Origin: Actinomycetota bacterium
Lineage (GTDB): Bacteria; Actinomycetota; Acidimicrobiia; Acidimicrobiales; Ilumatobacteraceae
Assembly (NCBI GenBank): GCA_017856115.1
Contig: JAFMFM010000009.1
Location: 1-52,779 of the forward strand
DNA length: 52,779 nucleotides
Direction of reading: 5' to 3'
The notes under the pieces are model-generated. The model worked only from the letters and a program-made list of their open reading frames with translations, searched no databases and had not been told where the DNA came from. Shown one piece after another: positions 1 to 52,779 of the stretch; the first letter of the stretch is position 1, and each line of letters starts with the position of its first letter. Both the position numbers and the translations under genes were made by a program.

Positions 1-617
1 GCATCGATGTTCTTGCCGAATATGGAACTGCGTGTGATACCGGGTTCCACGATTGCAACTCGAATTCCGAACGGAGCGAGTTCGTGGGCGAGGCCTTCGC
101 TCATCCCTTCTACCGCCCACTTCGATACGTAGTAGGGCGATTGTGCGATGGCAGTGATCCTGCCGACGACAGATGACACGTTGATGATTGCACCGCTCCG
201 GCGTTCACGCATTGAAGGCAACACCGCCTGTATGCATCGCACCGAGCCGTTGTGGTTGATATTGAATACCTCGGTGTAGGTGTCGATGGGGCATTCCTCG
301 GTGACGGCATTGCCACCGACACCGGCATTGTTGACGAGCACGTCGATGTGGGGCGTGGCAGCAAAGATCCGCGCAAACCCCGCGGTGACGGACGTGGAGT
401 CGCCGACATCCATCTCTACGAGGGTGAGTCGCTCAGCGACATTCATGTCTCGTGCCTTTGTGACCAATTTTTCGGCTTTGGCCAGCCCACGAACGGTGCC
501 AAAGACGTGGTAGCCCGCTTGGGCAAAGGCCAATGCCGTGGCACGGCCGATGCCTGAATTGGCCCCCGTTATGACCGCTATCTGGCTCTCGAAGCCGGGT
601 TTCGATGATGAAGACAT
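1..617 (-). CDS. short-chain dehydrogenase/reductase (C-terminus cut by window edge)
   Basis: Classical SDR oxidoreductase using NAD(P)H; substrate unknown. The 205 visible residues hold the TGANSGIG nucleotide-binding motif (residues 17-24), NNAG (96-99), the catalytic Ser (149) and the YYVSK pair (Tyr162, Lys166), followed by the PG segment typical of the family. The reading frame runs off the left edge, so about 50-80 C-terminal residues are missing. The ATG start at 615-617 is preceded by TACGGT with a 7-base gap, a leaderless-type promoter. It is divergent from the protease gene. Function beyond the superfamily is not determinable. Confidence 0.9.
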   Translation of the reverse strand, partial: MSSSSKPGFESQIAVITGANSGIGRATALAFAQAGYHVFGTVRGLAKAEKLVTKARDMNVAERLTLVEMDVGDSTSVTAGFARIFAATPHIDVLVNNAGVGGNAVTEECPIDTYTEVFNINHNGSVRCIQAVLPSMRERRSGAIINVSSVVGRITAIAQSPYYVSKWAVEGMSEGLAHELAPFGIRVAIVEPGITRSSIFGKNID

Positions 618-624
618 GGATCCC

Positions 625-699
625 ACCGTAGGTGGTGACCATCCCAGGAGCCCTCCTCGGGACGTTTCCGAAAAATCTGTTACAGAGAGGGGGTATCTT
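625..699. promoter_or_regulatory. divergent -10 elements for the SDR and the protease
   Basis: On the minus strand TACGGT (630-625) lies 7 bases before the SDR ATG. On the plus strand TATCTT (694-699) lies 8 bases before GTG 708. Both fit TAnnnT -10 hexamers of leaderless mRNAs. Confidence 0.5.
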
Positions 700-707
700 G
701 CCGTTAG

Positions 708-3700
708 GTGGGTGTGAGCAAACGTCGGCGCGCAGCCTTGTGGCTTGGAACGACCCTGCTCGTTGGGCTTGCGCCGGTCGCGCCGGCGACGGCACAAGGC
801 GTCACGCCGACAGTTGCAGGCGTTGTGCCAGCGACTGCGGGTGGCGCAACGAAGGACTACATCGTCATTCTGAAGGACTCCGTCAGCGTCGCTGCCAAAG
901 TAAGGAAGGAAACTGCGCTGGGGAACGACGTCACCGATGTGTTCGCCAGCAAGGTGAAGGGCTTCGTCGCCGAACTCGATACGGCGGATGTTCGACGACT
1001 GAAGAGTGACGCACAAGTTCTCATCGTGGAGCCCGACTCGGTGATGTCGGTGATCGATACGCAGGAGCCGACGAGTACGACTGACGCATCAACCTCGACC
1101 TCCACCTCCACCACATCAACCTCGTCGACCAGCACCACGGTGCCAACGTCTCCCGACGATCTCGATATCGGCGATGCAATCCCCGGTGAGTACATCATCA
1201 CCTTGCGTGCGGGTGTTGGTGCGGCGGCGTTTGCGGCTGCACAGGCGGATGGTGGTGTGGAAGTGCTTGGTTCGATCACCGATGCGATCAACGGGTTCGG
1301 TGCGCGACTCAACAAGTCACAACTGTCGAGCCTGGCGAGCGATCCCAACGTCATGCTTATCGAAGAAAATACCGTCGTGGGCATCGAAGCCGACCAAGCA
1401 AATCCACCGTCGTGGGGACTCGATCGCATCGACCAACGGTCGGTCACGCGTGACGGCAACTACTCCTACAACTTCACGGGGTCGGGCGTGAACGCGTACA
1501 TCATCGATACCGGAGTGCGCAGTGACCACCGGGAGTTCGGTGGGCGCGTTGTCGGAGGAAATACGCAGATCGGCGACGGACGTGGCACCGAAGACTGCAA
1601 CCGGCACGGCACGCACGTTGCCGGTACCGTCGGCGGCCAGACCGTTGGTGTGGCCAAAGCCGTCACGATCATTCCCATTCGTGTGTTGTCGTGTACGGGC
1701 AGGGGCAGCATCTTCAGTGTCATTGCCGGCATCAATTGGATGATCCAGGATCACACGGCGGGTGTTCCCGCCGTTGCCAACCTCAGTCTGGGTGGCAACC
1801 GCAATACGTCGTTGAATAGTGCGGTTGCCAATGCGGTTGCCGATGGCATCACCATGGTGGTGGCAGCGGGCAACAACCGCCGCGACGCCAGCACCATTTC
1901 CCCGGCTTCGGAACCGTCGGCCATCACGGTCGGTGCGACGGCGTCGAACGATTCGCGAGCGTCGTTCTCCAACTTCGGAACACTTCTCGACATTTTTGCA
2001 CCTGGTGTCAGCATCGTCTCGGCTGGCCATCGTTCGTCGACGGAAACCATCATGCTGTCGGGAACGTCGATGGCGGCGCCGCACGTGGCGGGCGCAGTCG
2101 CCTTGCTCTTGGAAGAGAATCCCGGTCTCTCGCCCGACGATGTCGCCAGCACGCTTGCCTCCTACGCGACACCCGATGTCGTCACCGATCCGCGCGAGTC
2201 GGTGAATCGGTTGTTGTACACCCGTGCCCGCTGGACGCCGCCGGCCCCGGAGGCTCCGAGCAGCCCGCGAGACCTCACGGTGATTGCAGGGGTGGGGCAG
2301 GCCAACCTGTCGTGGAATGCTCCGACGCAGAACGGCGGCTCGGATGTGACCGACTACGTCGTGGAATTTTCGGCGGACGGCACGAGCACATGGACCACGT
2401 TCGACGACGGAGTTTCCACCGCGCTCACGGCAACGGTGACGGGTCTCACGAACGGGACGACGTACTCGTTCCGCGTAGGTGCGGTGAATTCCAGCGGTTC
2501 GAGCCCCGCCAGCGACGAGGTACGCGCCACCATCGGTGTCCCGACCGCCCCAAGCGGACTCGTCGCCACGGCAGGAGGTGCAGAGGTGACCTTGCGCTGG
2601 AATGCTCCGACGCAGAACGGTGGCTCGGCTGTGACCGACTACGTCGTGGAGTTCTCCTCGGACGGCGCGAGCTCGTGGAACACGTTCGATGACGGAGTCT
2701 CCACCGCGCTCACGGCAACGGTGACGGGTCTCACGAACGGAACGACGTATTCATTCCGAGTGAGTGCCGCCAATTCCGTCGGGGTTGGCGCTGCATCGGG
2801 GTCGGCAACTGCGGTGCCATGGCAGGTAAGTGCACCCAGTGCGCCGCGCGATCTGGTGGTTACTTCGGTGATGGCAACATCCATTTCACTCGAGTGGCGA
2901 ATTCCTGCAACCGACGGCGGTGGATTCATCACCGGGTACGTCGTCGAGCAGTCCGCCGATGATGGCACGACTTGGGTCACGTCGCTGGTGACCGGCACCG
3001 GTGGCAGGGCTGGCGGCGTGTGGTTCACCACCGTTTACGATTTGTCGTCAGGACGTGAGTACCGCTTCCGTGTGCGTGCCACGAACTCGGGTGGCAACTC
3101 CGACGCGTCGACACCCACCGCACCACAAGCGCCGGGTATTCCCGGTGTGCCAGAGGACGTACGTGCCACCGAGGCGGGTCCCCGCCGAATCATGTTGCGT
3201 TGGGAAAAGCCCGCATCGAACGGCGGTAGCAATTTGCGTGGATACACCATCGAGTATTCGACGGATAGCGGCTCGAGCTGGGTTGTATGGCCAAACAACA
3301 CCGGCGTCGATGGATGCACGTGTCAGTACATGGCGCGCACCGTCACCGATCTGACCGACGGTGTTCCCCACATCTTCCGAATAAAGGCGTACAACGCCGT
3401 TGGCACCGGTCCTGCATCGGAATCCACCGATCCCATGACGCCACTCACGCCGACGGCCCCCGGGCAACCACTCAATGTCACCGGCACAGCGATGCCGGCT
3501 CTCGTCGAACTCGATTGGGACGAACCAACGAGCGACGGAGGAGCCCCAATCACGGATTACGTGGTGGAGTATTCCACCAACGCAGGATCATCCTGGACCA
3601 CGTTCGCCGATGGTACGAACACTGCCACGTTGGCGTCACTTCGTGATCTCACGGTTGGTGTCGATCACGTATTCCGTGTCAGTGCAGTGAACTCCGCGGG

Positions 3701-6113
3701 GGTCGGACTGCCGTCGTTGGCATCGAGCGTCATCGTGCCGCTTCCGGCGCTCGCAAATGATGCATTCGGCGGTGCCATACCAATCCTCTGCCCCGACGAC
3801 TGTGCGTCGGGTACTTCGGTACGAGTCACGAGCTCGACACGATCCGCAACCCGTGAACCCGGCGAGCCGACCCATGGTGGCTACGGTGCGTCGGCCTCGA
3901 TCTGGTATTCGTTCAGTATCGGCCGTGCCGGAACGGTGACCATCGATACGCAAGGCAGCGACTTCGACACGCTGCTTGGCGTCTACACGGGTAGTTCGGT
4001 GAATGCCCTCACCACGGTGACCACCAACGATGATGCGCCGGGTGGCAACTGGAGTCGAGTTGAAGTCGTTCCCACGGTGGACACCACGTACTGGGTGGCC
4101 ATCGACGGCTATGGCAATCGCAAGGGTTCCACGGTGCTGACCTGGCGTTTCACCGAGGCGCCTCCTACACAGAAACCTTCCGTTCCACGAAACGTTCGTG
4201 GCGTCGCAGGTGACGAGCAGATCGTTGCCTACTGGTCCGCTCCGGAGTCCGATGGTGGCGCCGTCATCTCGACATATACGGCAACGGCCTCGCCGGGTGG
4301 GCGTGCGTGCTCAACCAGCGGAGCCCTTACCTGCGCCATCAACGGCCTGACGAACGGCACGGCGTACACCTTCACGGTGACCGCCACCAACACCGCAGGA
4401 ACGAGTGATCCGTCGTTGGCGTCCGAACCAGTTACACCGCGAGCCGACTCCGATGATGGCATTGCCACACTCTCTTGGGGTCTCGACCGGATCGATCAGC
4501 GGAGTCTTCCGCTCGATGCACGGTACACGCGAACGCACTCCGGAGCTGGAGTTACTGCCTACGTGATCGACACCGGGGTTCGTTCCACCCACAGCGAACT
4601 TTCCGGTCGAGTGGCAGCCGGCTTTTCCACGATTAGTGACGGAAACGGAAGTGGTGACTGCCACGGCCACGGCACCCACGTTGCCGGAACCATCGCCGGC
4701 ACCAACTACGGCGTTGCACCAGCTGCACTCGTCGTTCCCGTTCGGGTGATGAATTGCAGTGGATCCGGAAGCACATCGGACATCATTGCCGGCATCGACT
4801 GGATCATCAACCATCACCAAAGCGGCGTTCCAGCCGTGGCAAACATGAGTCTGGGCGGCCCACGTTCGGCCGCACTGGATCTTGCGGTTGCCCGCGGAGT
4901 TGCCGACGGTGTCACGTTCGTGGTTGCTGCAGGGAATTCCAACGTAAGTGCCTGCACCGTGTCGCCTGCGGGTGAGCCACTCGCCATCACGGTGGGTTCG
5001 ACCACGTCGAACGACGAACGTTCGTCGTTCTCCAACTTCGGTTCGTGCCTAGATGTGTTCGCACCGGGGTCCAACATCGTCTCTGCCGGACATGCCTCGG
5101 ATACGGCAACGCGAACGATGTCGGGAACGTCGATGGCGGCTCCGCACGTCGCCGGTATTGCGGCACTTGCATTGTCCCAGAACGCCGAACTCAGCCCTGC
5201 CGACGTCGCATCCGCACTTGCCATATCCGCAACGCGTAATGCGGTGAGCAATCCTGGTGCTGGATCGCTCAATCGGTTGGTGTATTCGCTCCTCACTCCG
5301 GTGCCCAACGGTGACGATGATGCGCCCACCACGACCACGACGACCACACTTGTGCCGTCACCAGGTAGTGGACGTGGCGGTGATGACGGTGGCGGCGGTG
5401 GAGATGACGGTGGAAGTGGTGGAGATGGCGGTGGTGGTGGCGGTGGCGGAGATGACGGTGGCGGCGACAATGAGCCCGCACCCACAACGACCGTGCCGCG
5501 GCCGACGCGTGCACTTGCTCCGACCACGACCGTGCCCCCAGCGGTACCCGTCACCACACCAACTCCAACAGCACAGCGACGACTGGTGGCACCAGGGGCG
5601 CCAGGAGACGTTCGACCACCGGTCCCCGCAGTTGGTGAGCGACCGATTGTGGGTACGCCCATTCCAGAGTTGCCACCGTCAACCCGACCACTCGTGGCCG
5701 AAATTCGTGCCGTCGGAAAAATGTTGAAGGTGGAGGTCGCCGCACCCAAGGGTGCGTTGATTCACCTGTACCGCAATGGCCAGCTTTGGAAATCGGTAAC
5801 GCCGGACGAAATCAAGAAATTGAAGATTCCTGCGGACGGTGCGACCGCCGAGGACATTCAGATCGTGGTGGTGACACGCACCGGTGCGGTGATGTCGACC
5901 CCAATTGACCAAGAAGCAGATGAGCAGTTGTCCGCAGCGCCATCGGCAAAATCTGGCGCAAAGGCATCGGCAAAAGCGGCAAGAAAAGCGGCGACCAAAA
6001 CATCGACGAAGTCCGGAAAAGCATCATCGACACGATCCAGGAACGTTGCTGGTCGGCGCTCAACCGACGACACGCTGAAGGGCAAAAGCAGACGTAAATC
6101 GCAAACTTCGTAG
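708..6113 (+). CDS. giant secreted protein with two complete subtilisin (S8) domains and FN3 repeats
   Basis: An exported serine protease of 1801 residues. Order: signal peptide (about 1-29, ATA|Q cleavage likely); two inhibitor-I9-type propeptides (about 46-118 and 158-228) split by a Thr/Ser linker; first S8 domain (about 236-505) with Asp267, His300, Asn389, Ser454; five fibronectin-III domains (from about 516); a beta-rich domain with paired Cys (about 1014-1155); a sixth FN3; second S8 domain (about 1254-1525) with Asp1288, His1321, Asn1410, Ser1475; a Thr-rich then Gly/Asp tract (about 1556-1588); a small beta domain; and a Lys/Ala/Ser-rich basic tail. Both catalytic sets are intact, and both domains open with SWGLDRIDQRS, so they arose by internal duplication. 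GTG 708 is chosen because TATCTT lies 8 bases upstream; GTG 714 is an alternative. Substrate unknown. Confidence 0.93.
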   Translation: MGVSKRRRAALWLGTTLLVGLAPVAPATAQGVTPTVAGVVPATAGGATKDYIVILKDSVSVAAKVRKETALGNDVTDVFASKVKGFVAELDTADVRRLKSDAQVLIVEPDSVMSVIDTQEPTSTTDASTSTSTSTTSTSSTSTTVPTSPDDLDIGDAIPGEYIITLRAGVGAAAFAAAQADGGVEVLGSITDAINGFGARLNKSQLSSLASDPNVMLIEENTVVGIEADQANPPSWGLDRIDQRSVTRDGNYSYNFTGSGVNAYIIDTGVRSDHREFGGRVVGGNTQIGDGRGTEDCNRHGTHVAGTVGGQTVGVAKAVTIIPIRVLSCTGRGSIFSVIAGINWMIQDHTAGVPAVANLSLGGNRNTSLNSAVANAVADGITMVVAAGNNRRDASTISPASEPSAITVGATASNDSRASFSNFGTLLDIFAPGVSIVSAGHRSSTETIMLSGTSMAAPHVAGAVALLLEENPGLSPDDVASTLASYATPDVVTDPRESVNRLLYTRARWTPPAPEAPSSPRDLTVIAGVGQANLSWNAPTQNGGSDVTDYVVEFSADGTSTWTTFDDGVSTALTATVTGLTNGTTYSFRVGAVNSSGSSPASDEVRATIGVPTAPSGLVATAGGAEVTLRWNAPTQNGGSAVTDYVVEFSSDGASSWNTFDDGVSTALTATVTGLTNGTTYSFRVSAANSVGVGAASGSATAVPWQVSAPSAPRDLVVTSVMATSISLEWRIPATDGGGFITGYVVEQSADDGTTWVTSLVTGTGGRAGGVWFTTVYDLSSGREYRFRVRATNSGGNSDASTPTAPQAPGIPGVPEDVRATEAGPRRIMLRWEKPASNGGSNLRGYTIEYSTDSGSSWVVWPNNTGVDGCTCQYMARTVTDLTDGVPHIFRIKAYNAVGTGPASESTDPMTPLTPTAPGQPLNVTGTAMPALVELDWDEPTSDGGAPITDYVVEYSTNAGSSWTTFADGTNTATLASLRDLTVGVDHVFRVSAVNSAGVGLPSLASSVIVPLPALANDAFGGAIPILCPDDCASGTSVRVTSSTRSATREPGEPTHGGYGASASIWYSFSIGRAGTVTIDTQGSDFDTLLGVYTGSSVNALTTVTTNDDAPGGNWSRVEVVPTVDTTYWVAIDGYGNRKGSTVLTWRFTEAPPTQKPSVPRNVRGVAGDEQIVAYWSAPESDGGAVISTYTATASPGGRACSTSGALTCAINGLTNGTAYTFTVTATNTAGTSDPSLASEPVTPRADSDDGIATLSWGLDRIDQRSLPLDARYTRTHSGAGVTAYVIDTGVRSTHSELSGRVAAGFSTISDGNGSGDCHGHGTHVAGTIAGTNYGVAPAALVVPVRVMNCSGSGSTSDIIAGIDWIINHHQSGVPAVANMSLGGPRSAALDLAVARGVADGVTFVVAAGNSNVSACTVSPAGEPLAITVGSTTSNDERSSFSNFGSCLDVFAPGSNIVSAGHASDTATRTMSGTSMAAPHVAGIAALALSQNAELSPADVASALAISATRNAVSNPGAGSLNRLVYSLLTPVPNGDDDAPTTTTTTTLVPSPGSGRGGDDGGGGGDDGGSGGDGGGGGGGGDDGGGDNEPAPTTTVPRPTRALAPTTTVPPAVPVTTPTPTAQRRLVAPGAPGDVRPPVPAVGERPIVGTPIPELPPSTRPLVAEIRAVGKMLKVEVAAPKGALIHLYRNGQLWKSVTPDEIKKLKIPADGATAEDIQIVVVTRTGAVMSTPIDQEADEQLSAAPSAKSGAKASAKAARKAATKTSTKSGKASSTRSRNVAGRRSTDDTLKGKSRRKSQTS
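2313..2755 (+). repeat. near-identical tandem fibronectin-III coding units
   Basis: The first two FN3 domains are encoded by units offset by 285 bases (95 codons). Bases 2415-2455 and 2700-2740 are identical over 41 bases, and the flanks differ at few sites. This points to recent duplication or gene conversion inside the protease gene. Confidence 0.85.
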
Positions 6114-6144
6114 AACGACACTTCAGCGTCTACGGTGAGAAGCG

Positions 6145-7560
6145 ATGAAACCAACCGCAGGCACCATCGGACAATTGAAGGCATCGGGGTGGAAGTCGCG
6201 TTCGGTGAAGGAGGAGATTCGCGAAAATTCAGTGACGCGGATTCGCGCCGGCCTGCCGTTGAGCGAGAGCATCCTCGGATATGACGACACCGTCATGCCG
6301 CAGTTGCACAACGCGTTGTTGGCTGGCCACGACATCGTGTTCCTCGGTGAGCGTGGTCAGGGCAAGACACGCATCATTCGTTCGCTCACGGGACTCCTCG
6401 ATGAGTGGATGCCGATCGTGGCTGGGAGTGAAATCAACGACGATCCCTACCATCCTGTTTCGCGACACGGACGTGACTCGGTAGCCGAACACGGCGACGA
6501 TACGCCGATCACCTGGGTGCACCGCGAGGATCGTTACGGCGAGAAACTTGCCACCCCCGACACCTCGATTGCCGATCTGATCGGCGAAGTCGATCCCATC
6601 AAGGTTGCCGAGGGTCGGTATCTCAGCGATGAACTCACCCTTCATTTCGGGTTGGTACCACGAACCAACCGCGGCATCTTCGCGATCAATGAATTGCCGG
6701 ATCTTTCCGAGCGTATTCAGGTGGGCTTGCTCAACGTGTTGGAAGAACGTGACGTGCAGGTTCGCGGCTACAAGATTCGTCTACCACTCGACGTGCTCCT
6801 CGTGGCATCGGCCAACCCAGAGGACTACACCAACCGAGGTCGTATCATCACGCCGCTGAAGGATCGGTTCGGCAGTCAGATTCGCACCCACTATCCACTC
6901 GACGTAGAAACCGAGATGCAAATCGTCCGGCAAGAAGCGCGGCCAGCGAGCATCGGCGATGTTGCAGTGACCTACCCGTCGTTCATGGAAGAAATCGTTG
7001 CCGAGATCAGCCATTCGGCGCGCGCGAACGCCAACGTAAGCCAGCGCAGTGGTGTGAGTGTTCGTGTGTCGGTGAGCAACCAAGAATTGCTCGCCGCCAA
7101 TGCCGTACGTCGTGGGCTTCGCGCGGGGGAGACCGCGGTGGCTCCACGTGTGAGCGACCTCGATGCTTTGGTGGCATCGACGGCCGGAAAGATCGAGATC
7201 GAGAGCGTCGACGACGGACGCGAAGGAGTGGTATTCGAGCAGATTCTGCGCGGCTCGGTGCTGCAGGTGTTCAAGCGACGAGTGTCCGGCGACAAAACCA
7301 GGGAGGTCGTGGCTGCGTTCGAGGCGGGTGCGGTGGCGAACACTGGTGAAGACGTGTCGTCGGCCGACCTCCTTGCATTCGCCGCGCAGGTTCCCGAGTT
7401 GCGAACGCTGGCCGTCACGCTCGGCGACGGCGATGAGTCACCGGCAGCGGTCGCAAGTGCCGTGGAATTCGTCCTCGAGGGGCTTCACCTGGCCAAACGA
7501 TTGAACAAGGATTCACACGGCGGTAGAGCGGTGTATCGAGGCCGATCCACCGCCGTTTGA
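6145..7560 (+). CDS. magnesium-chelatase-I-like AAA+ ATPase (MoxR/ChlI clade)
   Basis: AAA+ ATPase of 471 residues resembling the I subunit of magnesium chelatase. It has Walker A GERGQGKT (68-75), a Walker B-like stretch ending in INELPDL (about 181-187), and a sensor-like SANPEDY with a following arginine-rich segment. The VWA-domain protein at 8157 is its expected partner: such pairs (mycobacterial Rv0958/Rv0959 type) act as ATP-driven remodelling machines. No chelatase H subunit or tetrapyrrole gene is present, so true Mg chelation is unlikely. TACGGT at 6131-6136 lies 8 bases before the ATG. Confidence 0.85.
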   Translation: MKPTAGTIGQLKASGWKSRSVKEEIRENSVTRIRAGLPLSESILGYDDTVMPQLHNALLAGHDIVFLGERGQGKTRIIRSLTGLLDEWMPIVAGSEINDDPYHPVSRHGRDSVAEHGDDTPITWVHREDRYGEKLATPDTSIADLIGEVDPIKVAEGRYLSDELTLHFGLVPRTNRGIFAINELPDLSERIQVGLLNVLEERDVQVRGYKIRLPLDVLLVASANPEDYTNRGRIITPLKDRFGSQIRTHYPLDVETEMQIVRQEARPASIGDVAVTYPSFMEEIVAEISHSARANANVSQRSGVSVRVSVSNQELLAANAVRRGLRAGETAVAPRVSDLDALVASTAGKIEIESVDDGREGVVFEQILRGSVLQVFKRRVSGDKTREVVAAFEAGAVANTGEDVSSADLLAFAAQVPELRTLAVTLGDGDESPAAVASAVEFVLEGLHLAKRLNKDSHGGRAVYRGRSTAV

Positions 7561-7578
7561 TCGTCGAAGCCCTGACCG

Positions 7579-8130
7579 CTACACCGCGAATGGCGTGCGG
7601 GTCCAGTGTTCGCCGGTGTCGTTTCGATAGGTGGTTGGTGCGAGGCCGACCAATCGCGACGCATGCACCGGGTGATCGAACCCGCGCAGGTTGAAGTAGC
7701 CGATTGGTTCGGCGGTGATGCCTTCCGGGAGGTGGACGGCGTCCTCGGTGGGCATGAGGATGCCGTAATTTGCGGCCTCGTCACAGAGTCGAGACGCCAG
7801 GTTTGGTGCGTCGCCGATGTAATCCTCGCCCTCGAACAGGATGATCGGACCGGAGGCGATGCCGATGCGCAGTCGCAATTCACCGAGGCGCTCGGCAAAC
7901 CGACGTTGCAGCTCGAGTGCGAAGATGACCCCCGCGTTCTGTTCCACGGCGATGGCCATGAATCCGTCACCAAGGTGTTTTGCGATTCTCACACCCACCT
8001 CGGACGCGAGATCACGCGATACCTCGCGAAAGTCCTTCAGCATCGATTTTGCCTGGTCGTCGTCCGTGCGTTGAATGAACGAAGTGAACCCCGAGAGGTC
8101 GACGAAAATGATCGTGCGTGGGTAACGCAT
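7579..8130 (-). CDS. single-domain class III adenylate/guanylate cyclase-like protein
   Basis: A 183-residue protein that is nearly all one class III nucleotidyl cyclase catalytic domain. It starts with IIFVDLSGFT, whose Asp is the first metal ligand. HLGDGFMA carries the second metal Asp region, and RIGIASGPI and GDAPNLASRL are conserved core stretches. No membrane or sensor domain is attached. ATG 8130 is preferred over ATG 8142 because the -10-like TAGCAT (8146-8141) would lie inside the longer version. It lies between, and opposite to, the AAA+ and VWA genes. Whether it makes cAMP or is a degenerate nucleotide sensor cannot be decided by eye. Confidence 0.85.
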   Translation of the reverse strand: MRYPRTIIFVDLSGFTSFIQRTDDDQAKSMLKDFREVSRDLASEVGVRIAKHLGDGFMAIAVEQNAGVIFALELQRRFAERLGELRLRIGIASGPIILFEGEDYIGDAPNLASRLCDEAANYGILMPTEDAVHLPEGITAEPIGYFNLRGFDHPVHASRLVGLAPTTYRNDTGEHWTRTPFAV

Positions 8131-8140
8131 CGTGCCCCTC

Positions 8141-8150
8141 ATGCTACGGT
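8141..8150. promoter_or_regulatory. overlapping divergent -10 hexamers, cyclase and VWA gene
   Basis: TACGGT (8145-8150, plus) lies 6 bases before GTG 8157. TAGCAT (8146-8141, minus) lies 10 bases before ATG 8130. The two hexamers share two bases, so polymerase binding should be mutually exclusive. Confidence 0.55.
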
Positions 8151-8156
8151 TCGCAC

Positions 8157-10175
8157 GTGGGCCTTCGATTCACGTATTCGCGCTGGGACGGAACACAAAA
8201 GGGTTTCGAACTGGATGCCGATTCGTTGATGCGCGAACTCACCGACGAACTCATTCACCACGGCGACCCGAACGCCGCTCTTCGACGAATCATGCAACAG
8301 GGTATTCGTGACAGGAACGGGCGGAACATCGAAGGTATCCGTCAAGCACTCGACCGAATTCGAAACAAGCGTAAGGAGATTCGCGAGCGAGGCAACATCG
8401 GGCATGAATTCGACGACGTGGCCCGTGAACTCGACGACATCGTGGACGAGGAGCGTCTCGCCGTGGATTCGGTGGAGCGTGCCGCAATGGAATCGGGTGA
8501 CACGCGCCGTGCCGACGTGGCGCGAGAGTCCGCAATGGACCGTCGCCTACGCCTCGACATGTTGCCCGACGACCTTGCGCGGAAGATCGAGGCGCTCTCC
8601 CACTACGACTTTCAATCGCCCGACGCTCAGTTGCGGTTCGAGCGACTTTCGGAGCGTTTGAAGGACCAACTCTCCAGGCGACAGTTCGAACAAGTGGCAA
8701 GCGGTATCGAGAGCATCACGCCCGAGGCATTGGCACGGATGAACGAGATGATGAAGGCACTCAACGACATGATCGAGCGTCACCAGCGCGGCGAGGATCC
8801 GATGTTCGAGGAGTTCATGAAGAAGTTCGGGGAGTTCTTCCCGGAGAACCCAGCCACCCTCGATGAACTGCTCGAGCTCATCGCCAGGCGAATGGCAGCG
8901 GCCCAAGCCGTTCTCAACTCGATGACACCCGAGCAACGTGCCGAACTACAGGAGCTCACCGATCAGATGCTTGGTGACAACGAGGTGCGTGAGCAGATGC
9001 AGCGTCTTGGTGCCAACATGCAGTCGATGTTCCCCGACATGGGGTGGGGCGACTCCCAGGAATTCACCGGCGAACAGCCGATGCCGTTCGGGGAGGCCCT
9101 GCGAAGCATGCAACAACTGGGCGACCTCGAGGAGCTCGAGCGGTTTCTCCAGAACGCCAGTTCACCGTCCGCCCTGCAAGAAGTGGATCTCGACAAGGTT
9201 CGAGACCTCCTGGGTGACGAGACGGCGGAGTCGTTGGACCGGCTCGCGCGACTCACCGAAACACTTCGCCAAGCAGGGCTCGTCGACCAGAAGGAGGGTC
9301 GATTGGAGCTCACTCCGCGGGGACTGCGCACGATCGGCAAGCAGGCATTGAGCGACCTCTTTGGTCGTCTGGAACGCGACACACTCGGCCAACATCGGAT
9401 CGAGCGTGTCGGCACCGGGCATGAACGGGCGCACGACACCAAACCGTACGAATACGGCGACCCGTTCCACCTGGACTTGCAACGCACGTTGAGAAACACG
9501 CTGCGTCGGCAGGGTGGTGGGCTGCCGCTGCGCCTCTCGCCGGATGATTTCGAAATCGACCAAACCGAACAGCTCACCCGTTCTTCGACCGTTTTGATGG
9601 TCGATCTCTCGTTGTCCATGCCCATGCGCGACAACTTCCTGCCGGCCAAGAAGGTTGCGATGGCGCTGCATTCCCTGATTTCGTCCCAATTTCCTCGGGA
9701 CTACTTGGGTCTCGTCGGCTTCAGTGAGACGGCTCGGGAGCTGCGCCATGAACAACTCCCCGAGGTCTCGTGGGACTTCGTCTACGGCACGAACATGCAG
9801 CACGGTTTCGCCCTGGCTCGCCGTATGTTGGCTCGGCAATCAGGGACCAAGCAGATCATCATGATCACGGACGGCGAACCAACGGCCCACGTTCGCCCGG
9901 ATGGGGAAGTGTTCTTCAGTTACCCCCCGGCGTACTCGACCGTGGAAGCGACCTTGCGCGAGGTGATGCGATGCACCAGGGACGACATACGTATCAACAC
10001 CTTCATGCTCGATGCCGATGGAGCGCTTCGAAGCTTCATCGAGCAACTCACCGCCATCAACAAGGGACGGGCGTTCTTCACCACACCCGAAACGCTCGGT
10101 GAGTACGTGTTGGTCGACTTCCTCGAGCACAAGCGATCGCTTCGTGCCACTGGTGGTCGACGCCGAGCAAGTTAG
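8157..10175 (+). CDS. VWA-domain protein, partner of the AAA+ ATPase
   Basis: A 672-residue cytoplasmic protein. A long charged, helical N-terminal half (rich in Arg/Glu, with Met-rich stretches around residues 200-350) is followed by a C-terminal von Willebrand A domain. The MIDAS metal site is visible as DLSLS (483-487), a Thr in YGTNMQHG and the Asp of ITDGEP. The family pairs with ChlI/MoxR ATPases such as the gene just upstream. An upstream ATG at 8118 is in frame, but that stretch is antisense to the cyclase start. GTG 8157 with TACGGT 6 bases upstream is the better start. Confidence 0.85.
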   Translation: MGLRFTYSRWDGTQKGFELDADSLMRELTDELIHHGDPNAALRRIMQQGIRDRNGRNIEGIRQALDRIRNKRKEIRERGNIGHEFDDVARELDDIVDEERLAVDSVERAAMESGDTRRADVARESAMDRRLRLDMLPDDLARKIEALSHYDFQSPDAQLRFERLSERLKDQLSRRQFEQVASGIESITPEALARMNEMMKALNDMIERHQRGEDPMFEEFMKKFGEFFPENPATLDELLELIARRMAAAQAVLNSMTPEQRAELQELTDQMLGDNEVREQMQRLGANMQSMFPDMGWGDSQEFTGEQPMPFGEALRSMQQLGDLEELERFLQNASSPSALQEVDLDKVRDLLGDETAESLDRLARLTETLRQAGLVDQKEGRLELTPRGLRTIGKQALSDLFGRLERDTLGQHRIERVGTGHERAHDTKPYEYGDPFHLDLQRTLRNTLRRQGGGLPLRLSPDDFEIDQTEQLTRSSTVLMVDLSLSMPMRDNFLPAKKVAMALHSLISSQFPRDYLGLVGFSETARELRHEQLPEVSWDFVYGTNMQHGFALARRMLARQSGTKQIIMITDGEPTAHVRPDGEVFFSYPPAYSTVEATLREVMRCTRDDIRINTFMLDADGALRSFIEQLTAINKGRAFFTTPETLGEYVLVDFLEHKRSLRATGGRRRAS

Positions 10176-10280
10176 TCGGACCGGGCGTCGCTCGACGTTT
10201 TCGTTCGTCGGCTGGACCGTCCGACTTGCATTGCCACCTCGGCATCTGTCAGAATGACATGGCTGTTATTTGGGTGGGGT

Positions 10281-10290
10281 AGGAAGAAGG
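10281..10290 (+). promoter_or_regulatory. strong Shine-Dalgarno fixing the whiB start
   Basis: AGGAAGAAGG sits 5 bases before GTG 10296. The in-frame ATG at 10254 would place this purine tract inside the coding region, so GTG 10296 is the likely start. Confidence 0.7.
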
Positions 10291-10295
10291 ACTCA

Positions 10296-10574
10296 GTGAA
10301 TCAACGAATCGAAGCGACGGAAGGCGACGACCGCGCATGGCAGGACCAGGCCAATTGCTTGGGGGTCGACCCCGACCTCTTCTTTCCCGAGCGCGGCGCA
10401 TCCACCCGCGAGGCCAAGGAAGTCTGTCGAGGTTGCGAAGTGCGACAACAGTGTCTCGAGTACGCCCTCGCCAACGGTGAGAAATTCGGCATCTGGGGCG
10501 GGCTCTCCGAGCGCGAGCGCCGCCGCCTGCGACGTCAGCGCGCCCAGGCTCATCGCAGTTCCATCACCGCATAA
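10296..10574 (+). CDS. WhiB-family iron-sulfur regulator
   Basis: A 92-residue WhiB-like protein that should bind a [4Fe-4S] cluster through four cysteines: NCLG, the CRGC pair and QQC. The diagnostic GIWGG turn follows, then an Arg-rich DNA-binding tail (ERERRRLRRQR). FFPE near the N-terminus is also typical. WhiB proteins usually bind the primary sigma factor and adjust transcription to redox or developmental state. Unlike most operon-leading genes here it has a clear Shine-Dalgarno, so it is translated from a leader. Which WhiB subtype it is cannot be assigned confidently. Confidence 0.95.
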   Translation: MNQRIEATEGDDRAWQDQANCLGVDPDLFFPERGASTREAKEVCRGCEVRQQCLEYALANGEKFGIWGGLSERERRRLRRQRAQAHRSSITA

Positions 10575-10630
10575 CGTCCACTGCGCCACGCGGCGGCCGT
10601 TCACCACTGCCGTTCCTGCACGGCCCCTGC

Positions 10631-10636
10631 TAAGGT
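10631..10636 (+). promoter_or_regulatory. -10 hexamer of tatA
   Basis: TAAGGT, 6 bases before the tatA ATG. It suggests tatA is transcribed separately from whiB as a leaderless mRNA. Confidence 0.45.
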
Positions 10637-10642
10637 GCTGGT

Positions 10643-10831
10643 ATGGCAGGCGGACCGGAAATTTGGATCATCATTGCCCTCGTCGTCGTACTTTTTGGTG
10701 GTTCACGGTTGCCAAAAATCGCGCGCAATCTGGGTCGAGCCCAAGGTGAATTGAAGAAGGGACTCTCGGAGGGCAACGCCGAAGTCAACAAGGAGCCGAA
10801 GCAAGAGGGTGGCTCGACACCACCAGCCTGA
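10643..10831 (+). CDS. tatA: Tat protein-export pore subunit TatA/E
   Basis: A 62-residue TatA-family protein: one N-terminal membrane helix (about 6-19), the FGGSRLP hinge, then an amphipathic helix (KIARNLGRAQGELKKG) and a short acidic tail. TatA oligomers form the channel through which TatC passes folded proteins with twin-arginine signals. tatC is not in this window. The twin-arginine lipoprotein at 34363-35250 is a plausible client. The gene converges on ppx and ends at a hairpin. Confidence 0.92.
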   Translation: MAGGPEIWIIIALVVVLFGGSRLPKIARNLGRAQGELKKGLSEGNAEVNKEPKQEGGSTPPA

Positions 10832-10835
10832 GGCG

Positions 10836-10853
10836 ACGAGGCTTACGCCTCGT
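10836..10853. terminator. convergent tatA/ppx hairpin
   Basis: A perfect 7-bp stem (ACGAGGC / GCCTCGT) with a 4-base loop lies between tatA and ppx. It covers the ppx stop codon. A short T run follows on the plus strand. Confidence 0.55.
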
Positions 10854-12381
10854 TGAGTTTTACCTTCCGTTTGCTCACCTCTGCAAGCAGACCCTTGCGT
10901 TCGTTGGCTGCGTAGAGGTTCAGCGAAACATCGTTCTTTTTGCCACGAGGTTTGGCGGTTATCACCAGCTCGTTGTCGGTGACCTTGATCGAAGTTGATT
11001 TGACGCGCGCGTCGTAGGTGCGGTCCAGTCCGATGGCTATTCGCAGAATTCCGGCCAAACTCCGCACGATTCGCTGGTCGGAACTGGAGAGTGCGGAGAA
11101 CTCTGCGTGCTCCGCCTTGGGAACGCTCTTGCGGTGGTACCGGGCAACCTGGGCGATGATCTCCACCTCACGATCGGTGAGCCCCATCAATTCGGAGTTT
11201 CGAATGAGGTAGTAGGAGTGCAGGTGATGCTTGGCATGCGACACCACGACACCGACGTTCGCCAGGAGACTCGCAAAGTCGAGGTACCGGCGCCACTCGG
11301 GTTCCAGATCGAGGGAGTCCTCCAGTTCGTCGAACATTCCGGTGGCGAGCTCGGCAACGTGCTGGGAATGTTCCGGTCGATCGTCGCAGCGATCCGCAAG
11401 TTGCTGGACACTTCGTCGAGCGGCATCGTGCTCCACGTCCGCTTCGATGAAGCCTTCGCGACGAAGCGTGTCGAGGAGGAGACCCTCCCGCAGTGCATAG
11501 TCGGAGAACATCAACGACGTGAGCCCGAAAACATCCACGATTCCCTCCAGAATGAGCGCACCAGCGAGGATGATGTCGGCACGGTTCGGCTCGAGACCGA
11601 ATCGCTCGACGCGTTCACCTATGGTCGGCGCGCTCTGCATCGCCGCAACCACCGAGCGAACTTCGTCAGCGGAGAACTCGAACCGGTTCATGCTCTTGGG
11701 CTCGGACGAGCCACGCGACTTCAGAATCATGCGAGCGATGGATTCCGCGGTTCCGGAAGACGTCGCAACCGCCTCGAAACCGAGCTCCAGCACCTCGGGT
11801 GCCACCACCGACAAGGTCGAGCGTATGAACGAACGACAGCTCGGAATGGCACTCGGGTGAAGGGCGGTAGTGGAGAAGAATCGATCGGTCAGTCGTACCG
11901 CGCCGAGTTTGAAACTTCGCGCGAACAGCACCTCGTCGTCGATACCAACCACCACCTCGGTACTTCCGCCACCGATATCGCACACGAACATCGCTTGATC
12001 ATGGATTCCGATGGCATTCAGCACACCGAGGTGGATGAGGCGTGCCTCTTCCACCCCCGAAACCACCTCTATCTCGATACCGGTGGCCTTGCGTACCTGC
12101 TTGATGAAGTCCGAACGGTTCCTCGCCTCGCGAACGGCACTCGTCGCAACCGCACGAACTTCGGCGTCGTGCGACTCGGCAATCTCGGCCATGCGAGCCA
12201 GGCTCTTCAGCCCGCGCGCGATCGCCTCGTCGGAGAGTTCCTTCATGTCACCTCCGCCGTGACCAAGTCGCACCACGTCCTTTTCGCGGGTCACCACTTC
12301 GAAGCCGCCGGGAACTGGCTTGGCAACGACCAGATGGAAGCTGTTGGTGCCGATATCCAGCGCCGCCACGAGGTCGCTCAT
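10843..12381 (-). CDS. ppx: Ppx/GppA-type exopolyphosphatase
   Basis: A 512-residue member of the Ppx/GppA phosphatase family, which removes terminal phosphate from polyphosphate or hydrolyses pppGpp. The actin-like fold is visible from ALDIGTNSFHLVV at the N-terminus, the KDVVRLG stretch and DIGGGSTEVVVG. An HD-like helical C-terminal half follows (HSQHVAELA, VSHAKHH). The ATG at 12381 is preceded by TATCGT with an 8-base gap; the longer open frame upstream only shadows the gene at 12421. Its neighbour, after one small gene, is polyphosphate kinase, so polyphosphate turnover is the likely role. Confidence 0.9.
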   Translation of the reverse strand: MSDLVAALDIGTNSFHLVVAKPVPGGFEVVTREKDVVRLGHGGGDMKELSDEAIARGLKSLARMAEIAESHDAEVRAVATSAVREARNRSDFIKQVRKATGIEIEVVSGVEEARLIHLGVLNAIGIHDQAMFVCDIGGGSTEVVVGIDDEVLFARSFKLGAVRLTDRFFSTTALHPSAIPSCRSFIRSTLSVVAPEVLELGFEAVATSSGTAESIARMILKSRGSSEPKSMNRFEFSADEVRSVVAAMQSAPTIGERVERFGLEPNRADIILAGALILEGIVDVFGLTSLMFSDYALREGLLLDTLRREGFIEADVEHDAARRSVQQLADRCDDRPEHSQHVAELATGMFDELEDSLDLEPEWRRYLDFASLLANVGVVVSHAKHHLHSYYLIRNSELMGLTDREVEIIAQVARYHRKSVPKAEHAEFSALSSSDQRIVRSLAGILRIAIGLDRTYDARVKSTSIKVTDNELVITAKPRGKKNDVSLNLYAANERKGLLAEVSKRKVKLNEA

Positions 12382-12389
12382 TCGTTCCG

Positions 12390-12395
12390 ACGATA
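12390..12395 (-). promoter_or_regulatory. -10 hexamer of ppx
   Basis: TATCGT on the minus strand, 8 bases before the ppx ATG. It supports the 512-residue form. Confidence 0.5.
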
Positions 12396-12420
12396 GCCTC
12401 TCAGTTCCCGAGGAGTCCCG

Positions 12421-12678
12421 ATGTCTGACGTCACCAAAGAACCACCACGAGCCCACATTCGCATCACCTACACCGGACCGGTGTACCCCCACTGGGAGAT
12501 CGTCGGAGATTACGGCGATCCCGACCTCATCGACGAATTCGCACGTCGGGCGTACATGCGACTGCTGTACGTGCCGATGAAGGACAGTCAGTTCCGTCGA
12601 AACCGTGAGCGCATCAACAAGGATGCCGAGAACGAGGGTGTCAGCGTGGAGTGGTTCCCTGCCGAGGTCAACAACTAA
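12421..12678 (+). CDS. small conserved-looking hypothetical protein
   Basis: An 85-residue soluble protein I do not recognise. It is charged and aromatic, has no Cys and no membrane segment, and contains a compact alpha/beta-looking core (ITYTGPVYPHWEIVG, then DEFARRAYMRLLYVP). GGAG about 7 bases before the ATG gives a usable ribosome site. It lies divergent from ppx and directly before ppk, which suggests but does not show a link to polyphosphate metabolism. Confidence 0.7.
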   Translation: MSDVTKEPPRAHIRITYTGPVYPHWEIVGDYGDPDLIDEFARRAYMRLLYVPMKDSQFRRNRERINKDAENEGVSVEWFPAEVNN

Positions 12679-12741
12679 CACCTGCTCCGTCGGCTCTCGT
12701 CGGGCGGGCGTCGAGCTCGGTGAACACCGAATGAACCTTGC

Positions 12742-14853
12742 ATGACCAGGCAGAAAAATCGGGGAACTTCTCGTAGCCAGCGTGGCGGCGACGAATACGG
12801 TACGGGTATCGACTCCCCATTCATCAATCGTGAGTTGAGTTGGCTCGACTTCAATGAGCGGGTTCTCTCACTTGCACTCGGCGCGGAGTTGCCGCTTCTC
12901 GAACGCATCCGGTTTCTTGCGATCAGCGCATCGAACCTGGACGAGTTCTACCAGGTGCGAGTTGCAGCCCTTCACGACCAAATCGCTGCAGAGCTGCACG
13001 AGTTGAGTCTCGATGGTCGCACGCCGACCCAGCAGTTGGCCGAGATCTCCAGCCGAGTTCAACGGTTCGTCGCCGAACAAGAACGGCTCCTCGTTACCGA
13101 ACTACTTCCCGCACTGGCAACCAACGGCGTGAGGATCGTCAAGTGGGCCAAGCTGGGAAAGAGGGTGCGGGAAGCACTCACCACGGACTACGAGAGCCGG
13201 ATTTTTCCGATTCTCACCCCGCTGGCGGTCGACCCGTCCCATCCATTTCCGTACATCTCCAATCTGGCGCTCAACCTCGCGGTGACGGTGCGCGATTCGG
13301 AGTCGGGCGAGGAGCGTTTTGCGCGAGTGAAAGTACCGAGGAACTTTCCGCGATTCGTTCCGATACCCGACTCGAACGATTTCATACTGCTCGAAGACCT
13401 CATCGAAGCCCACCTCGACCGACTCTTCCCGGGCATGGAGATCGTGAGCGTCTCGCGATTTCGCGTGACCCGCAACGCCGATCTCTCACTGGACGATGAG
13501 GATGCCGAGGATCTGCTGGCGGCAGTGGAGATGGAACTTCGTCGTCGCAGATTCGGTCGAGCAGTTCGGTTGGAGGTGCAGGCCAACATTCGTGAGGCGG
13601 CACTCTCGAAGATGTGCGACGAGCTCGAGTTGGAGCCCGTCGACGTGATTCGGCACGAATCCTTCGTTGAACTCTCGGCACTGCAACAGTTGGCGACCCT
13701 CGACATCCCGAAACTTCGCTTCAAGCCGTGGACCCCGGTTACCGCCGGGAGGTTGGCCGCAGCCGATGAAGCAGGCAGATCGATGTTCGACGTCATCCGT
13801 TCGCGCCAGTTGCTGGTGCATCATCCCTACGAATCGTTCGCCTCGTCGACGGAGTTGTTCGTGGAACAAGCCGCCCGTGACCCCAAGGTGCTGTCCATCA
13901 AGATGACCCTCTACCGAACGTCTGGTGACAGTCAAATTGCCAGGCACCTCATTCGCGCCGCGGAGGCCGGAAAGCAAGTGGCCGTGGTACTCGAGCTGAA
14001 GGCACGATTCGACGAAGCACGAAACGTGAGTTGGGCGCGCGAGCTCGAGCTCGCCGGTGTGCACGTGAACTACGGGCTGGTCGGGTTGAAGACCCACTCC
14101 AAGTGCATCCTGGTGGTGCGAGAGGAGTCATCCGGGATTCGACGGTACGTTCACCTCGCGACCGGAAACTACAACTCCGTCACTGCTCGCGCGTACGAGG
14201 ACATCGGATTCTTCACCTGCGAAGAGGCGATTGGCCGAGATGCAACGCAATTGTTCAACTATCTCACCGGTTACGGACGCGAACCGAAGTACGAGCAACT
14301 CTTGGTAGCGCCACATCAGTTGAAGTCGGAGATCATCAAATTGATCGAGCACGAAGCGACGTTCGGTGACAAGGGTCGCATAACGCTGAAGTTGAATGCG
14401 GTTCAGGATCCCGAAGTCGTGAGAGCGTTGTACGCAGCCAGTTCTGCCGGGGTGAAGGTGGATCTCATCGTCAGGGGTATCTGCTGCGTGCGCGCCGGCG
14501 TCCCCGGCCTGTCGGAAAACATCACCGTTCGGTCGATTCTCGGCAGGTACCTCGAACACTCTCGCATCTACCGGTTCGACCACGGCCACGACGGCGACGA
14601 GCCGCTGCACCTCGTCGGTTCGGCCGACTTGATGATCCGGAACCTGAAGGGCAGGGTGGAAACGTTGGTGCGGCTCACCCACCCCAAGCACCGTGCCTGG
14701 CTCGACACTGCACTCTCGTTTCTCTTGGATGACGCGAACGTCCACTACCGATTGGCTGCGGACGATACGTGGTCGCAGGTGGGCAGACATCACACCCCCA
14801 ATGACGCACAACGCCAGTTGTACGAGTGGGTGGTGGCCACACAATCTCGGTAG
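12742..14853 (+). CDS. ppk: polyphosphate kinase 1
   Basis: PPK1 of 703 residues, the usual length, which reversibly transfers the gamma phosphate of ATP to polyphosphate. The N-terminal domain begins with INRELSWLDFNERVL, followed by RIRFLAISASNLDEF. The catalytic phospholipase-D-like domains carry the histidine motifs LKTHSKCILV (the autophosphorylated His) and EHSRIYRF. HLATGNYN and RGICC are also conserved. It lies between ppx and phoU-senX3-regX3. The end of the gene overlaps the first copy of a 21-bp direct repeat that precedes phoU. Confidence 0.97.
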   Translation: MTRQKNRGTSRSQRGGDEYGTGIDSPFINRELSWLDFNERVLSLALGAELPLLERIRFLAISASNLDEFYQVRVAALHDQIAAELHELSLDGRTPTQQLAEISSRVQRFVAEQERLLVTELLPALATNGVRIVKWAKLGKRVREALTTDYESRIFPILTPLAVDPSHPFPYISNLALNLAVTVRDSESGEERFARVKVPRNFPRFVPIPDSNDFILLEDLIEAHLDRLFPGMEIVSVSRFRVTRNADLSLDDEDAEDLLAAVEMELRRRRFGRAVRLEVQANIREAALSKMCDELELEPVDVIRHESFVELSALQQLATLDIPKLRFKPWTPVTAGRLAAADEAGRSMFDVIRSRQLLVHHPYESFASSTELFVEQAARDPKVLSIKMTLYRTSGDSQIARHLIRAAEAGKQVAVVLELKARFDEARNVSWARELELAGVHVNYGLVGLKTHSKCILVVREESSGIRRYVHLATGNYNSVTARAYEDIGFFTCEEAIGRDATQLFNYLTGYGREPKYEQLLVAPHQLKSEIIKLIEHEATFGDKGRITLKLNAVQDPEVVRALYAASSAGVKVDLIVRGICCVRAGVPGLSENITVRSILGRYLEHSRIYRFDHGHDGDEPLHLVGSADLMIRNLKGRVETLVRLTHPKHRAWLDTALSFLLDDANVHYRLAADDTWSQVGRHHTPNDAQRQLYEWVVATQSR

Positions 14854-14924
14854 CGCGGTTGACACAGTCGCGGTAGCGCAGTTCACACAGTGTTCAACTG
14901 ACGTCCAGCCGTCGTTCAGGTGTT
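14848..14924 (+). promoter_or_regulatory. PHO-box-like direct repeats upstream of phoU-senX3-regX3
   Basis: Four 11-base units follow one another: GTTCACACAGT (14881), GTTCAACTGAC (14892), GTCCAGCCGTC (14903) and GTTCAGGTGTT (14914). The 11-bp GTTCA period is the hallmark of PhoP/RegX3 operators in actinobacteria. A separate 21-base element at 14848-14868 recurs at 14871-14891 with two mismatches. The array ends about 50 bases before the phoU ATG, consistent with activation of the operon by its own RegX3. Confidence 0.7.
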
Positions 14925-14960
14925 TTCCCGACCGCACGGTAATCGGCGGCGTAGCGTGCC

Positions 14961-14966
14961 TACCGT
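14961..14966 (+). promoter_or_regulatory. -10 hexamer of the phoU operon
   Basis: TACCGT, 7 bases before the phoU ATG. It is downstream of the PHO-box-like array and sets the start at 14974. Confidence 0.55.
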
Positions 14967-14973
14967 AGAAGCC

Positions 14974-15693
14974 ATGGAAGAAACTCGAAAGTCCTATCAC
15001 TCCGAACTCGACGAGCTGCGAGCCATGGTGGTGCGTCTCGGGGCCTCCGTGATCGAAGCCGTCCCTCGTGCCACCAACGTGCTGTTGAGCGGAGATCTCG
15101 AGGGTGCGGACTATCTCGTGCAGTCCGACGATGAGATCGACTCCCGCGCCCACGACATCGAGAGTCGTACGTTCGAGATTCTCGCGCTGCAGGCGCCGGT
15201 TGCCGGCGAACTTCGCCAGTTGGTGTCCATTCTCAAGATCACCAGCGACCTGGAACGATCAGCCGATCTGGCCGTGAACATCTGCAAGGCGGCACGTCGG
15301 ATTTATGGGAAGGAGATCGACCCCGTGTTGCGTGGCCTCATTTCCAAGATGAGCGAGCAGGCCGAACAGCTCTACCAAGCAGCCGTCAATTCCTTTGCCG
15401 AGAACGATGCTGCAACCGCTGCGGCAATCGAGGACATGGATTCGTTCCTCGACGCACTCCACCGTCAGTTCGTCCAGGCGATCTTCGAAACCCACGCACG
15501 CGAGCGAATGGACCTTCAACTTGCAGTGCAGCTGGCGATCGTTGCGCGCTTCTACGAGCGAATCGGAGACCATGCGGTGAACGTGGGTGAGCGTGTTCAG
15601 TTCGCACTCACGGGATGGAAGCCCGAGTTGCGAGCCATCCAGCGTCAGCGCGAGCGTGACGCAACCGGCGAATTTCCGATTACACAGGGATAA
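14974..15693 (+). CDS. phoU: phosphate signalling protein PhoU
   Basis: A 239-residue PhoU with two three-helix bundles. Metal-binding acidic motifs are visible in each half: SDLERSADLAVNICK in the first and ERIGDHAVNVGERV in the second. PhoU passes the state of the Pst phosphate transporter to the histidine kinase encoded next (15 bases downstream) and keeps it inactive when phosphate is plentiful. No pst genes are in the window. ATG 14974 is chosen because of the -10-like element 7 bases upstream. Confidence 0.95.
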   Translation: MEETRKSYHSELDELRAMVVRLGASVIEAVPRATNVLLSGDLEGADYLVQSDDEIDSRAHDIESRTFEILALQAPVAGELRQLVSILKITSDLERSADLAVNICKAARRIYGKEIDPVLRGLISKMSEQAEQLYQAAVNSFAENDAATAAAIEDMDSFLDALHRQFVQAIFETHARERMDLQLAVQLAIVARFYERIGDHAVNVGERVQFALTGWKPELRAIQRQRERDATGEFPITQG

Positions 15694-15707
15694 ATGCACT
15701 CGTCGCG

Positions 15708-16931
15708 ATGAGTTACGTTCTCGCGGTTGCAACGTTCCTCATCGGTACTGCACTCGGTATTTCCGTAGCCAAGCGACGTTCGGAGTCGTCACATGTCGAT
15801 GCGAATCGACATGAAGCCCCGGAAACACCATCGAAGGTTGGCAGCGCCGTTGGCAACTCACGCACTGCACCCCGATCGGGGGTTTTGCCGGGTAATGCCG
15901 ACGGGGTGTTCATCGCCGCATTGAATTCGTTGCCGAGCGGTGTCGTGCTCGCCGACGAGTCGGCGAACGTGCTGTTCCGAAACACCGCCGCGGAGGCAAT
16001 GAGCGGAGTGCGCCATGTCGACGTACTGGTCGATGAGGCGGTCAATGCGCTCCTACGACAAACGGTCGACAACGACGCGCAGTACCGCCGATTCGAGACG
16101 GCCGGATCACCTTCACGGGTTTTTGACTTGCGCACTCGTCGGTTGGTTGATGGAGGACTCGTGGCAACCATCGAAGACGTCACCGAACGGTCCCGTGTCG
16201 ACACCGTTCGAACCGATTTCGTGGCCAACCTCAGTCACGAACTTAAGACACCGATCGGTGGTATCGCTGCGCTCGCCGACACCATAATCGGAGAAACAGA
16301 TCCACAAGTAATCGAGCGGATGACGTCGCGAATCGTCGAAGAGTCGTATCGCCTGTCACGAATAGTGGACGATCTCCTGGACCTGTCGCGAATCGAATTC
16401 GGAGGCGCAGACGAATGGGAACGAGTTCGGATCGCCACCCTCGTGCGAGAAGTGATTGCTCGACTGCAGCCCGAGGCAACGCGATCCGGAGTAACACTCG
16501 AGGCGACAGGCGGAACCGACGCCGAGGTGCTTGGTGATCGAGTGCAATTGGTATCGGCACTCGAAAACCTCGTAATCAACGCCGTAAAGTACAGCGGCGA
16601 CGGCAAGAAGGTAGCGGTCGACGTGCACGCCACCGAAGAGGTCGTCCGCATCGCCGTGGTGGATCAAGGCATCGGGATCGCCGCGAAGGATCACCAAAGA
16701 ATCTTCGAACGGTTCTATCGAGTCGATCGGGCACGATCCCGAACCACCGGCGGATCGGGACTCGGCTTGTCGATCGTCCGGCACGTCGTGTCCAACCACG
16801 GCGGAACGGTATCGCTCGAGTCGGAGGAGGGTCGTGGCTCGACCTTCACGATCGTGCTTCCACGTGAGCCGGCCACCTCGGCCTCGGAAGTCGTCGAAGA
16901 CGGTGTCGAGGAAGGCAGCGTGTCGGTATGA
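15708..16931 (+). CDS. senX3: phosphate-sensing histidine kinase, SenX3 type
   Basis: A 407-residue kinase. One N-terminal membrane helix (about 3-19) with no extracytoplasmic loop is followed by a PAS domain (about 65-160), a HisKA helix with SHELKTP (phospho-His) and an HATPase domain with N, G1 (DQGIGI) and G2 (GSGLGLSIV) boxes. The lack of an external sensor domain fits the known arrangement in which phosphate status arrives through PhoU and the transporter. The final ATGA overlaps the start of the response regulator, so the two are translationally coupled. Confidence 0.93.
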   Translation: MSYVLAVATFLIGTALGISVAKRRSESSHVDANRHEAPETPSKVGSAVGNSRTAPRSGVLPGNADGVFIAALNSLPSGVVLADESANVLFRNTAAEAMSGVRHVDVLVDEAVNALLRQTVDNDAQYRRFETAGSPSRVFDLRTRRLVDGGLVATIEDVTERSRVDTVRTDFVANLSHELKTPIGGIAALADTIIGETDPQVIERMTSRIVEESYRLSRIVDDLLDLSRIEFGGADEWERVRIATLVREVIARLQPEATRSGVTLEATGGTDAEVLGDRVQLVSALENLVINAVKYSGDGKKVAVDVHATEEVVRIAVVDQGIGIAAKDHQRIFERFYRVDRARSRTTGGSGLGLSIVRHVVSNHGGTVSLESEEGRGSTFTIVLPREPATSASEVVEDGVEEGSVSV

Positions 16932-17641
16932 GCGCAAAGTCGTCCCACGTCGTCATGGTGGTGGAGGACGAGGAGGCATTCATCGACGCACTCGTCGTCG
17001 GACTGCGTCGTGAGGGTTTTGGCGTCGAGGTTGCACGCGATGGTGCCGAGGCGCTCACCAACTTCGACAGGGTGAACCCGGACATCGTGCTCCTCGATGT
17101 GATGTTGCCGAAGGTTTCGGGCACGGACGTTTGTCGCGAGATTCGCAAGAAGAGCCAGGTGCCGATCATCATGGTGTCCGCCAAGGGAACCGAAATCGAC
17201 ACCGTCGTGGGTCTGGAGGTTGGCGCCGACGACTACATCGTGAAGCCGTATCGGATTCGTGAGCTCATCGCGCGGGTGCGAGCAGCCCTGCGTCGCAGCA
17301 GCGTTGCGGAGTCCGGTGCTCCGGCAAACGGGGTTTCCAGCATCAACGTCGGCGACGTCACCATCGATCCCGAGCAGCACGTGGTGACGGTCCGCGGTCA
17401 AGTCACCAAACTTCCGCTCAAGGAGTTCGAACTTCTCTACGTATTGGTAGCCAATGCCGGCCGCGTCATGACGAGGGACACACTCATCGACCGTGTATGG
17501 GGGAGCGACTACTACGGGGATACCAAGACATTGGACGTGCACATCAAGCGCTTGCGCTCCAAGGTGGAGGTCGATCCAGCGCGCCCCACGGCCATCCTCA
17601 CGATCAGAGGGCTTGGCTACAAGTTCGAGCGTTCCCCCTAG
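16928..17641 (+). CDS. regX3: phosphate response regulator, RegX3 type
   Basis: A 237-residue OmpR-family regulator. The receiver domain has the acidic pair (EDEE), the phospho-Asp in LLDVMLPK, a Ser in MVSAKG and Lys in VKPY. The winged-helix domain ends in LTIRGLGYKFE. It overlaps senX3 by 4 bases. The GTTCA array before phoU is its most likely target. Its stop overlaps the convergent zincin gene by 4 bases. Confidence 0.94.
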   Translation: MSAKSSHVVMVVEDEEAFIDALVVGLRREGFGVEVARDGAEALTNFDRVNPDIVLLDVMLPKVSGTDVCREIRKKSQVPIIMVSAKGTEIDTVVGLEVGADDYIVKPYRIRELIARVRAALRRSSVAESGAPANGVSSINVGDVTIDPEQHVVTVRGQVTKLPLKEFELLYVLVANAGRVMTRDTLIDRVWGSDYYGDTKTLDVHIKRLRSKVEVDPARPTAILTIRGLGYKFERSP

Positions 17642-18810
17642 TTTTCCGACTCGAGGCGGGCGAGCCAGAGGCCTGGTGCCACGATTTCTGCCGGGGTGGG
17701 AAGGCTCCCGGGCTGGGTCACCAACCGGGCGAGTCCGGTCTCGCTCGCACGCTCCACGACTCCCGAGACGAACTGCTGGGCAAGGGTCATGCGCTCGGTG
17801 GTGAGGTCGATTCCCAACAAGCGTTCCACGAAGATCCGATCGCTGGACTGTGCAACCCGCCGCCGACGCACGGCCTCGGCAATTCGCGAGCCCTCTCCGA
17901 GGATGCGAGCGCTCGCCAGATCGACGCAGTGGTCGATATAGCCGACGATTGCGGTGACTGCGGCATCCAGCGACGGCGCAATTCGGTCCTGGGCGCTGGA
18001 GCGTCGGGCGCCAAGAAGCACCGTGGGGTCCGCGAGGAGTGAATCGAGAATCTTCATCGGATCACCGGATGACACGTCGAGTTGTCCGATGCTCTCCGAC
18101 AGCGCACTCGGGTTGGGACGAAAACCTGATGCAAAACCGATGACGAGTCGTCGGAGTGCGTCACGAACGTGTTCGATGCCGAACACCGCGCTGCTGACCA
18201 TTTCATGCGTCAGGGCCCACATCAGCATGTCGTCGCGTGGTATCGACCACTCATCGGCAAAGTTGTCGACGTTGCCCACCACCATCACGAGCTTTCCGTG
18301 TGGTTCGCGTGGTAAGGGTAGGTCATATTGACCGAACGTGTTGATTGCAAGTCGACCCACCAAGGTTCCAACCGACATGCCCAGCATCGAGGGTGCAATC
18401 ATCTTGCTCACGTTCTCGAGCATCTTCATCATGGGATCGCCGACTTCATCGTCCGATGTGGTGTCCTCCTGTGCTCCATGTATCGCGCGGGCGAGGGCGT
18501 CGAAGTACGGTTTCCATGCGTCGAGCGTGAGATTCACCCAGGTTGCACGGCCGACCACATCGAGTTTCTCGACGTGCATGATTTCCTGTCCGGTGACCGC
18601 GGCCGCGTGCATCCGTGCAACGGGGGCAAGCGACTCGACCGAAATTCGTCGCTGCGGGTCGACGTTGTGCTCGGTAATGCCCTGGCTGGCCGCCATCAGT
18701 GCCGTTTGACGCGCAACGTCCCATTGCAAGGGTCCCTGCGACGACATCGCACGCTGGAACTGTGCAAAGAGTGGATTGTTGAACGGGTTCGGCGTCTCGT
18801 CGTCAGCCAC
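17638..18810 (-). CDS. zincin-like (DUF2342-type) protein with a degenerate metal motif
   Basis: A 390-residue protein of the actinobacterial zinc-dependent metalloprotease-like family. The N-terminal FQRAMSSQGPLQWDVARQ matches the family's GP-NW-A signature. The expected HExxH appears as HEMVS in ALTHEMVSSAVF, so the second zinc His is a Ser. A later family stretch appears as GYIDHCVD. This suggests loss of protease activity or a shifted ligand, and the true role is unknown. GTG 18810 is supported by TAGGCT 8 bases upstream. The longer open frame runs into moaE. Confidence 0.75.
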   Translation of the reverse strand: MADDETPNPFNNPLFAQFQRAMSSQGPLQWDVARQTALMAASQGITEHNVDPQRRISVESLAPVARMHAAAVTGQEIMHVEKLDVVGRATWVNLTLDAWKPYFDALARAIHGAQEDTTSDDEVGDPMMKMLENVSKMIAPSMLGMSVGTLVGRLAINTFGQYDLPLPREPHGKLVMVVGNVDNFADEWSIPRDDMLMWALTHEMVSSAVFGIEHVRDALRRLVIGFASGFRPNPSALSESIGQLDVSSGDPMKILDSLLADPTVLLGARRSSAQDRIAPSLDAAVTAIVGYIDHCVDLASARILGEGSRIAEAVRRRRVAQSSDRIFVERLLGIDLTTERMTLAQQFVSGVVERASETGLARLVTQPGSLPTPAEIVAPGLWLARLESEN

Positions 18811-18818
18811 GCGGCTAG

Positions 18819-18844
18819 AGCCTATGACGACCCACAAGTACGCT
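18819..18844. promoter_or_regulatory. divergent -10 elements, zincin and moaE
   Basis: TAGGCT (18824-18819, minus) lies 8 bases before GTG 18810. TACGCT (18839-18844, plus) lies 8 bases before ATG 18853. Confidence 0.5.
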
Positions 18845-18852
18845 GAATCGAG

Positions 18853-19332
18853 ATGACCGGTGATCGCATCGAAGTGTCCGACACGCCGCTTGACGTCGCG
18901 GAGTTGTACGAATGGGCACTCTTGCCCGAGTGCGGTGCGGTGGTCGTGTTTTCCGGCACGGTTCGCAACCATGCAGAGGGTCGAAGCGGCGTCACCTCGC
19001 TCACATATGAGGCGTACCGCGAGGCTGCCACCACCAAGTTGCAGGACGTCGTGGACGAGGCCCGTCGAAGGTATCCGACGCTCGGTCGGGTGGCGCTGGT
19101 GCACCGATTGGGCGAGTTGGACCTGACGGAATCGTCGGTGGTGGTTGCAGTTTCGGCACCGCATCGACCCGAGGCCTTCGACGCCGCACGGTACTGCATC
19201 GATGCCCTCAAGCAGAGCGTGCCAATCTGGAAGAAGGAAACCTGGAGCAATGGAAACGACTGGGGTACCGGCGCGGTGAACCCGATTCCCGCATCCTCGG
19301 TCGGCGATGCTTCCGCTCGGTCGGCGTCATGA
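18853..19332 (+). CDS. moaE: molybdopterin synthase large subunit MoaE
   Basis: A 159-residue MoaE, which with thiocarboxylated MoaD converts cyclic pyranopterin phosphate to molybdopterin. Conserved stretches are VVFSGTVRNHAEG, YEAYREAA, VHRLGEL and the active-site KQSVPIWKKE with its lysines. No other cofactor gene is adjacent. The only MoaD-like domain in the window is the fused one at 44741. The last bases (ATGA) overlap the next small gene, which may be co-translated. Confidence 0.95.
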   Translation: MTGDRIEVSDTPLDVAELYEWALLPECGAVVVFSGTVRNHAEGRSGVTSLTYEAYREAATTKLQDVVDEARRRYPTLGRVALVHRLGELDLTESSVVVAVSAPHRPEAFDAARYCIDALKQSVPIWKKETWSNGNDWGTGAVNPIPASSVGDASARSAS

Positions 19333-19568
19333 CGATGCTCGATGCCGTCGTGATCGCCGCAACATCGGTGACCAGTCTGACGTTTGCTGCAATCTCGATT
19401 GCATCGGCCGCGACACTGGCGTACCTCGTGGCAACGGACAATCGTCGACACAAGCCGGTCGATGGCGCCGCACAGTTCCGCCGGCACCTCGATGCCCTGT
19501 CCGATGATTCACGGGAGCATCTCCGCGAACAGATTCGAATCGCGCGCGAACAGCGACAAGGTGGTTGA
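19329..19568 (+). CDS. small single-pass membrane protein
   Basis: A 79-residue protein: one N-terminal hydrophobic helix (about 5-33) and a charged cytoplasmic tail (HLDALSDDSREHLREQI) likely helical. It overlaps moaE by 4 bases and precedes mreB by 2 bases, so the three form one operon. No family recognised. Its position next to mreB makes a role at the membrane or cell-shape machinery possible; this is only context. Confidence 0.7.
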   Translation: MTMLDAVVIAATSVTSLTFAAISIASAATLAYLVATDNRRHKPVDGAAQFRRHLDALSDDSREHLREQIRIAREQRQGG

Positions 19569-19570
19569 CG

Positions 19571-20575
19571 ATGGCACGTGACTTGGCAATCGATCTCGGA
19601 ACTGCCAACACGCTCGTGTACAAGCAGGGCGAGGGCATCATCATGAACGAACCGACGGTCATCGCAAAGAACCGTCGGACCAACGAAGTGCTGGCTACGG
19701 GTCATGAAGCCTGGGACATGATCGGGAGGACACCGAGTTTCATCGTTGCGGTGCGCCCCTTGCGTGGCGGTGCCATCACCGACTTCGAGACGACCGAACA
19801 GATGATTCGCCTCCTTCTGAAACGAGCCGGCGTGTCGCGTTTTGCCCGTCCGAAGGTGCTCATTTGCGTACCCTCGGCCATCACCGAGGTCGAGCGCCGA
19901 GCCGTCACGGAAGCCACGCGTCGCGCTGGCGCCGCCGACGCTCAATTGCTGGAGCAACCGATGGCGGCGGCCATCGGTGCAGATCTGCCAATCGAAGAAC
20001 CGATCGCCAACATGGTGGTGGATATCGGGGGAGGCACCACCGAAACCGCCGTGATCAGTCTCGGTGGCATCGTTACCCTGCGTGCCGAGCGAGTCGGTGG
20101 TTTCACCATGGACGAGGCAATCCAGGGGTGGGTTCGAAAGGAGCACGGGCTCGCAATCGGCGAGCGCACGGCAGAGGAGATCAAGAAACAAATTGGAAGC
20201 GCACAGCCATCCAGTGCCGACCGTGACGCCGAGGTGAAGGGACGCGATCTTGTGACGGGTCTACCCAAAACAGTCGTGTTGACCGCGGCGGAAATCCGAG
20301 AGGCACTGGACGAGGTGGTAACGCAGATGATCGACTCGGTGAAGGAGTGCCTTGCCGTGACACCACCGGAGTTGGCGCAGGATTTGTTGTTGCGCGGCAT
20401 CTATCTGGTTGGTGGCGGTGCATTGTTGCGTGGTCTTCCCGAGCGTTTGCAGTTCGAGACCAAGGTGCCCGTGCAATTGTCACCGCAACCGCTCGAAGCA
20501 GTGGTACTCGGAGCGGGTCACTGCATCGAGAACTATCAGGCGTTGCGCGGTATGTTCATGGACGCTCGTCGCTGA
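19571..20575 (+). CDS. mreB: MreB-like bacterial actin
   Basis: A 334-residue actin-fold ATPase of the MreB/Mbl family, which forms membrane-attached filaments guiding wall growth. Actin motifs are visible: phosphate-1 DLGTANTLV, connect-1 EQPMAAAIG, phosphate-2 DIGGGTTETAV and the adenosine motif LVGGGALLRGL. ATG 19571 follows an AAGGTGG ribosome site; an upstream TTG is less likely. mreC, mreD and a rod-type transpeptidase, which usually follow, are absent, so this is an orphan copy. Confidence 0.93.
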   Translation: MARDLAIDLGTANTLVYKQGEGIIMNEPTVIAKNRRTNEVLATGHEAWDMIGRTPSFIVAVRPLRGGAITDFETTEQMIRLLLKRAGVSRFARPKVLICVPSAITEVERRAVTEATRRAGAADAQLLEQPMAAAIGADLPIEEPIANMVVDIGGGTTETAVISLGGIVTLRAERVGGFTMDEAIQGWVRKEHGLAIGERTAEEIKKQIGSAQPSSADRDAEVKGRDLVTGLPKTVVLTAAEIREALDEVVTQMIDSVKECLAVTPPELAQDLLLRGIYLVGGGALLRGLPERLQFETKVPVQLSPQPLEAVVLGAGHCIENYQALRGMFMDARR

Positions 20576-20592
20576 GCGCGACGTGAAGTGAC

Positions 20593-21078
20593 ATGCACCT
20601 CCAGTTGCACGAACTCACCTGGTGGCTCGCCCTGATCAATGGTGTGGTGTGGCTGACGTGTGGAGTGATTGTCGGCTGGTGGTACGCACGACGAGACTGG
20701 CGGAGCTTTGCCATCGGAGGGCGAGTGTCTCGTCTACAAACGTGGGAGAGTCGACACCTGTACGAACGGCGATTGTTGGTGCGACTTTGGAAGGATCGAC
20801 TTCCCGAGGCGGGTACGTGGTTCGGCGGCATCAGCAAGCGGCATCTTCCGACCGAGCGCGACGGCGGACGTGCCCGATTTGCAGCGGAATCGTTGCGCGC
20901 GGAGCGCGTGCATCGTGTGCTGCTTTGGGTGATACCGGTGACGATGCTGTGGAGTCGTGGCTGGTGGATCGTCCTCAACCTGGTCGTGGGTTTGGCCGTC
21001 AACGTTCCGTGCATCATCGTGGCCCGTTACAACCGGGTTCGACTTGCCGGTCTGAATGCAACCACGTCGAACTCGTAG
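20593..21078 (+). CDS. CrtO-like glycosyl-4,4'-diaponeurosporenoate acyltransferase family protein
   Basis: A 161-residue integral membrane protein. Pattern: N-terminal helix (about 10-30), then LYERRLLVRLWKDRLPEAG and WFGG, then two closing helices ending in NVPCIIVARYNR. These are the conserved stretches of the CrtO acyltransferase family, which acylates glycosylated C30 carotenoids in staphylococci. No carotenoid gene is nearby. The family occurs widely in organisms without staphyloxanthin, so the true acceptor is uncertain. It sits 17 bases after mreB. Confidence 0.75.
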   Translation: MHLQLHELTWWLALINGVVWLTCGVIVGWWYARRDWRSFAIGGRVSRLQTWESRHLYERRLLVRLWKDRLPEAGTWFGGISKRHLPTERDGGRARFAAESLRAERVHRVLLWVIPVTMLWSRGWWIVLNLVVGLAVNVPCIIVARYNRVRLAGLNATTSNS

Positions 21079-21081
21079 CCT
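21076..21081 (+). promoter_or_regulatory. -10 hexamer of the LysM gene
   Basis: TAGCCT, 7 bases before ATG 21089. It favours this start over the in-frame ATG at 21056 inside the previous gene. Confidence 0.5.
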
Positions 21082-21088
21082 GAAACCG

Positions 21089-21442
21089 ATGTTCCTTCGT
21101 GGTCGCTTGCAATGGACGTTGCTCGTGGTAACCCTCGTCTCGGGGGCACTCGCATTCTTCTTCGCACAAAGAAACGACTCCGGGGTCGACGTGGTTCCCA
21201 CCACCATCGCCTCAACCACCTCTACGACAACGACCACCGTTTATCAGCCACCCATCACCTACGTGGTGCAACGAGGCGATACGTTGTTCGCAATTGCTTC
21301 GAGCTTTCAAGTGGACATGCAGGCACTGATGGACTTGAACGGCATCACGAATCCTGATCGGGTGGAAGCCGGTGACGAACTCGTCATGCCACCGGCGACG
21401 GGATTCCGGCCGGTTGCACCTTCCACCACGATGTTGCCGTAA
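21089..21442 (+). CDS. membrane-anchored LysM protein
   Basis: A 117-residue protein with an N-terminal membrane helix (about 6-24, signal anchor), a Thr/Ser-rich linker and one LysM domain (TYVVQRGDTLFAIA through ELVMPP). LysM binds peptidoglycan sugars, so the protein probably tethers to the wall from the membrane. No catalytic domain is attached. Confidence 0.85.
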   Translation: MFLRGRLQWTLLVVTLVSGALAFFFAQRNDSGVDVVPTTIASTTSTTTTTVYQPPITYVVQRGDTLFAIASSFQVDMQALMDLNGITNPDRVEAGDELVMPPATGFRPVAPSTTMLP

Positions 21443-21485
21443 CCGACGTCCTCGTCCCGACTCAAAGAGCGGAGTGTCGGCTCTG

Positions 21486-23459
21486 CTACCCGATGTCGTC
21501 GGCGCGGTGACGCTCCACGATGTCGACGATGTCGGACATGATCTGGGCCACTGCATAATCCTTGGGCGTGTACACCGCAGTCACGCCGGTCTTGAGCAAG
21601 GACGTTCGGTCGTCGTCCGGAATGATTCCACCAACGATGACGGGGGCATCGACGCCGAGTGCATTCAGCTCGCGCAAAACGTCGGGAACCAACGCCTGGT
21701 GCGAGCCGGAGAGAATCGACAATCCGATGACGTCAGGGTCCTCGTCTCGCGCGGATTCGGCGATTTGGCGCGGAGTGAGTCGAATTCCGCCGTAGACCAC
21801 CTCCATTCCGGCATCCCGTGCTGCGATGGCAATCTGTTCGGCACCACTGGAGTGACCGTCCAGTCCCGGCTTGGCTACCAGTAGTCGGGGTGGTCCGCCG
21901 GCCAAGGTGCTCGAGCGTCGCGCAACTGCTTGCAGTTCGCTTCCACGTGGTGCGGCCACCCCGCCGACTCCCGTCGGGGCCCGATATTCACCGAACACTT
22001 CACGTAGGGCTCCCGCCCACTCACCCGTGGTTCCGCCGGCTCGCGCGAGGGCTATCGACGATTCCATGATGTTGTGGTTTCCTTCGGCTGCCTGACGTAG
22101 CTCGCGCAGTGCGTCGGCCACTGCTCGTGAATCGCGCTCGGTGCGCCATCGCTGTACGTCGGCGATGTGTGCTGCTTCCACCCGCGGGTCGACGCGGAGA
22201 ATGTTGTCGTTACCACCCAGCGGTGAGACCGCGGTTTCAGTGAAGTCGTTTACACCGATCACGGTCTGTTCGCCGCTTTCGATGCGGCGCGTTCGCTCGG
22301 CCATCGAGGCAACCAGCCGACGCTTGAGTTCATCCACCGCTGCGTACGCGCCGCCGAGCGCTTCTATCTCGCGCAACTCCGTGGTGGCCGCCTCCACCAG
22401 TTCGGCAGTGAGACGCTCCACCACGTGCGATCCATCGAGGATGTCTTCGTACTCGAGCAGGTCGGTTTCAAATGCGAGCACCTGCTGCATTCGTAGCGAC
22501 CACTGCTGATCCCATGGCCGTGGCAGACCGAGCGCCTCGTTCCAGGCGGGCAACTGCACGCTGCGCGCACGCGCACGCTTGGAAAGCGTGACTGCCAGCA
22601 TCTCCAACATGATTCGTTGCACGTTGTTTTCCGGTTGCGCTTCGGTGAGACCGAGCGAATTCACCTGCACTCCGTAGCGGAAACGAAGCGCACGCTCGTC
22701 GGTGATGCCGTACCGCTCGCGTCCGATGGTTTCCCACATACCGGTCATTGCCCGAACCTTGCACGTCTCCTCGACGAATCGGATTCCCGCATTGACGAAG
22801 AACGACATCGAGGCAAAGACTCCGGGGAACTTGCCATCGTCCACCTGGCCGCTTGCCCGGACGGCATCCAAGACGTCGATTGCATTCGCGAACGCAAATG
22901 CAATTTCTTGCTCCGGGGTGGCCCCGACCTCCTGCAAGTGGTAGGAACACACGTTCATCGGGTTCCACTTCGGGGCGTGGGAGTTGGCCCATGCAATCAT
23001 GTCGACGATGATGCGACGAGATGCGAGCGGAGGGAAGATGAACGTGCCGCGCGAGAGATATTCCTTCAGCACGTCGTTCTGCGTGGTGCCACGCAACTGG
23101 ACGCTGTCGACTCCCTGCTCGGCGGCATTTGCAACGTACAGCGCAAGCAGCCAAGCAGCGGTGGAGTTGATGGTCATCGAAGTGTTCATCGTTCCCGGAG
23201 GGATGTCCCGCATCAGTGTCCGCATGTGACCGAGGTGGGCGACCGGAACGCCCACCTTGCCCACTTCGCCGCGGGCCAGGACGTGGTCGGGGTCGTAGCC
23301 AGTTTGGGTGGGGAGGTCGAAGGCGATGGACAGACCCGTTTGGCCCTTCGCCAAATTCGTGCGGTACAACTCGTTGGATGCCTCCGCCGACGAGTGACCG
23401 GAGTACGTTCGCATGAGCCATGGCTCATCGCGTTGGCCACGCCGACGTTGATCGGTCAC
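21486..23459 (-). CDS. B12-dependent acyl-CoA mutase, ethylmalonyl-CoA mutase/MeaA type
   Basis: A 657-residue coenzyme-B12 mutase. The N-terminal TIM-barrel domain (WLMRTYSGHSSAEASN, GLSIAFDLPTQTGYDPDH, RGTTQND) matches ethylmalonyl-CoA mutase/MeaA better than methylmalonyl-CoA mutase. The C-terminal B12 domain carries DGHSSGAEQIA (cobalt-ligand His), LSILSGSH and VGGIIPDDD. Ethylmalonyl-CoA mutase makes methylsuccinyl-CoA in acetate assimilation. Crotonyl-CoA carboxylase/reductase and the following dehydrogenase are not in the window, so substrate remains inferred. GTG 23459 lies 10 bases after aat. Confidence 0.88.
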   Translation of the reverse strand: MTDQRRRGQRDEPWLMRTYSGHSSAEASNELYRTNLAKGQTGLSIAFDLPTQTGYDPDHVLARGEVGKVGVPVAHLGHMRTLMRDIPPGTMNTSMTINSTAAWLLALYVANAAEQGVDSVQLRGTTQNDVLKEYLSRGTFIFPPLASRRIIVDMIAWANSHAPKWNPMNVCSYHLQEVGATPEQEIAFAFANAIDVLDAVRASGQVDDGKFPGVFASMSFFVNAGIRFVEETCKVRAMTGMWETIGRERYGITDERALRFRYGVQVNSLGLTEAQPENNVQRIMLEMLAVTLSKRARARSVQLPAWNEALGLPRPWDQQWSLRMQQVLAFETDLLEYEDILDGSHVVERLTAELVEAATTELREIEALGGAYAAVDELKRRLVASMAERTRRIESGEQTVIGVNDFTETAVSPLGGNDNILRVDPRVEAAHIADVQRWRTERDSRAVADALRELRQAAEGNHNIMESSIALARAGGTTGEWAGALREVFGEYRAPTGVGGVAAPRGSELQAVARRSSTLAGGPPRLLVAKPGLDGHSSGAEQIAIAARDAGMEVVYGGIRLTPRQIAESARDEDPDVIGLSILSGSHQALVPDVLRELNALGVDAPVIVGGIIPDDDRTSLLKTGVTAVYTPKDYAVAQIMSDIVDIVERHRADDIG

Positions 23460-23469
23460 GCTGACAAGG

Positions 23470-24150
23470 CTAAGGCGTTGTGGCGGAGCGGAGTCGCTCG
23501 AGATACTCGGTGCGGGGGATCACCACTCCTCCGAGGCTCGACAGGTGCGGTGTATGCCATTGAGCATCGAGCAGGGTCATCCTCGCAGAACGCATGATGG
23601 CGACGAGTGCCATGAGCGCCACCTTCGACGCATCGCGCGAGAGGTGGAACATGGATTCGCCCGCGAAGAATCGTTTGATTCGAACCCCGTAGAGACCTCC
23701 AACCAGCACGCCATCCTCGTTGTACGTCTCCACGCTGTGGGCCCAACCACGGTCGTGCAGCTCGCAGTACTGATCGATGAATCTCGCGGTGATCCACGCC
23801 TTGTCGTCGGTACCTCGAGATGCGCATCCCAGCATCACGCGTTCGAAATTCGTGTTGATGCGAACGTGGTACCGACGCGCACTGCGAGCCATCGACCGTG
23901 TGATGCGCAACCCGTCCAGGGGAATGACGCATCGCTCGACCGGAGACCACCAGAACAGCGTTGGGTCGTCGCTGCTTCGCTCCATGGCGAACAGTCCGTG
24001 GCGGTATCCGTCGATGATGGTGGATGGGCTGAGATCCGCACCCTGTCCGATGAGATCGTCATCCTCCTGCCACGTTGCAACGGCCGGCCACTCGTACCCA
24101 CAGGTGCCAACGGGCTGCGGCGTTCGATCCCAGCCACCGGTGGCGCGCAG
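23470..24150 (-). CDS. aat: leucyl/phenylalanyl-tRNA-protein transferase, start codon uncertain
   Basis: Aat transfers Leu or Phe from tRNA to N-terminal Arg/Lys of proteins, marking them for ClpAP (N-degron pathway). Core motifs: FWWSP, GWAHSVE, GGLYGV, FAGESMFH, DAQWHTPHL. The first canonical start, ATG 23985, gives only 171 residues. It would remove the family's N-terminal block, which is clearly encoded upstream in frame (DDDLIGQGADLSPSTIIDGYRHGLF). No ATG, GTG or TTG occurs in that stretch. CTG 24150, with GGGGTGA nearby, gives a normal-length 226-residue protein. The start is inferred and the gene body is secure. Confidence 0.82.
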   Translation of the reverse strand: MRATGGWDRTPQPVGTCGYEWPAVATWQEDDDLIGQGADLSPSTIIDGYRHGLFAMERSSDDPTLFWWSPVERCVIPLDGLRITRSMARSARRYHVRINTNFERVMLGCASRGTDDKAWITARFIDQYCELHDRGWAHSVETYNEDGVLVGGLYGVRIKRFFAGESMFHLSRDASKVALMALVAIMRSARMTLLDAQWHTPHLSSLGGVVIPRTEYLERLRSATTP

Positions 24151-24190
24151 GAGCGCAAGGTCACCCCAACGAGAATCGTGGGGTCCGGTC

Positions 24191-25048
24191 CTAGTAGACG
24201 TAGAAGCCGGCCTTGGATTTTCGACCGAGACGTCCCTGTGCGACCAGCTCCCTCAGGCGTGGTCGTGGCGCAAAGTTGTCGTCTCCGAACGACCGGTGCA
24301 GTGTTTCGAGGATGGACAGGGAGGTATCGAGTCCGACGAGGTCGAGGAGTGCAAACGGACCCATCGGGAAGTTACAGCCGCCCTTCATTGCGGTGTCGAT
24401 GTCTTCCATGGATGCGGTGCCGTCCTCGAGCATGCGAATGGCGTTGTTCAAATAGGGGAACAACAGGGCATTCACGATGAACCCGGCACGATCCAGCACG
24501 TGGACACCCTCCTTTCCGATGGTGCGAACGAACGTCTCCGCACGCGCGATGGTGTCGTCACTTGCGGTGATTGGTCGCACGATCTCCACGAGAGGCAACA
24601 CGGCTGCCGGATTGAAGAAATGGATGCCGCAGACCTTGTCGGGACGTCCCGTGACCTTGGCCATCTCCACCACCGCCAGGGTGCTGGTGTTGGTGGCCAG
24701 GATTGCCGACGGCTTGACCACTGCGTCGAGTTCACGGAACAGTGACTGTTTGGTGTCGAGGTCTTCAACGACCGACTCGATGATGATGTCGCAGTCGGAA
24801 AGTTCGGCGAGATCGATGGTGCCGCTGATGTTGGCGAGAATCCGGTCGCGGTCGGACGCTTCGAGTTTGCCTTTCTCCACCTGCCGTGTCAGACCACCCG
24901 AAATTTGCCCGAGTGCCGATGACACCGAGGACTCGCTTCGTGCACGAATGATCGACCGAATGCCGCCACGTGCGGCCACCTCGGCGATGCCCGCAGCCAT
25001 GATGCCCGATCCAACGATGCCGATCGATGTCGGTGCGCTTTCTGCCAT
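24191..25048 (-). CDS. hbd: 3-hydroxybutyryl-CoA dehydrogenase
   Basis: A 285-residue NAD-dependent L-3-hydroxyacyl-CoA dehydrogenase. The Rossmann domain opens with GIVGSGIMAAGI. NTSTL holds the catalytic Ser, GIHFFNPA the catalytic His, and a Glu/Asn pair follows in the C-terminal helical domain (GFIVNALLFP, MGPFALLDLVGLD). It interconverts 3-hydroxybutyryl-CoA and acetoacetyl-CoA in fatty-acid or acetate metabolism. It heads an aat-mutase operon on the minus strand. TACGCT lies 7 bases before the ATG. Confidence 0.92.
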   Translation of the reverse strand: MAESAPTSIGIVGSGIMAAGIAEVAARGGIRSIIRARSESSVSSALGQISGGLTRQVEKGKLEASDRDRILANISGTIDLAELSDCDIIIESVVEDLDTKQSLFRELDAVVKPSAILATNTSTLAVVEMAKVTGRPDKVCGIHFFNPAAVLPLVEIVRPITASDDTIARAETFVRTIGKEGVHVLDRAGFIVNALLFPYLNNAIRMLEDGTASMEDIDTAMKGGCNFPMGPFALLDLVGLDTSLSILETLHRSFGDDNFAPRPRLRELVAQGRLGRKSKAGFYVY

Positions 25049-25055
25049 GCTGCCG

Positions 25056-25089
25056 AGCGTACTGTTTGGCTCGTCGGCGTCACTACCGT
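25056..25089. promoter_or_regulatory. divergent -10 elements, hbd and phosphatase
   Basis: TACGCT (25061-25056, minus) lies 7 bases before ATG 25048. TACCGT (25084-25089, plus) lies 8 bases before ATG 25098. Confidence 0.55.
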
Positions 25090-25097
25090 GAGGGGCG

Positions 25098-25877
25098 ATG
25101 GCGGCGGTAAATGTGGGCGAGTTGCTGAATGACGACCGACGGATCGTGCCTCTATTTGCCGTTCACAACTTCCGGGACTTGGGCGGCTACCCCACGGTCG
25201 ATGGACGGCGCACTCGCTGGCGCACCTTATTTCGAGCCGACGGCTTGTACCGCCTCACTCCCGACGATGCTCGAGCCGTGGTGAATCTCGGAGTTCGCAC
25301 GGTGGTGGACCTGCGAACGAACAACGAGATTCGTGAGCGTGGAACTTTTCCGGTCGACGATTACGACGTTGCGTACCACCATGTGCCGATCATCGACGCC
25401 ACCTGGGGCGAAACCCAAACTCCGGAGTTCGACGATGCCGCCGATTTTCTCGTCTGGGCGTATCGGGAGATGTTGAAGGAGGCATCGCCCCGATTCGCCG
25501 ATGCGATCACCTTGCTGTCGCAACGGTCGGTGTTGCCGGCGGTGTTCCACTGTGCCGCAGGCAAGGATCGAACGGGCATTCTGGCTGCCCTCGTACTCGG
25601 AGCACTCGGCGTCGATGCGGCGACCATCGCCGCCGACTACGGCTTGACACAGGATGCGATGCAACGGCTATTGGTGTGGGCCCGTGACCATCATCCGGAA
25701 TTGGCACGACTGTATGCCACGATGCCGGCACGATTCGCGGCCGCAGATCCGCGTGCGATGGCGGTGATTCTCGACGACATCAGCCGTAGTCACGGAAACG
25801 TACGCAGCTTCGTGCGCGATATCGGCGTGAGCGAATCTGCGATTCGCGCCTTGGACGAAGCGCTTACGACTCGCTGA
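25098..25877 (+). CDS. tyrosine phosphatase-like protein (MptpB/Y_phosphatase3 family)
   Basis: A 259-residue phosphatase with the P-loop HCAAGKDRTG. Its Lys and Asp place it with bacterial atypical phosphatases such as mycobacterial PtpB, which act on phosphotyrosine and phosphoinositides. The N-terminal NFRDLGGY and LFRADGLY are also diagnostic. It has no signal peptide. The last bases overlap the convergent cyclophilin gene by 14 bases. The in vivo substrate is unknown. Confidence 0.9.
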   Translation: MAAVNVGELLNDDRRIVPLFAVHNFRDLGGYPTVDGRRTRWRTLFRADGLYRLTPDDARAVVNLGVRTVVDLRTNNEIRERGTFPVDDYDVAYHHVPIIDATWGETQTPEFDDAADFLVWAYREMLKEASPRFADAITLLSQRSVLPAVFHCAAGKDRTGILAALVLGALGVDAATIAADYGLTQDAMQRLLVWARDHHPELARLYATMPARFAAADPRAMAVILDDISRSHGNVRSFVRDIGVSESAIRALDEALTTR

Positions 25878-26703
25878 TCGTCACGCTCTTCAGCACGATG
25901 TCACCAGCTGGTGGAACACCGTTTGCTGCCGGGTCCGGATTGAAGAGGGCGCCCATCGCCTTCACGGCGGTGTCGAGTCCGTCAACGACCTCGCCGAACA
26001 GCGAGTAACTCGGTGGCAACGATGCACCGTCGTTGCCGGTGATGATGAAGAACTGACTGCCGTTGGTATCGGGGCCGGAGTTGGCCATGGCCAACGATCC
26101 GATCCGGTAGTCGCCGGCTTGGGGTAGTTCGTCGGGGAAGGAATAGCCGGGACCACCGGTTCCCGTTGCAGTGGGGTCGCCGCATTGCACGACGAAGTTC
26201 TCGATCACTCGGTGACACTGCGTTCCGTCGAAGTACTTCCATCGGGCGAGGGACACGAAGTTGTTCACCGTGCCGGGTGCGCGATCGGGCAACAGTCGTA
26301 CGGAGAACTCGCCCTGGGTGGTGTCGAACGTGGCCGTGTAGGACTTGGTGAGGTCGATGCACAACTGGTGGGCATCGTCGAACTCGCGGCGCTGCTCGGC
26401 GCTGCCGTCGGCTGGTGGGCACTCGCTCGTTCCGTAGGCGAACGGACCGCTCGGCTCGGCAGTGTCGATGTCCTGGGTGGCATCGGCGGCAGTATCGAAG
26501 GCATCAGATTCGGTCTGGATCGCGGCATCGTCGGAGTTGTTGCCCGTGATGAAGACGAATCCCACGAGCGCCACCACCAGCAGCACCACGACGCCGATTT
26601 GTGCGCCACGCTTGCGGGCCTTGCCCTGCTGTTGACGGCGAGTGAGCTGCTCTCGACGAGCATCACGGTTCTTCTTCTGACGTTCACGCTTTGATGTACC
26701 CAC
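25864..26703 (-). CDS. membrane-anchored cyclophilin-type peptidyl-prolyl isomerase
   Basis: A 279-residue protein. A highly basic cytoplasmic N-terminus (about 1-33) and one membrane helix (about 35-53) are followed by an acidic linker and an extracytoplasmic cyclophilin domain. The active-site Arg lies in CHRVIENFVVQCGD, with GSQFFI and the SLFGEVVDGLD loop behind it. It should catalyse proline isomerisation of exported proteins. The GTG start has TAGCAT 9 bases upstream. Confidence 0.9.
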   Translation of the reverse strand: MGTSKRERQKKNRDARREQLTRRQQQGKARKRGAQIGVVVLLVVALVGFVFITGNNSDDAAIQTESDAFDTAADATQDIDTAEPSGPFAYGTSECPPADGSAEQRREFDDAHQLCIDLTKSYTATFDTTQGEFSVRLLPDRAPGTVNNFVSLARWKYFDGTQCHRVIENFVVQCGDPTATGTGGPGYSFPDELPQAGDYRIGSLAMANSGPDTNGSQFFIITGNDGASLPPSYSLFGEVVDGLDTAVKAMGALFNPDPAANGVPPAGDIVLKSVTISES

Positions 26704-26712
26704 GAGTGGGAA

Positions 26713-26748
26713 ATGCTACCGACTCGCAATATCGTCCGCGGATAGCGT
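26713..26748. promoter_or_regulatory. divergent -10 elements, cyclophilin and lysC
   Basis: TAGCAT (26718-26713, minus) lies 9 bases before GTG 26703. TAGCGT (26743-26748, plus) lies 9 bases before the lysC ATG. Confidence 0.5.
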
Positions 26749-26757
26749 TGGTTCGTC

Positions 26758-28020
26758 ATGGCGCTCATCGTGCAAAAGTACGGGGGAACATCGGTTGCCG
26801 ACCCGGAACGCATGCGAAATGTGGCTCGTCACATCGCAACTACCCGCGCTGCCGGTCATCAGCTCGTCGTCGTGGTATCGGCGATGGGCAAGGCCACCGA
26901 CAATCTGGTGCAACTCGCGCGACAAGTATCGACCAATCCACCGAGTCGTGAGATGGACATGTTGCTCACCACGGGTGAGCGAATCAGCATGGCCCTGCTG
27001 TGCATGGCGCTGCATGATGTCGGTGTGGATGCGGTGAGTTTCACCGGATCCCAGGTTGGAATCATCACCGACACCGTCCATACGAAGGCGAAGATTCTCG
27101 AGGTGAAGGGTGATCGCGTGCGCTCCGCGCTCGGCGACGACAAGGTGGCGGTCGTTGCCGGATTCCAGGGAATCAGCACCGCCAAGGAAATCACGACGTT
27201 GGGTCGAGGTGGCAGCGACACCACCGCAGTCGCGCTGGCCGCGGCCCTCGACGCCGACTCGTGCGAAATCTACACGGATGTGACGGGCGTGTTCACCGCG
27301 GACCCGCGCGTCGTGCCCCAAGCACGAAAGGTTCCGGTCCTGCAGTTCGATGAAATGTTGGAGATGGCGGGCGCAGGCAGCAAGGTGCTCGCCCTGCGCT
27401 CCGTGGAATTCGCCCGCAACCACGATGTGCCCATCCATGTGAGGTCGAGCTTCACATGGGAGGAGGGCACGTGGGTGGTGGGTCGTCATCACGAAAGGAT
27501 GAAGAACATGGAAGAGCCAGTCATCTCCGGAGTCGTACAGGATGCGAGCGAATCGAAGATAACGATCCTCACCGTTCCCGATCGACCCGGTGTGTCGGCG
27601 GACATCTTCGAGGCACTCGCGACGGCGAACGTGAACGTGGACATGATCGTGCAGAACACCTCCACGTCGGGAACCACCGACATTTCGTTCACGGTCCCCA
27701 AGGCCGATGTGTCGACTGCCGAGCCGATCGTGGCACGCATCGCTCGCGATCTCGGTGCAGGTGGAGTGAACCACGACGACGACATCGCCAAGGTGTCACT
27801 CGTGGGCGCGGGAATGAAGACGAGCCCGGGAGTCGCTGCGAAGATGTTTCGTGTCCTGGCGGACAACGGCGTGAACATCGAGATGATCTCCACGTCCACC
27901 ATTCGAATATCCGTGGTGGTGCGCGCACCAATGATGCAAACGGCGGTACAGGCACTCCACACCGCGTTCGGACTCGATAGCGGAGACGACTATGCGGCAC
28001 CACTCCCTGAGCGCACGTAG
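26758..28020 (+). CDS. lysC: aspartate kinase
   Basis: A 420-residue aspartokinase, first step toward lysine, threonine, methionine and diaminopimelate. The kinase domain starts with VQKYGGTSV and holds GRGGSDTTAVALA. Two ACT domains follow (about 265-410), the site of lysine/threonine feedback. Length and layout match the Corynebacterium enzyme, which is made as alpha and beta chains from one gene. The gene precedes a methyltransferase and asd. Confidence 0.96.
   Translation: MALIVQKYGGTSVADPERMRNVARHIATTRAAGHQLVVVVSAMGKATDNLVQLARQVSTNPPSREMDMLLTTGERISMALLCMALHDVGVDAVSFTGSQVGIITDTVHTKAKILEVKGDRVRSALGDDKVAVVAGFQGISTAKEITTLGRGGSDTTAVALAAALDADSCEIYTDVTGVFTADPRVVPQARKVPVLQFDEMLEMAGAGSKVLALRSVEFARNHDVPIHVRSSFTWEEGTWVVGRHHERMKNMEEPVISGVVQDASESKITILTVPDRPGVSADIFEALATANVNVDMIVQNTSTSGTTDISFTVPKADVSTAEPIVARIARDLGAGGVNHDDDIAKVSLVGAGMKTSPGVAAKMFRVLADNGVNIEMISTSTIRISVVVRAPMMQTAVQALHTAFGLDSGDDYAAPLPERT
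27508..28020 (+). CDS. probable internal start: aspartate kinase beta (regulatory) chain
   Basis: Inside lysC, GAAAGGA (27493-27499) sits 8 bases before an in-frame ATG at 27508 (Met251). Translation from it gives a 170-residue protein with only the two ACT domains. The position corresponds to the known beta-subunit start of corynebacterial LysC. Seen: ribosome site and ATG. Inferred: use in this organism. Confidence 0.6.
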   Translation: MEEPVISGVVQDASESKITILTVPDRPGVSADIFEALATANVNVDMIVQNTSTSGTTDISFTVPKADVSTAEPIVARIARDLGAGGVNHDDDIAKVSLVGAGMKTSPGVAAKMFRVLADNGVNIEMISTSTIRISVVVRAPMMQTAVQALHTAFGLDSGDDYAAPLPERT

Positions 28021-28023
28021 TAC

Positions 28024-29938
<1,915 letters not shown>

Positions 29939-30017
29939 GTGCACGAACCGCTCGACGGCGCGCAACGCTGCCTGCCGACCGCCTCACCCCGTACGTTTGG
30001 GCAATCCGATGATGATG

Positions 30018-30095
30018 TGGTCGGGGAGGGGAGATTTGAACTCCCGACCTCCACGTCCCGAACGTGGCGCGCTAGCCAAGCTGCGCTACTCCCCG
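30018..30095 (-). tRNA. tRNA-Pro (anticodon CGG)
   Basis: On the minus strand a full cloverleaf folds. The acceptor CGGGGAG pairs with CTCCCCG, followed by the discriminator A and an encoded CCA. The anticodon arm CCACG/CGTGG has loop TTCGGGA (anticodon CGG, proline CCG codons). The T arm carries GTTCAAAT. Length is 78 bases with CCA. Confidence 0.97.
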
Positions 30096-30136
30096 AAGTG
30101 CGTTTTCACGCGACGTCAGCCTAACGGTGGGTTTCG

Positions 30137-30544
30137 TTAGCTGTTCTGCATCATCGGTGGCGCGGATTCGTGCCATGTCCCACCGGAACACACCTCGTTT
30201 ACCGCGCGTCGCAGTCGTAGCGAGTCGACGGGCTTCACCAGCCACGCCTCGGCCCCGCTTCGTCGCGCTAAGTGAACGTCGGCGATTCGATCGAGCAACA
30301 TCACCACGGGCACGTGTGGCAGGCGACCGCCGCTCTCATCGAGCCGAAGGTTCATGGTGACGGCCATGGCACCCATCGAACCCACTTGCAGATCCAGCAC
30401 GGCAACGTCCGGTGTTCGTCGGGTAACGGCGGCCGTTACGTCACGACCGTCACGGCAGACGGTGAACGATGTCTCAGGAGTACCGAGTGCGGCGATGATG
30501 TCGTCGAGGACGTATTGGGCGTCGGTCGCCACCAGAACATGCAC
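30137..30544 (-). CDS. stand-alone receiver-domain protein
   Basis: A 135-residue CheY-like receiver with no output domain. The phospho-acceptor Asp lies in VAVLDLQVG and the switch Lys in WLVKPVD. The N-terminal acidic pair is reduced (LVATDAQ) and the usual Thr/Ser position reads MLLD, so phosphorylation may be weak. GTG 30544 has TAACCT 6 bases upstream. No kinase gene is adjacent. Confidence 0.8.
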   Translation of the reverse strand: MHVLVATDAQYVLDDIIAALGTPETSFTVCRDGRDVTAAVTRRTPDVAVLDLQVGSMGAMAVTMNLRLDESGGRLPHVPVVMLLDRIADVHLARRSGAEAWLVKPVDSLRLRRAVNEVCSGGTWHESAPPMMQNS

Positions 30545-30550
30545 GTCGCA

Positions 30551-30576
30551 AGGTTATCTCTTGGCGTGGCTACCGT
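30551..30576. promoter_or_regulatory. divergent -10 elements, receiver protein and NfeD protein
   Basis: TAACCT (30556-30551, minus) lies 6 bases before GTG 30544. TACCGT (30571-30576, plus) lies 9 bases before ATG 30586. Confidence 0.5.
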
Positions 30577-30585
30577 TGTCGGGGC

Positions 30586-31905
30586 ATGTTTGCAGCGGTC
30601 ACACTCGGCCTGTTCATGATGATTGCCGGCAACGTGCCACAACAGGTGGATGATGCAGCGGATCTTGCCAAGGTGGATGTCTTTGAAGTGAGTGGGCTCA
30701 TCGATTCGGTGGTGGCAGGCGGAATCGAACACGCGGTTGTGCGGTCGGAGTCGAACGGCGCACAGGCACTCGTCTTGCAGGTGAACTCACCCGGTGCGGT
30801 CGTTGACGAGGCTCGAATGCGCGAGGTGCTGACCTCAATTCGTACGTCGTCGATTCCCATCGGCGTTTGGGTGGGCCCGAGCGGGGCGAAAGCACTTGGT
30901 TGGTCGGCGTTCCTCCTCGCCGTTGCCGACGTGTCGGCCATGGCACCACGCGCGACGGTTGGTCTCACCGGACTTCCCATCGAGATCGATGGGGAGCCCG
31001 TGTCACTCGGTGGGGCGAGCACCTTGTTGCGCAGCGGGACGTTGGGTACCACCGACGCGCGGGACCGTGGTGTCCTACGCCTCGACATCGCCGATGAGGG
31101 AGTTCCCGTGCTGCGCAACATGTTGTTCGCAATGGATGGATTGACCATCAAGGGGACCGAACTGGACACCGTGGTGGAGGCCATAGACGACTCCGGAGCC
31201 ATCACGCGCGAAGCAGCCACGACCCGATTCTTCAAACTTGGAACGTTTGAGCAACTGATGCACACCTCGGCGAGTGCGGCCCTTGCATACCTGTTGTTTT
31301 CGTTCGGCTTGGCACTGTTGATCTTCGAGTTCTACACCGCGGGAATCGGAATCGCCGGCTTCGTTGGTGCCGTTTGCACCGTGCTTGGTACCTTCGGATT
31401 GACGGAGTTGCCCGTGCGTCCGATCGGCCTGGCACTACTGATTTTTTCCGTTATCGCGCTGGCGATCGATGTCCAAGTCGGAATTCCCAGGGTGTGGACG
31501 GGCATCGGTTTGTTGTCGTTCGTCGTGGCGTCGTTTGCACTGTACGGCTCGGTTCAGGAGCAGGCACTGCGACTGTCGTGGCTCACGTTGATAAGCGGTG
31601 TCGTGTCGATGGCGCTGGCGTTCGTGGTCGGAATGCCGTCGATGGTGCGAACCCGTTTCGCCACCCCAACCATCGGACGTGAGTGGTTGATTGGTTCGCA
31701 CGGAACGGCGGCAACCGACATTGCCCCCGATGGCGAAGCAACCGTGCAGGGAGCCCGCTGGCGGGCGCGCACCAATCGCGCCACACCGATCACCAGTGGT
31801 CAGCCGTTGCGTGTTGCATCGATCGACGGAGTCACGCTCGACGTCGAGCCACTCGAGGGTGCAGCCCGCGACTACCGCGAGATGCGTAAATCGCGCGAGG
31901 ACTGA
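30586..31905 (+). CDS. NfeD-family membrane protein with ClpP-like domain
   Basis: A 439-residue protein. A short N-terminal hydrophobic segment is followed by a ClpP/SppA-like domain (about 25-215: VLQVNSPGAVV, WVGPSGAKA, MAPRATVG), four or so membrane helices (about 225-360) and a C-terminal NfeD beta-barrel (GTAATDIAPDGEATVQGARWRART). NfeD1 proteases cleave stomatin-like partners at the membrane. The expected nucleophile context (AxSAG) reads ALGWSA here, so catalytic status is uncertain. The Nudix gene follows 20 bases downstream. Confidence 0.85.
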   Translation: MFAAVTLGLFMMIAGNVPQQVDDAADLAKVDVFEVSGLIDSVVAGGIEHAVVRSESNGAQALVLQVNSPGAVVDEARMREVLTSIRTSSIPIGVWVGPSGAKALGWSAFLLAVADVSAMAPRATVGLTGLPIEIDGEPVSLGGASTLLRSGTLGTTDARDRGVLRLDIADEGVPVLRNMLFAMDGLTIKGTELDTVVEAIDDSGAITREAATTRFFKLGTFEQLMHTSASAALAYLLFSFGLALLIFEFYTAGIGIAGFVGAVCTVLGTFGLTELPVRPIGLALLIFSVIALAIDVQVGIPRVWTGIGLLSFVVASFALYGSVQEQALRLSWLTLISGVVSMALAFVVGMPSMVRTRFATPTIGREWLIGSHGTAATDIAPDGEATVQGARWRARTNRATPITSGQPLRVASIDGVTLDVEPLEGAARDYREMRKSRED

Positions 31906-31924
31906 AGTCGGAGTCACCGAGCAA

Positions 31925-32740
31925 GTGCCCACGAGATCCACCGACGTTCCGCTCCGTCCCGCGGCAACGGTGATGCTGTTGCGCGACACCCCGACCGACC
32001 TCGAGGTGTTCATGATGCAGCGAACCACTTCGGCGGCCTTCGCCAGCGGTATGTACGTATTTCCCGGCGGTCGTGTCGACGACGTGGATGGTGCGGCGGA
32101 ACTCAACGACCTGTGCGATGGTCTTTCCGACGCGGAGGCCAGTGATTTGCTCCGAGTTCCACGTGGAGGTCTGGCCTACTGGGTGGCTGCAATACGTGAA
32201 TCGTTCGAGGAGGCGGGTGTGTTGCTTGCACGCGACCAGTCGGGCGACTTCGTGAAACTCGAAAATCCGGAAGTGCAGCGTCGATTCGCCGTGGCGCGAC
32301 ATGCGGTGCACGAGGGATCACTCTCATTGGCGGACTTTTGTCGAGAAGAGCGGCTGCGTCTCGCCGTGGACACCATTCGATACGTAAGCCACTGGATTAC
32401 CCCGGTAGGCGAGGCTCGCCGTTTCGACACACGCTTCTTCGTCGCAGTGTCGCCGCCAGCCCAGGACCCGCTCCATGACGACCAGGAAACCATCGACAGT
32501 TTGTGGGTCACCCCGAACGAAGCACTACTACGTGCCAAACGGGGTGACTTGGCGATGATTCCGCCCACCGTTGCCAATCTGCAGTTTCTGGCCCCGCATC
32601 ACACGACTCGGGACGCCGTCGCCGCAGCCCAGTCGATCGGCGTACCCACACCGATCCTGCCCAAGCTGCAATTCGATGGTGATGGGCGGGTGGTGGGAAT
32701 CGTGTTTCCCGACGACCCGCGGTACGGCGAACTGCCGTAG
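31925..32740 (+). CDS. Nudix hydrolase with an insertion in the Nudix box
   Basis: A 271-residue Nudix enzyme. The box begins as GMYVFPGGRVDD and resumes as RESFEEAGVLL only after about 45 inserted residues, an arrangement known from NUDT19-type CoA diphosphatases. This suggests CoA or acyl-CoA hydrolysis, but the substrate is inferred. GTG 31925 is chosen as the first start after the nfeD stop. The longer open frame upstream lies over nfeD. It converges on mrp. Confidence 0.82.
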   Translation: MPTRSTDVPLRPAATVMLLRDTPTDLEVFMMQRTTSAAFASGMYVFPGGRVDDVDGAAELNDLCDGLSDAEASDLLRVPRGGLAYWVAAIRESFEEAGVLLARDQSGDFVKLENPEVQRRFAVARHAVHEGSLSLADFCREERLRLAVDTIRYVSHWITPVGEARRFDTRFFVAVSPPAQDPLHDDQETIDSLWVTPNEALLRAKRGDLAMIPPTVANLQFLAPHHTTRDAVAAAQSIGVPTPILPKLQFDGDGRVVGIVFPDDPRYGELP

Positions 32741-32743
32741 TCA

Positions 32744-33934
32744 TTACCTCGGTTTCTTGCCGAGGGCGATTTCGACCGACTCCAGCAGTCGAGCCGAACA
32801 GCCCGCCATCTCGGTAGCGGGAACGGTTGCTGCGGCGATCTTCTTGGCAATGTCTCGGAAGACCTCGGCGGCGGCCGAGGAACCCGAGAGTGCCACCGGC
32901 TCGCCGATGTCGCTGCCGCTCGCTACGGCAGTCTCGATGGGTACTTGGCCGAGCAATTCGGCGCCGATTTCGTTGGCGAGCGTGGCGCCACCGCCTTCAC
33001 CGAAAAGTAGATGGACGGTTCCGTGCTCGCAGGTGAAGTGGCTCATGTTCTCGATCACACCCGCGACGCGCAGAAAACTTCGACGCGCCATGTCTGCGGC
33101 GCGAATCGCCACCTTCTGTGCCGACACTGCGGGAGTGGTGACGATGATCAAGTCGGTACGGGGAAGCATCCGAGCCAAGCCCATTTGTACGTCGCCGGTT
33201 CCCGGTGGCATGTCGATGAGGAGGTAGTCGAGGTCGCCCCAATGCACGTCGTTGAGGAACTGTTCGACCGCCTTCGTGAGCATGAGGCCACGCCACATCA
33301 GCGCAGTGCCCTCATCCTCCACGAGCATGCCCGTACTCACCACTTTGAGCAGTCCCGAACCAACCGTTCGTTCGTTGGGAATGATGCGGGGCTTGTCGAC
33401 CCCATCCACCCGACGCGCTTCGAGGCGGTCGCTCATGCCCAGCATTCGTGGGATGGAGAACCCCCAGATGTCGGCGTCGAGCACCCCAACCACATGGCCG
33501 TGTGACGCGAGTGCAACGGCCAAGTTGGCGGTGACGGAACTCTTGCCCACACCACCTTTGCCGCTGGCGATGGCCAACACGCGGGCGGAATTGGGCACCG
33601 CGGTATCACCGGCATTTTCGCGCGCATTCCAGCGCGCCTTGGTCATCACCTCGGATCGCTCCTCGGCGTTCATCTCCCCCCAGACGATCTTCACCTTGCC
33701 GACTCCTGGGTGCGTCTCGAGGCGGGATTCGATGTCGTTCTTTATCTGGGCCCGCAGCGGGCAGCCCTTGATGGTGAGTTTCACCCCGATGGTGATGAGG
33801 CCCCCGGGCGACACCTCGACGTCGGTGGCCATGCCGAGGTCGACGATGTTGGCCCCGAGCTCCGGGTCGATGACGGATCGAAGCAGCTGTCGAACCTCGT
33901 CGACTGTCGGTGGCGAAACGGCGCGGTCGGTCAC
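32744..33934 (-). CDS. mrp: Mrp/ApbC-type iron-sulfur cluster carrier ATPase
   Basis: A 396-residue P-loop ATPase. The N-terminal FeS-assembly (DUF59-like) domain holds SVIDPELG and IKGCPLR. The deviant Walker A is GKGGVGKSS, and DLLIDMPPGTGD-like residues follow. It loads Fe-S clusters onto target apoproteins. The C-terminal cysteine pair of many Mrp proteins is incomplete here (TCEHG), as in several actinobacteria. The divergent neighbour is an A-type carrier, which fits Fe-S assembly. The GTG start has TAGGTT 6 bases upstream. Confidence 0.92.
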   Translation of the reverse strand: MTDRAVSPPTVDEVRQLLRSVIDPELGANIVDLGMATDVEVSPGGLITIGVKLTIKGCPLRAQIKNDIESRLETHPGVGKVKIVWGEMNAEERSEVMTKARWNARENAGDTAVPNSARVLAIASGKGGVGKSSVTANLAVALASHGHVVGVLDADIWGFSIPRMLGMSDRLEARRVDGVDKPRIIPNERTVGSGLLKVVSTGMLVEDEGTALMWRGLMLTKAVEQFLNDVHWGDLDYLLIDMPPGTGDVQMGLARMLPRTDLIIVTTPAVSAQKVAIRAADMARRSFLRVAGVIENMSHFTCEHGTVHLLFGEGGGATLANEIGAELLGQVPIETAVASGSDIGEPVALSGSSAAAEVFRDIAKKIAAATVPATEMAGCSARLLESVEIALGKKPR

Positions 33935-33940
33935 GCCCTC

Positions 33941-34015
33941 AACCTACCGATGTGTCGGGTTTCGCTGGTTATGTACGACAGTGCTTGTCATCACACCCCG
34001 TGTCGACGGTAGGTT
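33941..34015. promoter_or_regulatory. mirror-image promoters of mrp and the A-type carrier
   Basis: CGGTAGGTTG occurs once toward each gene, as an exact 10-bp inverted repeat (33940-33949 and 34006-34015). TAGGTT lies 6 bases before GTG 33934 and 8 bases before ATG 34024. It may be both -10 region and shared operator. Confidence 0.55.
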
Positions 34016-34023
34016 GGGGAATC

Positions 34024-34344
34024 ATGATCACGCTCACCCCTGCCGCAGCCGTCAAAGTAAAGCAACTGCTGGAAACCGAGAACGCATCCGACCTCGCATT
34101 GCGAGTGGCCGTGCGTCCTGGCGGATGTTCCGGCTACTCCTACGAGATGTACTTCGACGGCGATTTCACCGCCGAGGACAAGGTGGAGGCGTTCGGCGAC
34201 GTGAAGGTAGTGGTCGATCCCGCATCGGCGCAATTGTTGGCTGGTGCGAGTCTCGATTACACCGACGGGTTGAATGAATCGGGTTTCAAGATCACCAACC
34301 CCAACGCAAATCGCACCTGCGGTTGCGGCCAGAGTTTCAGCTGA
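34024..34344 (+). CDS. A-type iron-sulfur carrier (ErpA/IscA/HesB family)
   Basis: A 106-residue HesB-like protein with the three conserved cysteines: GGCSG near residue 38 and CGCG near the C-terminus. A-type carriers receive a [2Fe-2S] or [4Fe-4S] cluster and hand it to apoenzymes. ATG 34024 follows its -10-like element by 8 bases; earlier in-frame starts overlap mrp. Whether it is ErpA or another member is not decidable. Confidence 0.93.
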   Translation: MITLTPAAAVKVKQLLETENASDLALRVAVRPGGCSGYSYEMYFDGDFTAEDKVEAFGDVKVVVDPASAQLLAGASLDYTDGLNESGFKITNPNANRTCGCGQSFS

Positions 34345-34362
34345 CCGGTTACGGCCAGAGTT

Positions 34363-35250
34363 TCAGCTGATCAGCGACCGAATTTCGGCGGCGTCAAAAA
34401 CGGCGTCGAGTCGTTCCACGACGATGCCGTTCGTGTCGGTGATGAACAAGGCCGGTTCGTAGTTCATCGACATCGCGGCAACCGCCTCCGCGGTTCTCGT
34501 CGCATCGGGGTCGGCGTACACCTCCGCATGAAGAAACGTGGTGGAGTCGCCGACGATTTCGCGCGTTGAAACTATTGCCTCAAGCGCTGGTGCACAGGTT
34601 CCCGTTGCGCAGTGCGCAGGGGTGCCGACCAAGAACGCGATCGGTTTGCCGATCGTGAGCGCTTCACGCAACGTGATGTGATGCATCGGACACGGCTCGG
34701 GTTGTCGAGTACACAGGGGCGAGACGCCACGAGCATCGTCGAACGTCGGTGAGTCGAACGACGGAAGTGAATCTCCGATGCCCGGCACCGGTACTTCGCC
34801 TCGTGCAAAAACCTGGAATGCTGCGCCATCGTCGGGGCCCCCGTCGAGAACCAGTCGATACAGGCCTGGCTCGGTGATCGTCGCGCGAAACGGCCAGTAG
34901 GGAGTGGCCAGCCCCGCATCATGCTTCGGGGCGACGATGTCCTCCAGAATCACCGTGTCCCGGTCGCCATCGATGCGAAGTATCCGAGCCGAGAGCTGGT
35001 CGGGAGTGGCGCTGTCACCGTCGACGGTGAGTAGACCTCCGTTGCTGGCGAGTGAGATGGGGACTCGAACCCTTCCCGCAACCAGATTCTGGGGAAATCG
35101 TTGAACGATCTGCACATCGTCGGGAAGTCCGCTCCCGCTGCCTGCACTGCCACACGCTGCGAGGAGTGATCCGAGCGAGATTGCGGCGGTGCCACCCATC
35201 ACAACCTCACCCGAGGTGCGCAAAAATGCCCGCCGCGTCGTCGAACTCAC
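34363..35250 (-). CDS. Tat-exported lipoprotein with thioredoxin-like domain
   Basis: A 295-residue protein. A twin-arginine signal (TRRAFLRTS) and lipobox LLAAC mark export by Tat and lipid anchoring at about Cys33. After a beta-rich region, the C-terminal half looks thioredoxin-like: FLVGTPAHCATGTCAP has two cysteines four residues apart, unlike the usual CxxC, followed by FLHAEVYAD and EPALFI. It may act in extracytoplasmic redox or copper handling (SCO1-like), which is inference. TACCCT lies 6 bases before GTG 35250. Confidence 0.8.
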   Translation of the reverse strand: MSSTTRRAFLRTSGEVVMGGTAAISLGSLLAACGSAGSGSGLPDDVQIVQRFPQNLVAGRVRVPISLASNGGLLTVDGDSATPDQLSARILRIDGDRDTVILEDIVAPKHDAGLATPYWPFRATITEPGLYRLVLDGGPDDGAAFQVFARGEVPVPGIGDSLPSFDSPTFDDARGVSPLCTRQPEPCPMHHITLREALTIGKPIAFLVGTPAHCATGTCAPALEAIVSTREIVGDSTTFLHAEVYADPDATRTAEAVAAMSMNYEPALFITDTNGIVVERLDAVFDAAEIRSLIS

Positions 35251-35256
35251 GCGACA

Positions 35257-35285
35257 AGGGTAGTGATGTGCGGTCCGTCTAACCT
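35257..35285. promoter_or_regulatory. divergent -10 elements, lipoprotein and ridA
   Basis: TACCCT (35262-35257, minus) lies 6 bases before GTG 35250. TAACCT (35280-35285, plus) lies 7 bases before ATG 35293. Confidence 0.55.
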
Positions 35286-35292
35286 TGGGTGC

Positions 35293-35721
35293 ATGGCAGC
35301 ACCAATTGGTCCGTACACACCGGTCGTTCGCGCCGGAGACTGGGTGATCGTTTCCGGTCAACTCGGCTTGCGCGATGGAAACATCGTGGAGGGCGGAGTG
35401 AAGGCACAAACCACCCAAGCGATCGCCAACCTGAAGATGCAGTTGGAGAGTGTCGGGGCATCGTTGCGTGACGTGTCGAAAACCCTGTGCTTTCTCACCG
35501 ACATGGATACGTTCCCTACGTTCAACGAGGCCTACGTGGCGGGGTTCGGCGCCCACCGCCCCGCGCGCAGCACCATCGGCGTTGCATCCCTGCCTGCGCA
35601 GGGCGCGGTGGAGATCGAGGCGTGGGCGTACGTTCCCGTTCGCCCATCGCGTCAGTCGGCCAAACCTGCTCGGTCGGCCAAGTCGACGAAGCGGGTCGCG
35701 CCGGCGAAACGGAAGCGATAG
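35293..35721 (+). CDS. ridA: RidA-family imine deaminase with basic tail
   Basis: A 142-residue RidA/YjgF protein, which hydrolyses reactive enamine/imine intermediates. Conserved: GPYTPVVRAGDWVIVSGQ, the substrate Arg in PARSTIGV and VEIEAWAYVP. After the normal end (about residue 118) an Arg/Lys/Ser/Ala tail of about 24 residues is added. ATG 35293 is favoured by TAACCT 7 bases upstream. It leads an operon with a small membrane protein, a deaminase and an exporter. Confidence 0.92.
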   Translation: MAAPIGPYTPVVRAGDWVIVSGQLGLRDGNIVEGGVKAQTTQAIANLKMQLESVGASLRDVSKTLCFLTDMDTFPTFNEAYVAGFGAHRPARSTIGVASLPAQGAVEIEAWAYVPVRPSRQSAKPARSAKSTKRVAPAKRKR

Positions 35722-35725
35722 CACC

Positions 35726-35881
35726 GTGATTGGTGCAGTCATCCTCGTCGTGGTTCTCCTGGTATTTCCGGTCGTGGTCGGATTGGGTACCGCGATGATC
35801 GCCGCCGTCCTCGGTGAGTCGCTCCACCGAGATGCTCGTGTGCGCAACGAAACGAGCGAACTGCTCGAGCTCAACACCTGA
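35726..35881 (+). CDS. small membrane protein (51 residues)
   Basis: GTG start 4 bases after ridA, ending at TGA 35881. A hydrophobic helix spans about residues 2-30 (VILVVVLLVFPVVVG), followed by a charged helix (HRDARVRNETSELLEL). Its stop codon overlaps the probable CTG start of the next gene, so it looks translationally coupled. No family recognised. Confidence 0.65.
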   Translation: MIGAVILVVVLLVFPVVVGLGTAMIAAVLGESLHRDARVRNETSELLELNT

Positions 35882-37260
35882 GCACTGCGCCGCCAGCGTC
35901 TGCCGATCTCGTCGTTCATTCGGCGAGGTTGCTCGCCACGATGGATGATGAGCGACGCGAACTAACCGATGGCTGGGTGGCCCTCACCAACGGTGTGGTG
36001 AGTGCCGTCGGAAGTGGACTGCCACCAGCGGCACGTGAACGAATCGACGCTTCAGGTTGCTTGGTGACGCCGGGACTCATCAACGTACACCACCACTTGT
36101 ACCAGAACCTCACACGTGCCTACGGTCCGATGACCAACTCGGCATTGTTCGGTTGGCTGCGAACGCTCTACCCCATGTGGAGTCTGCTCGACGAGGAGTC
36201 GGCACACGTTTCGGCGTGGGTGGGATTGGCGGAACTTGCCTTGGCTGGTTGCACGACGTCATCGGATCACTTGTATCTGCACCCACGGGGTGGCGGTGAC
36301 CTGTTGTCTGCGGAGATCGACGCGGCACGGGACATCGGTATGCGATTCCATCCCACCTACGGATCGATGTCGCTCTCCGAGAAGGATGGCGGACTTCCTC
36401 CGGACGACGTGGTGCAGGACCACGACGAGATCCTGGCGGCAAGCGAGCGGGCGGTGAAGCAACACCACGATCGATCACGCGGAGCGATGGTTCGTGTCGC
36501 GCTGGCTCCCTGTTCTCCGTTCAGCGTTACGAAACAGCTCATGATCGACTCGGCGAACCTGGCGGATCGACTCGACGTGCGACTGCACACGCACTTTGCG
36601 GAGAACGACGAGGACGATGCGTACTCACTCGCGACGTTCGGTTGCCGCCCCACCCAGTACCTCGACGATGTCGGTTGGCTCCACGATCGAGTCTGGTTGG
36701 CGCACTGCGTGAAGCCCGACGATGACGAGGTTCGCCGTCTCGGTGACGCCCGAGTTGGTGTTGCCCACTGCCCGAGCAGCAACCTGATCCTCGCGTCGGG
36801 CATCGCACCGGTGGTGAAGTTGCGAACTGCAGGTGTTCACGTTGGCCTCGGAGTCGATGGCTCGTCGTCGGCGGATGCTGCTTCGCTGTGGCTCGAGGCC
36901 CGTCAAGCGATGCTGCTTGCCAAACTCGTGAGTGGTGCCGACGCTGGCACGGCACGCATGGCGTTGGAGATGGCCACACGAGGTGGCGCCGGTTGCCTCG
37001 GTCGTCTGGGTGAGATCGGTGAGTTGAGCGTCGGAAGCATGGGTGACGTGGTGGTGTGGTCGTTGGATGGTCCGCAATTCGCCGGCGTCGTGGACGACCC
37101 GATCGAGGGCTGGCTACGGTGTGGGCCCGCTGCGGCTCGGCACACCATCGTGAATGGTCGCGTCGTGGTCCGGGACCATCGGTTGGTAAGCAGCAGGATC
37201 GACGCGATGCTCGGCGATCATGCACGACTTGCCAGGCGAATGCAATCAGCCGTGCAATGA
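35878..37260 (+). CDS. amidohydrolase, 8-oxoguanine/guanine-deaminase-like
   Basis: A metal-dependent deaminase of the amidohydrolase superfamily. Metal ligands are visible in PGLINVHHHLYQNLTR, HTHFAEN, LAHCVKP and GLGVDGSSSADAA, closest in pattern to 8-oxoguanine deaminase and triazine hydrolases. In-frame TTG 35929 and ATG 35941 would cut the first beta strand. The codons before them read ADLVVHSARLLATM, the expected N-terminus. No ATG/GTG/TTG lies upstream, but CTG 35878 overlaps the previous stop as CTGA and would give M-STAPPASADLVVH. That start is inferred (461 residues including Met1). Confidence 0.85.
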   Translation: MSTAPPASADLVVHSARLLATMDDERRELTDGWVALTNGVVSAVGSGLPPAARERIDASGCLVTPGLINVHHHLYQNLTRAYGPMTNSALFGWLRTLYPMWSLLDEESAHVSAWVGLAELALAGCTTSSDHLYLHPRGGGDLLSAEIDAARDIGMRFHPTYGSMSLSEKDGGLPPDDVVQDHDEILAASERAVKQHHDRSRGAMVRVALAPCSPFSVTKQLMIDSANLADRLDVRLHTHFAENDEDDAYSLATFGCRPTQYLDDVGWLHDRVWLAHCVKPDDDEVRRLGDARVGVAHCPSSNLILASGIAPVVKLRTAGVHVGLGVDGSSSADAASLWLEARQAMLLAKLVSGADAGTARMALEMATRGGAGCLGRLGEIGELSVGSMGDVVVWSLDGPQFAGVVDDPIEGWLRCGPAAARHTIVNGRVVVRDHRLVSSRIDAMLGDHARLARRMQSAVQ

Positions 37261-37270
37261 CGGTTGAACG

Positions 37271-37843
37271 ATGATCGCCGACCTTCTCACTGCGTTCGGG
37301 GTCGTCTTTCTGGCCGAGTTACCGGACAAGACCATGTTCGCAACGCTGTTGCTGTCCACTCGATTCACGCACAAATCTGCCGTGTGGTGCGGGGTGACGA
37401 CCGCATACACCTTTCACGTCGTGGTCGCCACACTTCTCGGTGGTCTGCTTGCGCGCTTTCCGGAGGATCCCGTTCGATACGGCGTAGGAGTGTTGTTTGT
37501 GGCGGTAGGTACGTACCTCGCATGGGAGTCGTGGCGAAAGGATGATTCGCATCACGACGCCGTGCCCGAACCGCCTCGCTCGTGGGGTTCGGTCTATGCA
37601 GTTTCCGTCGCAACGGTGGGACTGGCGGAATTTGCCGACATCACGCAGTTGGCAACCGCAAGTTTGTCCGCCACCAGCGACAGACCCTGGGCGGTAGCCG
37701 TCGGTGCGGCAAGCGCACTCGCGCTGGTCTCGGGTCTGGCAGTGCTCGTGGGATCGGCGTTGACCCGACGACTCAACCTGAAACTCATTCAGCGAGTCGC
37801 CGGGGTGTTCTTCGTGTTGATCGGCGTCGCCACGCTTATCTGA
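37271..37843 (+). CDS. TMEM165/GDT1 (UPF0016) family cation exporter
   Basis: A 190-residue membrane protein with six predicted helices in two homologous halves. The family's E-x-G-D-K/R-T motifs appear as AELPDKT (first half) and AEFADIT (second half). Relatives export Mn2+ or exchange Ca2+/H+. The second motif departs from consensus (Ile for Lys/Arg), so the ion is uncertain. It lies 10 bases after the deaminase gene and is convergent with the GlnR-like gene. Confidence 0.85.
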   Translation: MIADLLTAFGVVFLAELPDKTMFATLLLSTRFTHKSAVWCGVTTAYTFHVVVATLLGGLLARFPEDPVRYGVGVLFVAVGTYLAWESWRKDDSHHDAVPEPPRSWGSVYAVSVATVGLAEFADITQLATASLSATSDRPWAVAVGAASALALVSGLAVLVGSALTRRLNLKLIQRVAGVFFVLIGVATLI

Positions 37844-37846
37844 CGT

Positions 37847-38536
37847 TCACCCCGACCACTTCGAAGCACCGAATCGGTAGCCCACGCTCCGCACGGTTTC
37901 GATGAGGTGTGCGTGCTCTTCGCCCAATTTGGCGCGCAAACGTCGAACGTGAACGTCCACGGTTCGCGCACCGCCGAAGTACTCATAGCCCCACACTTCG
38001 GAGAGCAGAACCTCGCGGGAAAAGGCTCGGCCGGGATTCTGCACGAAGTACTTGAGCAACTCGTACTCCATGTACGTGAGATCCAGCGGCCTTCCGCCGA
38101 AGGTGGCTTGGTACGTTTCAAGGTTGAGCCGTAGTCCCGCATGCTCCACCACCGACGATGACGGTGCCGTGAGTTCGTTGTAGAACATGTGGCGGAGCCG
38201 CGCTTCTAGCTCGCGCGGATGAAACGGAGTCAGAAGGAAGTCATCGAAGAGATTCTCCCGTATCTCCAGGTCGCCGATCTGGGCCCCGGTGATCATCACG
38301 AGGATGCGGCGAACGGGTTGATCGAGCCTGCGAAGTGCACGACACATCGCCCAGCCGCCGTCGGGGTCGTCGTCGCAAGACACGATGGCACCCATCCAGC
38401 CGTCACTCGGCTGCAGGCGATTCATCACCTCCGGCGTTGCAACACCCTTCCAGGAGTATCCCGAGAGGTCGAGTGTGCGAGCCAGCTCCACGCTCGGGGT
38501 GTCGGGGTATACGGCGAGCATCCCGGCGGAGGTCAT
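37847..38536 (-). CDS. GlnR-like OmpR-family nitrogen regulator
   Basis: A 229-residue regulator. The C-terminal winged helix (DLTYMEYELLKY, EVWGYEYFGGARTVDVHVRRLRAKLG, VRSVGYRFG) closely follows actinobacterial GlnR. The receiver-like N-terminus lacks a standard acidic pocket, also as in GlnR, which works unphosphorylated. Its ATG overlaps the glutamine synthetase stop (ATGA), so the regulator and its likely target enzyme are co-translated. Orthology to GlnR is inferred from pattern and context. Confidence 0.85.
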   Translation of the reverse strand: MTSAGMLAVYPDTPSVELARTLDLSGYSWKGVATPEVMNRLQPSDGWMGAIVSCDDDPDGGWAMCRALRRLDQPVRRILVMITGAQIGDLEIRENLFDDFLLTPFHPRELEARLRHMFYNELTAPSSSVVEHAGLRLNLETYQATFGGRPLDLTYMEYELLKYFVQNPGRAFSREVLLSEVWGYEYFGGARTVDVHVRRLRAKLGEEHAHLIETVRSVGYRFGASKWSG

Positions 38537-39870
38537 AGGGATCGCAGGTAGGTGTCGATTTCGAATTGTGATACGTGCGTTTTGTACCTGCGCCATTCGG
38601 CGCGCTTGTTGCGCAGGAACCACTCGAAGATGTGTTCACCGAGGGCTTCGGCCACCAGCGATGAGGACTCCATCATCTTCAGCGCATCGTTGAGCGACTG
38701 CGGAAGTTGTTCGATGCCCAGTTTGGTGAGAGCGGCGTCGCCCATCTCGAACAGATTGGCGTCGGATTCCATCGGCAGCTCGTAGCCCTGCTCGACTCCG
38801 CGCAGACCTGCCGCGAGAATGACCGAGAAGGCAAGGTACGGGTTGCACGCCGGGTCGGGCGAGCGAAGTTCGATTCGCGTGGCAAGTTCGTTGCCACGCT
38901 TGGGCACGGGTACTCGAATGAGACCGCTTCGATTGTTGCGCGCCCACGAAACGTGTACCGGCGCTTCGAAACCCGGTACGAGTCGCTTGTAGCTGTTGAC
39001 CGTCTGATTGGTGACGGCTGCGATTTCCCCGGCGTGCCGCAACAGCCCCGCCATGAACGACTTTGCCGTGTCGCTCAAATTGTACGGATCGTCCTCGGAA
39101 TGGAATGCGTTGACGTCGTCCTTGAACAACGACAAATGCAGGTGCATTCCTGAGCCTTGCACGGACTCCAACGGTTTCGGCATGAAGGTGGCGTGCACGT
39201 TGCGCATCGCAGCGATTTCCTTCACCACGAAGCGAAAGGTCATCACGCTGTCGGCCATGGTGAGTGCATCGGTGTGTCGCAGGTCGATTTCGTGCTGACT
39301 CGGAGAGTCCTCATGGAAGCTGTATTCCACGGGAATGCTCATGGTCTCGAGTGTGCGGATGGTTTCCTTGCGCAGTGCGCTCGTGATGTCGGTGGTGGTG
39401 AGGTCGAAGAATCCGCCATGATCGAGCGGCACCGGACGACCATCGCTGGCGCCAGGTGCGAAGTAGAAGTATTCGATGTCCGGCGCGACGTAGAACACGA
39501 AGCCTTGGCGACGTGCCGCATCGAGGTTGCGTCGTAGTACTTGACGCGGGTCGCCGTCGAACGGGGTTCCGTCGAGTTGTGCGATGTCGCAGAACACCCT
39601 GGCTTCGGCGGACTTGGAATCCACCCAGGGCAGTACTTCGAAGGTATTGGGATCGGGGAGTGCGAGGACGTCGGCTTCCTGAACGCGACCGTAGCCGTCG
39701 ATGGACGAGCCGTCGAAGCTCATACCGTCGTTGAGGGCATTCTCCATCTCCGCCGGGCTGATGGCGAAACTCTTGAGATTGCCGAGCACGTCGGTAAACC
39801 ACAATCGCACCAGACGGATTCCCCGCTCTTCCACCGTGCGAAGCACGTAGTCGCGCTGGGCGTCACGCAT
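38533..39870 (-). CDS. glnA: glutamine synthetase, type I
   Basis: A type I glutamine synthetase of 445 residues (shorter than GSI-beta, so probably the GSI-alpha or GlnA-like class), forming glutamine from glutamate, ammonia and ATP. Visible: DGSSIDGYGRVQEAD, the metal/ATP region HEDSPSQHEID, GSGMHLHLSL, VPGFEAPVHVSWARNNRSGLIR-type residues and the C-terminal NPYLAFS. The adenylylation loop of GSI-beta (NLYDLP) is not evident. ATG 39870 is chosen because GAAGGG lies 9 bases upstream; that tract abuts the alternative ATG 39879. Confidence 0.93.
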   Translation of the reverse strand: MRDAQRDYVLRTVEERGIRLVRLWFTDVLGNLKSFAISPAEMENALNDGMSFDGSSIDGYGRVQEADVLALPDPNTFEVLPWVDSKSAEARVFCDIAQLDGTPFDGDPRQVLRRNLDAARRQGFVFYVAPDIEYFYFAPGASDGRPVPLDHGGFFDLTTTDITSALRKETIRTLETMSIPVEYSFHEDSPSQHEIDLRHTDALTMADSVMTFRFVVKEIAAMRNVHATFMPKPLESVQGSGMHLHLSLFKDDVNAFHSEDDPYNLSDTAKSFMAGLLRHAGEIAAVTNQTVNSYKRLVPGFEAPVHVSWARNNRSGLIRVPVPKRGNELATRIELRSPDPACNPYLAFSVILAAGLRGVEQGYELPMESDANLFEMGDAALTKLGIEQLPQSLNDALKMMESSSLVAEALGEHIFEWFLRNKRAEWRRYKTHVSQFEIDTYLRSL

Positions 39871-39879
39871 GTCGGGCAT

Positions 39880-39885
39880 CCCTTC
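39880..39885 (-). promoter_or_regulatory. Shine-Dalgarno deciding the glnA start
   Basis: GAAGGG on the minus strand, 9 bases before ATG 39870 and directly touching ATG 39879. The nearer start therefore could not use it. Confidence 0.6.
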
Positions 39886-39917
39886 AGTCAACCGTCGCAC
39901 AGGCGACGTTCACCCGA

Positions 39918-39957
39918 CGGGGCGCATGCCGCCGAGCGTGCGGCAACATGCGCCCCG
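39918..39957 (-). terminator. long hairpin between the two glutamine synthetases
   Basis: CGGGGCGCATG (39918-39928) pairs perfectly with CATGCGCCCCG (39947-39957). An inner CCGC/GCGG stem adds four pairs. It lies 5 bases after the glnII stop on the minus strand and lacks a T run. It could end or stabilise the glnII mRNA, or attenuate read-through into glnA. Confidence 0.5.
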
Positions 39958-39962
39958 GTGGG

Positions 39963-41021
39963 TTATTTGCGACCCTTCTTCTTCGCCTTCGGCTTGCTCT
40001 TGGTGGACGGCACCTTTTCCTGTGCGCACACCGTTTCCAACAGCAATCGCGTTACGACGTAGGGATCCATGTTCGCATTCGGTCGGCGATCCTCGGCGTA
40101 GCCCTTGCGATCCTTGGCAACCTGCCATGGAATTCGGATCGATGCGCCGCGATTGGAGACGCCGTAACTGAACTGGTTCCAGGGGGCGGTTTCGTGCTTG
40201 CCCGTGAGACGGCTCTGGATGTCGTGACCGTAATTGTTCACGTGTTCCATGACGCGACCACCGATCGCCTTGCAGGCGGCTTCGATGGCCTCGTACGACG
40301 AGCGCATCGCCTTGGTGGAGAAGTTGGTGTGCGCACCCGCTCCGTTCCAGTCGCCCTTCTGGGGCTTGGCATCGAACGACACCACGATGTCGAAGTCTTC
40401 GGCGATGCGATGCAGCAGCCAACGGGCTACGTACAACTGGTCGCTCACGGCGAGGGCATCGAGGGGTCCAACTTGGAACTCCCACTGACCGGGCATCACT
40501 TCGGCGTTGGTACCCGAGATCATGAGTCCGGCATCGAGACATGCCTGAGTGTGAATCTCGATGACATCGCGACCCATGACGCGACCCGCGCCGACGCCGC
40601 AGTAGTACGGACCCTGTGGTCCGGGCTCTCCGTCAACCTCGGGAAACCCGTAGGGCCGACCGTTGAGCCGCATGAACGTGTACTCCTGCTCGATGCCGTA
40701 GATCATTCCGTTCGCCTTGTAGGTAGCAGCAGCTGCTGCACAGGCCGCACGCGTGTTTGTGGGATGCGGTTCACCCGTGCTGGCGAGATACACCTCGCAC
40801 ATCACCAGAATGTTCCGACCCCCACGCAGGGGATCCTTGCACCAGAACACCGGCTTCAACATGCAGTCGGACGACTCGCCCGTTGCCTGCTCCGTTGAGG
40901 AACCATCGAAGCCCCAGATTGGTGGTGTCTTCACCGAGTTGTCGATGATCTTGGTTTTTGAGCGAAGCATCGGCGTTGGTTTGGCACCGTCGATCCAGAT
41001 GTATTCGGCCTGATATGGCAT
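39963..41021 (-). CDS. glnII: glutamine synthetase, eukaryote-like type II
   Basis: A 352-residue GSII, the octameric or decameric eukaryote-type enzyme also found in actinobacteria and rhizobia. Visible: AEYIWIDG, WGFDGSSTEQA, GIEQEYTF, the ATP/metal-binding PGQWEFQVG, and GAGAHTNFST with NRGASIRIP. The C-terminus adds a Lys-rich tail (KSKPKAKKKGRK). A strong ribosome site (GAAAGG, 9 bases upstream) shows translation from a leader, unlike the leaderless pattern of neighbours. It probably serves ammonium assimilation under limitation, as glnII does in streptomycetes. Confidence 0.95.
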   Translation of the reverse strand: MPYQAEYIWIDGAKPTPMLRSKTKIIDNSVKTPPIWGFDGSSTEQATGESSDCMLKPVFWCKDPLRGGRNILVMCEVYLASTGEPHPTNTRAACAAAAATYKANGMIYGIEQEYTFMRLNGRPYGFPEVDGEPGPQGPYYCGVGAGRVMGRDVIEIHTQACLDAGLMISGTNAEVMPGQWEFQVGPLDALAVSDQLYVARWLLHRIAEDFDIVVSFDAKPQKGDWNGAGAHTNFSTKAMRSSYEAIEAACKAIGGRVMEHVNNYGHDIQSRLTGKHETAPWNQFSYGVSNRGASIRIPWQVAKDRKGYAEDRRPNANMDPYVVTRLLLETVCAQEKVPSTKSKPKAKKKGRK

Positions 41022-41142
41022 GGATTGTTTCCTTTCGTGGAACGTGACGTCTCAGTTTCGTACATCTGCGTGACGGGGGCATCATCCGTTTGTTAACGCG
41101 GTGTGAAAATTCCGCCGGAAGTGCGCTCAGTAGCCTGATTTC
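41022..41142. promoter_or_regulatory. divergent glnII-nadE control region
   Basis: For nadE, TAGCCT (41131-41136) lies 6 bases before GTG 41143. For glnII, GAAAGG (41036-41031) is the ribosome site. Upstream, on its strand, GAAAC (41059-41055), six bases, then GTCAC (41048-41044) resemble the alternating GAAAC/GTnAC half-sites of GlnR operators. Only two of the four half-sites fit well. GTTAAC at 41092-41097 is a short palindrome. Confidence 0.45.
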
Positions 41143-42882
41143 GTGGCAAAAACTGCTGCTTCACCCGTGTTGCGGGTGGGTCTTGCCCAGATCAATCCCC
41201 GAGTTGGCGACCTTGCCTACAACGTCGGCAAGGTGGAGGAGTTCTTGGCACGAGCCGAACACGCGGGATGCGACCTCGTGGCGTTTCCGGAACTGACACT
41301 CTCGGGATACCCACCGGAGGACTTGGTACTGAAGGCCGGGTTCGTTGCCGACAATCGTGCGGCGCTGGAGAAGGTTGCTGCGCGAAGCGGTGGTTGCGCC
41401 GTGATCGTCGGGTTCGTGGACGTGGCGAACGACGAGCCGATCGAACGATCGAGCGCCAAACCACCGAGGTTGTTCAACGCCGCAGCCGTCTGTGCGAACG
41501 GATCGGTCGTCGGTGTGTATCACAAGCAGTTATTGCCGAACTATTCGGTCTTCGACGAGGCACGATACTTCGCGGCTGGTCACGACGATGTCACGTTGTA
41601 CGACATCGCCGGCGTCGCTGTGTCGCTCAGCATTTGTGAGGACGTCTGGATCGCCGACGGGCCCGTGTCGAGGCAACGTGCCGCGGGCAGCCAGTTGTGT
41701 GTGAACATCAACGGCTCTCCATTCGACCGTGCCAAGAGTGGTGTACGTGAACGAACGATCATCAAGCGGGTAGAGGAAACTGGTCTTCCCATCGCCTATG
41801 TGAACCAGGTATGCGGGCAGGACGAACTCGTTTTTGACGGTGGGTCGTTGTTGGTGGATGCAACGGGCACGGTGGTTGCTCGAGCCGACCACTTCGCCGA
41901 GGAGTTGGTGGTGGTGGATGTCGCCGTTCCCGAACCAAGGGTGAGCCGTTCGAAACCCGTCGCTCAGTCGAAGTTCGTCACTCGTGCCGGCGCACGAACC
42001 GACGTGGTGTCCACCCGTCTCGCACCAGTCGCCGACGAGCACGATGGAATCCTCTCGGCACTCGCCCTTGGCACGCGGGATTACGTGCACAAGAACGGTT
42101 TCACCGACGTGGTACTCGGTTTGTCGGGCGGAATCGACTCCGCACTCGTGGCCGCGATTGCCGTCGACGCCCTCGGCGCCGAGCACGTGCACGGGGTATC
42201 GATGCCCTCGCGGTATTCGAGTGAAGGGTCGCAAACCGACGCAGCCGTACTTGCAGGCAACCTTGGAATCGACTTGTTGCGCATTCCCATCGAGCCGGCC
42301 TTTGCTGCGTATCTGGAGATGACGGCCGAGACGTTTGGTGGTCGTGAGGCCGACCTCACCGAGGAGAACTTACAGAGCCGCGTGCGCGGCACCACACTCA
42401 TGGCACTCTCCAACAAGTTCGGTTGGATGGTATTGACGACGGGCAACAAGAGCGAACTTGCGGTGGGATACTTCACCCTGTACGGCGATTCGGTCGGCGG
42501 ATTCGCCGTCATCAAGGACATCTTCAAGACCGATGTGTACGCACTGAGCAGGCGAGTGAACGATCGCGCTGGTCGAGAGATCGTTCCCGAATCGACGCTC
42601 ACCAAGCCACCGTCCGCCGAGTTGCGCCCCGACCAGCGCGACGATCAGAGCCTGCCGCCGTACGACGTTCTCGATGCCGTGCTGAAGTTGTACGTGGAAG
42701 ACGACCGAACCGCGGCGGAGATCATCGCGCATGGCTTCGATGAGTCGTTGGTTCGACGCATCGTGCGATTGGTGGACAACAACGAGTACAAGCGTCGCCA
42801 ACTCCCGCCGGGAGTTCGAGTGACGAGCAAGGCCTTCGGCAAGGACCGCCGACTTCCGATTACGAACGCCTACCGCGGTTGA
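41143..42882 (+). CDS. nadE: glutamine-dependent NAD+ synthetase
   Basis: A 579-residue two-domain enzyme. The N-terminal nitrilase-like glutaminase (about 1-275) has Glu in FPELTLSGYPPEDL, Lys in HKQLLPNY and Cys in LSICEDVWI. The C-terminal synthetase (about 300-579) has the pyrophosphate loop LGLSGGIDSAL and TTGNKSE. Ammonia from glutamine is channelled to amidate nicotinate adenine dinucleotide. Lying opposite glnII, it is a glutamine user beside a glutamine maker. Its 3' end overlaps the convergent MFS gene by 23 bases. Confidence 0.96.
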   Translation: MAKTAASPVLRVGLAQINPRVGDLAYNVGKVEEFLARAEHAGCDLVAFPELTLSGYPPEDLVLKAGFVADNRAALEKVAARSGGCAVIVGFVDVANDEPIERSSAKPPRLFNAAAVCANGSVVGVYHKQLLPNYSVFDEARYFAAGHDDVTLYDIAGVAVSLSICEDVWIADGPVSRQRAAGSQLCVNINGSPFDRAKSGVRERTIIKRVEETGLPIAYVNQVCGQDELVFDGGSLLVDATGTVVARADHFAEELVVVDVAVPEPRVSRSKPVAQSKFVTRAGARTDVVSTRLAPVADEHDGILSALALGTRDYVHKNGFTDVVLGLSGGIDSALVAAIAVDALGAEHVHGVSMPSRYSSEGSQTDAAVLAGNLGIDLLRIPIEPAFAAYLEMTAETFGGREADLTEENLQSRVRGTTLMALSNKFGWMVLTTGNKSELAVGYFTLYGDSVGGFAVIKDIFKTDVYALSRRVNDRAGREIVPESTLTKPPSAELRPDQRDDQSLPPYDVLDAVLKLYVEDDRTAAEIIAHGFDESLVRRIVRLVDNNEYKRRQLPPGVRVTSKAFGKDRRLPITNAYRG

Positions 42883-44047
42883 ACAGCAGGATCGTTGCGG
42901 CACTGAGCATCGCACATGCGATGCTCGCGAGTGCTGCGCCACTGATTCCCGACCACTCGTAGAGTGCCGTTGCTAGGAAGGTCAGCACGCCTCGACCGAA
43001 GGTTCCTGCACCGATGACGAGGCCGAATCCCTTCCCCGGTGCGGACGCAACGAGATTGGTGGCGATGGGCAACATGCTCACCACTCCGTATTCGAAACCG
43101 ATGATGAAGACGGCAAGGGCAATCAAGCCCAACGGCAGGATCGAGTCGAAGCCCGCCAGCACGAGCGCACTCGGCACCATGAGTCCTGCACCAAGTGCGA
43201 CGCTGCGTTCCTTCCCGATGCGATCCGTCAACCGCGCGCTCGACACCGACGAGAGCAATTCGCCGGCACCGAGGGCGAATCCGACGGCGGCAATTCCGTT
43301 GGCGCCGAAATCGAAGTCGTCGGTGAGCCAAGCACCGAACGTGACGAACAAACACTGGCTACCGCCCATGAGACCGAACATCGACAGTGGCACCAGCCAG
43401 TCGCGCGCGCCCATGCGACCCACTGCCCGCGGGGCGTGTTCGGTGCTCACCGGCACCTCGCCTGCGGCTCGAATTCGACGGTCGAGCCACACCGCACAAA
43501 CGGCGATCGACATTCCGCCGACGAGGGCGGCGATACGCCACGACGTCGCTGCGGTGATGACACCGAGCAGCGAGACCCCCAACAACAAACTGAGTGCCCA
43601 GGAGGTCTCGGTAAATCCCACCACTCGACCGCGACGTTCGTAGGGCACTCTGTCGCTGATCCACGCGGCCATGCCAAGGTCGAAGCACGACTTGAGCAGA
43701 TTCAACAACGTGAGACCGACGCACAGCACCACCAGGTTCGGGGCGCCAGCCATCATCATGGTGCCGACGAACGAGCCGAGCAATCCCACGGCGAGAGAGG
43801 TGCGCCGAGACACGCGATCGACGAACGTGCCGAGTAGCGGCGCGAGAAACCCGGCGAGTTCGGAAATGCTGATCACCAATCCGACGCGAGTGATGGAGAC
43901 GTCGAATCCCTGTGCTTGGCCCGCAATGATCGCGATGAATGGCGGCGCAAACCGGTAGCACGTGTTCGCCGCGATACGAGTGACCGTGAGAGGTACGAGG
44001 TTGTCCCGCACCGCGGTGTCGTACGACGAATCCAGTAGCCGTCGCAC
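42860..44047 (-). CDS. MFS transporter
   Basis: A 395-residue major facilitator with about 12 hydrophobic helices. Loop 2-3 carries the motif-A-like DRVSRRTSLAVG, and its second-half counterpart is DRIGKERSVALG. Substrate unknown; sugar/drug efflux-type MFS are most similar in length. GTG 44047 is the first start after the phosphatase stop and follows an AAGG ribosome site. The longer frame upstream shadows the next gene. Confidence 0.85.
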   Translation of the reverse strand: MRRLLDSSYDTAVRDNLVPLTVTRIAANTCYRFAPPFIAIIAGQAQGFDVSITRVGLVISISELAGFLAPLLGTFVDRVSRRTSLAVGLLGSFVGTMMMAGAPNLVVLCVGLTLLNLLKSCFDLGMAAWISDRVPYERRGRVVGFTETSWALSLLLGVSLLGVITAATSWRIAALVGGMSIAVCAVWLDRRIRAAGEVPVSTEHAPRAVGRMGARDWLVPLSMFGLMGGSQCLFVTFGAWLTDDFDFGANGIAAVGFALGAGELLSSVSSARLTDRIGKERSVALGAGLMVPSALVLAGFDSILPLGLIALAVFIIGFEYGVVSMLPIATNLVASAPGKGFGLVIGAGTFGRGVLTFLATALYEWSGISGAALASIACAMLSAATILLFNRGRRS

Positions 44048-44058
44048 GAGGATCGACC

Positions 44059-44697
44059 TTAGACGGCGTCGTTGGTGGTGATGTGCGTCGGCGTAACGAG
44101 TGCGATGAACTCGCCGGCGACCAGGTTGCCATCCCGGTCCACGGCGAAGTGGCAGCCCTCCAGGTTGTGGAGTCGTCGATCGTGCACCTGCATCATGCGC
44201 CGCACCGTTCGAATGACGCCACTGTGACTCACCACCAGCACGCGCGACGAGGAGCCGGTGATGTGGCGTGAAGATGTGAGGACGTCGCGCAGCGCCTGCT
44301 CCGCCCGCGCAAACACCACCTCCGGGGCCTCGAACTCCGGGGGAGTGCGACGGTTGCGCAGGTAGTCGGGCCACCCGGCTTCGATCTCGGGTTCGCGGAG
44401 GCCCTGCCACGGACCAACGTCGGTCTCGACGAGACGGTCGTCGACTCGTACCTCGCCAACACCGAGCCGTGCGGCGATGATCTCGGCGGTTTCACGTGCC
44501 CGCGAGAGGGAACTCGATGCCACCCCGTTGATCACGATGCCGTCCGTGAGTAGTCGTTCGGCGGCTGCCCGTGCTTGTGCTCGGCCGATCGGTGTGAGTC
44601 GGGTATCGGCGCGTCCCTGCCATTTACCCAGGACGTTCCACTCCGACTCGCCGTGACGGACGACGATCGCCGAGTTCGAAGTGGTCCGTTCGGTCAT
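44059..44697 (-). CDS. histidine phosphatase (phosphoglycerate mutase family)
   Basis: A 212-residue phosphatase. The phospho-His motif is VVRHGESEWN, the Glu motif SRARETAEII with DDRLVETDVGPWQG, and the second His is in VVSHSGVIR. It is too short and lacks the markers of true glycolytic Gpm, so a broad-specificity phosphatase (sugar phosphate or phospholipid head group) is more likely. It lies 11 bases upstream of the MFS gene in the same operon. Confidence 0.87.
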   Translation of the reverse strand: MTERTTSNSAIVVRHGESEWNVLGKWQGRADTRLTPIGRAQARAAAERLLTDGIVINGVASSSLSRARETAEIIAARLGVGEVRVDDRLVETDVGPWQGLREPEIEAGWPDYLRNRRTPPEFEAPEVVFARAEQALRDVLTSSRHITGSSSRVLVVSHSGVIRTVRRMMQVHDRRLHNLEGCHFAVDRDGNLVAGEFIALVTPTHITTNDAV

Positions 44698-44728
44698 GAG
44701 ATGCAAGGAGGCAGAGTAGTGGCTTCTG

Positions 44729-44734
44729 TACGCT
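44729..44734 (+). promoter_or_regulatory. -10 hexamer of the moaD-rsiG fusion
   Basis: TACGCT, 6 bases before GTG 44741. It places the mRNA start at the MoaD start codon, so the fused frame is transcribed from its MoaD end. Confidence 0.5.
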
Positions 44735-44740
44735 GACCTC

Positions 44741-45463
44741 GTGGCGCGCTTGCTTCTCTTCGCATCGGCTCGTGAGGCGGCAGGTCGTTCACGCGAAATC
44801 GTTGCCGGCACCACCGTGGCGGAGGTATTGAACACGGCCACGCAGCAATTCGGAACCTCGTTCGAAGCCGTGTTGGGATCCTGCACGGTGTGGCTTAACG
44901 GAGAGGAATGTAGCCCCGACGCCCAGGTGAGCGACACCGACGAAGTAGCGGTCCTGCCGCCGGTATCCGGTGGCGCCGACCTTTCGGCACTCACGCTCGA
45001 GCAAGTGCGGGCGCAGCGACAGGAGTTGCAGGAGGAGGAGGACGCGGTTTCGTTCGCCCGTCGAATGGCACAAGGGCGCCTGGACATCGCTCGCAATGAG
45101 CAGCGTCGTCGCAGTGATGGCGATCTGACGAATGCCGACATCACCGATGGCATCACCCGGGTGTTCGCCGAAGAGCGCGGGTCGGGCTCCAACCGCCCGC
45201 CACGGGACACTGCCGTGATGGTGGATCATCCACTGGTGGCGGAACTCGAGACGTTGTGCGTTGAGAATGGCTTTGGAAGTTTGCGACAACTTGACGACGA
45301 CGAACTGGAGGGTTGCTGTCAGCGACTCTCGGAGTTCGAGTCGCGGGTGTCGTCCCGGAGGAAATCGTTGTTCGGTCAGATCGACGAGTTGTCGAACGAA
45401 CTGGTCCGTCGTTACCGGGCGGAGGCCACGAACATCGACTCGCTGTTCGACGAAAAGCGTTGA
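44741..45463 (+). CDS. MoaD sulfur carrier fused to an RsiG-type c-di-GMP-binding anti-sigma protein
   Basis: A 240-residue fusion without a stop between parts. Residues 1-78 are a complete MoaD/ubiquitin-like domain (LLLFASAREAAG, TVAEVL, WLNGE, DEVAVLPPVSGG) whose Gly77-Gly78 sits where free MoaD ends. Residues 79-240 form a helical hairpin matching RsiG, the anti-sigma that holds WhiG with c-di-GMP. The signature E-x3-S-x2-R-x3-Q-x3-D is exact at Glu100, Ser104, Arg107, Gln111, Asp115. It recurs at Glu200, Ser204, Arg207, Asp215, with Phe211 in place of Gln. ELVRRYR and the acidic end also fit. MoaD needs a free Gly-Gly, so cleavage after 78 or loss of MoaD function is implied. An XRE regulator follows. 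Confidence 0.88.
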   Translation: MARLLLFASAREAAGRSREIVAGTTVAEVLNTATQQFGTSFEAVLGSCTVWLNGEECSPDAQVSDTDEVAVLPPVSGGADLSALTLEQVRAQRQELQEEEDAVSFARRMAQGRLDIARNEQRRRSDGDLTNADITDGITRVFAEERGSGSNRPPRDTAVMVDHPLVAELETLCVENGFGSLRQLDDDELEGCCQRLSEFESRVSSRRKSLFGQIDELSNELVRRYRAEATNIDSLFDEKR

Positions 45464-45496
45464 CAATCCTGCACCGTGTTCTGAGAGTGAGTGGAC

Positions 45497-45847
45497 ATGC
45501 CTGGTAGAAAACGTCCGGATCTCGGTTCGTTCATTCGACAGCAGCGAGAGATTGCACAGCAGTCGATCCGCGACTTGGCCAAGCGCGCCGGAGTCTCGAA
45601 TCCGTACCTGTCGCAGATCGAGCGAGGTCTGCGTAAACCGTCGGCCGACATCTTGCAGCAGATTGCACGCGCGCTGGAGATCTCCGCCGAGACGCTCTAT
45701 GAGCGCGCTGGAATGCTCGATACGAAGGAGTCCCAGGGCAATGCGGTCGTGGATGCCATCGCCACCGACCCACGTTTGTCCGACGACCAAAAGCAGGCAA
45801 TGTTGGCGATCTACCGCAGTTTCGTGGCGGACGACACGACCGATTGA
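45497..45847 (+). CDS. XRE-family regulator (Rv0474-like)
   Basis: A 116-residue DNA-binding protein. The Cro/C1 helix-turn-helix spans about residues 10-65 (FIRQQREIAQQSIRDLAKRAGVSNPYLSQ followed by IERGLRKPS), and a short helical tail (LSDDQKQAMLAIYRSF) follows. The pattern is that of mycobacterial Rv0474. It lies 33 bases after the MoaD-RsiG gene and 47 bases before mshA. Target genes unknown. ATG 45497 is preferred; GTG 45491 is in frame two codons earlier. Confidence 0.9.
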   Translation: MPGRKRPDLGSFIRQQREIAQQSIRDLAKRAGVSNPYLSQIERGLRKPSADILQQIARALEISAETLYERAGMLDTKESQGNAVVDAIATDPRLSDDQKQAMLAIYRSFVADDTTD

Positions 45848-45880
45848 GGCCCGACCTCGTCGGTGGCCGCCGCTTCCAGA

Positions 45881-45886
45881 TAGGTT
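45881..45886 (+). promoter_or_regulatory. -10 hexamer of mshA
   Basis: TAGGTT, 8 bases before ATG 45895. It supports this start over earlier in-frame codons overlapping the XRE gene. Confidence 0.5.
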
Positions 45887-45894
45887 CAGAATCC

Positions 45895-47121
45895 ATGGCT
45901 GCTTCCCCTGTGCAGCGTGTCGCTGTGCTGTCCCTGCACACCTCGCCACTCGCCCAACCCGGCGTGGGCGATGGCGGCGGCATGAACGTGTACGTTCGTG
46001 AACTCACCTCCTCGTTGGCACGACTCGGCGTGGAATGCACCACGTATACGCGCGCCTGGAAGCGCGGGTTGCCCGACGTGGTGGAGATCGAACCGAATCA
46101 CCGACTGGTGCACGTGCGTGCCGGAGACGTGGATCTTCCCAAGGAGCAGCTGGTGGAAATCGTCCCGGAGTTCACCGACACGGTGAGCCACCACCTACGT
46201 ACACATTCGCCCGCCGATGTGATCCACGCCAATTATTGGTTGTCCGGGTTGTCGGGCCATCAACTGAAGCACGACCTGAACTTGCCGCTCATCACCACCT
46301 TCCACACGTTGGCCCGGGTGAAGGCGTTGCACGGCGATGCCGAGTCGGTTGAACGCGAGAAGATCGAGTCGTCGATCATCGGATGCAGTGATGCAATCTT
46401 CGTATCGTGCGAGGAGGAACGTCGGCAGTTTCGCGAACTGTACGGCGCATCACCGGGCACGGTCGAGGTAATCACGCCAGGAGTCGACCGCGCGTACTTC
46501 TCGCCGGGAAGTCGAGTGGGTGCCCGAAGCGCGTTGGGCCTCGGTAAACAGCCGGTGTTGTTGTTCGTCGGACGAATCCAGCCGTTGAAGGGACTCGATG
46601 TCGCCATCGAAACCCTCGCCACGCTCGAACGCCGAGATGCCGTGCTCCTCGTAGTGGGCGGGGCGAGTGGCAGGGAAGGTAATCGGGAGTACGCGCGGAT
46701 GGTCGCACTCTCCGAACGGCTTGGAGTTGCCGATCGAGTGCACTTCATCGATCCACAGCCGCACCACCTGCTCTCCACCTTCTACCGCGCGGCCGACGTG
46801 GTGTTGGTTCCCTCGCGAAGCGAGAGTTTTGGACTGGTTGCGCTCGAGGCATCGGCGTGCGGCACGCCGGTGGTTGCCACCGCAGTGGGTGGGTTGATGT
46901 CGCTGATCGCCGATGGCGTCAACGGCTATCTCGTGCCGCAGCGTGATGCCTCATTGTTCGCAGCCCGAGTCACACAGGTGTTGGACGATCCCCACCTGGC
47001 GGCCCGACTGAGCGACGAGGCGGTGATTCGCAGTCAGCGGTATTCATGGCAGCACGCTGCGATGCGTATGCGCCGAACGGTGGCGGAGTTTGCCGCTCGC
47101 GATCTCGTGCTCTGCAGTTGA
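45895..47121 (+). CDS. mshA: D-inositol-3-phosphate N-acetylglucosaminyltransferase MshA
   Basis: A 408-residue GT-B glycosyltransferase (family 4) that starts mycothiol synthesis by joining GlcNAc from UDP-GlcNAc to inositol 3-phosphate. The N-terminal GVGDGGGMNVYVREL is the MshA acceptor loop. The C-terminal half has FVGRIQPLKG and the donor-binding SRSESFGLVALEASACGTPV. Presence of mycothiol supports actinobacterial origin. The following YbjN-like gene is also next to mshA in mycobacteria (Rv0486-Rv0487). Confidence 0.94.
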   Translation: MAASPVQRVAVLSLHTSPLAQPGVGDGGGMNVYVRELTSSLARLGVECTTYTRAWKRGLPDVVEIEPNHRLVHVRAGDVDLPKEQLVEIVPEFTDTVSHHLRTHSPADVIHANYWLSGLSGHQLKHDLNLPLITTFHTLARVKALHGDAESVEREKIESSIIGCSDAIFVSCEEERRQFRELYGASPGTVEVITPGVDRAYFSPGSRVGARSALGLGKQPVLLFVGRIQPLKGLDVAIETLATLERRDAVLLVVGGASGREGNREYARMVALSERLGVADRVHFIDPQPHHLLSTFYRAADVVLVPSRSESFGLVALEASACGTPVVATAVGGLMSLIADGVNGYLVPQRDASLFAARVTQVLDDPHLAARLSDEAVIRSQRYSWQHAAMRMRRTVAEFAARDLVLCS

Positions 47122-47143
47122 GCGTGGTGCGGAGTCGGACGCC

Positions 47144-47611
47144 GTGAGCAATCTGTTTGACGAGGGTGAGCGCGCGAGTTTCGAGCGCCGCATCGACGAA
47201 TGGCTTGCAACGGTGCACCGATCCCACCCCAACACCGTCTCTGCCGGTCGTGCGCCGAACGAATCGGACCGTTGGATGGTTCGTCTACGAGGTGACGTAA
47301 AGGAATTCACCACCATCTGGCTACGGCTCGGTCAACGAACACTGCACTACGAGACGTACGTGATGCCGTTTCCCGAGGAGAACTCGGCGGAGGTCTTCGA
47401 GGTTCTCCTACGACGAAACGAAAGGCTGGTGGGCGCCCACTATGCACTCGGTGCAGAAAATGCGGTGTTCCTCACCGGGCAGTTGGTGCTCGCTGCATTG
47501 ACGGAGTCGGAGTTGGATCGCATCATCGGCACGTTGTATGCCACCGTCGAGGCACAATTCGACGAACTCGTCCGCCGCGCATTTGCGAGTCGATTTTCGT
47601 CGGCTCAGTAG
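47144..47611 (+). CDS. YbjN-like protein (Rv0487 type)
   Basis: A 155-residue soluble alpha/beta protein with the YbjN/secretion-chaperone-like layout: WMVRLRGDVKEFTTIWLRLGQRTLHYETYVMP, then RNERLVGAHYALG and a C-terminal helix. Function in the family is not established. Position after mshA matches mycobacteria. GTG 47144 lies 22 bases after mshA. Confidence 0.8.
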   Translation: MSNLFDEGERASFERRIDEWLATVHRSHPNTVSAGRAPNESDRWMVRLRGDVKEFTTIWLRLGQRTLHYETYVMPFPEENSAEVFEVLLRRNERLVGAHYALGAENAVFLTGQLVLAALTESELDRIIGTLYATVEAQFDELVRRAFASRFSSAQ

Positions 47612-47614
47612 CCT
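47609..47614 (+). promoter_or_regulatory. -10 hexamer of proC, overlapping a stop codon
   Basis: TAGCCT begins with the TAG stop of the YbjN-like gene and lies 7 bases before GTG 47622. Confidence 0.5.
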
Positions 47615-47621
47615 TCGCAAC

Positions 47622-48419
47622 GTGGGAGCAGTGCCGGTGTTGGTGATCATCGGCGGTGGAAATATGGGTGCGGCCCTCGTGGAAGGGGCACTCCATGCCG
47701 GGAGGAGTCCCGGCGAGATCACCGTCGTGGAAGCAAGGGAGGACCGTCGTCGGGAACTGATGCACATGTTTCCCGGCGTCGAAGTAACCGGGGCGATTCC
47801 CGCGTGTGGCGACGTCATCGTCGCGGTGAAACCTTCACAGGTTGCGGAAGTCTGCACGGCTGCGGTGGCGCGCGGAGCATCGCGCATCATGTCGATTGCC
47901 GCAGGTGTGCGACTCGCAGCCCTGCAGCAGGCGAGCGGGGAGGCCGTACGTGTGGTGCGCGCAATGCCCAACACCCCGGCCCTCGTGGGAATGTCGGCAA
48001 CCGCCGTCTGTGTCTCGGCCAACTGTGACGCCGCCGATCGGTCGTGGGCACGACAACTGATGGAAGGCATGGGAATCGTGGTGGAGTTGGACGAGTCGCT
48101 GCTCGATGCGTTCACCGGACTGATCGGTTCTGGTCCCGCATACGTTTTTTACCTGGCGGAATCGCTGTACCACGCGGCTCGCGCGGAAGGTTTCGACTCC
48201 GTCACCAGCGCCACACTGGTATCGCAGTTGATTGCCGGATCGGCCGCGCTCCTGCAACGCGAACCCGATGGCGCCGAGCGACTCCGCCTGCGTGTAACGT
48301 CGCCGAACGGTACCACTGCGGCAGGGGTCGCCCAATTGGAGATGCACGGCGTTCGAGACGCGATCATTAAGGCAGTTCGTGCAGCAACCGCTCGCAGCAA
48401 GGAACTCGGTGACGCGTAG
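47622..48419 (+). CDS. proC: pyrroline-5-carboxylate reductase
   Basis: A 265-residue enzyme making proline from pyrroline-5-carboxylate with NAD(P)H. The N-terminal VIIGGGNMGAALVEG binds the cofactor, VRAMPNTPALVG is the mid-domain signature, and the C-terminal FTGLIGSGPAYVFYLAES plus VTSPNGTTAAGV are the ProC family signature. GTG 47622 is supported by its -10-like element. GTG 47631 is an alternative. Confidence 0.96.
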   Translation: MGAVPVLVIIGGGNMGAALVEGALHAGRSPGEITVVEAREDRRRELMHMFPGVEVTGAIPACGDVIVAVKPSQVAEVCTAAVARGASRIMSIAAGVRLAALQQASGEAVRVVRAMPNTPALVGMSATAVCVSANCDAADRSWARQLMEGMGIVVELDESLLDAFTGLIGSGPAYVFYLAESLYHAARAEGFDSVTSATLVSQLIAGSAALLQREPDGAERLRLRVTSPNGTTAAGVAQLEMHGVRDAIIKAVRAATARSKELGDA

Positions 48420-48468
48420 CGTCGCATCGGCAGGATAGCAACCTCTCCGCGTGCGGTGTGAGCACGAT

Positions 48469-48537
48469 TTCGACTCGAACGTCATCGATTCGACTCGCAA
48501 AATTTCGTCGAGTTGGGTGTTGCAAAATCTCCAACAC
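48469..48537. repeat. short direct and inverted repeats before a promoter
   Basis: TTCGACTCG occurs at 48469-48477 and 48489-48497, 20 bases apart (about two helical turns). GTGTTG (48517-48522) and CAACAC (48532-48537) form a 6-bp inverted repeat spanning the -35-like TTGCAA. They look like operator sites for the downstream RNA. Confidence 0.5.
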
Positions 48538-48547
48538 TGCGTAACGT
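48520..48547 (+). promoter_or_regulatory. candidate promoter for the structured RNA
   Basis: TTGCAA (48520-48525) and TAACGT (48542-48547) are separated by 16 bases. This predicts transcription start near 48553, just before three consecutive hairpins. Confidence 0.45.
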
Positions 48548-48552
48548 AGGAC

Positions 48553-48657
48553 TTCATCAGATCACCGGACGGCTTGCCGTTCCGGGAGTCGCGCCCGAAA
48601 GGGTTGCGCCGTATGGGTCGGTGCCGTCGGGGGGTTGGCACCGACCCTTACGTTTTT
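48553..48657 (+). ncRNA. candidate structured RNA ending in a strong terminator
   Basis: Three hairpins follow one another: CCGGACGG/CCGTTCCGG with loop CTTG (48565-48585); CGC-CCC with GAAA tetraloop and GGG-GCG across an internal loop (48590-48608); and an 11-bp perfect stem GGGTCGGTGCC/GGCACCGACCC (48615-48647) followed by TTACGTTTTT. No open frame fits. It could be a small RNA or an attenuator/riboswitch leader of the SAM hydroxide adenosyltransferase gene. I match it to no known family. Confidence 0.55.
48615..48657 (+). terminator. Rho-independent terminator
   Basis: A perfect 11-bp GC-rich stem, an 11-base loop with six G, and a T-rich tail. It lies 33 bases before ATG 48690. Confidence 0.8.
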
Positions 48658-48663
48658 CCGCAA

Positions 48664-48669
48664 TAGCGT
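48664..48669 (+). promoter_or_regulatory. possible separate -10 for the SAM hydroxide adenosyltransferase gene
   Basis: TAGCGT, 20 bases before ATG 48690 and after the terminator. If active, the upstream RNA would be an independent transcript and not a leader. Confidence 0.35.
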
Positions 48670-48689
48670 GACCGTTCGGCGATCATCTC

Positions 48690-49571
48690 ATGACGAATCA
48701 GCGATACGACACCATCTCGTTCCTTTCCGACTACGGAGTACGCGACGAGTTCGTCGGCATCGTGAAGTGCGTCATTGCCGACCTTGCACCCCATGCGAAG
48801 GTGATCGACCTCACGCACGACATTCCACCGTTCGACGTCCGCGCAGGCTCTCTGGCACTTGCCCGTTGCATCTCCTACGTGCCGACGGGCATCGTGCTGG
48901 CCGTGGTCGACCCCGGCGTGGGAACGACGCGTCGTGCGGTTGCGGTTTCCGTGGGGGGCGGGCGCGGGGTGTTGATCGGCCCAGACAACGGCTTGCTCTC
49001 GATGGGTACGGCATTGGCCGGAGGTGCCGAGTCGGCCGTGGTGCTCAACAATCCCGAGTACCAACTCGCCACACCCGGCACGACGTTTGCCGGGCGGGAC
49101 ATCTTCGCACCAGCAGCAGCGCATCTCTGCAACGGCGTGCCGCTTGCCGCACTCGGTGATGCAATCGATCCGAACGTGCTGCTGCCTGGTGTGGTTCCTC
49201 TCTCACGTGTGGAAGGTGAGGAGACGATTGCAGAAATCACGTGGGTGGATCGCTACGGAAATTGTCAACTCAACGTCGGCCCGGATGACGTTTCCTCGTA
49301 CGGCAGCACGTTGAGCATCACCTTCACCACCGCGACCGGCGAGCGTTCGTCCCGATCGGCGGTGGTGGCACCGAACTTCTCTGCAATCGGTGGCGGTATC
49401 GGACTGGTCATCGATTCCTTCGGGATGTTGGCAATCTCCGTCGATCGTGGATCGGCGGCGGATGCGCTGTCGCTCGGAGTTGGTGATGCCGTGACGCTGT
49501 CGGCACTCGACGACGTTGGTGGCGTTACCACGAACGTTCGATTGCGCCGCAGCCAGTCGACGCCGGAGTGA
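48690..49571 (+). CDS. SAM hydroxide adenosyltransferase (DUF62/fluorinase-chlorinase family)
   Basis: A 293-residue enzyme that hydrolyses S-adenosylmethionine to adenosine and methionine. Residues of the Asp-Arg-His water-activating set are visible in VVDPGVGTTRRAV (Asp, Arg) and GRDIFAPAAAHL (His). The N-terminal ISFLSDYGVRDEFVG is also conserved. Halogenases of the fold have a Ser/Thr pocket and no such triad, so hydrolysis is the better call. Physiological role of the family is unclear. Confidence 0.9.
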   Translation: MTNQRYDTISFLSDYGVRDEFVGIVKCVIADLAPHAKVIDLTHDIPPFDVRAGSLALARCISYVPTGIVLAVVDPGVGTTRRAVAVSVGGGRGVLIGPDNGLLSMGTALAGGAESAVVLNNPEYQLATPGTTFAGRDIFAPAAAHLCNGVPLAALGDAIDPNVLLPGVVPLSRVEGEETIAEITWVDRYGNCQLNVGPDDVSSYGSTLSITFTTATGERSSRSAVVAPNFSAIGGGIGLVIDSFGMLAISVDRGSAADALSLGVGDAVTLSALDDVGGVTTNVRLRRSQSTPE

Positions 49572-49578
49572 CGCTCGG

Positions 49579-49584
49579 TAAGGT
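49579..49584 (+). promoter_or_regulatory. -10 hexamer of a 27-residue peptide gene
   Basis: TAAGGT, 7 bases before GTG 49592. This element is the main reason to believe the small gene. Confidence 0.45.
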
Positions 49585-49591
49585 GGTCGTC

Positions 49592-49675
49592 GTGCGTCCC
49601 GCTACCACGCTGGCACTGGGGTTGCTTCTCGCGGCCATCTTTGCGGCAGGTCTCGTTTCCATCTTGATGAGCTAG
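49592..49675 (+). CDS. 27-residue single-helix membrane peptide
   Basis: GTG start, TAG stop at 49673-49675. After MRPATT almost the whole product is one hydrophobic helix (LALGLLLAAIFAAGLVSIL). A -10-like hexamer 7 bases upstream and its tight fit between two genes support it. No family recognised. It could be a membrane-inserting regulator or a spurious frame. Confidence 0.5.
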   Translation: MRPATTLALGLLLAAIFAAGLVSILMS

Positions 49676-49693
49676 CGCCACGCAACTACGCCC

Positions 49694-51193
49694 ATGAACC
49701 TCGCAACCTTGCTCGACGGCCATTCACCTTCGGCGACAGCGCTCATCAGCCGCGGCAACGCCACTACCTACGGCGAGCTTCGGGACCACATCGGGGCGGT
49801 GCGCGGTGCGCTCGATGCACTCGGCGTGGGCCGCGGTGACCGAGTGGCACTGTTGTGCGGCAACACGGTGGAATTCGTGATCACGTACTTTGCGTGCCTG
49901 GGTCGCGGAATCGTATGCGTGCCGTTGAATCCCACGGCACCTGCACCGGAGTTGCAACGTGAGCTCGGTGCCGTCGGAGCGCGCGCGGTGGTGATTGCGC
50001 CGTCGGCAGTTGCGGGCTGGTCGCACGTCGACCGGTCCTCCTTGCCACATCTTGCCCATGTCATCACCACCTCGGGAGAGGTGCCGGGGGCCCTGCACTT
50101 TGCAGACCTCCTCACCAAGACGGCTGCGCCGGTCGTGGACGTACAGGCCGACGACCTGGCCATCATGCTGTTCACCAGCGGAACCGCCGGCTCACCGAAG
50201 GCGGCGATGCTGTCGCATGGCAACCTGCAGTCGAACCTGGAGCAACTTGCCAAGGTTCGGAAACTCGACGGAACCGACGTGGTGTACGGGGTGTTGCCGC
50301 TCTTTCACATCTTCGGGCTCAACGTGGTGCTCGCGTATTCGCTGATGCGGGGCTCGACGATAGTGCTGGTGGAGCGCTTCGACCCGATGACTGCGATCGA
50401 CACCATCCGCGATCGCAAGGTCACGCTCATTCCCGGAGCCCCGCCACTCTGGATGGCGTTCGAACAAATGCCGAATCTTCCCAAGGATGCATTCGTCAAC
50501 GTGCGCACCGCGTTGACCGGCGCGGCAAAGATGCCCGAGCACACCACGCGCGCCCTCTACGAGCGCTTCGGCCTCCTGGTGACGGAGGGGTACGGCCTCA
50601 CCGAGTGTTCCCCCGTGGTTACCACCACCACCGATGTGGACAAGGAAACGGCACTCACCAAGATCGGGTCGATCGGCCGTGTGCTCCCGGGGGTGGAAGT
50701 GCGTCTCGTGGACGAGAACGGCGAGAACACCCTGCGTGGTGATGCCGGTGAGATTTGGGTGCGCGGTCCGAACGTGTTTCGTGGCTACTTCGAGGATCCC
50801 CAGGCGACCGCGCGTGCGCTCACGCCGGAGGGATGGCTACGCACGGGCGATGTTGCGGTGATCGACGATGACGGATTCCTGTATCTCGTGGACCGCGCGA
50901 AGGACCTCATCATCGTTTCCGGCTTCAACGTGTATCCCGCCGAGGTGGAGGAGGCAATTCTCGAACATCCCGGCGTGGCTCAGACCGCGGTCGTCGGGGT
51001 GGATCATCCGCATACCGGTGAAACGGTGCGTGCGTACGTGGTGTTGCGCGGGGGATCGCACTTGGACGAGGACGCGCTCATCGATCACTGTCGAGCACGA
51101 CTGGCCCGCTACAAGTGTCCGACGAAGGTGTTGTTCGTTCCGCAGTTACCCGTTGGCTCGACGGGCAAGGTGTTGCGACGAGAACTTCGTTGA
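49694..51193 (+). CDS. acyl-CoA ligase (AMP-forming)
   Basis: A 499-residue ANL-superfamily ligase activating a carboxylic acid with ATP and CoA. The P-loop is FTSGTAGSPKAA, then GYGLTECSPV, the hinge region GWLRTGDVAVID with FLYLVDRAKDLI, and the C-terminal catalytic Lys in STGKVLRREL. Substrate is probably a medium or long-chain fatty acid, by similarity to FadD-like proteins. The last 48 bases overlap the convergent membrane-protein gene. Confidence 0.92.
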   Translation: MNLATLLDGHSPSATALISRGNATTYGELRDHIGAVRGALDALGVGRGDRVALLCGNTVEFVITYFACLGRGIVCVPLNPTAPAPELQRELGAVGARAVVIAPSAVAGWSHVDRSSLPHLAHVITTSGEVPGALHFADLLTKTAAPVVDVQADDLAIMLFTSGTAGSPKAAMLSHGNLQSNLEQLAKVRKLDGTDVVYGVLPLFHIFGLNVVLAYSLMRGSTIVLVERFDPMTAIDTIRDRKVTLIPGAPPLWMAFEQMPNLPKDAFVNVRTALTGAAKMPEHTTRALYERFGLLVTEGYGLTECSPVVTTTTDVDKETALTKIGSIGRVLPGVEVRLVDENGENTLRGDAGEIWVRGPNVFRGYFEDPQATARALTPEGWLRTGDVAVIDDDGFLYLVDRAKDLIIVSGFNVYPAEVEEAILEHPGVAQTAVVGVDHPHTGETVRAYVVLRGGSHLDEDALIDHCRARLARYKCPTKVLFVPQLPVGSTGKVLRRELR

Positions 51194-51925
51194 TGCCGCT
51201 CTAAGGTCCGAGCCACCGCCTGCGCTCGGCGCGAGGAAACCGAGGAAAAGTATCACGACACCGATCGACAAGGTGACCGTGAAGGCGCGTTCTTCACCGA
51301 GTCGGCCGGCGAGCGAACCGCTGCCGGACAGCACGACCGTGCCGATGGCGATGAGCACGTTGCTCGCCACCAATCGACGTGCCGAAACAGAATTGGTACG
51401 ACGTGCGGTGCCAACCGCAGGGGTTCGTCCCGTCAGCAGGCGAACGATCGACCACAATGCACCGATGATGATCACCGCGGCGGGGATCCCCGAGCCGATG
51501 GCAGCCATCAAGCGAGGAAGCATTCCGAAGTGATCCCGTGCTCTCGGAAATTCATCGGCCACGAACGGAGCAGTGGTCGGCGCCACCGCCATAACTCCGA
51601 TCGCAAAGGTGCTGAGTAGTGCCAGCGCAGCGCGTACTGGTCGTGCAATTCGATCACCGGCGAGTAGTGCGATGGAGCCGAGCGAGAGCCACGCCACGTT
51701 CAGGACCGCACCGGCGGTGAAGAACACTCGGAACGTGAGATTCGACCATCCGGCCGCCGTTGCCCACCACAAAGCGAACGACCCGAGAAAGAAGAGCGAC
51801 ATCGCCATCGCCCAGGCACCATGGTGCGACAGGCGACGTCGATGCCACCGATCTGCGGTCACCAGGGCAAAGATGAGAGCGACCAAACTTGCGAACGCAG
51901 CAAGCGACACGGTGAGACGGTCCAC
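51146..51925 (-). CDS. multi-pass membrane protein of unknown function
   Basis: A 259-residue protein with about seven hydrophobic helices (from residue 5 onward) and short loops. No catalytic motif recognised. The GTG start has TAGCCT 9 bases upstream. Because the C-terminal 15 codons overlap the ligase gene, the true end should be checked. Confidence 0.7.
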   Translation of the reverse strand: MDRLTVSLAAFASLVALIFALVTADRWHRRRLSHHGAWAMAMSLFFLGSFALWWATAAGWSNLTFRVFFTAGAVLNVAWLSLGSIALLAGDRIARPVRAALALLSTFAIGVMAVAPTTAPFVADEFPRARDHFGMLPRLMAAIGSGIPAAVIIIGALWSIVRLLTGRTPAVGTARRTNSVSARRLVASNVLIAIGTVVLSGSGSLAGRLGEERAFTVTLSIGVVILFLGFLAPSAGGGSDLRAASTKFSSQHLARRANG

Positions 51926-51934
51926 GATGAGTGC

Positions 51935-51940
51935 AGGCTA
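51935..51940 (-). promoter_or_regulatory. -10 hexamer of the membrane-protein gene
   Basis: TAGCCT on the minus strand, 9 bases before GTG 51925. Confidence 0.45.
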
Positions 51941-52020
51941 GGGAACGCGGGAATGTCACCGTTTGTGCTGCCCTGGATGGCTTTTGTTCGGCAGGGTGGC
52001 ATTGGGCACGCACATCGACT

Positions 52021-52054
52021 TTGCTAGTGAAACTATGCGCAAGCACCGTACCCT
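52021..52054 (+). promoter_or_regulatory. rex promoter with a possible operator
   Basis: TACCCT (52049-52054) lies 7 bases before ATG 52062. Just upstream, 52021-52042 is an imperfect palindrome: TTGCTAGT, GAA, ACTA, three bases, GCAA. It has some likeness to Rex sites (TTGTG...CACAA) but is not a clean match. Confidence 0.45.
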
Positions 52055-52061
52055 TACATGC

Positions 52062-52778
52062 ATGACTGCACCCGATACGACTCCGCTCAAGACTGCAGCC
52101 AACCAGGCCGTGCCTCAGCGACGTCGCCGGATTCCGAGTGCGGCAGTCAATCGACTGCCGGTGTATCTCCAGATTCTCACGGATTTGCAGTTGACGGAAA
52201 CGTCCCAGGTGTCGAGTGACCAATTGGCAGCGCTCGCCAACGTGAACGCGGCGAAGGTTCGCAAGGATTTGTCGTATCTCGGTACGTACGGAACCCGAGG
52301 CGTGGGTTACGAAGTGGCGTTTCTCGTGTACCAAATCAAGCGTGAACTCGGATTGCTCTCGCAGTGGAAGACCATTGTGGTCGGCGCCGGCAATCTCGGA
52401 TCGGCGATCACGGTCAATGGTGGATTCACGTCGCGCGGGTTTCCCGTCGTGGCCATCTTCGATGTCGACCCGCGCAAGGTGGGTACTCGGGTCGGTGACC
52501 TTCCCGTTCGCAATCTGGATGAGATGAAGGACTTCGTTCGCGCCAATGGAGTGCACATCGGAGTACTTGCGGTGCCATCGACGGCGGCGCAATCGGTGGC
52601 CGACGATCTCATCGCTGCAGGTATCGGTTCGCTCCTGAACTTCGCACCGGTGGTGCTGACCACACCGAAGGGTGTGACGGTTCGCAACGTCGACCTCGGC
52701 GTGGAGTTGCAGATTCTCGGCTACCACGAACAGAGTCGTGGTCAGGGCGCATCGCAGCAAACCCGCGTCACGGTGTAG
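52062..52778 (+). CDS. rex: redox-sensing transcriptional repressor Rex
   Basis: A 238-residue Rex, which represses respiratory and fermentative genes until NADH binds. The N-terminal winged helix (RLPVYLQIL, SSDQLAALANVNAAKVRKDLSYLG, YGTRGVGY) reads DNA. The Rossmann domain (VVGAGNLGSAI, AIFDVDPRKVG) binds NAD(H), and a C-terminal swap helix ends the protein. ATG 52062 is supported by TACCCT 7 bases upstream; ATG 52035 is in frame but would include the promoter. Confidence 0.95.
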   Translation: MTAPDTTPLKTAANQAVPQRRRRIPSAAVNRLPVYLQILTDLQLTETSQVSSDQLAALANVNAAKVRKDLSYLGTYGTRGVGYEVAFLVYQIKRELGLLSQWKTIVVGAGNLGSAITVNGGFTSRGFPVVAIFDVDPRKVGTRVGDLPVRNLDEMKDFVRANGVHIGVLAVPSTAAQSVADDLIAAGIGSLLNFAPVVLTTPKGVTVRNVDLGVELQILGYHEQSRGQGASQQTRVTV

Positions 52779-52779
52779 T

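Follow-up and report, generated by a model that had tools for sequence, protein, structure and literature searches.

It is known that MoaD, the sulfur carrier of molybdopterin synthase, requires a free C-terminal glycine both for adenylation and for reaching the active site of its catalytic partner MoaE (PMC3227635). The release of fused MoaD or ThiS domains by JAB proteases was predicted as early as 2006 (PMC1779556), and for DR2607, the MoaD-MoaE fusion of Deinococcus, it has been shown that the cut is made by the JAMM protease DRJAMM and is needed for molybdenum cofactor (Moco) synthesis, the mutant accumulating cPMP (PMC8832034). The original prediction on the locus described here had cited the mycobacterial fusion MoaX as being cleaved after its Gly-Gly; in the work on that protein the cleavage was handled as an assumption (PMC3227635), and the Deinococcus fusion is the stronger precedent. 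The sigma factor WhiG, target of the c-di-GMP-dependent anti-sigma factor RsiG, governs sporulation in Streptomyces and type IV pili in Rubrobacter (PMC8325347). No earlier description of a fusion between MoaD and RsiG was found in the open-access literature, to which the search was confined.

Such a fusion is encoded in the window, i.e., the whole stretch of 52,779 nucleotides analysed, which belongs to a member of the Ilumatobacteraceae (Acidimicrobiia). Positions 44741-45463 of the forward strand form a single uninterrupted frame of 240 codons with a GTG start. The features referred to below are the following:

18853-19332, forward strand: moaE, coding for the catalytic partner of MoaD in molybdopterin synthase (PF02391, 129.9 bits; translation)
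44729-44734, forward strand: TACGCT, a -10-like TAnnnT element whose first base lies 12 nt before the GTG (comparison of loci)
44741-44974, forward strand: MoaD domain (ThiS-family beta-grasp), residues 1-78 (Pfam ThiS; beta-grasp in the AlphaFold2 model; Foldseek matches to the MoaD of 6JBZ and 1FM0)
44969-44974, forward strand: codons of Gly77-Gly78, predicted cleavage point and sulfur-carrying terminus (invariance of PPVSGG in the genus)
44975-45460, forward strand: RsiG-type anti-sigma domain, residues 79-240, an antiparallel helical hairpin with a twin c-di-GMP motif (PF22802; 6PFJ/6PFV by sequence and fold)
44975-44995, forward strand: short and variable linker, residues 79-85 (codon alignment of 11 fusions)
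45038-45085, forward strand: c-di-GMP motif 1, EDAVSFARRMAQGRLD, residues 100-115, an exact E(X)3S(X)2R(X)3Q(X)3D whose motif residues are invariant in the genus
45338-45385, forward strand: c-di-GMP motif 2, ESRVSSRRKSLFGQID, residues 200-215, with Q replaced by F as the sole substitution
45491-45847, forward strand: XRE-type helix-turn-helix gene just downstream of the fusion (HTH_3, E=7.5e-14; synteny)

Residues 5-78 match the Pfam family ThiS (PF02597) with E=2.1e-13 and 51.0 bits, against a curated cut-off of 22.5, and MoaD/SAMP1 chains of the PDB align to residues 3-78. From residue 79 onwards, PF22802 (RsiG) is matched in two stretches above its curated cut-off (E=8.9e-24), and the RsiG chain of Streptomyces venezuelae 6PFJ_T (named AmfC) aligns to residues 76-235 with E=4e-15. 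The AlphaFold2 model, built on an alignment of 54 rows, has a mean pLDDT of 90 and contains a beta-grasp domain, a flexible and less certain stretch around Gly-Gly, and two long helices (residues 86-125 and 186-238); the five best Foldseek matches include the RsiG of 6PFV/6PFJ and the MoaD of the mycobacterial MPT synthase 6JBZ. The original prediction had read in this frame a complete MoaD ending in Gly77-Gly78 followed by an RsiG-type hairpin, and both the succession of the domains and the PPVSGG end of the first one (residues 73-78) agree with translation, Pfam, PDB search and the genomes of the same genus.

The twin motif expected of an RsiG was also found as predicted, exact in its first copy and with a single substitution in the second, and the modelled fold of residues 79-240, which could have disproved the assignment, is the antiparallel hairpin known from 6PFV. 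An exact motif of this kind has a chance expectation of 0.0008 per protein of the same composition. Most of the family has F or Y at the Q position of motif 2, and H occurs there in several further families of the class; it has been reported that Q is often replaced by H in the first motif and that H can give the same stacking contact (PMC8325347). The RsiG half may bind c-di-GMP and WhiG, although its motif 2 departs from the canonical Q.

No stop codon interrupts the linker, and no start from which rsiG could be translated on its own is conserved in it; a GTG at residue 89, the one candidate close by for an internal start, is GTA, CTT, TTG or GTT in other species and was rejected. Coding on the opposite strand was also discarded, its frame being broken by a stop. 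A TAnnnT element is located 12-14 nt upstream of the moaD start in nearly all the loci displayed, being conserved across the class, and the TACGCT at -12 is identical in the genus fusions displayed. The fusion mRNA is therefore probably leaderless, starting at the fusion start codon, as would be transcripts from moaD throughout the class.

The genus consists of small aquatic actinobacteria represented by metagenome-assembled genomes (MAGs). All 13 of its genomes match the fusion, which is intact and in frame in 12 of them, the thirteenth match beginning at a contig end. Sister genera keep moaD and rsiG as two adjacent or overlapping genes, and this might suggest that assembly or sequencing had merely joined two neighbours. 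Such an artefact is, however, highly improbable, since the 12 intact copies come from several independent projects and are 65-99% identical to each other, and since both the stop and the start codons are gone, which takes more than one base; a single missed stop is ruled out on the same grounds. Moreover, the linker after Gly-Gly differs in length and sequence between species, so that the open frame is no product of near-identical DNA. Of the two findings that together could have overturned the original prediction, the separate genes of the relatives were thus encountered and the accompanying sequencing error was not. Across 11 fusions, the pN/pS ratio is 0.24 for MoaD and 0.29 for RsiG; these ratios are rough because synonymous divergence is close to saturation (pS about 0.69), and they indicate that both halves are under purifying selection. 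The PPVSGG end shows no amino acid change in the genus (pN = 0 with pS = 0.66). In the light of these genomic comparisons, the fusion is a derived character fixed in the genus.

The search through the Acidimicrobiia that had been proposed returned the fusion in the genus and only once more in the 221 genomes of the family, with no further case among 247 genomes of the class; a sample of 396 genomes from across the phylum contained none outside the genus, so that a phylum-wide distribution is ruled out. The additional fusion (L122, G326:C10:11987-12679) comes from another genus of the same family, in which it is known from one genome of 6.2 Mb. In a tree constructed on MoaD and RsiG, the fusions of the genus form one group with a support of 100, and L122 joins different genera with supports of 94-100; because of this grouping, its origin appears to be independent. 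Two other candidates (G036 and G366) were discarded, a stop being found before rsiG.

The analysis of the relatives reveals a conserved order of genes in the class, consisting of a divergent gpmB, moaD, rsiG, a helix-turn-helix gene, a mshA-like glycosyltransferase gene, ybjN, proC and a SAM-hydrolase-like gene; the XRE-type helix-turn-helix gene adjoins rsiG in most of the loci compared. In other families of the class, moaD and rsiG maintain the same order, separated by as much as about 4 kb; in most of the sister genera, the moaD stop is located 0-2 codons past Gly-Gly, with the rsiG start overlapping or nearby. In genus g13 (L078, G238:C80) and at locus L060, moaD has no adjacent rsiG, and each g13 genome yields a single match, which in the one inspected is MoaD. 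At L063 (G202:C1:135000-148000), moaD ends in TTC TAG AGT ACG, and its reading frame runs on into rsiG, with no ATG, GTG or TTG before the first helix of the latter; an unusual start or readthrough may occur there. The contigs of L058 and L060 (CAMAWR010000009.1 and CAMAQM010000004.1) are titled 'Bifidobacterium breve' and harbor the genes and the synteny of the family, apparently being mislabelled MAG records.

The two glycines are encoded as GGAGGN in 24 of the 45 family genes that are not fused, which places a Shine-Dalgarno-like sequence immediately upstream of the rsiG start; among the fusions, one of 12 has GGAGGN (Fisher p = 0.007, uncorrected for relatedness). In the genes counted, GGA is used for a minority of the glycines. 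Loci of this type include L005, L009 and L011, in which one sequence seems to be at the same time the code for the catalytic tail and the start signal of an overlapping rsiG. This suggests that translation of rsiG was once initiated with the help of the very stretch that encodes the sulfur-carrying tail, a duty that ended with the fusion. The two genes would have been old neighbours that came to overlap in the family, a stage at which the GGAGGN codons could often have acted as the ribosome-binding site of rsiG, and the fusion would have arisen with the loss of the moaD stop and the rsiG start.

The MoaD-RsiG polypeptide is the product of the only MoaD gene found in the genus. A ThiS-family search of the 13 genomes, carried out as the original prediction had proposed, disclosed no second, free MoaD: its only other matches are a CysO-type protein, the other small one, and a protein of 660-720 amino acids, in which the weak match most likely falls on the TGS domain of a large enzyme, e.g., threonyl-tRNA synthetase. 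The MoaD half lies below the NCBIfam moaD equivalog cut-off (47.4 vs 66.15 bits), and it is therefore assigned to the ThiS/MoaD family, its role as MoaD being deduced from its being the sole candidate beside MoaE. MoaE is encoded in 12 of the 13 genomes (in the window, with an intact ALKxxVPIWKKE segment), and molybdenum hydroxylase domains in all 13, with 2-5 each. Since these proteins persist in the absence of any other MoaD, two options are left: cleavage of the fusion, or replacement of MoaD by CysO. The Gly-Gly is internal in the primary product, which thus has no free C-terminal Gly-Gly and could acquire one after processing.

The best explanation is cleavage, because MoaD is functional only when its C-terminal Gly-Gly is free: quite probably, the protein is a bifunctional precursor from which a JAMM-type cut after Gly78 yields working MoaD and RsiG, with equal production of the two as the main effect. 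A JAMM/MPN+ metalloprotease would perform the cut, the freed Gly-Gly would be loaded with sulfur by an E1-like enzyme for use by MoaE, and the released RsiG, together with c-di-GMP, would keep WhiG inactive. The sole MoaD of the genus would then probably become functional only after its release by a de-ubiquitinase-like protease. A JAMM protein (PF14464) is encoded in 12 of the 13 genomes, with the motif HSHx7SxxD in all five sequences checked, that of the window's genome (G000:C16:47435-47773) included, and is the likely cutter; it could also serve CysO alone, and a different cutter, or the replacement of MoaD by CysO, is possible. Residues past Gly-Gly, mostly one or two, are present in 39 of the 45 unfused MoaDs of the family, the other six ending exactly at Gly-Gly, and every CysO read in the genus extends past it as well (GGR, GGC, GGHA or GGNA). 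From these tails, trimming at Gly-Gly seems to be usual in the family, RsiG being in effect a very long tail, and, with a protease already required to take one or two surplus residues off MoaD and CysO, a fusion would have been tolerable. In one genome (L093, G250:C10), CysO carries the repeated tail VPAVAGGQAVSIVPAVAGGQVVSTAVVVDSER after a normal Gly-Gly, the other CysOs of the genus having 1-2 extra residues.

The fusion might instead stay uncut, MoaD having lost the role of sulfur carrier, with CysO serving MoaE, to become a docking or stabilising domain on RsiG. The presence of CysO in the genus, the score below the equivalog cut-off and the good folding of the model as a single chain would all fit; yet this is unlikely, as a mere docking domain would not need an internal PPVSGG that is invariant at saturated synonymous divergence, MoaE and the molybdenum hydroxylases persist, and no Moco synthesis was obtained with mycobacterial CysO in the PMC3227635 assay. 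Cleavage into equimolar MoaD and RsiG, one of the outcomes envisaged in the original prediction, is thus well supported by indirect evidence, namely the sole MoaD, its molybdenum partners, PPVSGG, JAMM and the tails of the family.

As for the regulatory side, the window's genome, the one genome searched for WhiG, contains one strong homologue of it (FliA_WhiG, 250 bits vs a cut-off of 189.6), whose best PDB match is the WhiG of 6PFV (E=7e-66) and whose gene adjoins apparent dprA and rpsB. GGDEF proteins are encoded in 13 of the 13 genomes of the genus, and the window's genome has two proteins with GGDEF-type (AGDEF, SGDEF) and EAL-type motifs. Because of the presence of WhiG and GGDEF proteins, a circuit of c-di-GMP, RsiG and WhiG is plausible. 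The headline of the original prediction went further, with a c-di-GMP switch that reads sulfur status, and is left with co-production and the conserved neighbourhood behind it. The release of MoaD or the loading of its Gly-Gly with sulfur would alter the sequestration of WhiG by RsiG and c-di-GMP, so that the supply of Moco or sulfur, or of zinc through the JAMM protease, would gate the WhiG regulon. Such a link from sulfur or Moco status to WhiG is possible, with a small chance of being right. The class-wide vicinity of moaD and rsiG, their overlap in the family and the two apparently independent fusions suggest that co-production is favoured; however, close synteny and overlap by themselves make a fusion easy, genus g13 and L060 retain moaD without its neighbour, and a scan of the window for promoters of the WhiG type found none. 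Equal production is the sole coupling that follows directly from the anatomy of the gene.

If cleavage into MoaD and RsiG takes place, the only sulfur carrier of molybdopterin synthase in these bacteria would be synthesized in precursor form, its tail being an anti-sigma factor, and a protease of the deubiquitinase kind would stand upstream of both cofactor synthesis and transcriptional control. The tails suggest that trimming of MoaD and CysO past Gly-Gly is the rule in the family, which bears on the origin of ubiquitin-style precursor processing.

The fusion resembles MoaX (Mycobacterium tuberculosis) and DR2607 (Deinococcus radiodurans) in its N-terminal MoaD with an internal Gly-Gly to be freed; in those proteins the partner is MoaE, the next enzyme of the pathway, whereas here it is the anti-sigma factor of a different process. 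With the RsiG (AmfC) of S. venezuelae (6PFJ/6PFV), the c-di-GMP-dependent anti-sigma factor of WhiG, it shares the helical hairpin with the twin motif, in a genome that also harbors a whiG gene, and it differs from it in the N-terminal MoaD domain, the F for Q of motif 2 and the loss of a conserved start codon of its own. The CysO-Mec-CysM system of actinobacteria likewise joins a small Gly-Gly carrier to a JAMM protease, and CysO of the genus also extends past Gly-Gly; the known activity of Mec is to free cysteine from CysO, and the cleavage of a MoaD-RsiG precursor is not known for it. Finally, in ubiquitin and SUMO precursors a ubiquitin-like domain bears a C-terminal extension or a fused protein and is matured at Gly-Gly, whereas in MoaD-RsiG the domain serves as a sulfur carrier and has a regulator for its tail.

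Follow-up and report, generated by a model that had tools for sequence, protein, structure and literature searches.

The closest described system is 6C/B11 (RF01066), an RNA of the Actinomycetales which, like the RNA reported here, is about 100 nt long and has a hairpin loop that exposes six identical bases. The excerpted account of B11 describes repression by C6 loops acting on a tract of six guanosines within a 5' UTR, the loop serving as the pairing site (PMC10470900), and an excerpt on Corynebacterium places 6C within the GlxR network (PMC4046766). GsrN of Caulobacter, as far as the excerpted source describes it, pairs through a conserved C-rich loop with a complementary G-tract in the 5' leader of its target and is tied to stress sigma regulation (PMC5869019). 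Small RNAs also alter Rho access, rpoS included, and DsrA, RprA and ArcZ act on the leader of this group-2 sigma factor mRNA partly through Rho, according to the excerpted text of the source (PMC12691595).

The locus described here belongs to another class of Actinomycetota. The window, by which we mean the whole 52,779-nt stretch of DNA that was analysed, is contig C12 of a 1.67-Mb genome. Between proC and a SAM hydrolase gene it contains a structured RNA, set out with its neighbours below.

47538..48419, + strand: proC (pyrroline-5-carboxylate reductase; TIGR00112 above cut-off), the upstream neighbour of the RNA
48520..48525, + strand: -35-like element TTGCAA of the RNA promoter
48542..48547, + strand: -10-like element TAACGT of the RNA promoter
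48553..48657, + strand: small RNA of about 105 nt, its start placed from the -10 element and its end from the T tract
48560..48590, + strand: hairpin P1, whose sequence varies and which some genera lack or have replaced
48590..48608, + strand: hairpin P2, with covariation in seed and held-out rows
48615..48647, + strand: hairpin P3, a terminator-type hairpin with a perfect 11-bp stem (48615-48625 with 48637-48647) and covariation
48626..48636, + strand: P3 loop RUCGGGGGGUU with GGGGGGUU invariant in 139/139 copies, the proposed C-tract pairing site
48653..48657, + strand: terminator T tract TTTTT, read in the sequence
48664..48669, + strand: -10 element TAGCGT, belonging to the promoter of the SAM hydrolase gene itself
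48690..49571, + strand: flanking gene for SAM hydroxide adenosyltransferase / SAM hydrolase (PF01887, PF20257)

A first-pass annotation of this DNA had proposed that a structured RNA without an assigned family lies here, has its own promoter as well as a terminator, and does not depend on the gene that follows. Conservation and the Rfam searches bear this out, and the direct repeat, inverted repeat, -35/-10-like elements, three hairpins and second -10-like element that it listed are all located where it had placed them. Its feature list omitted the most conserved part of the RNA, the G6 loop of P3. The RNA folds at -55 kcal/mol (48553-48657; z -3.6 against dinucleotide shuffles, of which 1 in 200 was equally good). 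P2 follows a layout of CGC, a variable stem, a short loop that is often of the GNRA type, a bulged base and GCG.

The family sample comprised 150 Ilumatobacteraceae-like MAGs from 27 genera, with 13 genomes in the window's own genus. Searching with blastn (query 48540-48665) recovered the RNA from 13/13 same-genus genomes, and from the greater part of the family sample. R1, a model of P2 and P3 built from 14 sequences, matched 139 of the 150 genomes and 25 of the 27 genera, and one copy per genome was taken from these 139 and realigned. Seven of the 11 genomes lacking an R1 match were inspected; four have no hydrolase match and in three the hydrolase match sits solely at a contig edge; these seven assemblies therefore lack the place of the RNA. 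Across 298 genomes of the order R1 gave 19 matches, 12 of them within the family, and across 198 genomes of the class all 15 matches were within the family. Weak matches outside it (f25, f31, f40 and f45) were taken as chance.

In the 14 seed sequences 96.9% of cells are paired and 12 of 21 pairs are changed on both sides, giving 28 both-side-changed cells against 7.9 in shuffles. Two held-out sets, both read on the sense strand, behave alike: 53 distinct rows are 96.5% paired with 101 such cells (28.1 in shuffles, maximum 38), and 61 rows are 95.5% paired with 113 (34.9, maximum 48), figures that lean upward since the alignments are fitted to R1 and the rows are related. P2 and P3 both covary family-wide, and conservation thus extends beyond the terminator stem. 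The loop GGGGGGTT of P3 is identical in 139/139 copies while the surrounding stem pairs vary. The P3 stem is conserved everywhere, and a T run of at least four follows in the tail in 69/139 copies (two copies end at a contig edge); not every copy therefore has the classical poly-U tail. G-U pairs in the P3 alignment assign the RNA to the + strand. An RNA on the opposite strand, which would carry a C6 loop, was rejected because these pairs would become C-A mismatches and because R1 scores 21-29 bits antisense against 31-97 bits sense.

An Rfam scan of the window matched no family except a tRNA, and at a permissive threshold the RNA itself drew just two miRNA models, far below their cut-offs. 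The first-pass view that this is no known riboswitch agrees with the absence of any SAM or SAH riboswitch, or other Rfam leader, at gathering score. Identity with 6C RNA was likewise rejected, as the RF01066 covariance model matched 0/61 genomes. The literature searched, as open-licence full texts, contained nothing relevant on an RNA of this group or a similar G-loop small RNA, and no circuit of small RNA and sigma factor in this branch of the Actinomycetota. The RNA is a new family of a known kind, the trans-encoded small RNA, and its homopolymer pairing is the reverse of that of 6C/B11. It carries G6 rather than C6, and a single such loop within a terminator-type hairpin, whereas 6C RNA has two C6-loop hairpins.

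Our results support a model, to which we assign a probability of roughly one half, of a trans-acting small RNA whose G6 loop would pair with C-tracts in the mRNA of a sigma factor and alter sigma output. That the RNA acts by base pairing through its loop is the better-founded part of this proposal and is fairly probable from the sequence comparisons; whether its main targets include the sigma factor mRNA is an even call. A transcript of about 105 nt would start from its own promoter in the intergenic region between proC and the SAM hydrolase gene and end at the intrinsic-terminator-type hairpin, with GGGGGGUU in the loop of that hairpin as the presumed active site. This loop would pair with C-tracts near the 5' end of the mRNA for a group-2-type sigma-70 family factor and, in some genera, directly ahead of its start codon. 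Two outcomes are envisaged: ribosome blocking, and hence repression, where a tract abuts the AUG, or altered access of Rho to a C-rich, G-poor leader. Rho binds leaders of that composition. Repression is placed slightly ahead of a Rho effect because of the tracts adjoining the start codon. We infer transcription, pairing in the cell and the direction of the effect alike.

The candidate target emerged from the window's own genus. The loop complement AACCCCCCGAY has 24 exact matches in the 13 same-genus genomes, 13 of which are the RNA itself, and six of the remaining 11 are a single orthologous site about 70 nt ahead of the ATG of a sigma factor gene. Its 275-aa product contains sigma-70 regions 1.2, 2 and 4 above Pfam cut-offs and region 3 just below; no NCBIfam equivalog reaches its cut-off, so the group 2 label rests on length and best matches (SigB/RpoD family). 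The site in the window's genome, CAATCCCCCGACG, can form 13 pairs with the loop, one of them G-U, and the same-genus leader site matches the loop over 13 nt with both flanks included. Given a sigma-70-type promoter just upstream, the C-tracts probably lie within a few tens of nucleotides of the mRNA's 5' end. Predicted loop-leader duplexes range from -26.4 to -29.6 kcal/mol in 9/9 same-genus genomes, with 0-6 of 300 shuffles as good. In 18 other family genomes z reaches -2 or lower in two and most leaders do not go beyond their own shuffles, a weak signal explained in part by shuffles that retain much of the C content.

The wider signal is in the C-tracts themselves. A C-tract test, in which runs of at least four C must sum to at least 10 within 70 nt, was passed by 23 of 27 family leaders; the four that fail (G034, G030, G018 and G014) all come from genomes with the RNA. 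Of 80 further loci, 75 had enough upstream sequence, and together with the 27 family leaders these were dereplicated to 52 sigma leaders, 45 of which pass (G-run control, 1/52). Background windows from the same contigs pass in 1.10% of 10450 cases. At a C-run sum of at least 15 the comparison is 25/52 against 0.07%, and at a sum of at least 20 it is 13/52 against none. Among the leaders of different genes on those contigs, taken from crude ORF calls, 2/93 pass and none reaches 15.

The principal alternative, which we regard as possible if somewhat doubtful, keeps the independent small RNA and removes the sigma leader as its target. The G6 loop would then pair with other C-tract mRNAs or bind a protein; in the sigma leader, the C-tracts would have a role as sites for a DNA-binding regulator, in loading Rho or in the start of transcription. 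In its favour, the C-tracts alone are conserved, matching of the flanks being weak: a two-sided AA..GA flank match occurs in 7/127 tracts against 2/207 in background, a weak enrichment. Two out-of-family genomes without an R1 match also carry sigma leader C-tracts, with a sum of 10 each. The sigma C-tracts might themselves be DNA sites, given that a similar cluster of C runs between mraZ and an ABC-transporter ORF (L282/L296 in G000:C5, and L291 in G005:C24) reads as repeated TGGGG on the mraZ strand. We take this repeat to resemble MraZ operator boxes, and the cluster is probably a MraZ operator, acting as DNA, on the other strand. Against this alternative stand the 13-nt match with both flanks in the window's genus and the occurrence of CAACCCCCC, the complement of GGGGGGUUG, in 9/52 sigma leaders and 0 background windows. 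Tract spacing also differs among sigma leaders with no single helical-turn period, and in 9/52 the ATG is 4 nt or less from the end of a tract.

Two observations concern C runs beside start codons. The sigma leaders at L313, L315, L318, L320 and L329 have C5-C6 runs directly before the ATG, at the place expected of a Shine-Dalgarno sequence. Separately, at about position 1499 of L290 (G013), reverse strand, a C6 run directly precedes the ATG of an ORF which we take to be malate-dehydrogenase-like, and which may be a second target of the RNA in one genome.

For the chemistry of the proposed pairing, B11 and GsrN are the precedents. The role proposed here for the G6 loop is that of the B11 loop. 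GsrN shares the tie to stress sigma regulation; it differs, in the excerpt at hand, in its C-rich loop and G-rich target, in its alphaproteobacterial host and in being transcribed under a sigma factor rather than being a proposed regulator of one. DsrA, RprA and ArcZ, whose control of rpoS is Hfq-dependent, are likened to the present RNA by role and not by sequence comparison. In its most extended form, which we advance tentatively, the proposal is of a '6G RNA' that mirrors 6C/B11. It would bind several C-tracts in tandem at the very 5' end of an mRNA to control an alternative sigma factor in an rpoS-like circuit, masking Rho entry or closing the start codon, with a CRP/FNR-like site over its -35 region in most other genera and related RNAs with G5-6 loops in at least one further family. 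If true, a family that lives in lakes and coastal seas would have its first regulatory RNA, one retained by nearly all family genomes, small ones included, and one that is the direct counterpart of 6C/B11, the two pairing strands being exchanged. Were the RNA to govern a group-2-type sigma factor, two short sequences would make it testable how these bacteria, mostly uncultured, control stress or growth state.

A further possibility is that the RNA titrates a protein that binds G runs, in the way that CsrA is titrated by CsrB-type RNAs. A protein site, too, can look like an invariant loop carried by a variable stem, and RNAs of family f27 have two G5-6 loops. However, each RNA in the window's family has one such loop, the loop has no GGA core and no candidate protein was found in this analysis, and we consider titration improbable.

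The remaining alternatives tie the RNA to its neighbouring genes. The order proC, RNA, hydrolase on one strand holds in 126/139 copies, with proC on one side of the RNA in the majority of copies and the hydrolase usually 13-123 nt downstream. In genus g13, which supplies seven of the 126, the gap between RNA and hydrolase is 721-801 nt with another gene in between; in one such locus (L085) we take the intervening ORF to be Asp/Glu-racemase-like. Genus g12 (5/139) has the order hydrolase, RNA and then proC on the opposite strand, placing the RNA downstream of the hydrolase. In genus g23 (3/139) no hydrolase gene follows the RNA, the gene being elsewhere in the genome on another contig. An inverted proC accounts for 1/139 copies, and contig ends interrupt 4/139 neighbourhoods.

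It is very improbable that the RNA is a mere transcription terminator or 3' UTR of proC. The RNA does directly follow proC, and a terminator-type hairpin closes it, but a conserved promoter separates the two, P2 covaries by itself and the loop is more conserved than the stem. This reading was rejected on the 6/139 copies in which proC lies on the strand opposite the RNA and the RNA is retained.

The hydrolase gene has a conserved -10 element of its own. There the motif TAGCGTGACC directly precedes the hydrolase start codon in 13/13 same-genus loci, and the hydrolase mRNA probably starts past the RNA terminator and is nearly leaderless. The sequence suggests leaderless transcription of this gene. 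In relatives TAGCGT is found about 9 nt ahead of the start codon, which is GTG in many. The second -10-like element was thus rightly taken by the first-pass annotation to favour an independent RNA. That annotation had left a choice between a small RNA and a new attenuator and had drawn a link to SAM; the independent small RNA, which we hold to be very likely, stands, and the attenuator and the link to SAM fall with the separate promoter and the relocated gene. A riboswitch, attenuator or other cis-acting leader of the SAM hydrolase gene is barely credible and was rejected, for despite the collinearity of most copies no Rfam riboswitch matched, the hydrolase has its own -10 beside the start codon, and the gene lies upstream of the RNA in five copies, some 700 nt further off in seven and on another contig in g23. 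On this evidence the SAM hydrolase gene is a flanking gene and not the target of the RNA.

The promoter of the small RNA is itself conserved, on sequence evidence, as TTGYAW-16 nt-TAANGT, with both hexamers and their spacing kept in 13/13 same-genus loci. The surrounding repeats are not. The direct repeat TTCGACTCG occurs at 48469 and 48489, 20 nt apart, with three copies in the window against a chance expectation of 1.15, and an inverted repeat GTGTTG/CAACAC surrounds TTGCAA. The direct and inverted repeats, previously termed operator-like, are present in only 2/13 same-genus genomes, those two near-identical, and an operator role was rejected. In other genera the promoter region often has TGTGACNCTTTTCTCA 15-17 nt ahead of TAnnnT, and an element of this type (at least 12 of 16 positions) with a TAnnnT -10 is found in 77/139 copies. 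We take the half-sites of TGTGACNCTTTTCTCA to resemble CRP/FNR sites, which over the -35 region would suit repression or a special promoter. GlxR is a CRP-type regulator, and the place of 6C in its network thus has a likeness in the CRP-like promoter site that the present RNA has in most other genera. The exact pattern TGTGNCNCTTTTCNCA has nine matches in 20 genomes, eight of them at the RNA itself; being almost confined to the RNA, it is uninformative about any regulon, and a CRP regulon defined by this pattern was rejected. Away from the RNA, one exact copy of the promoter motif turned up (TGTGACGCTTTTCACA), in L206 (G022:C117), ahead of an unassigned stretch.

Related-looking RNAs were also seen in family f27. 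Five loci (L072, L104, L105, L107 and L074, the last at about 1450-1600 on the reverse strand) contain a three-hairpin RNA in which hairpins 1 and 3 have loop runs of 5-6 G in most cases, with fold z values of -6.0 and -4.8 for two of the RNAs. In two loci read (L092 and L094) the RNA comes after an ORF, presumably that of a CO-dehydrogenase-type FAD subunit. In two further f27 genomes (L106 and L108) terminator-like hairpins carry a GGGGGGAA loop, and a second hairpin with a G-rich loop lies about 120 nt downstream.
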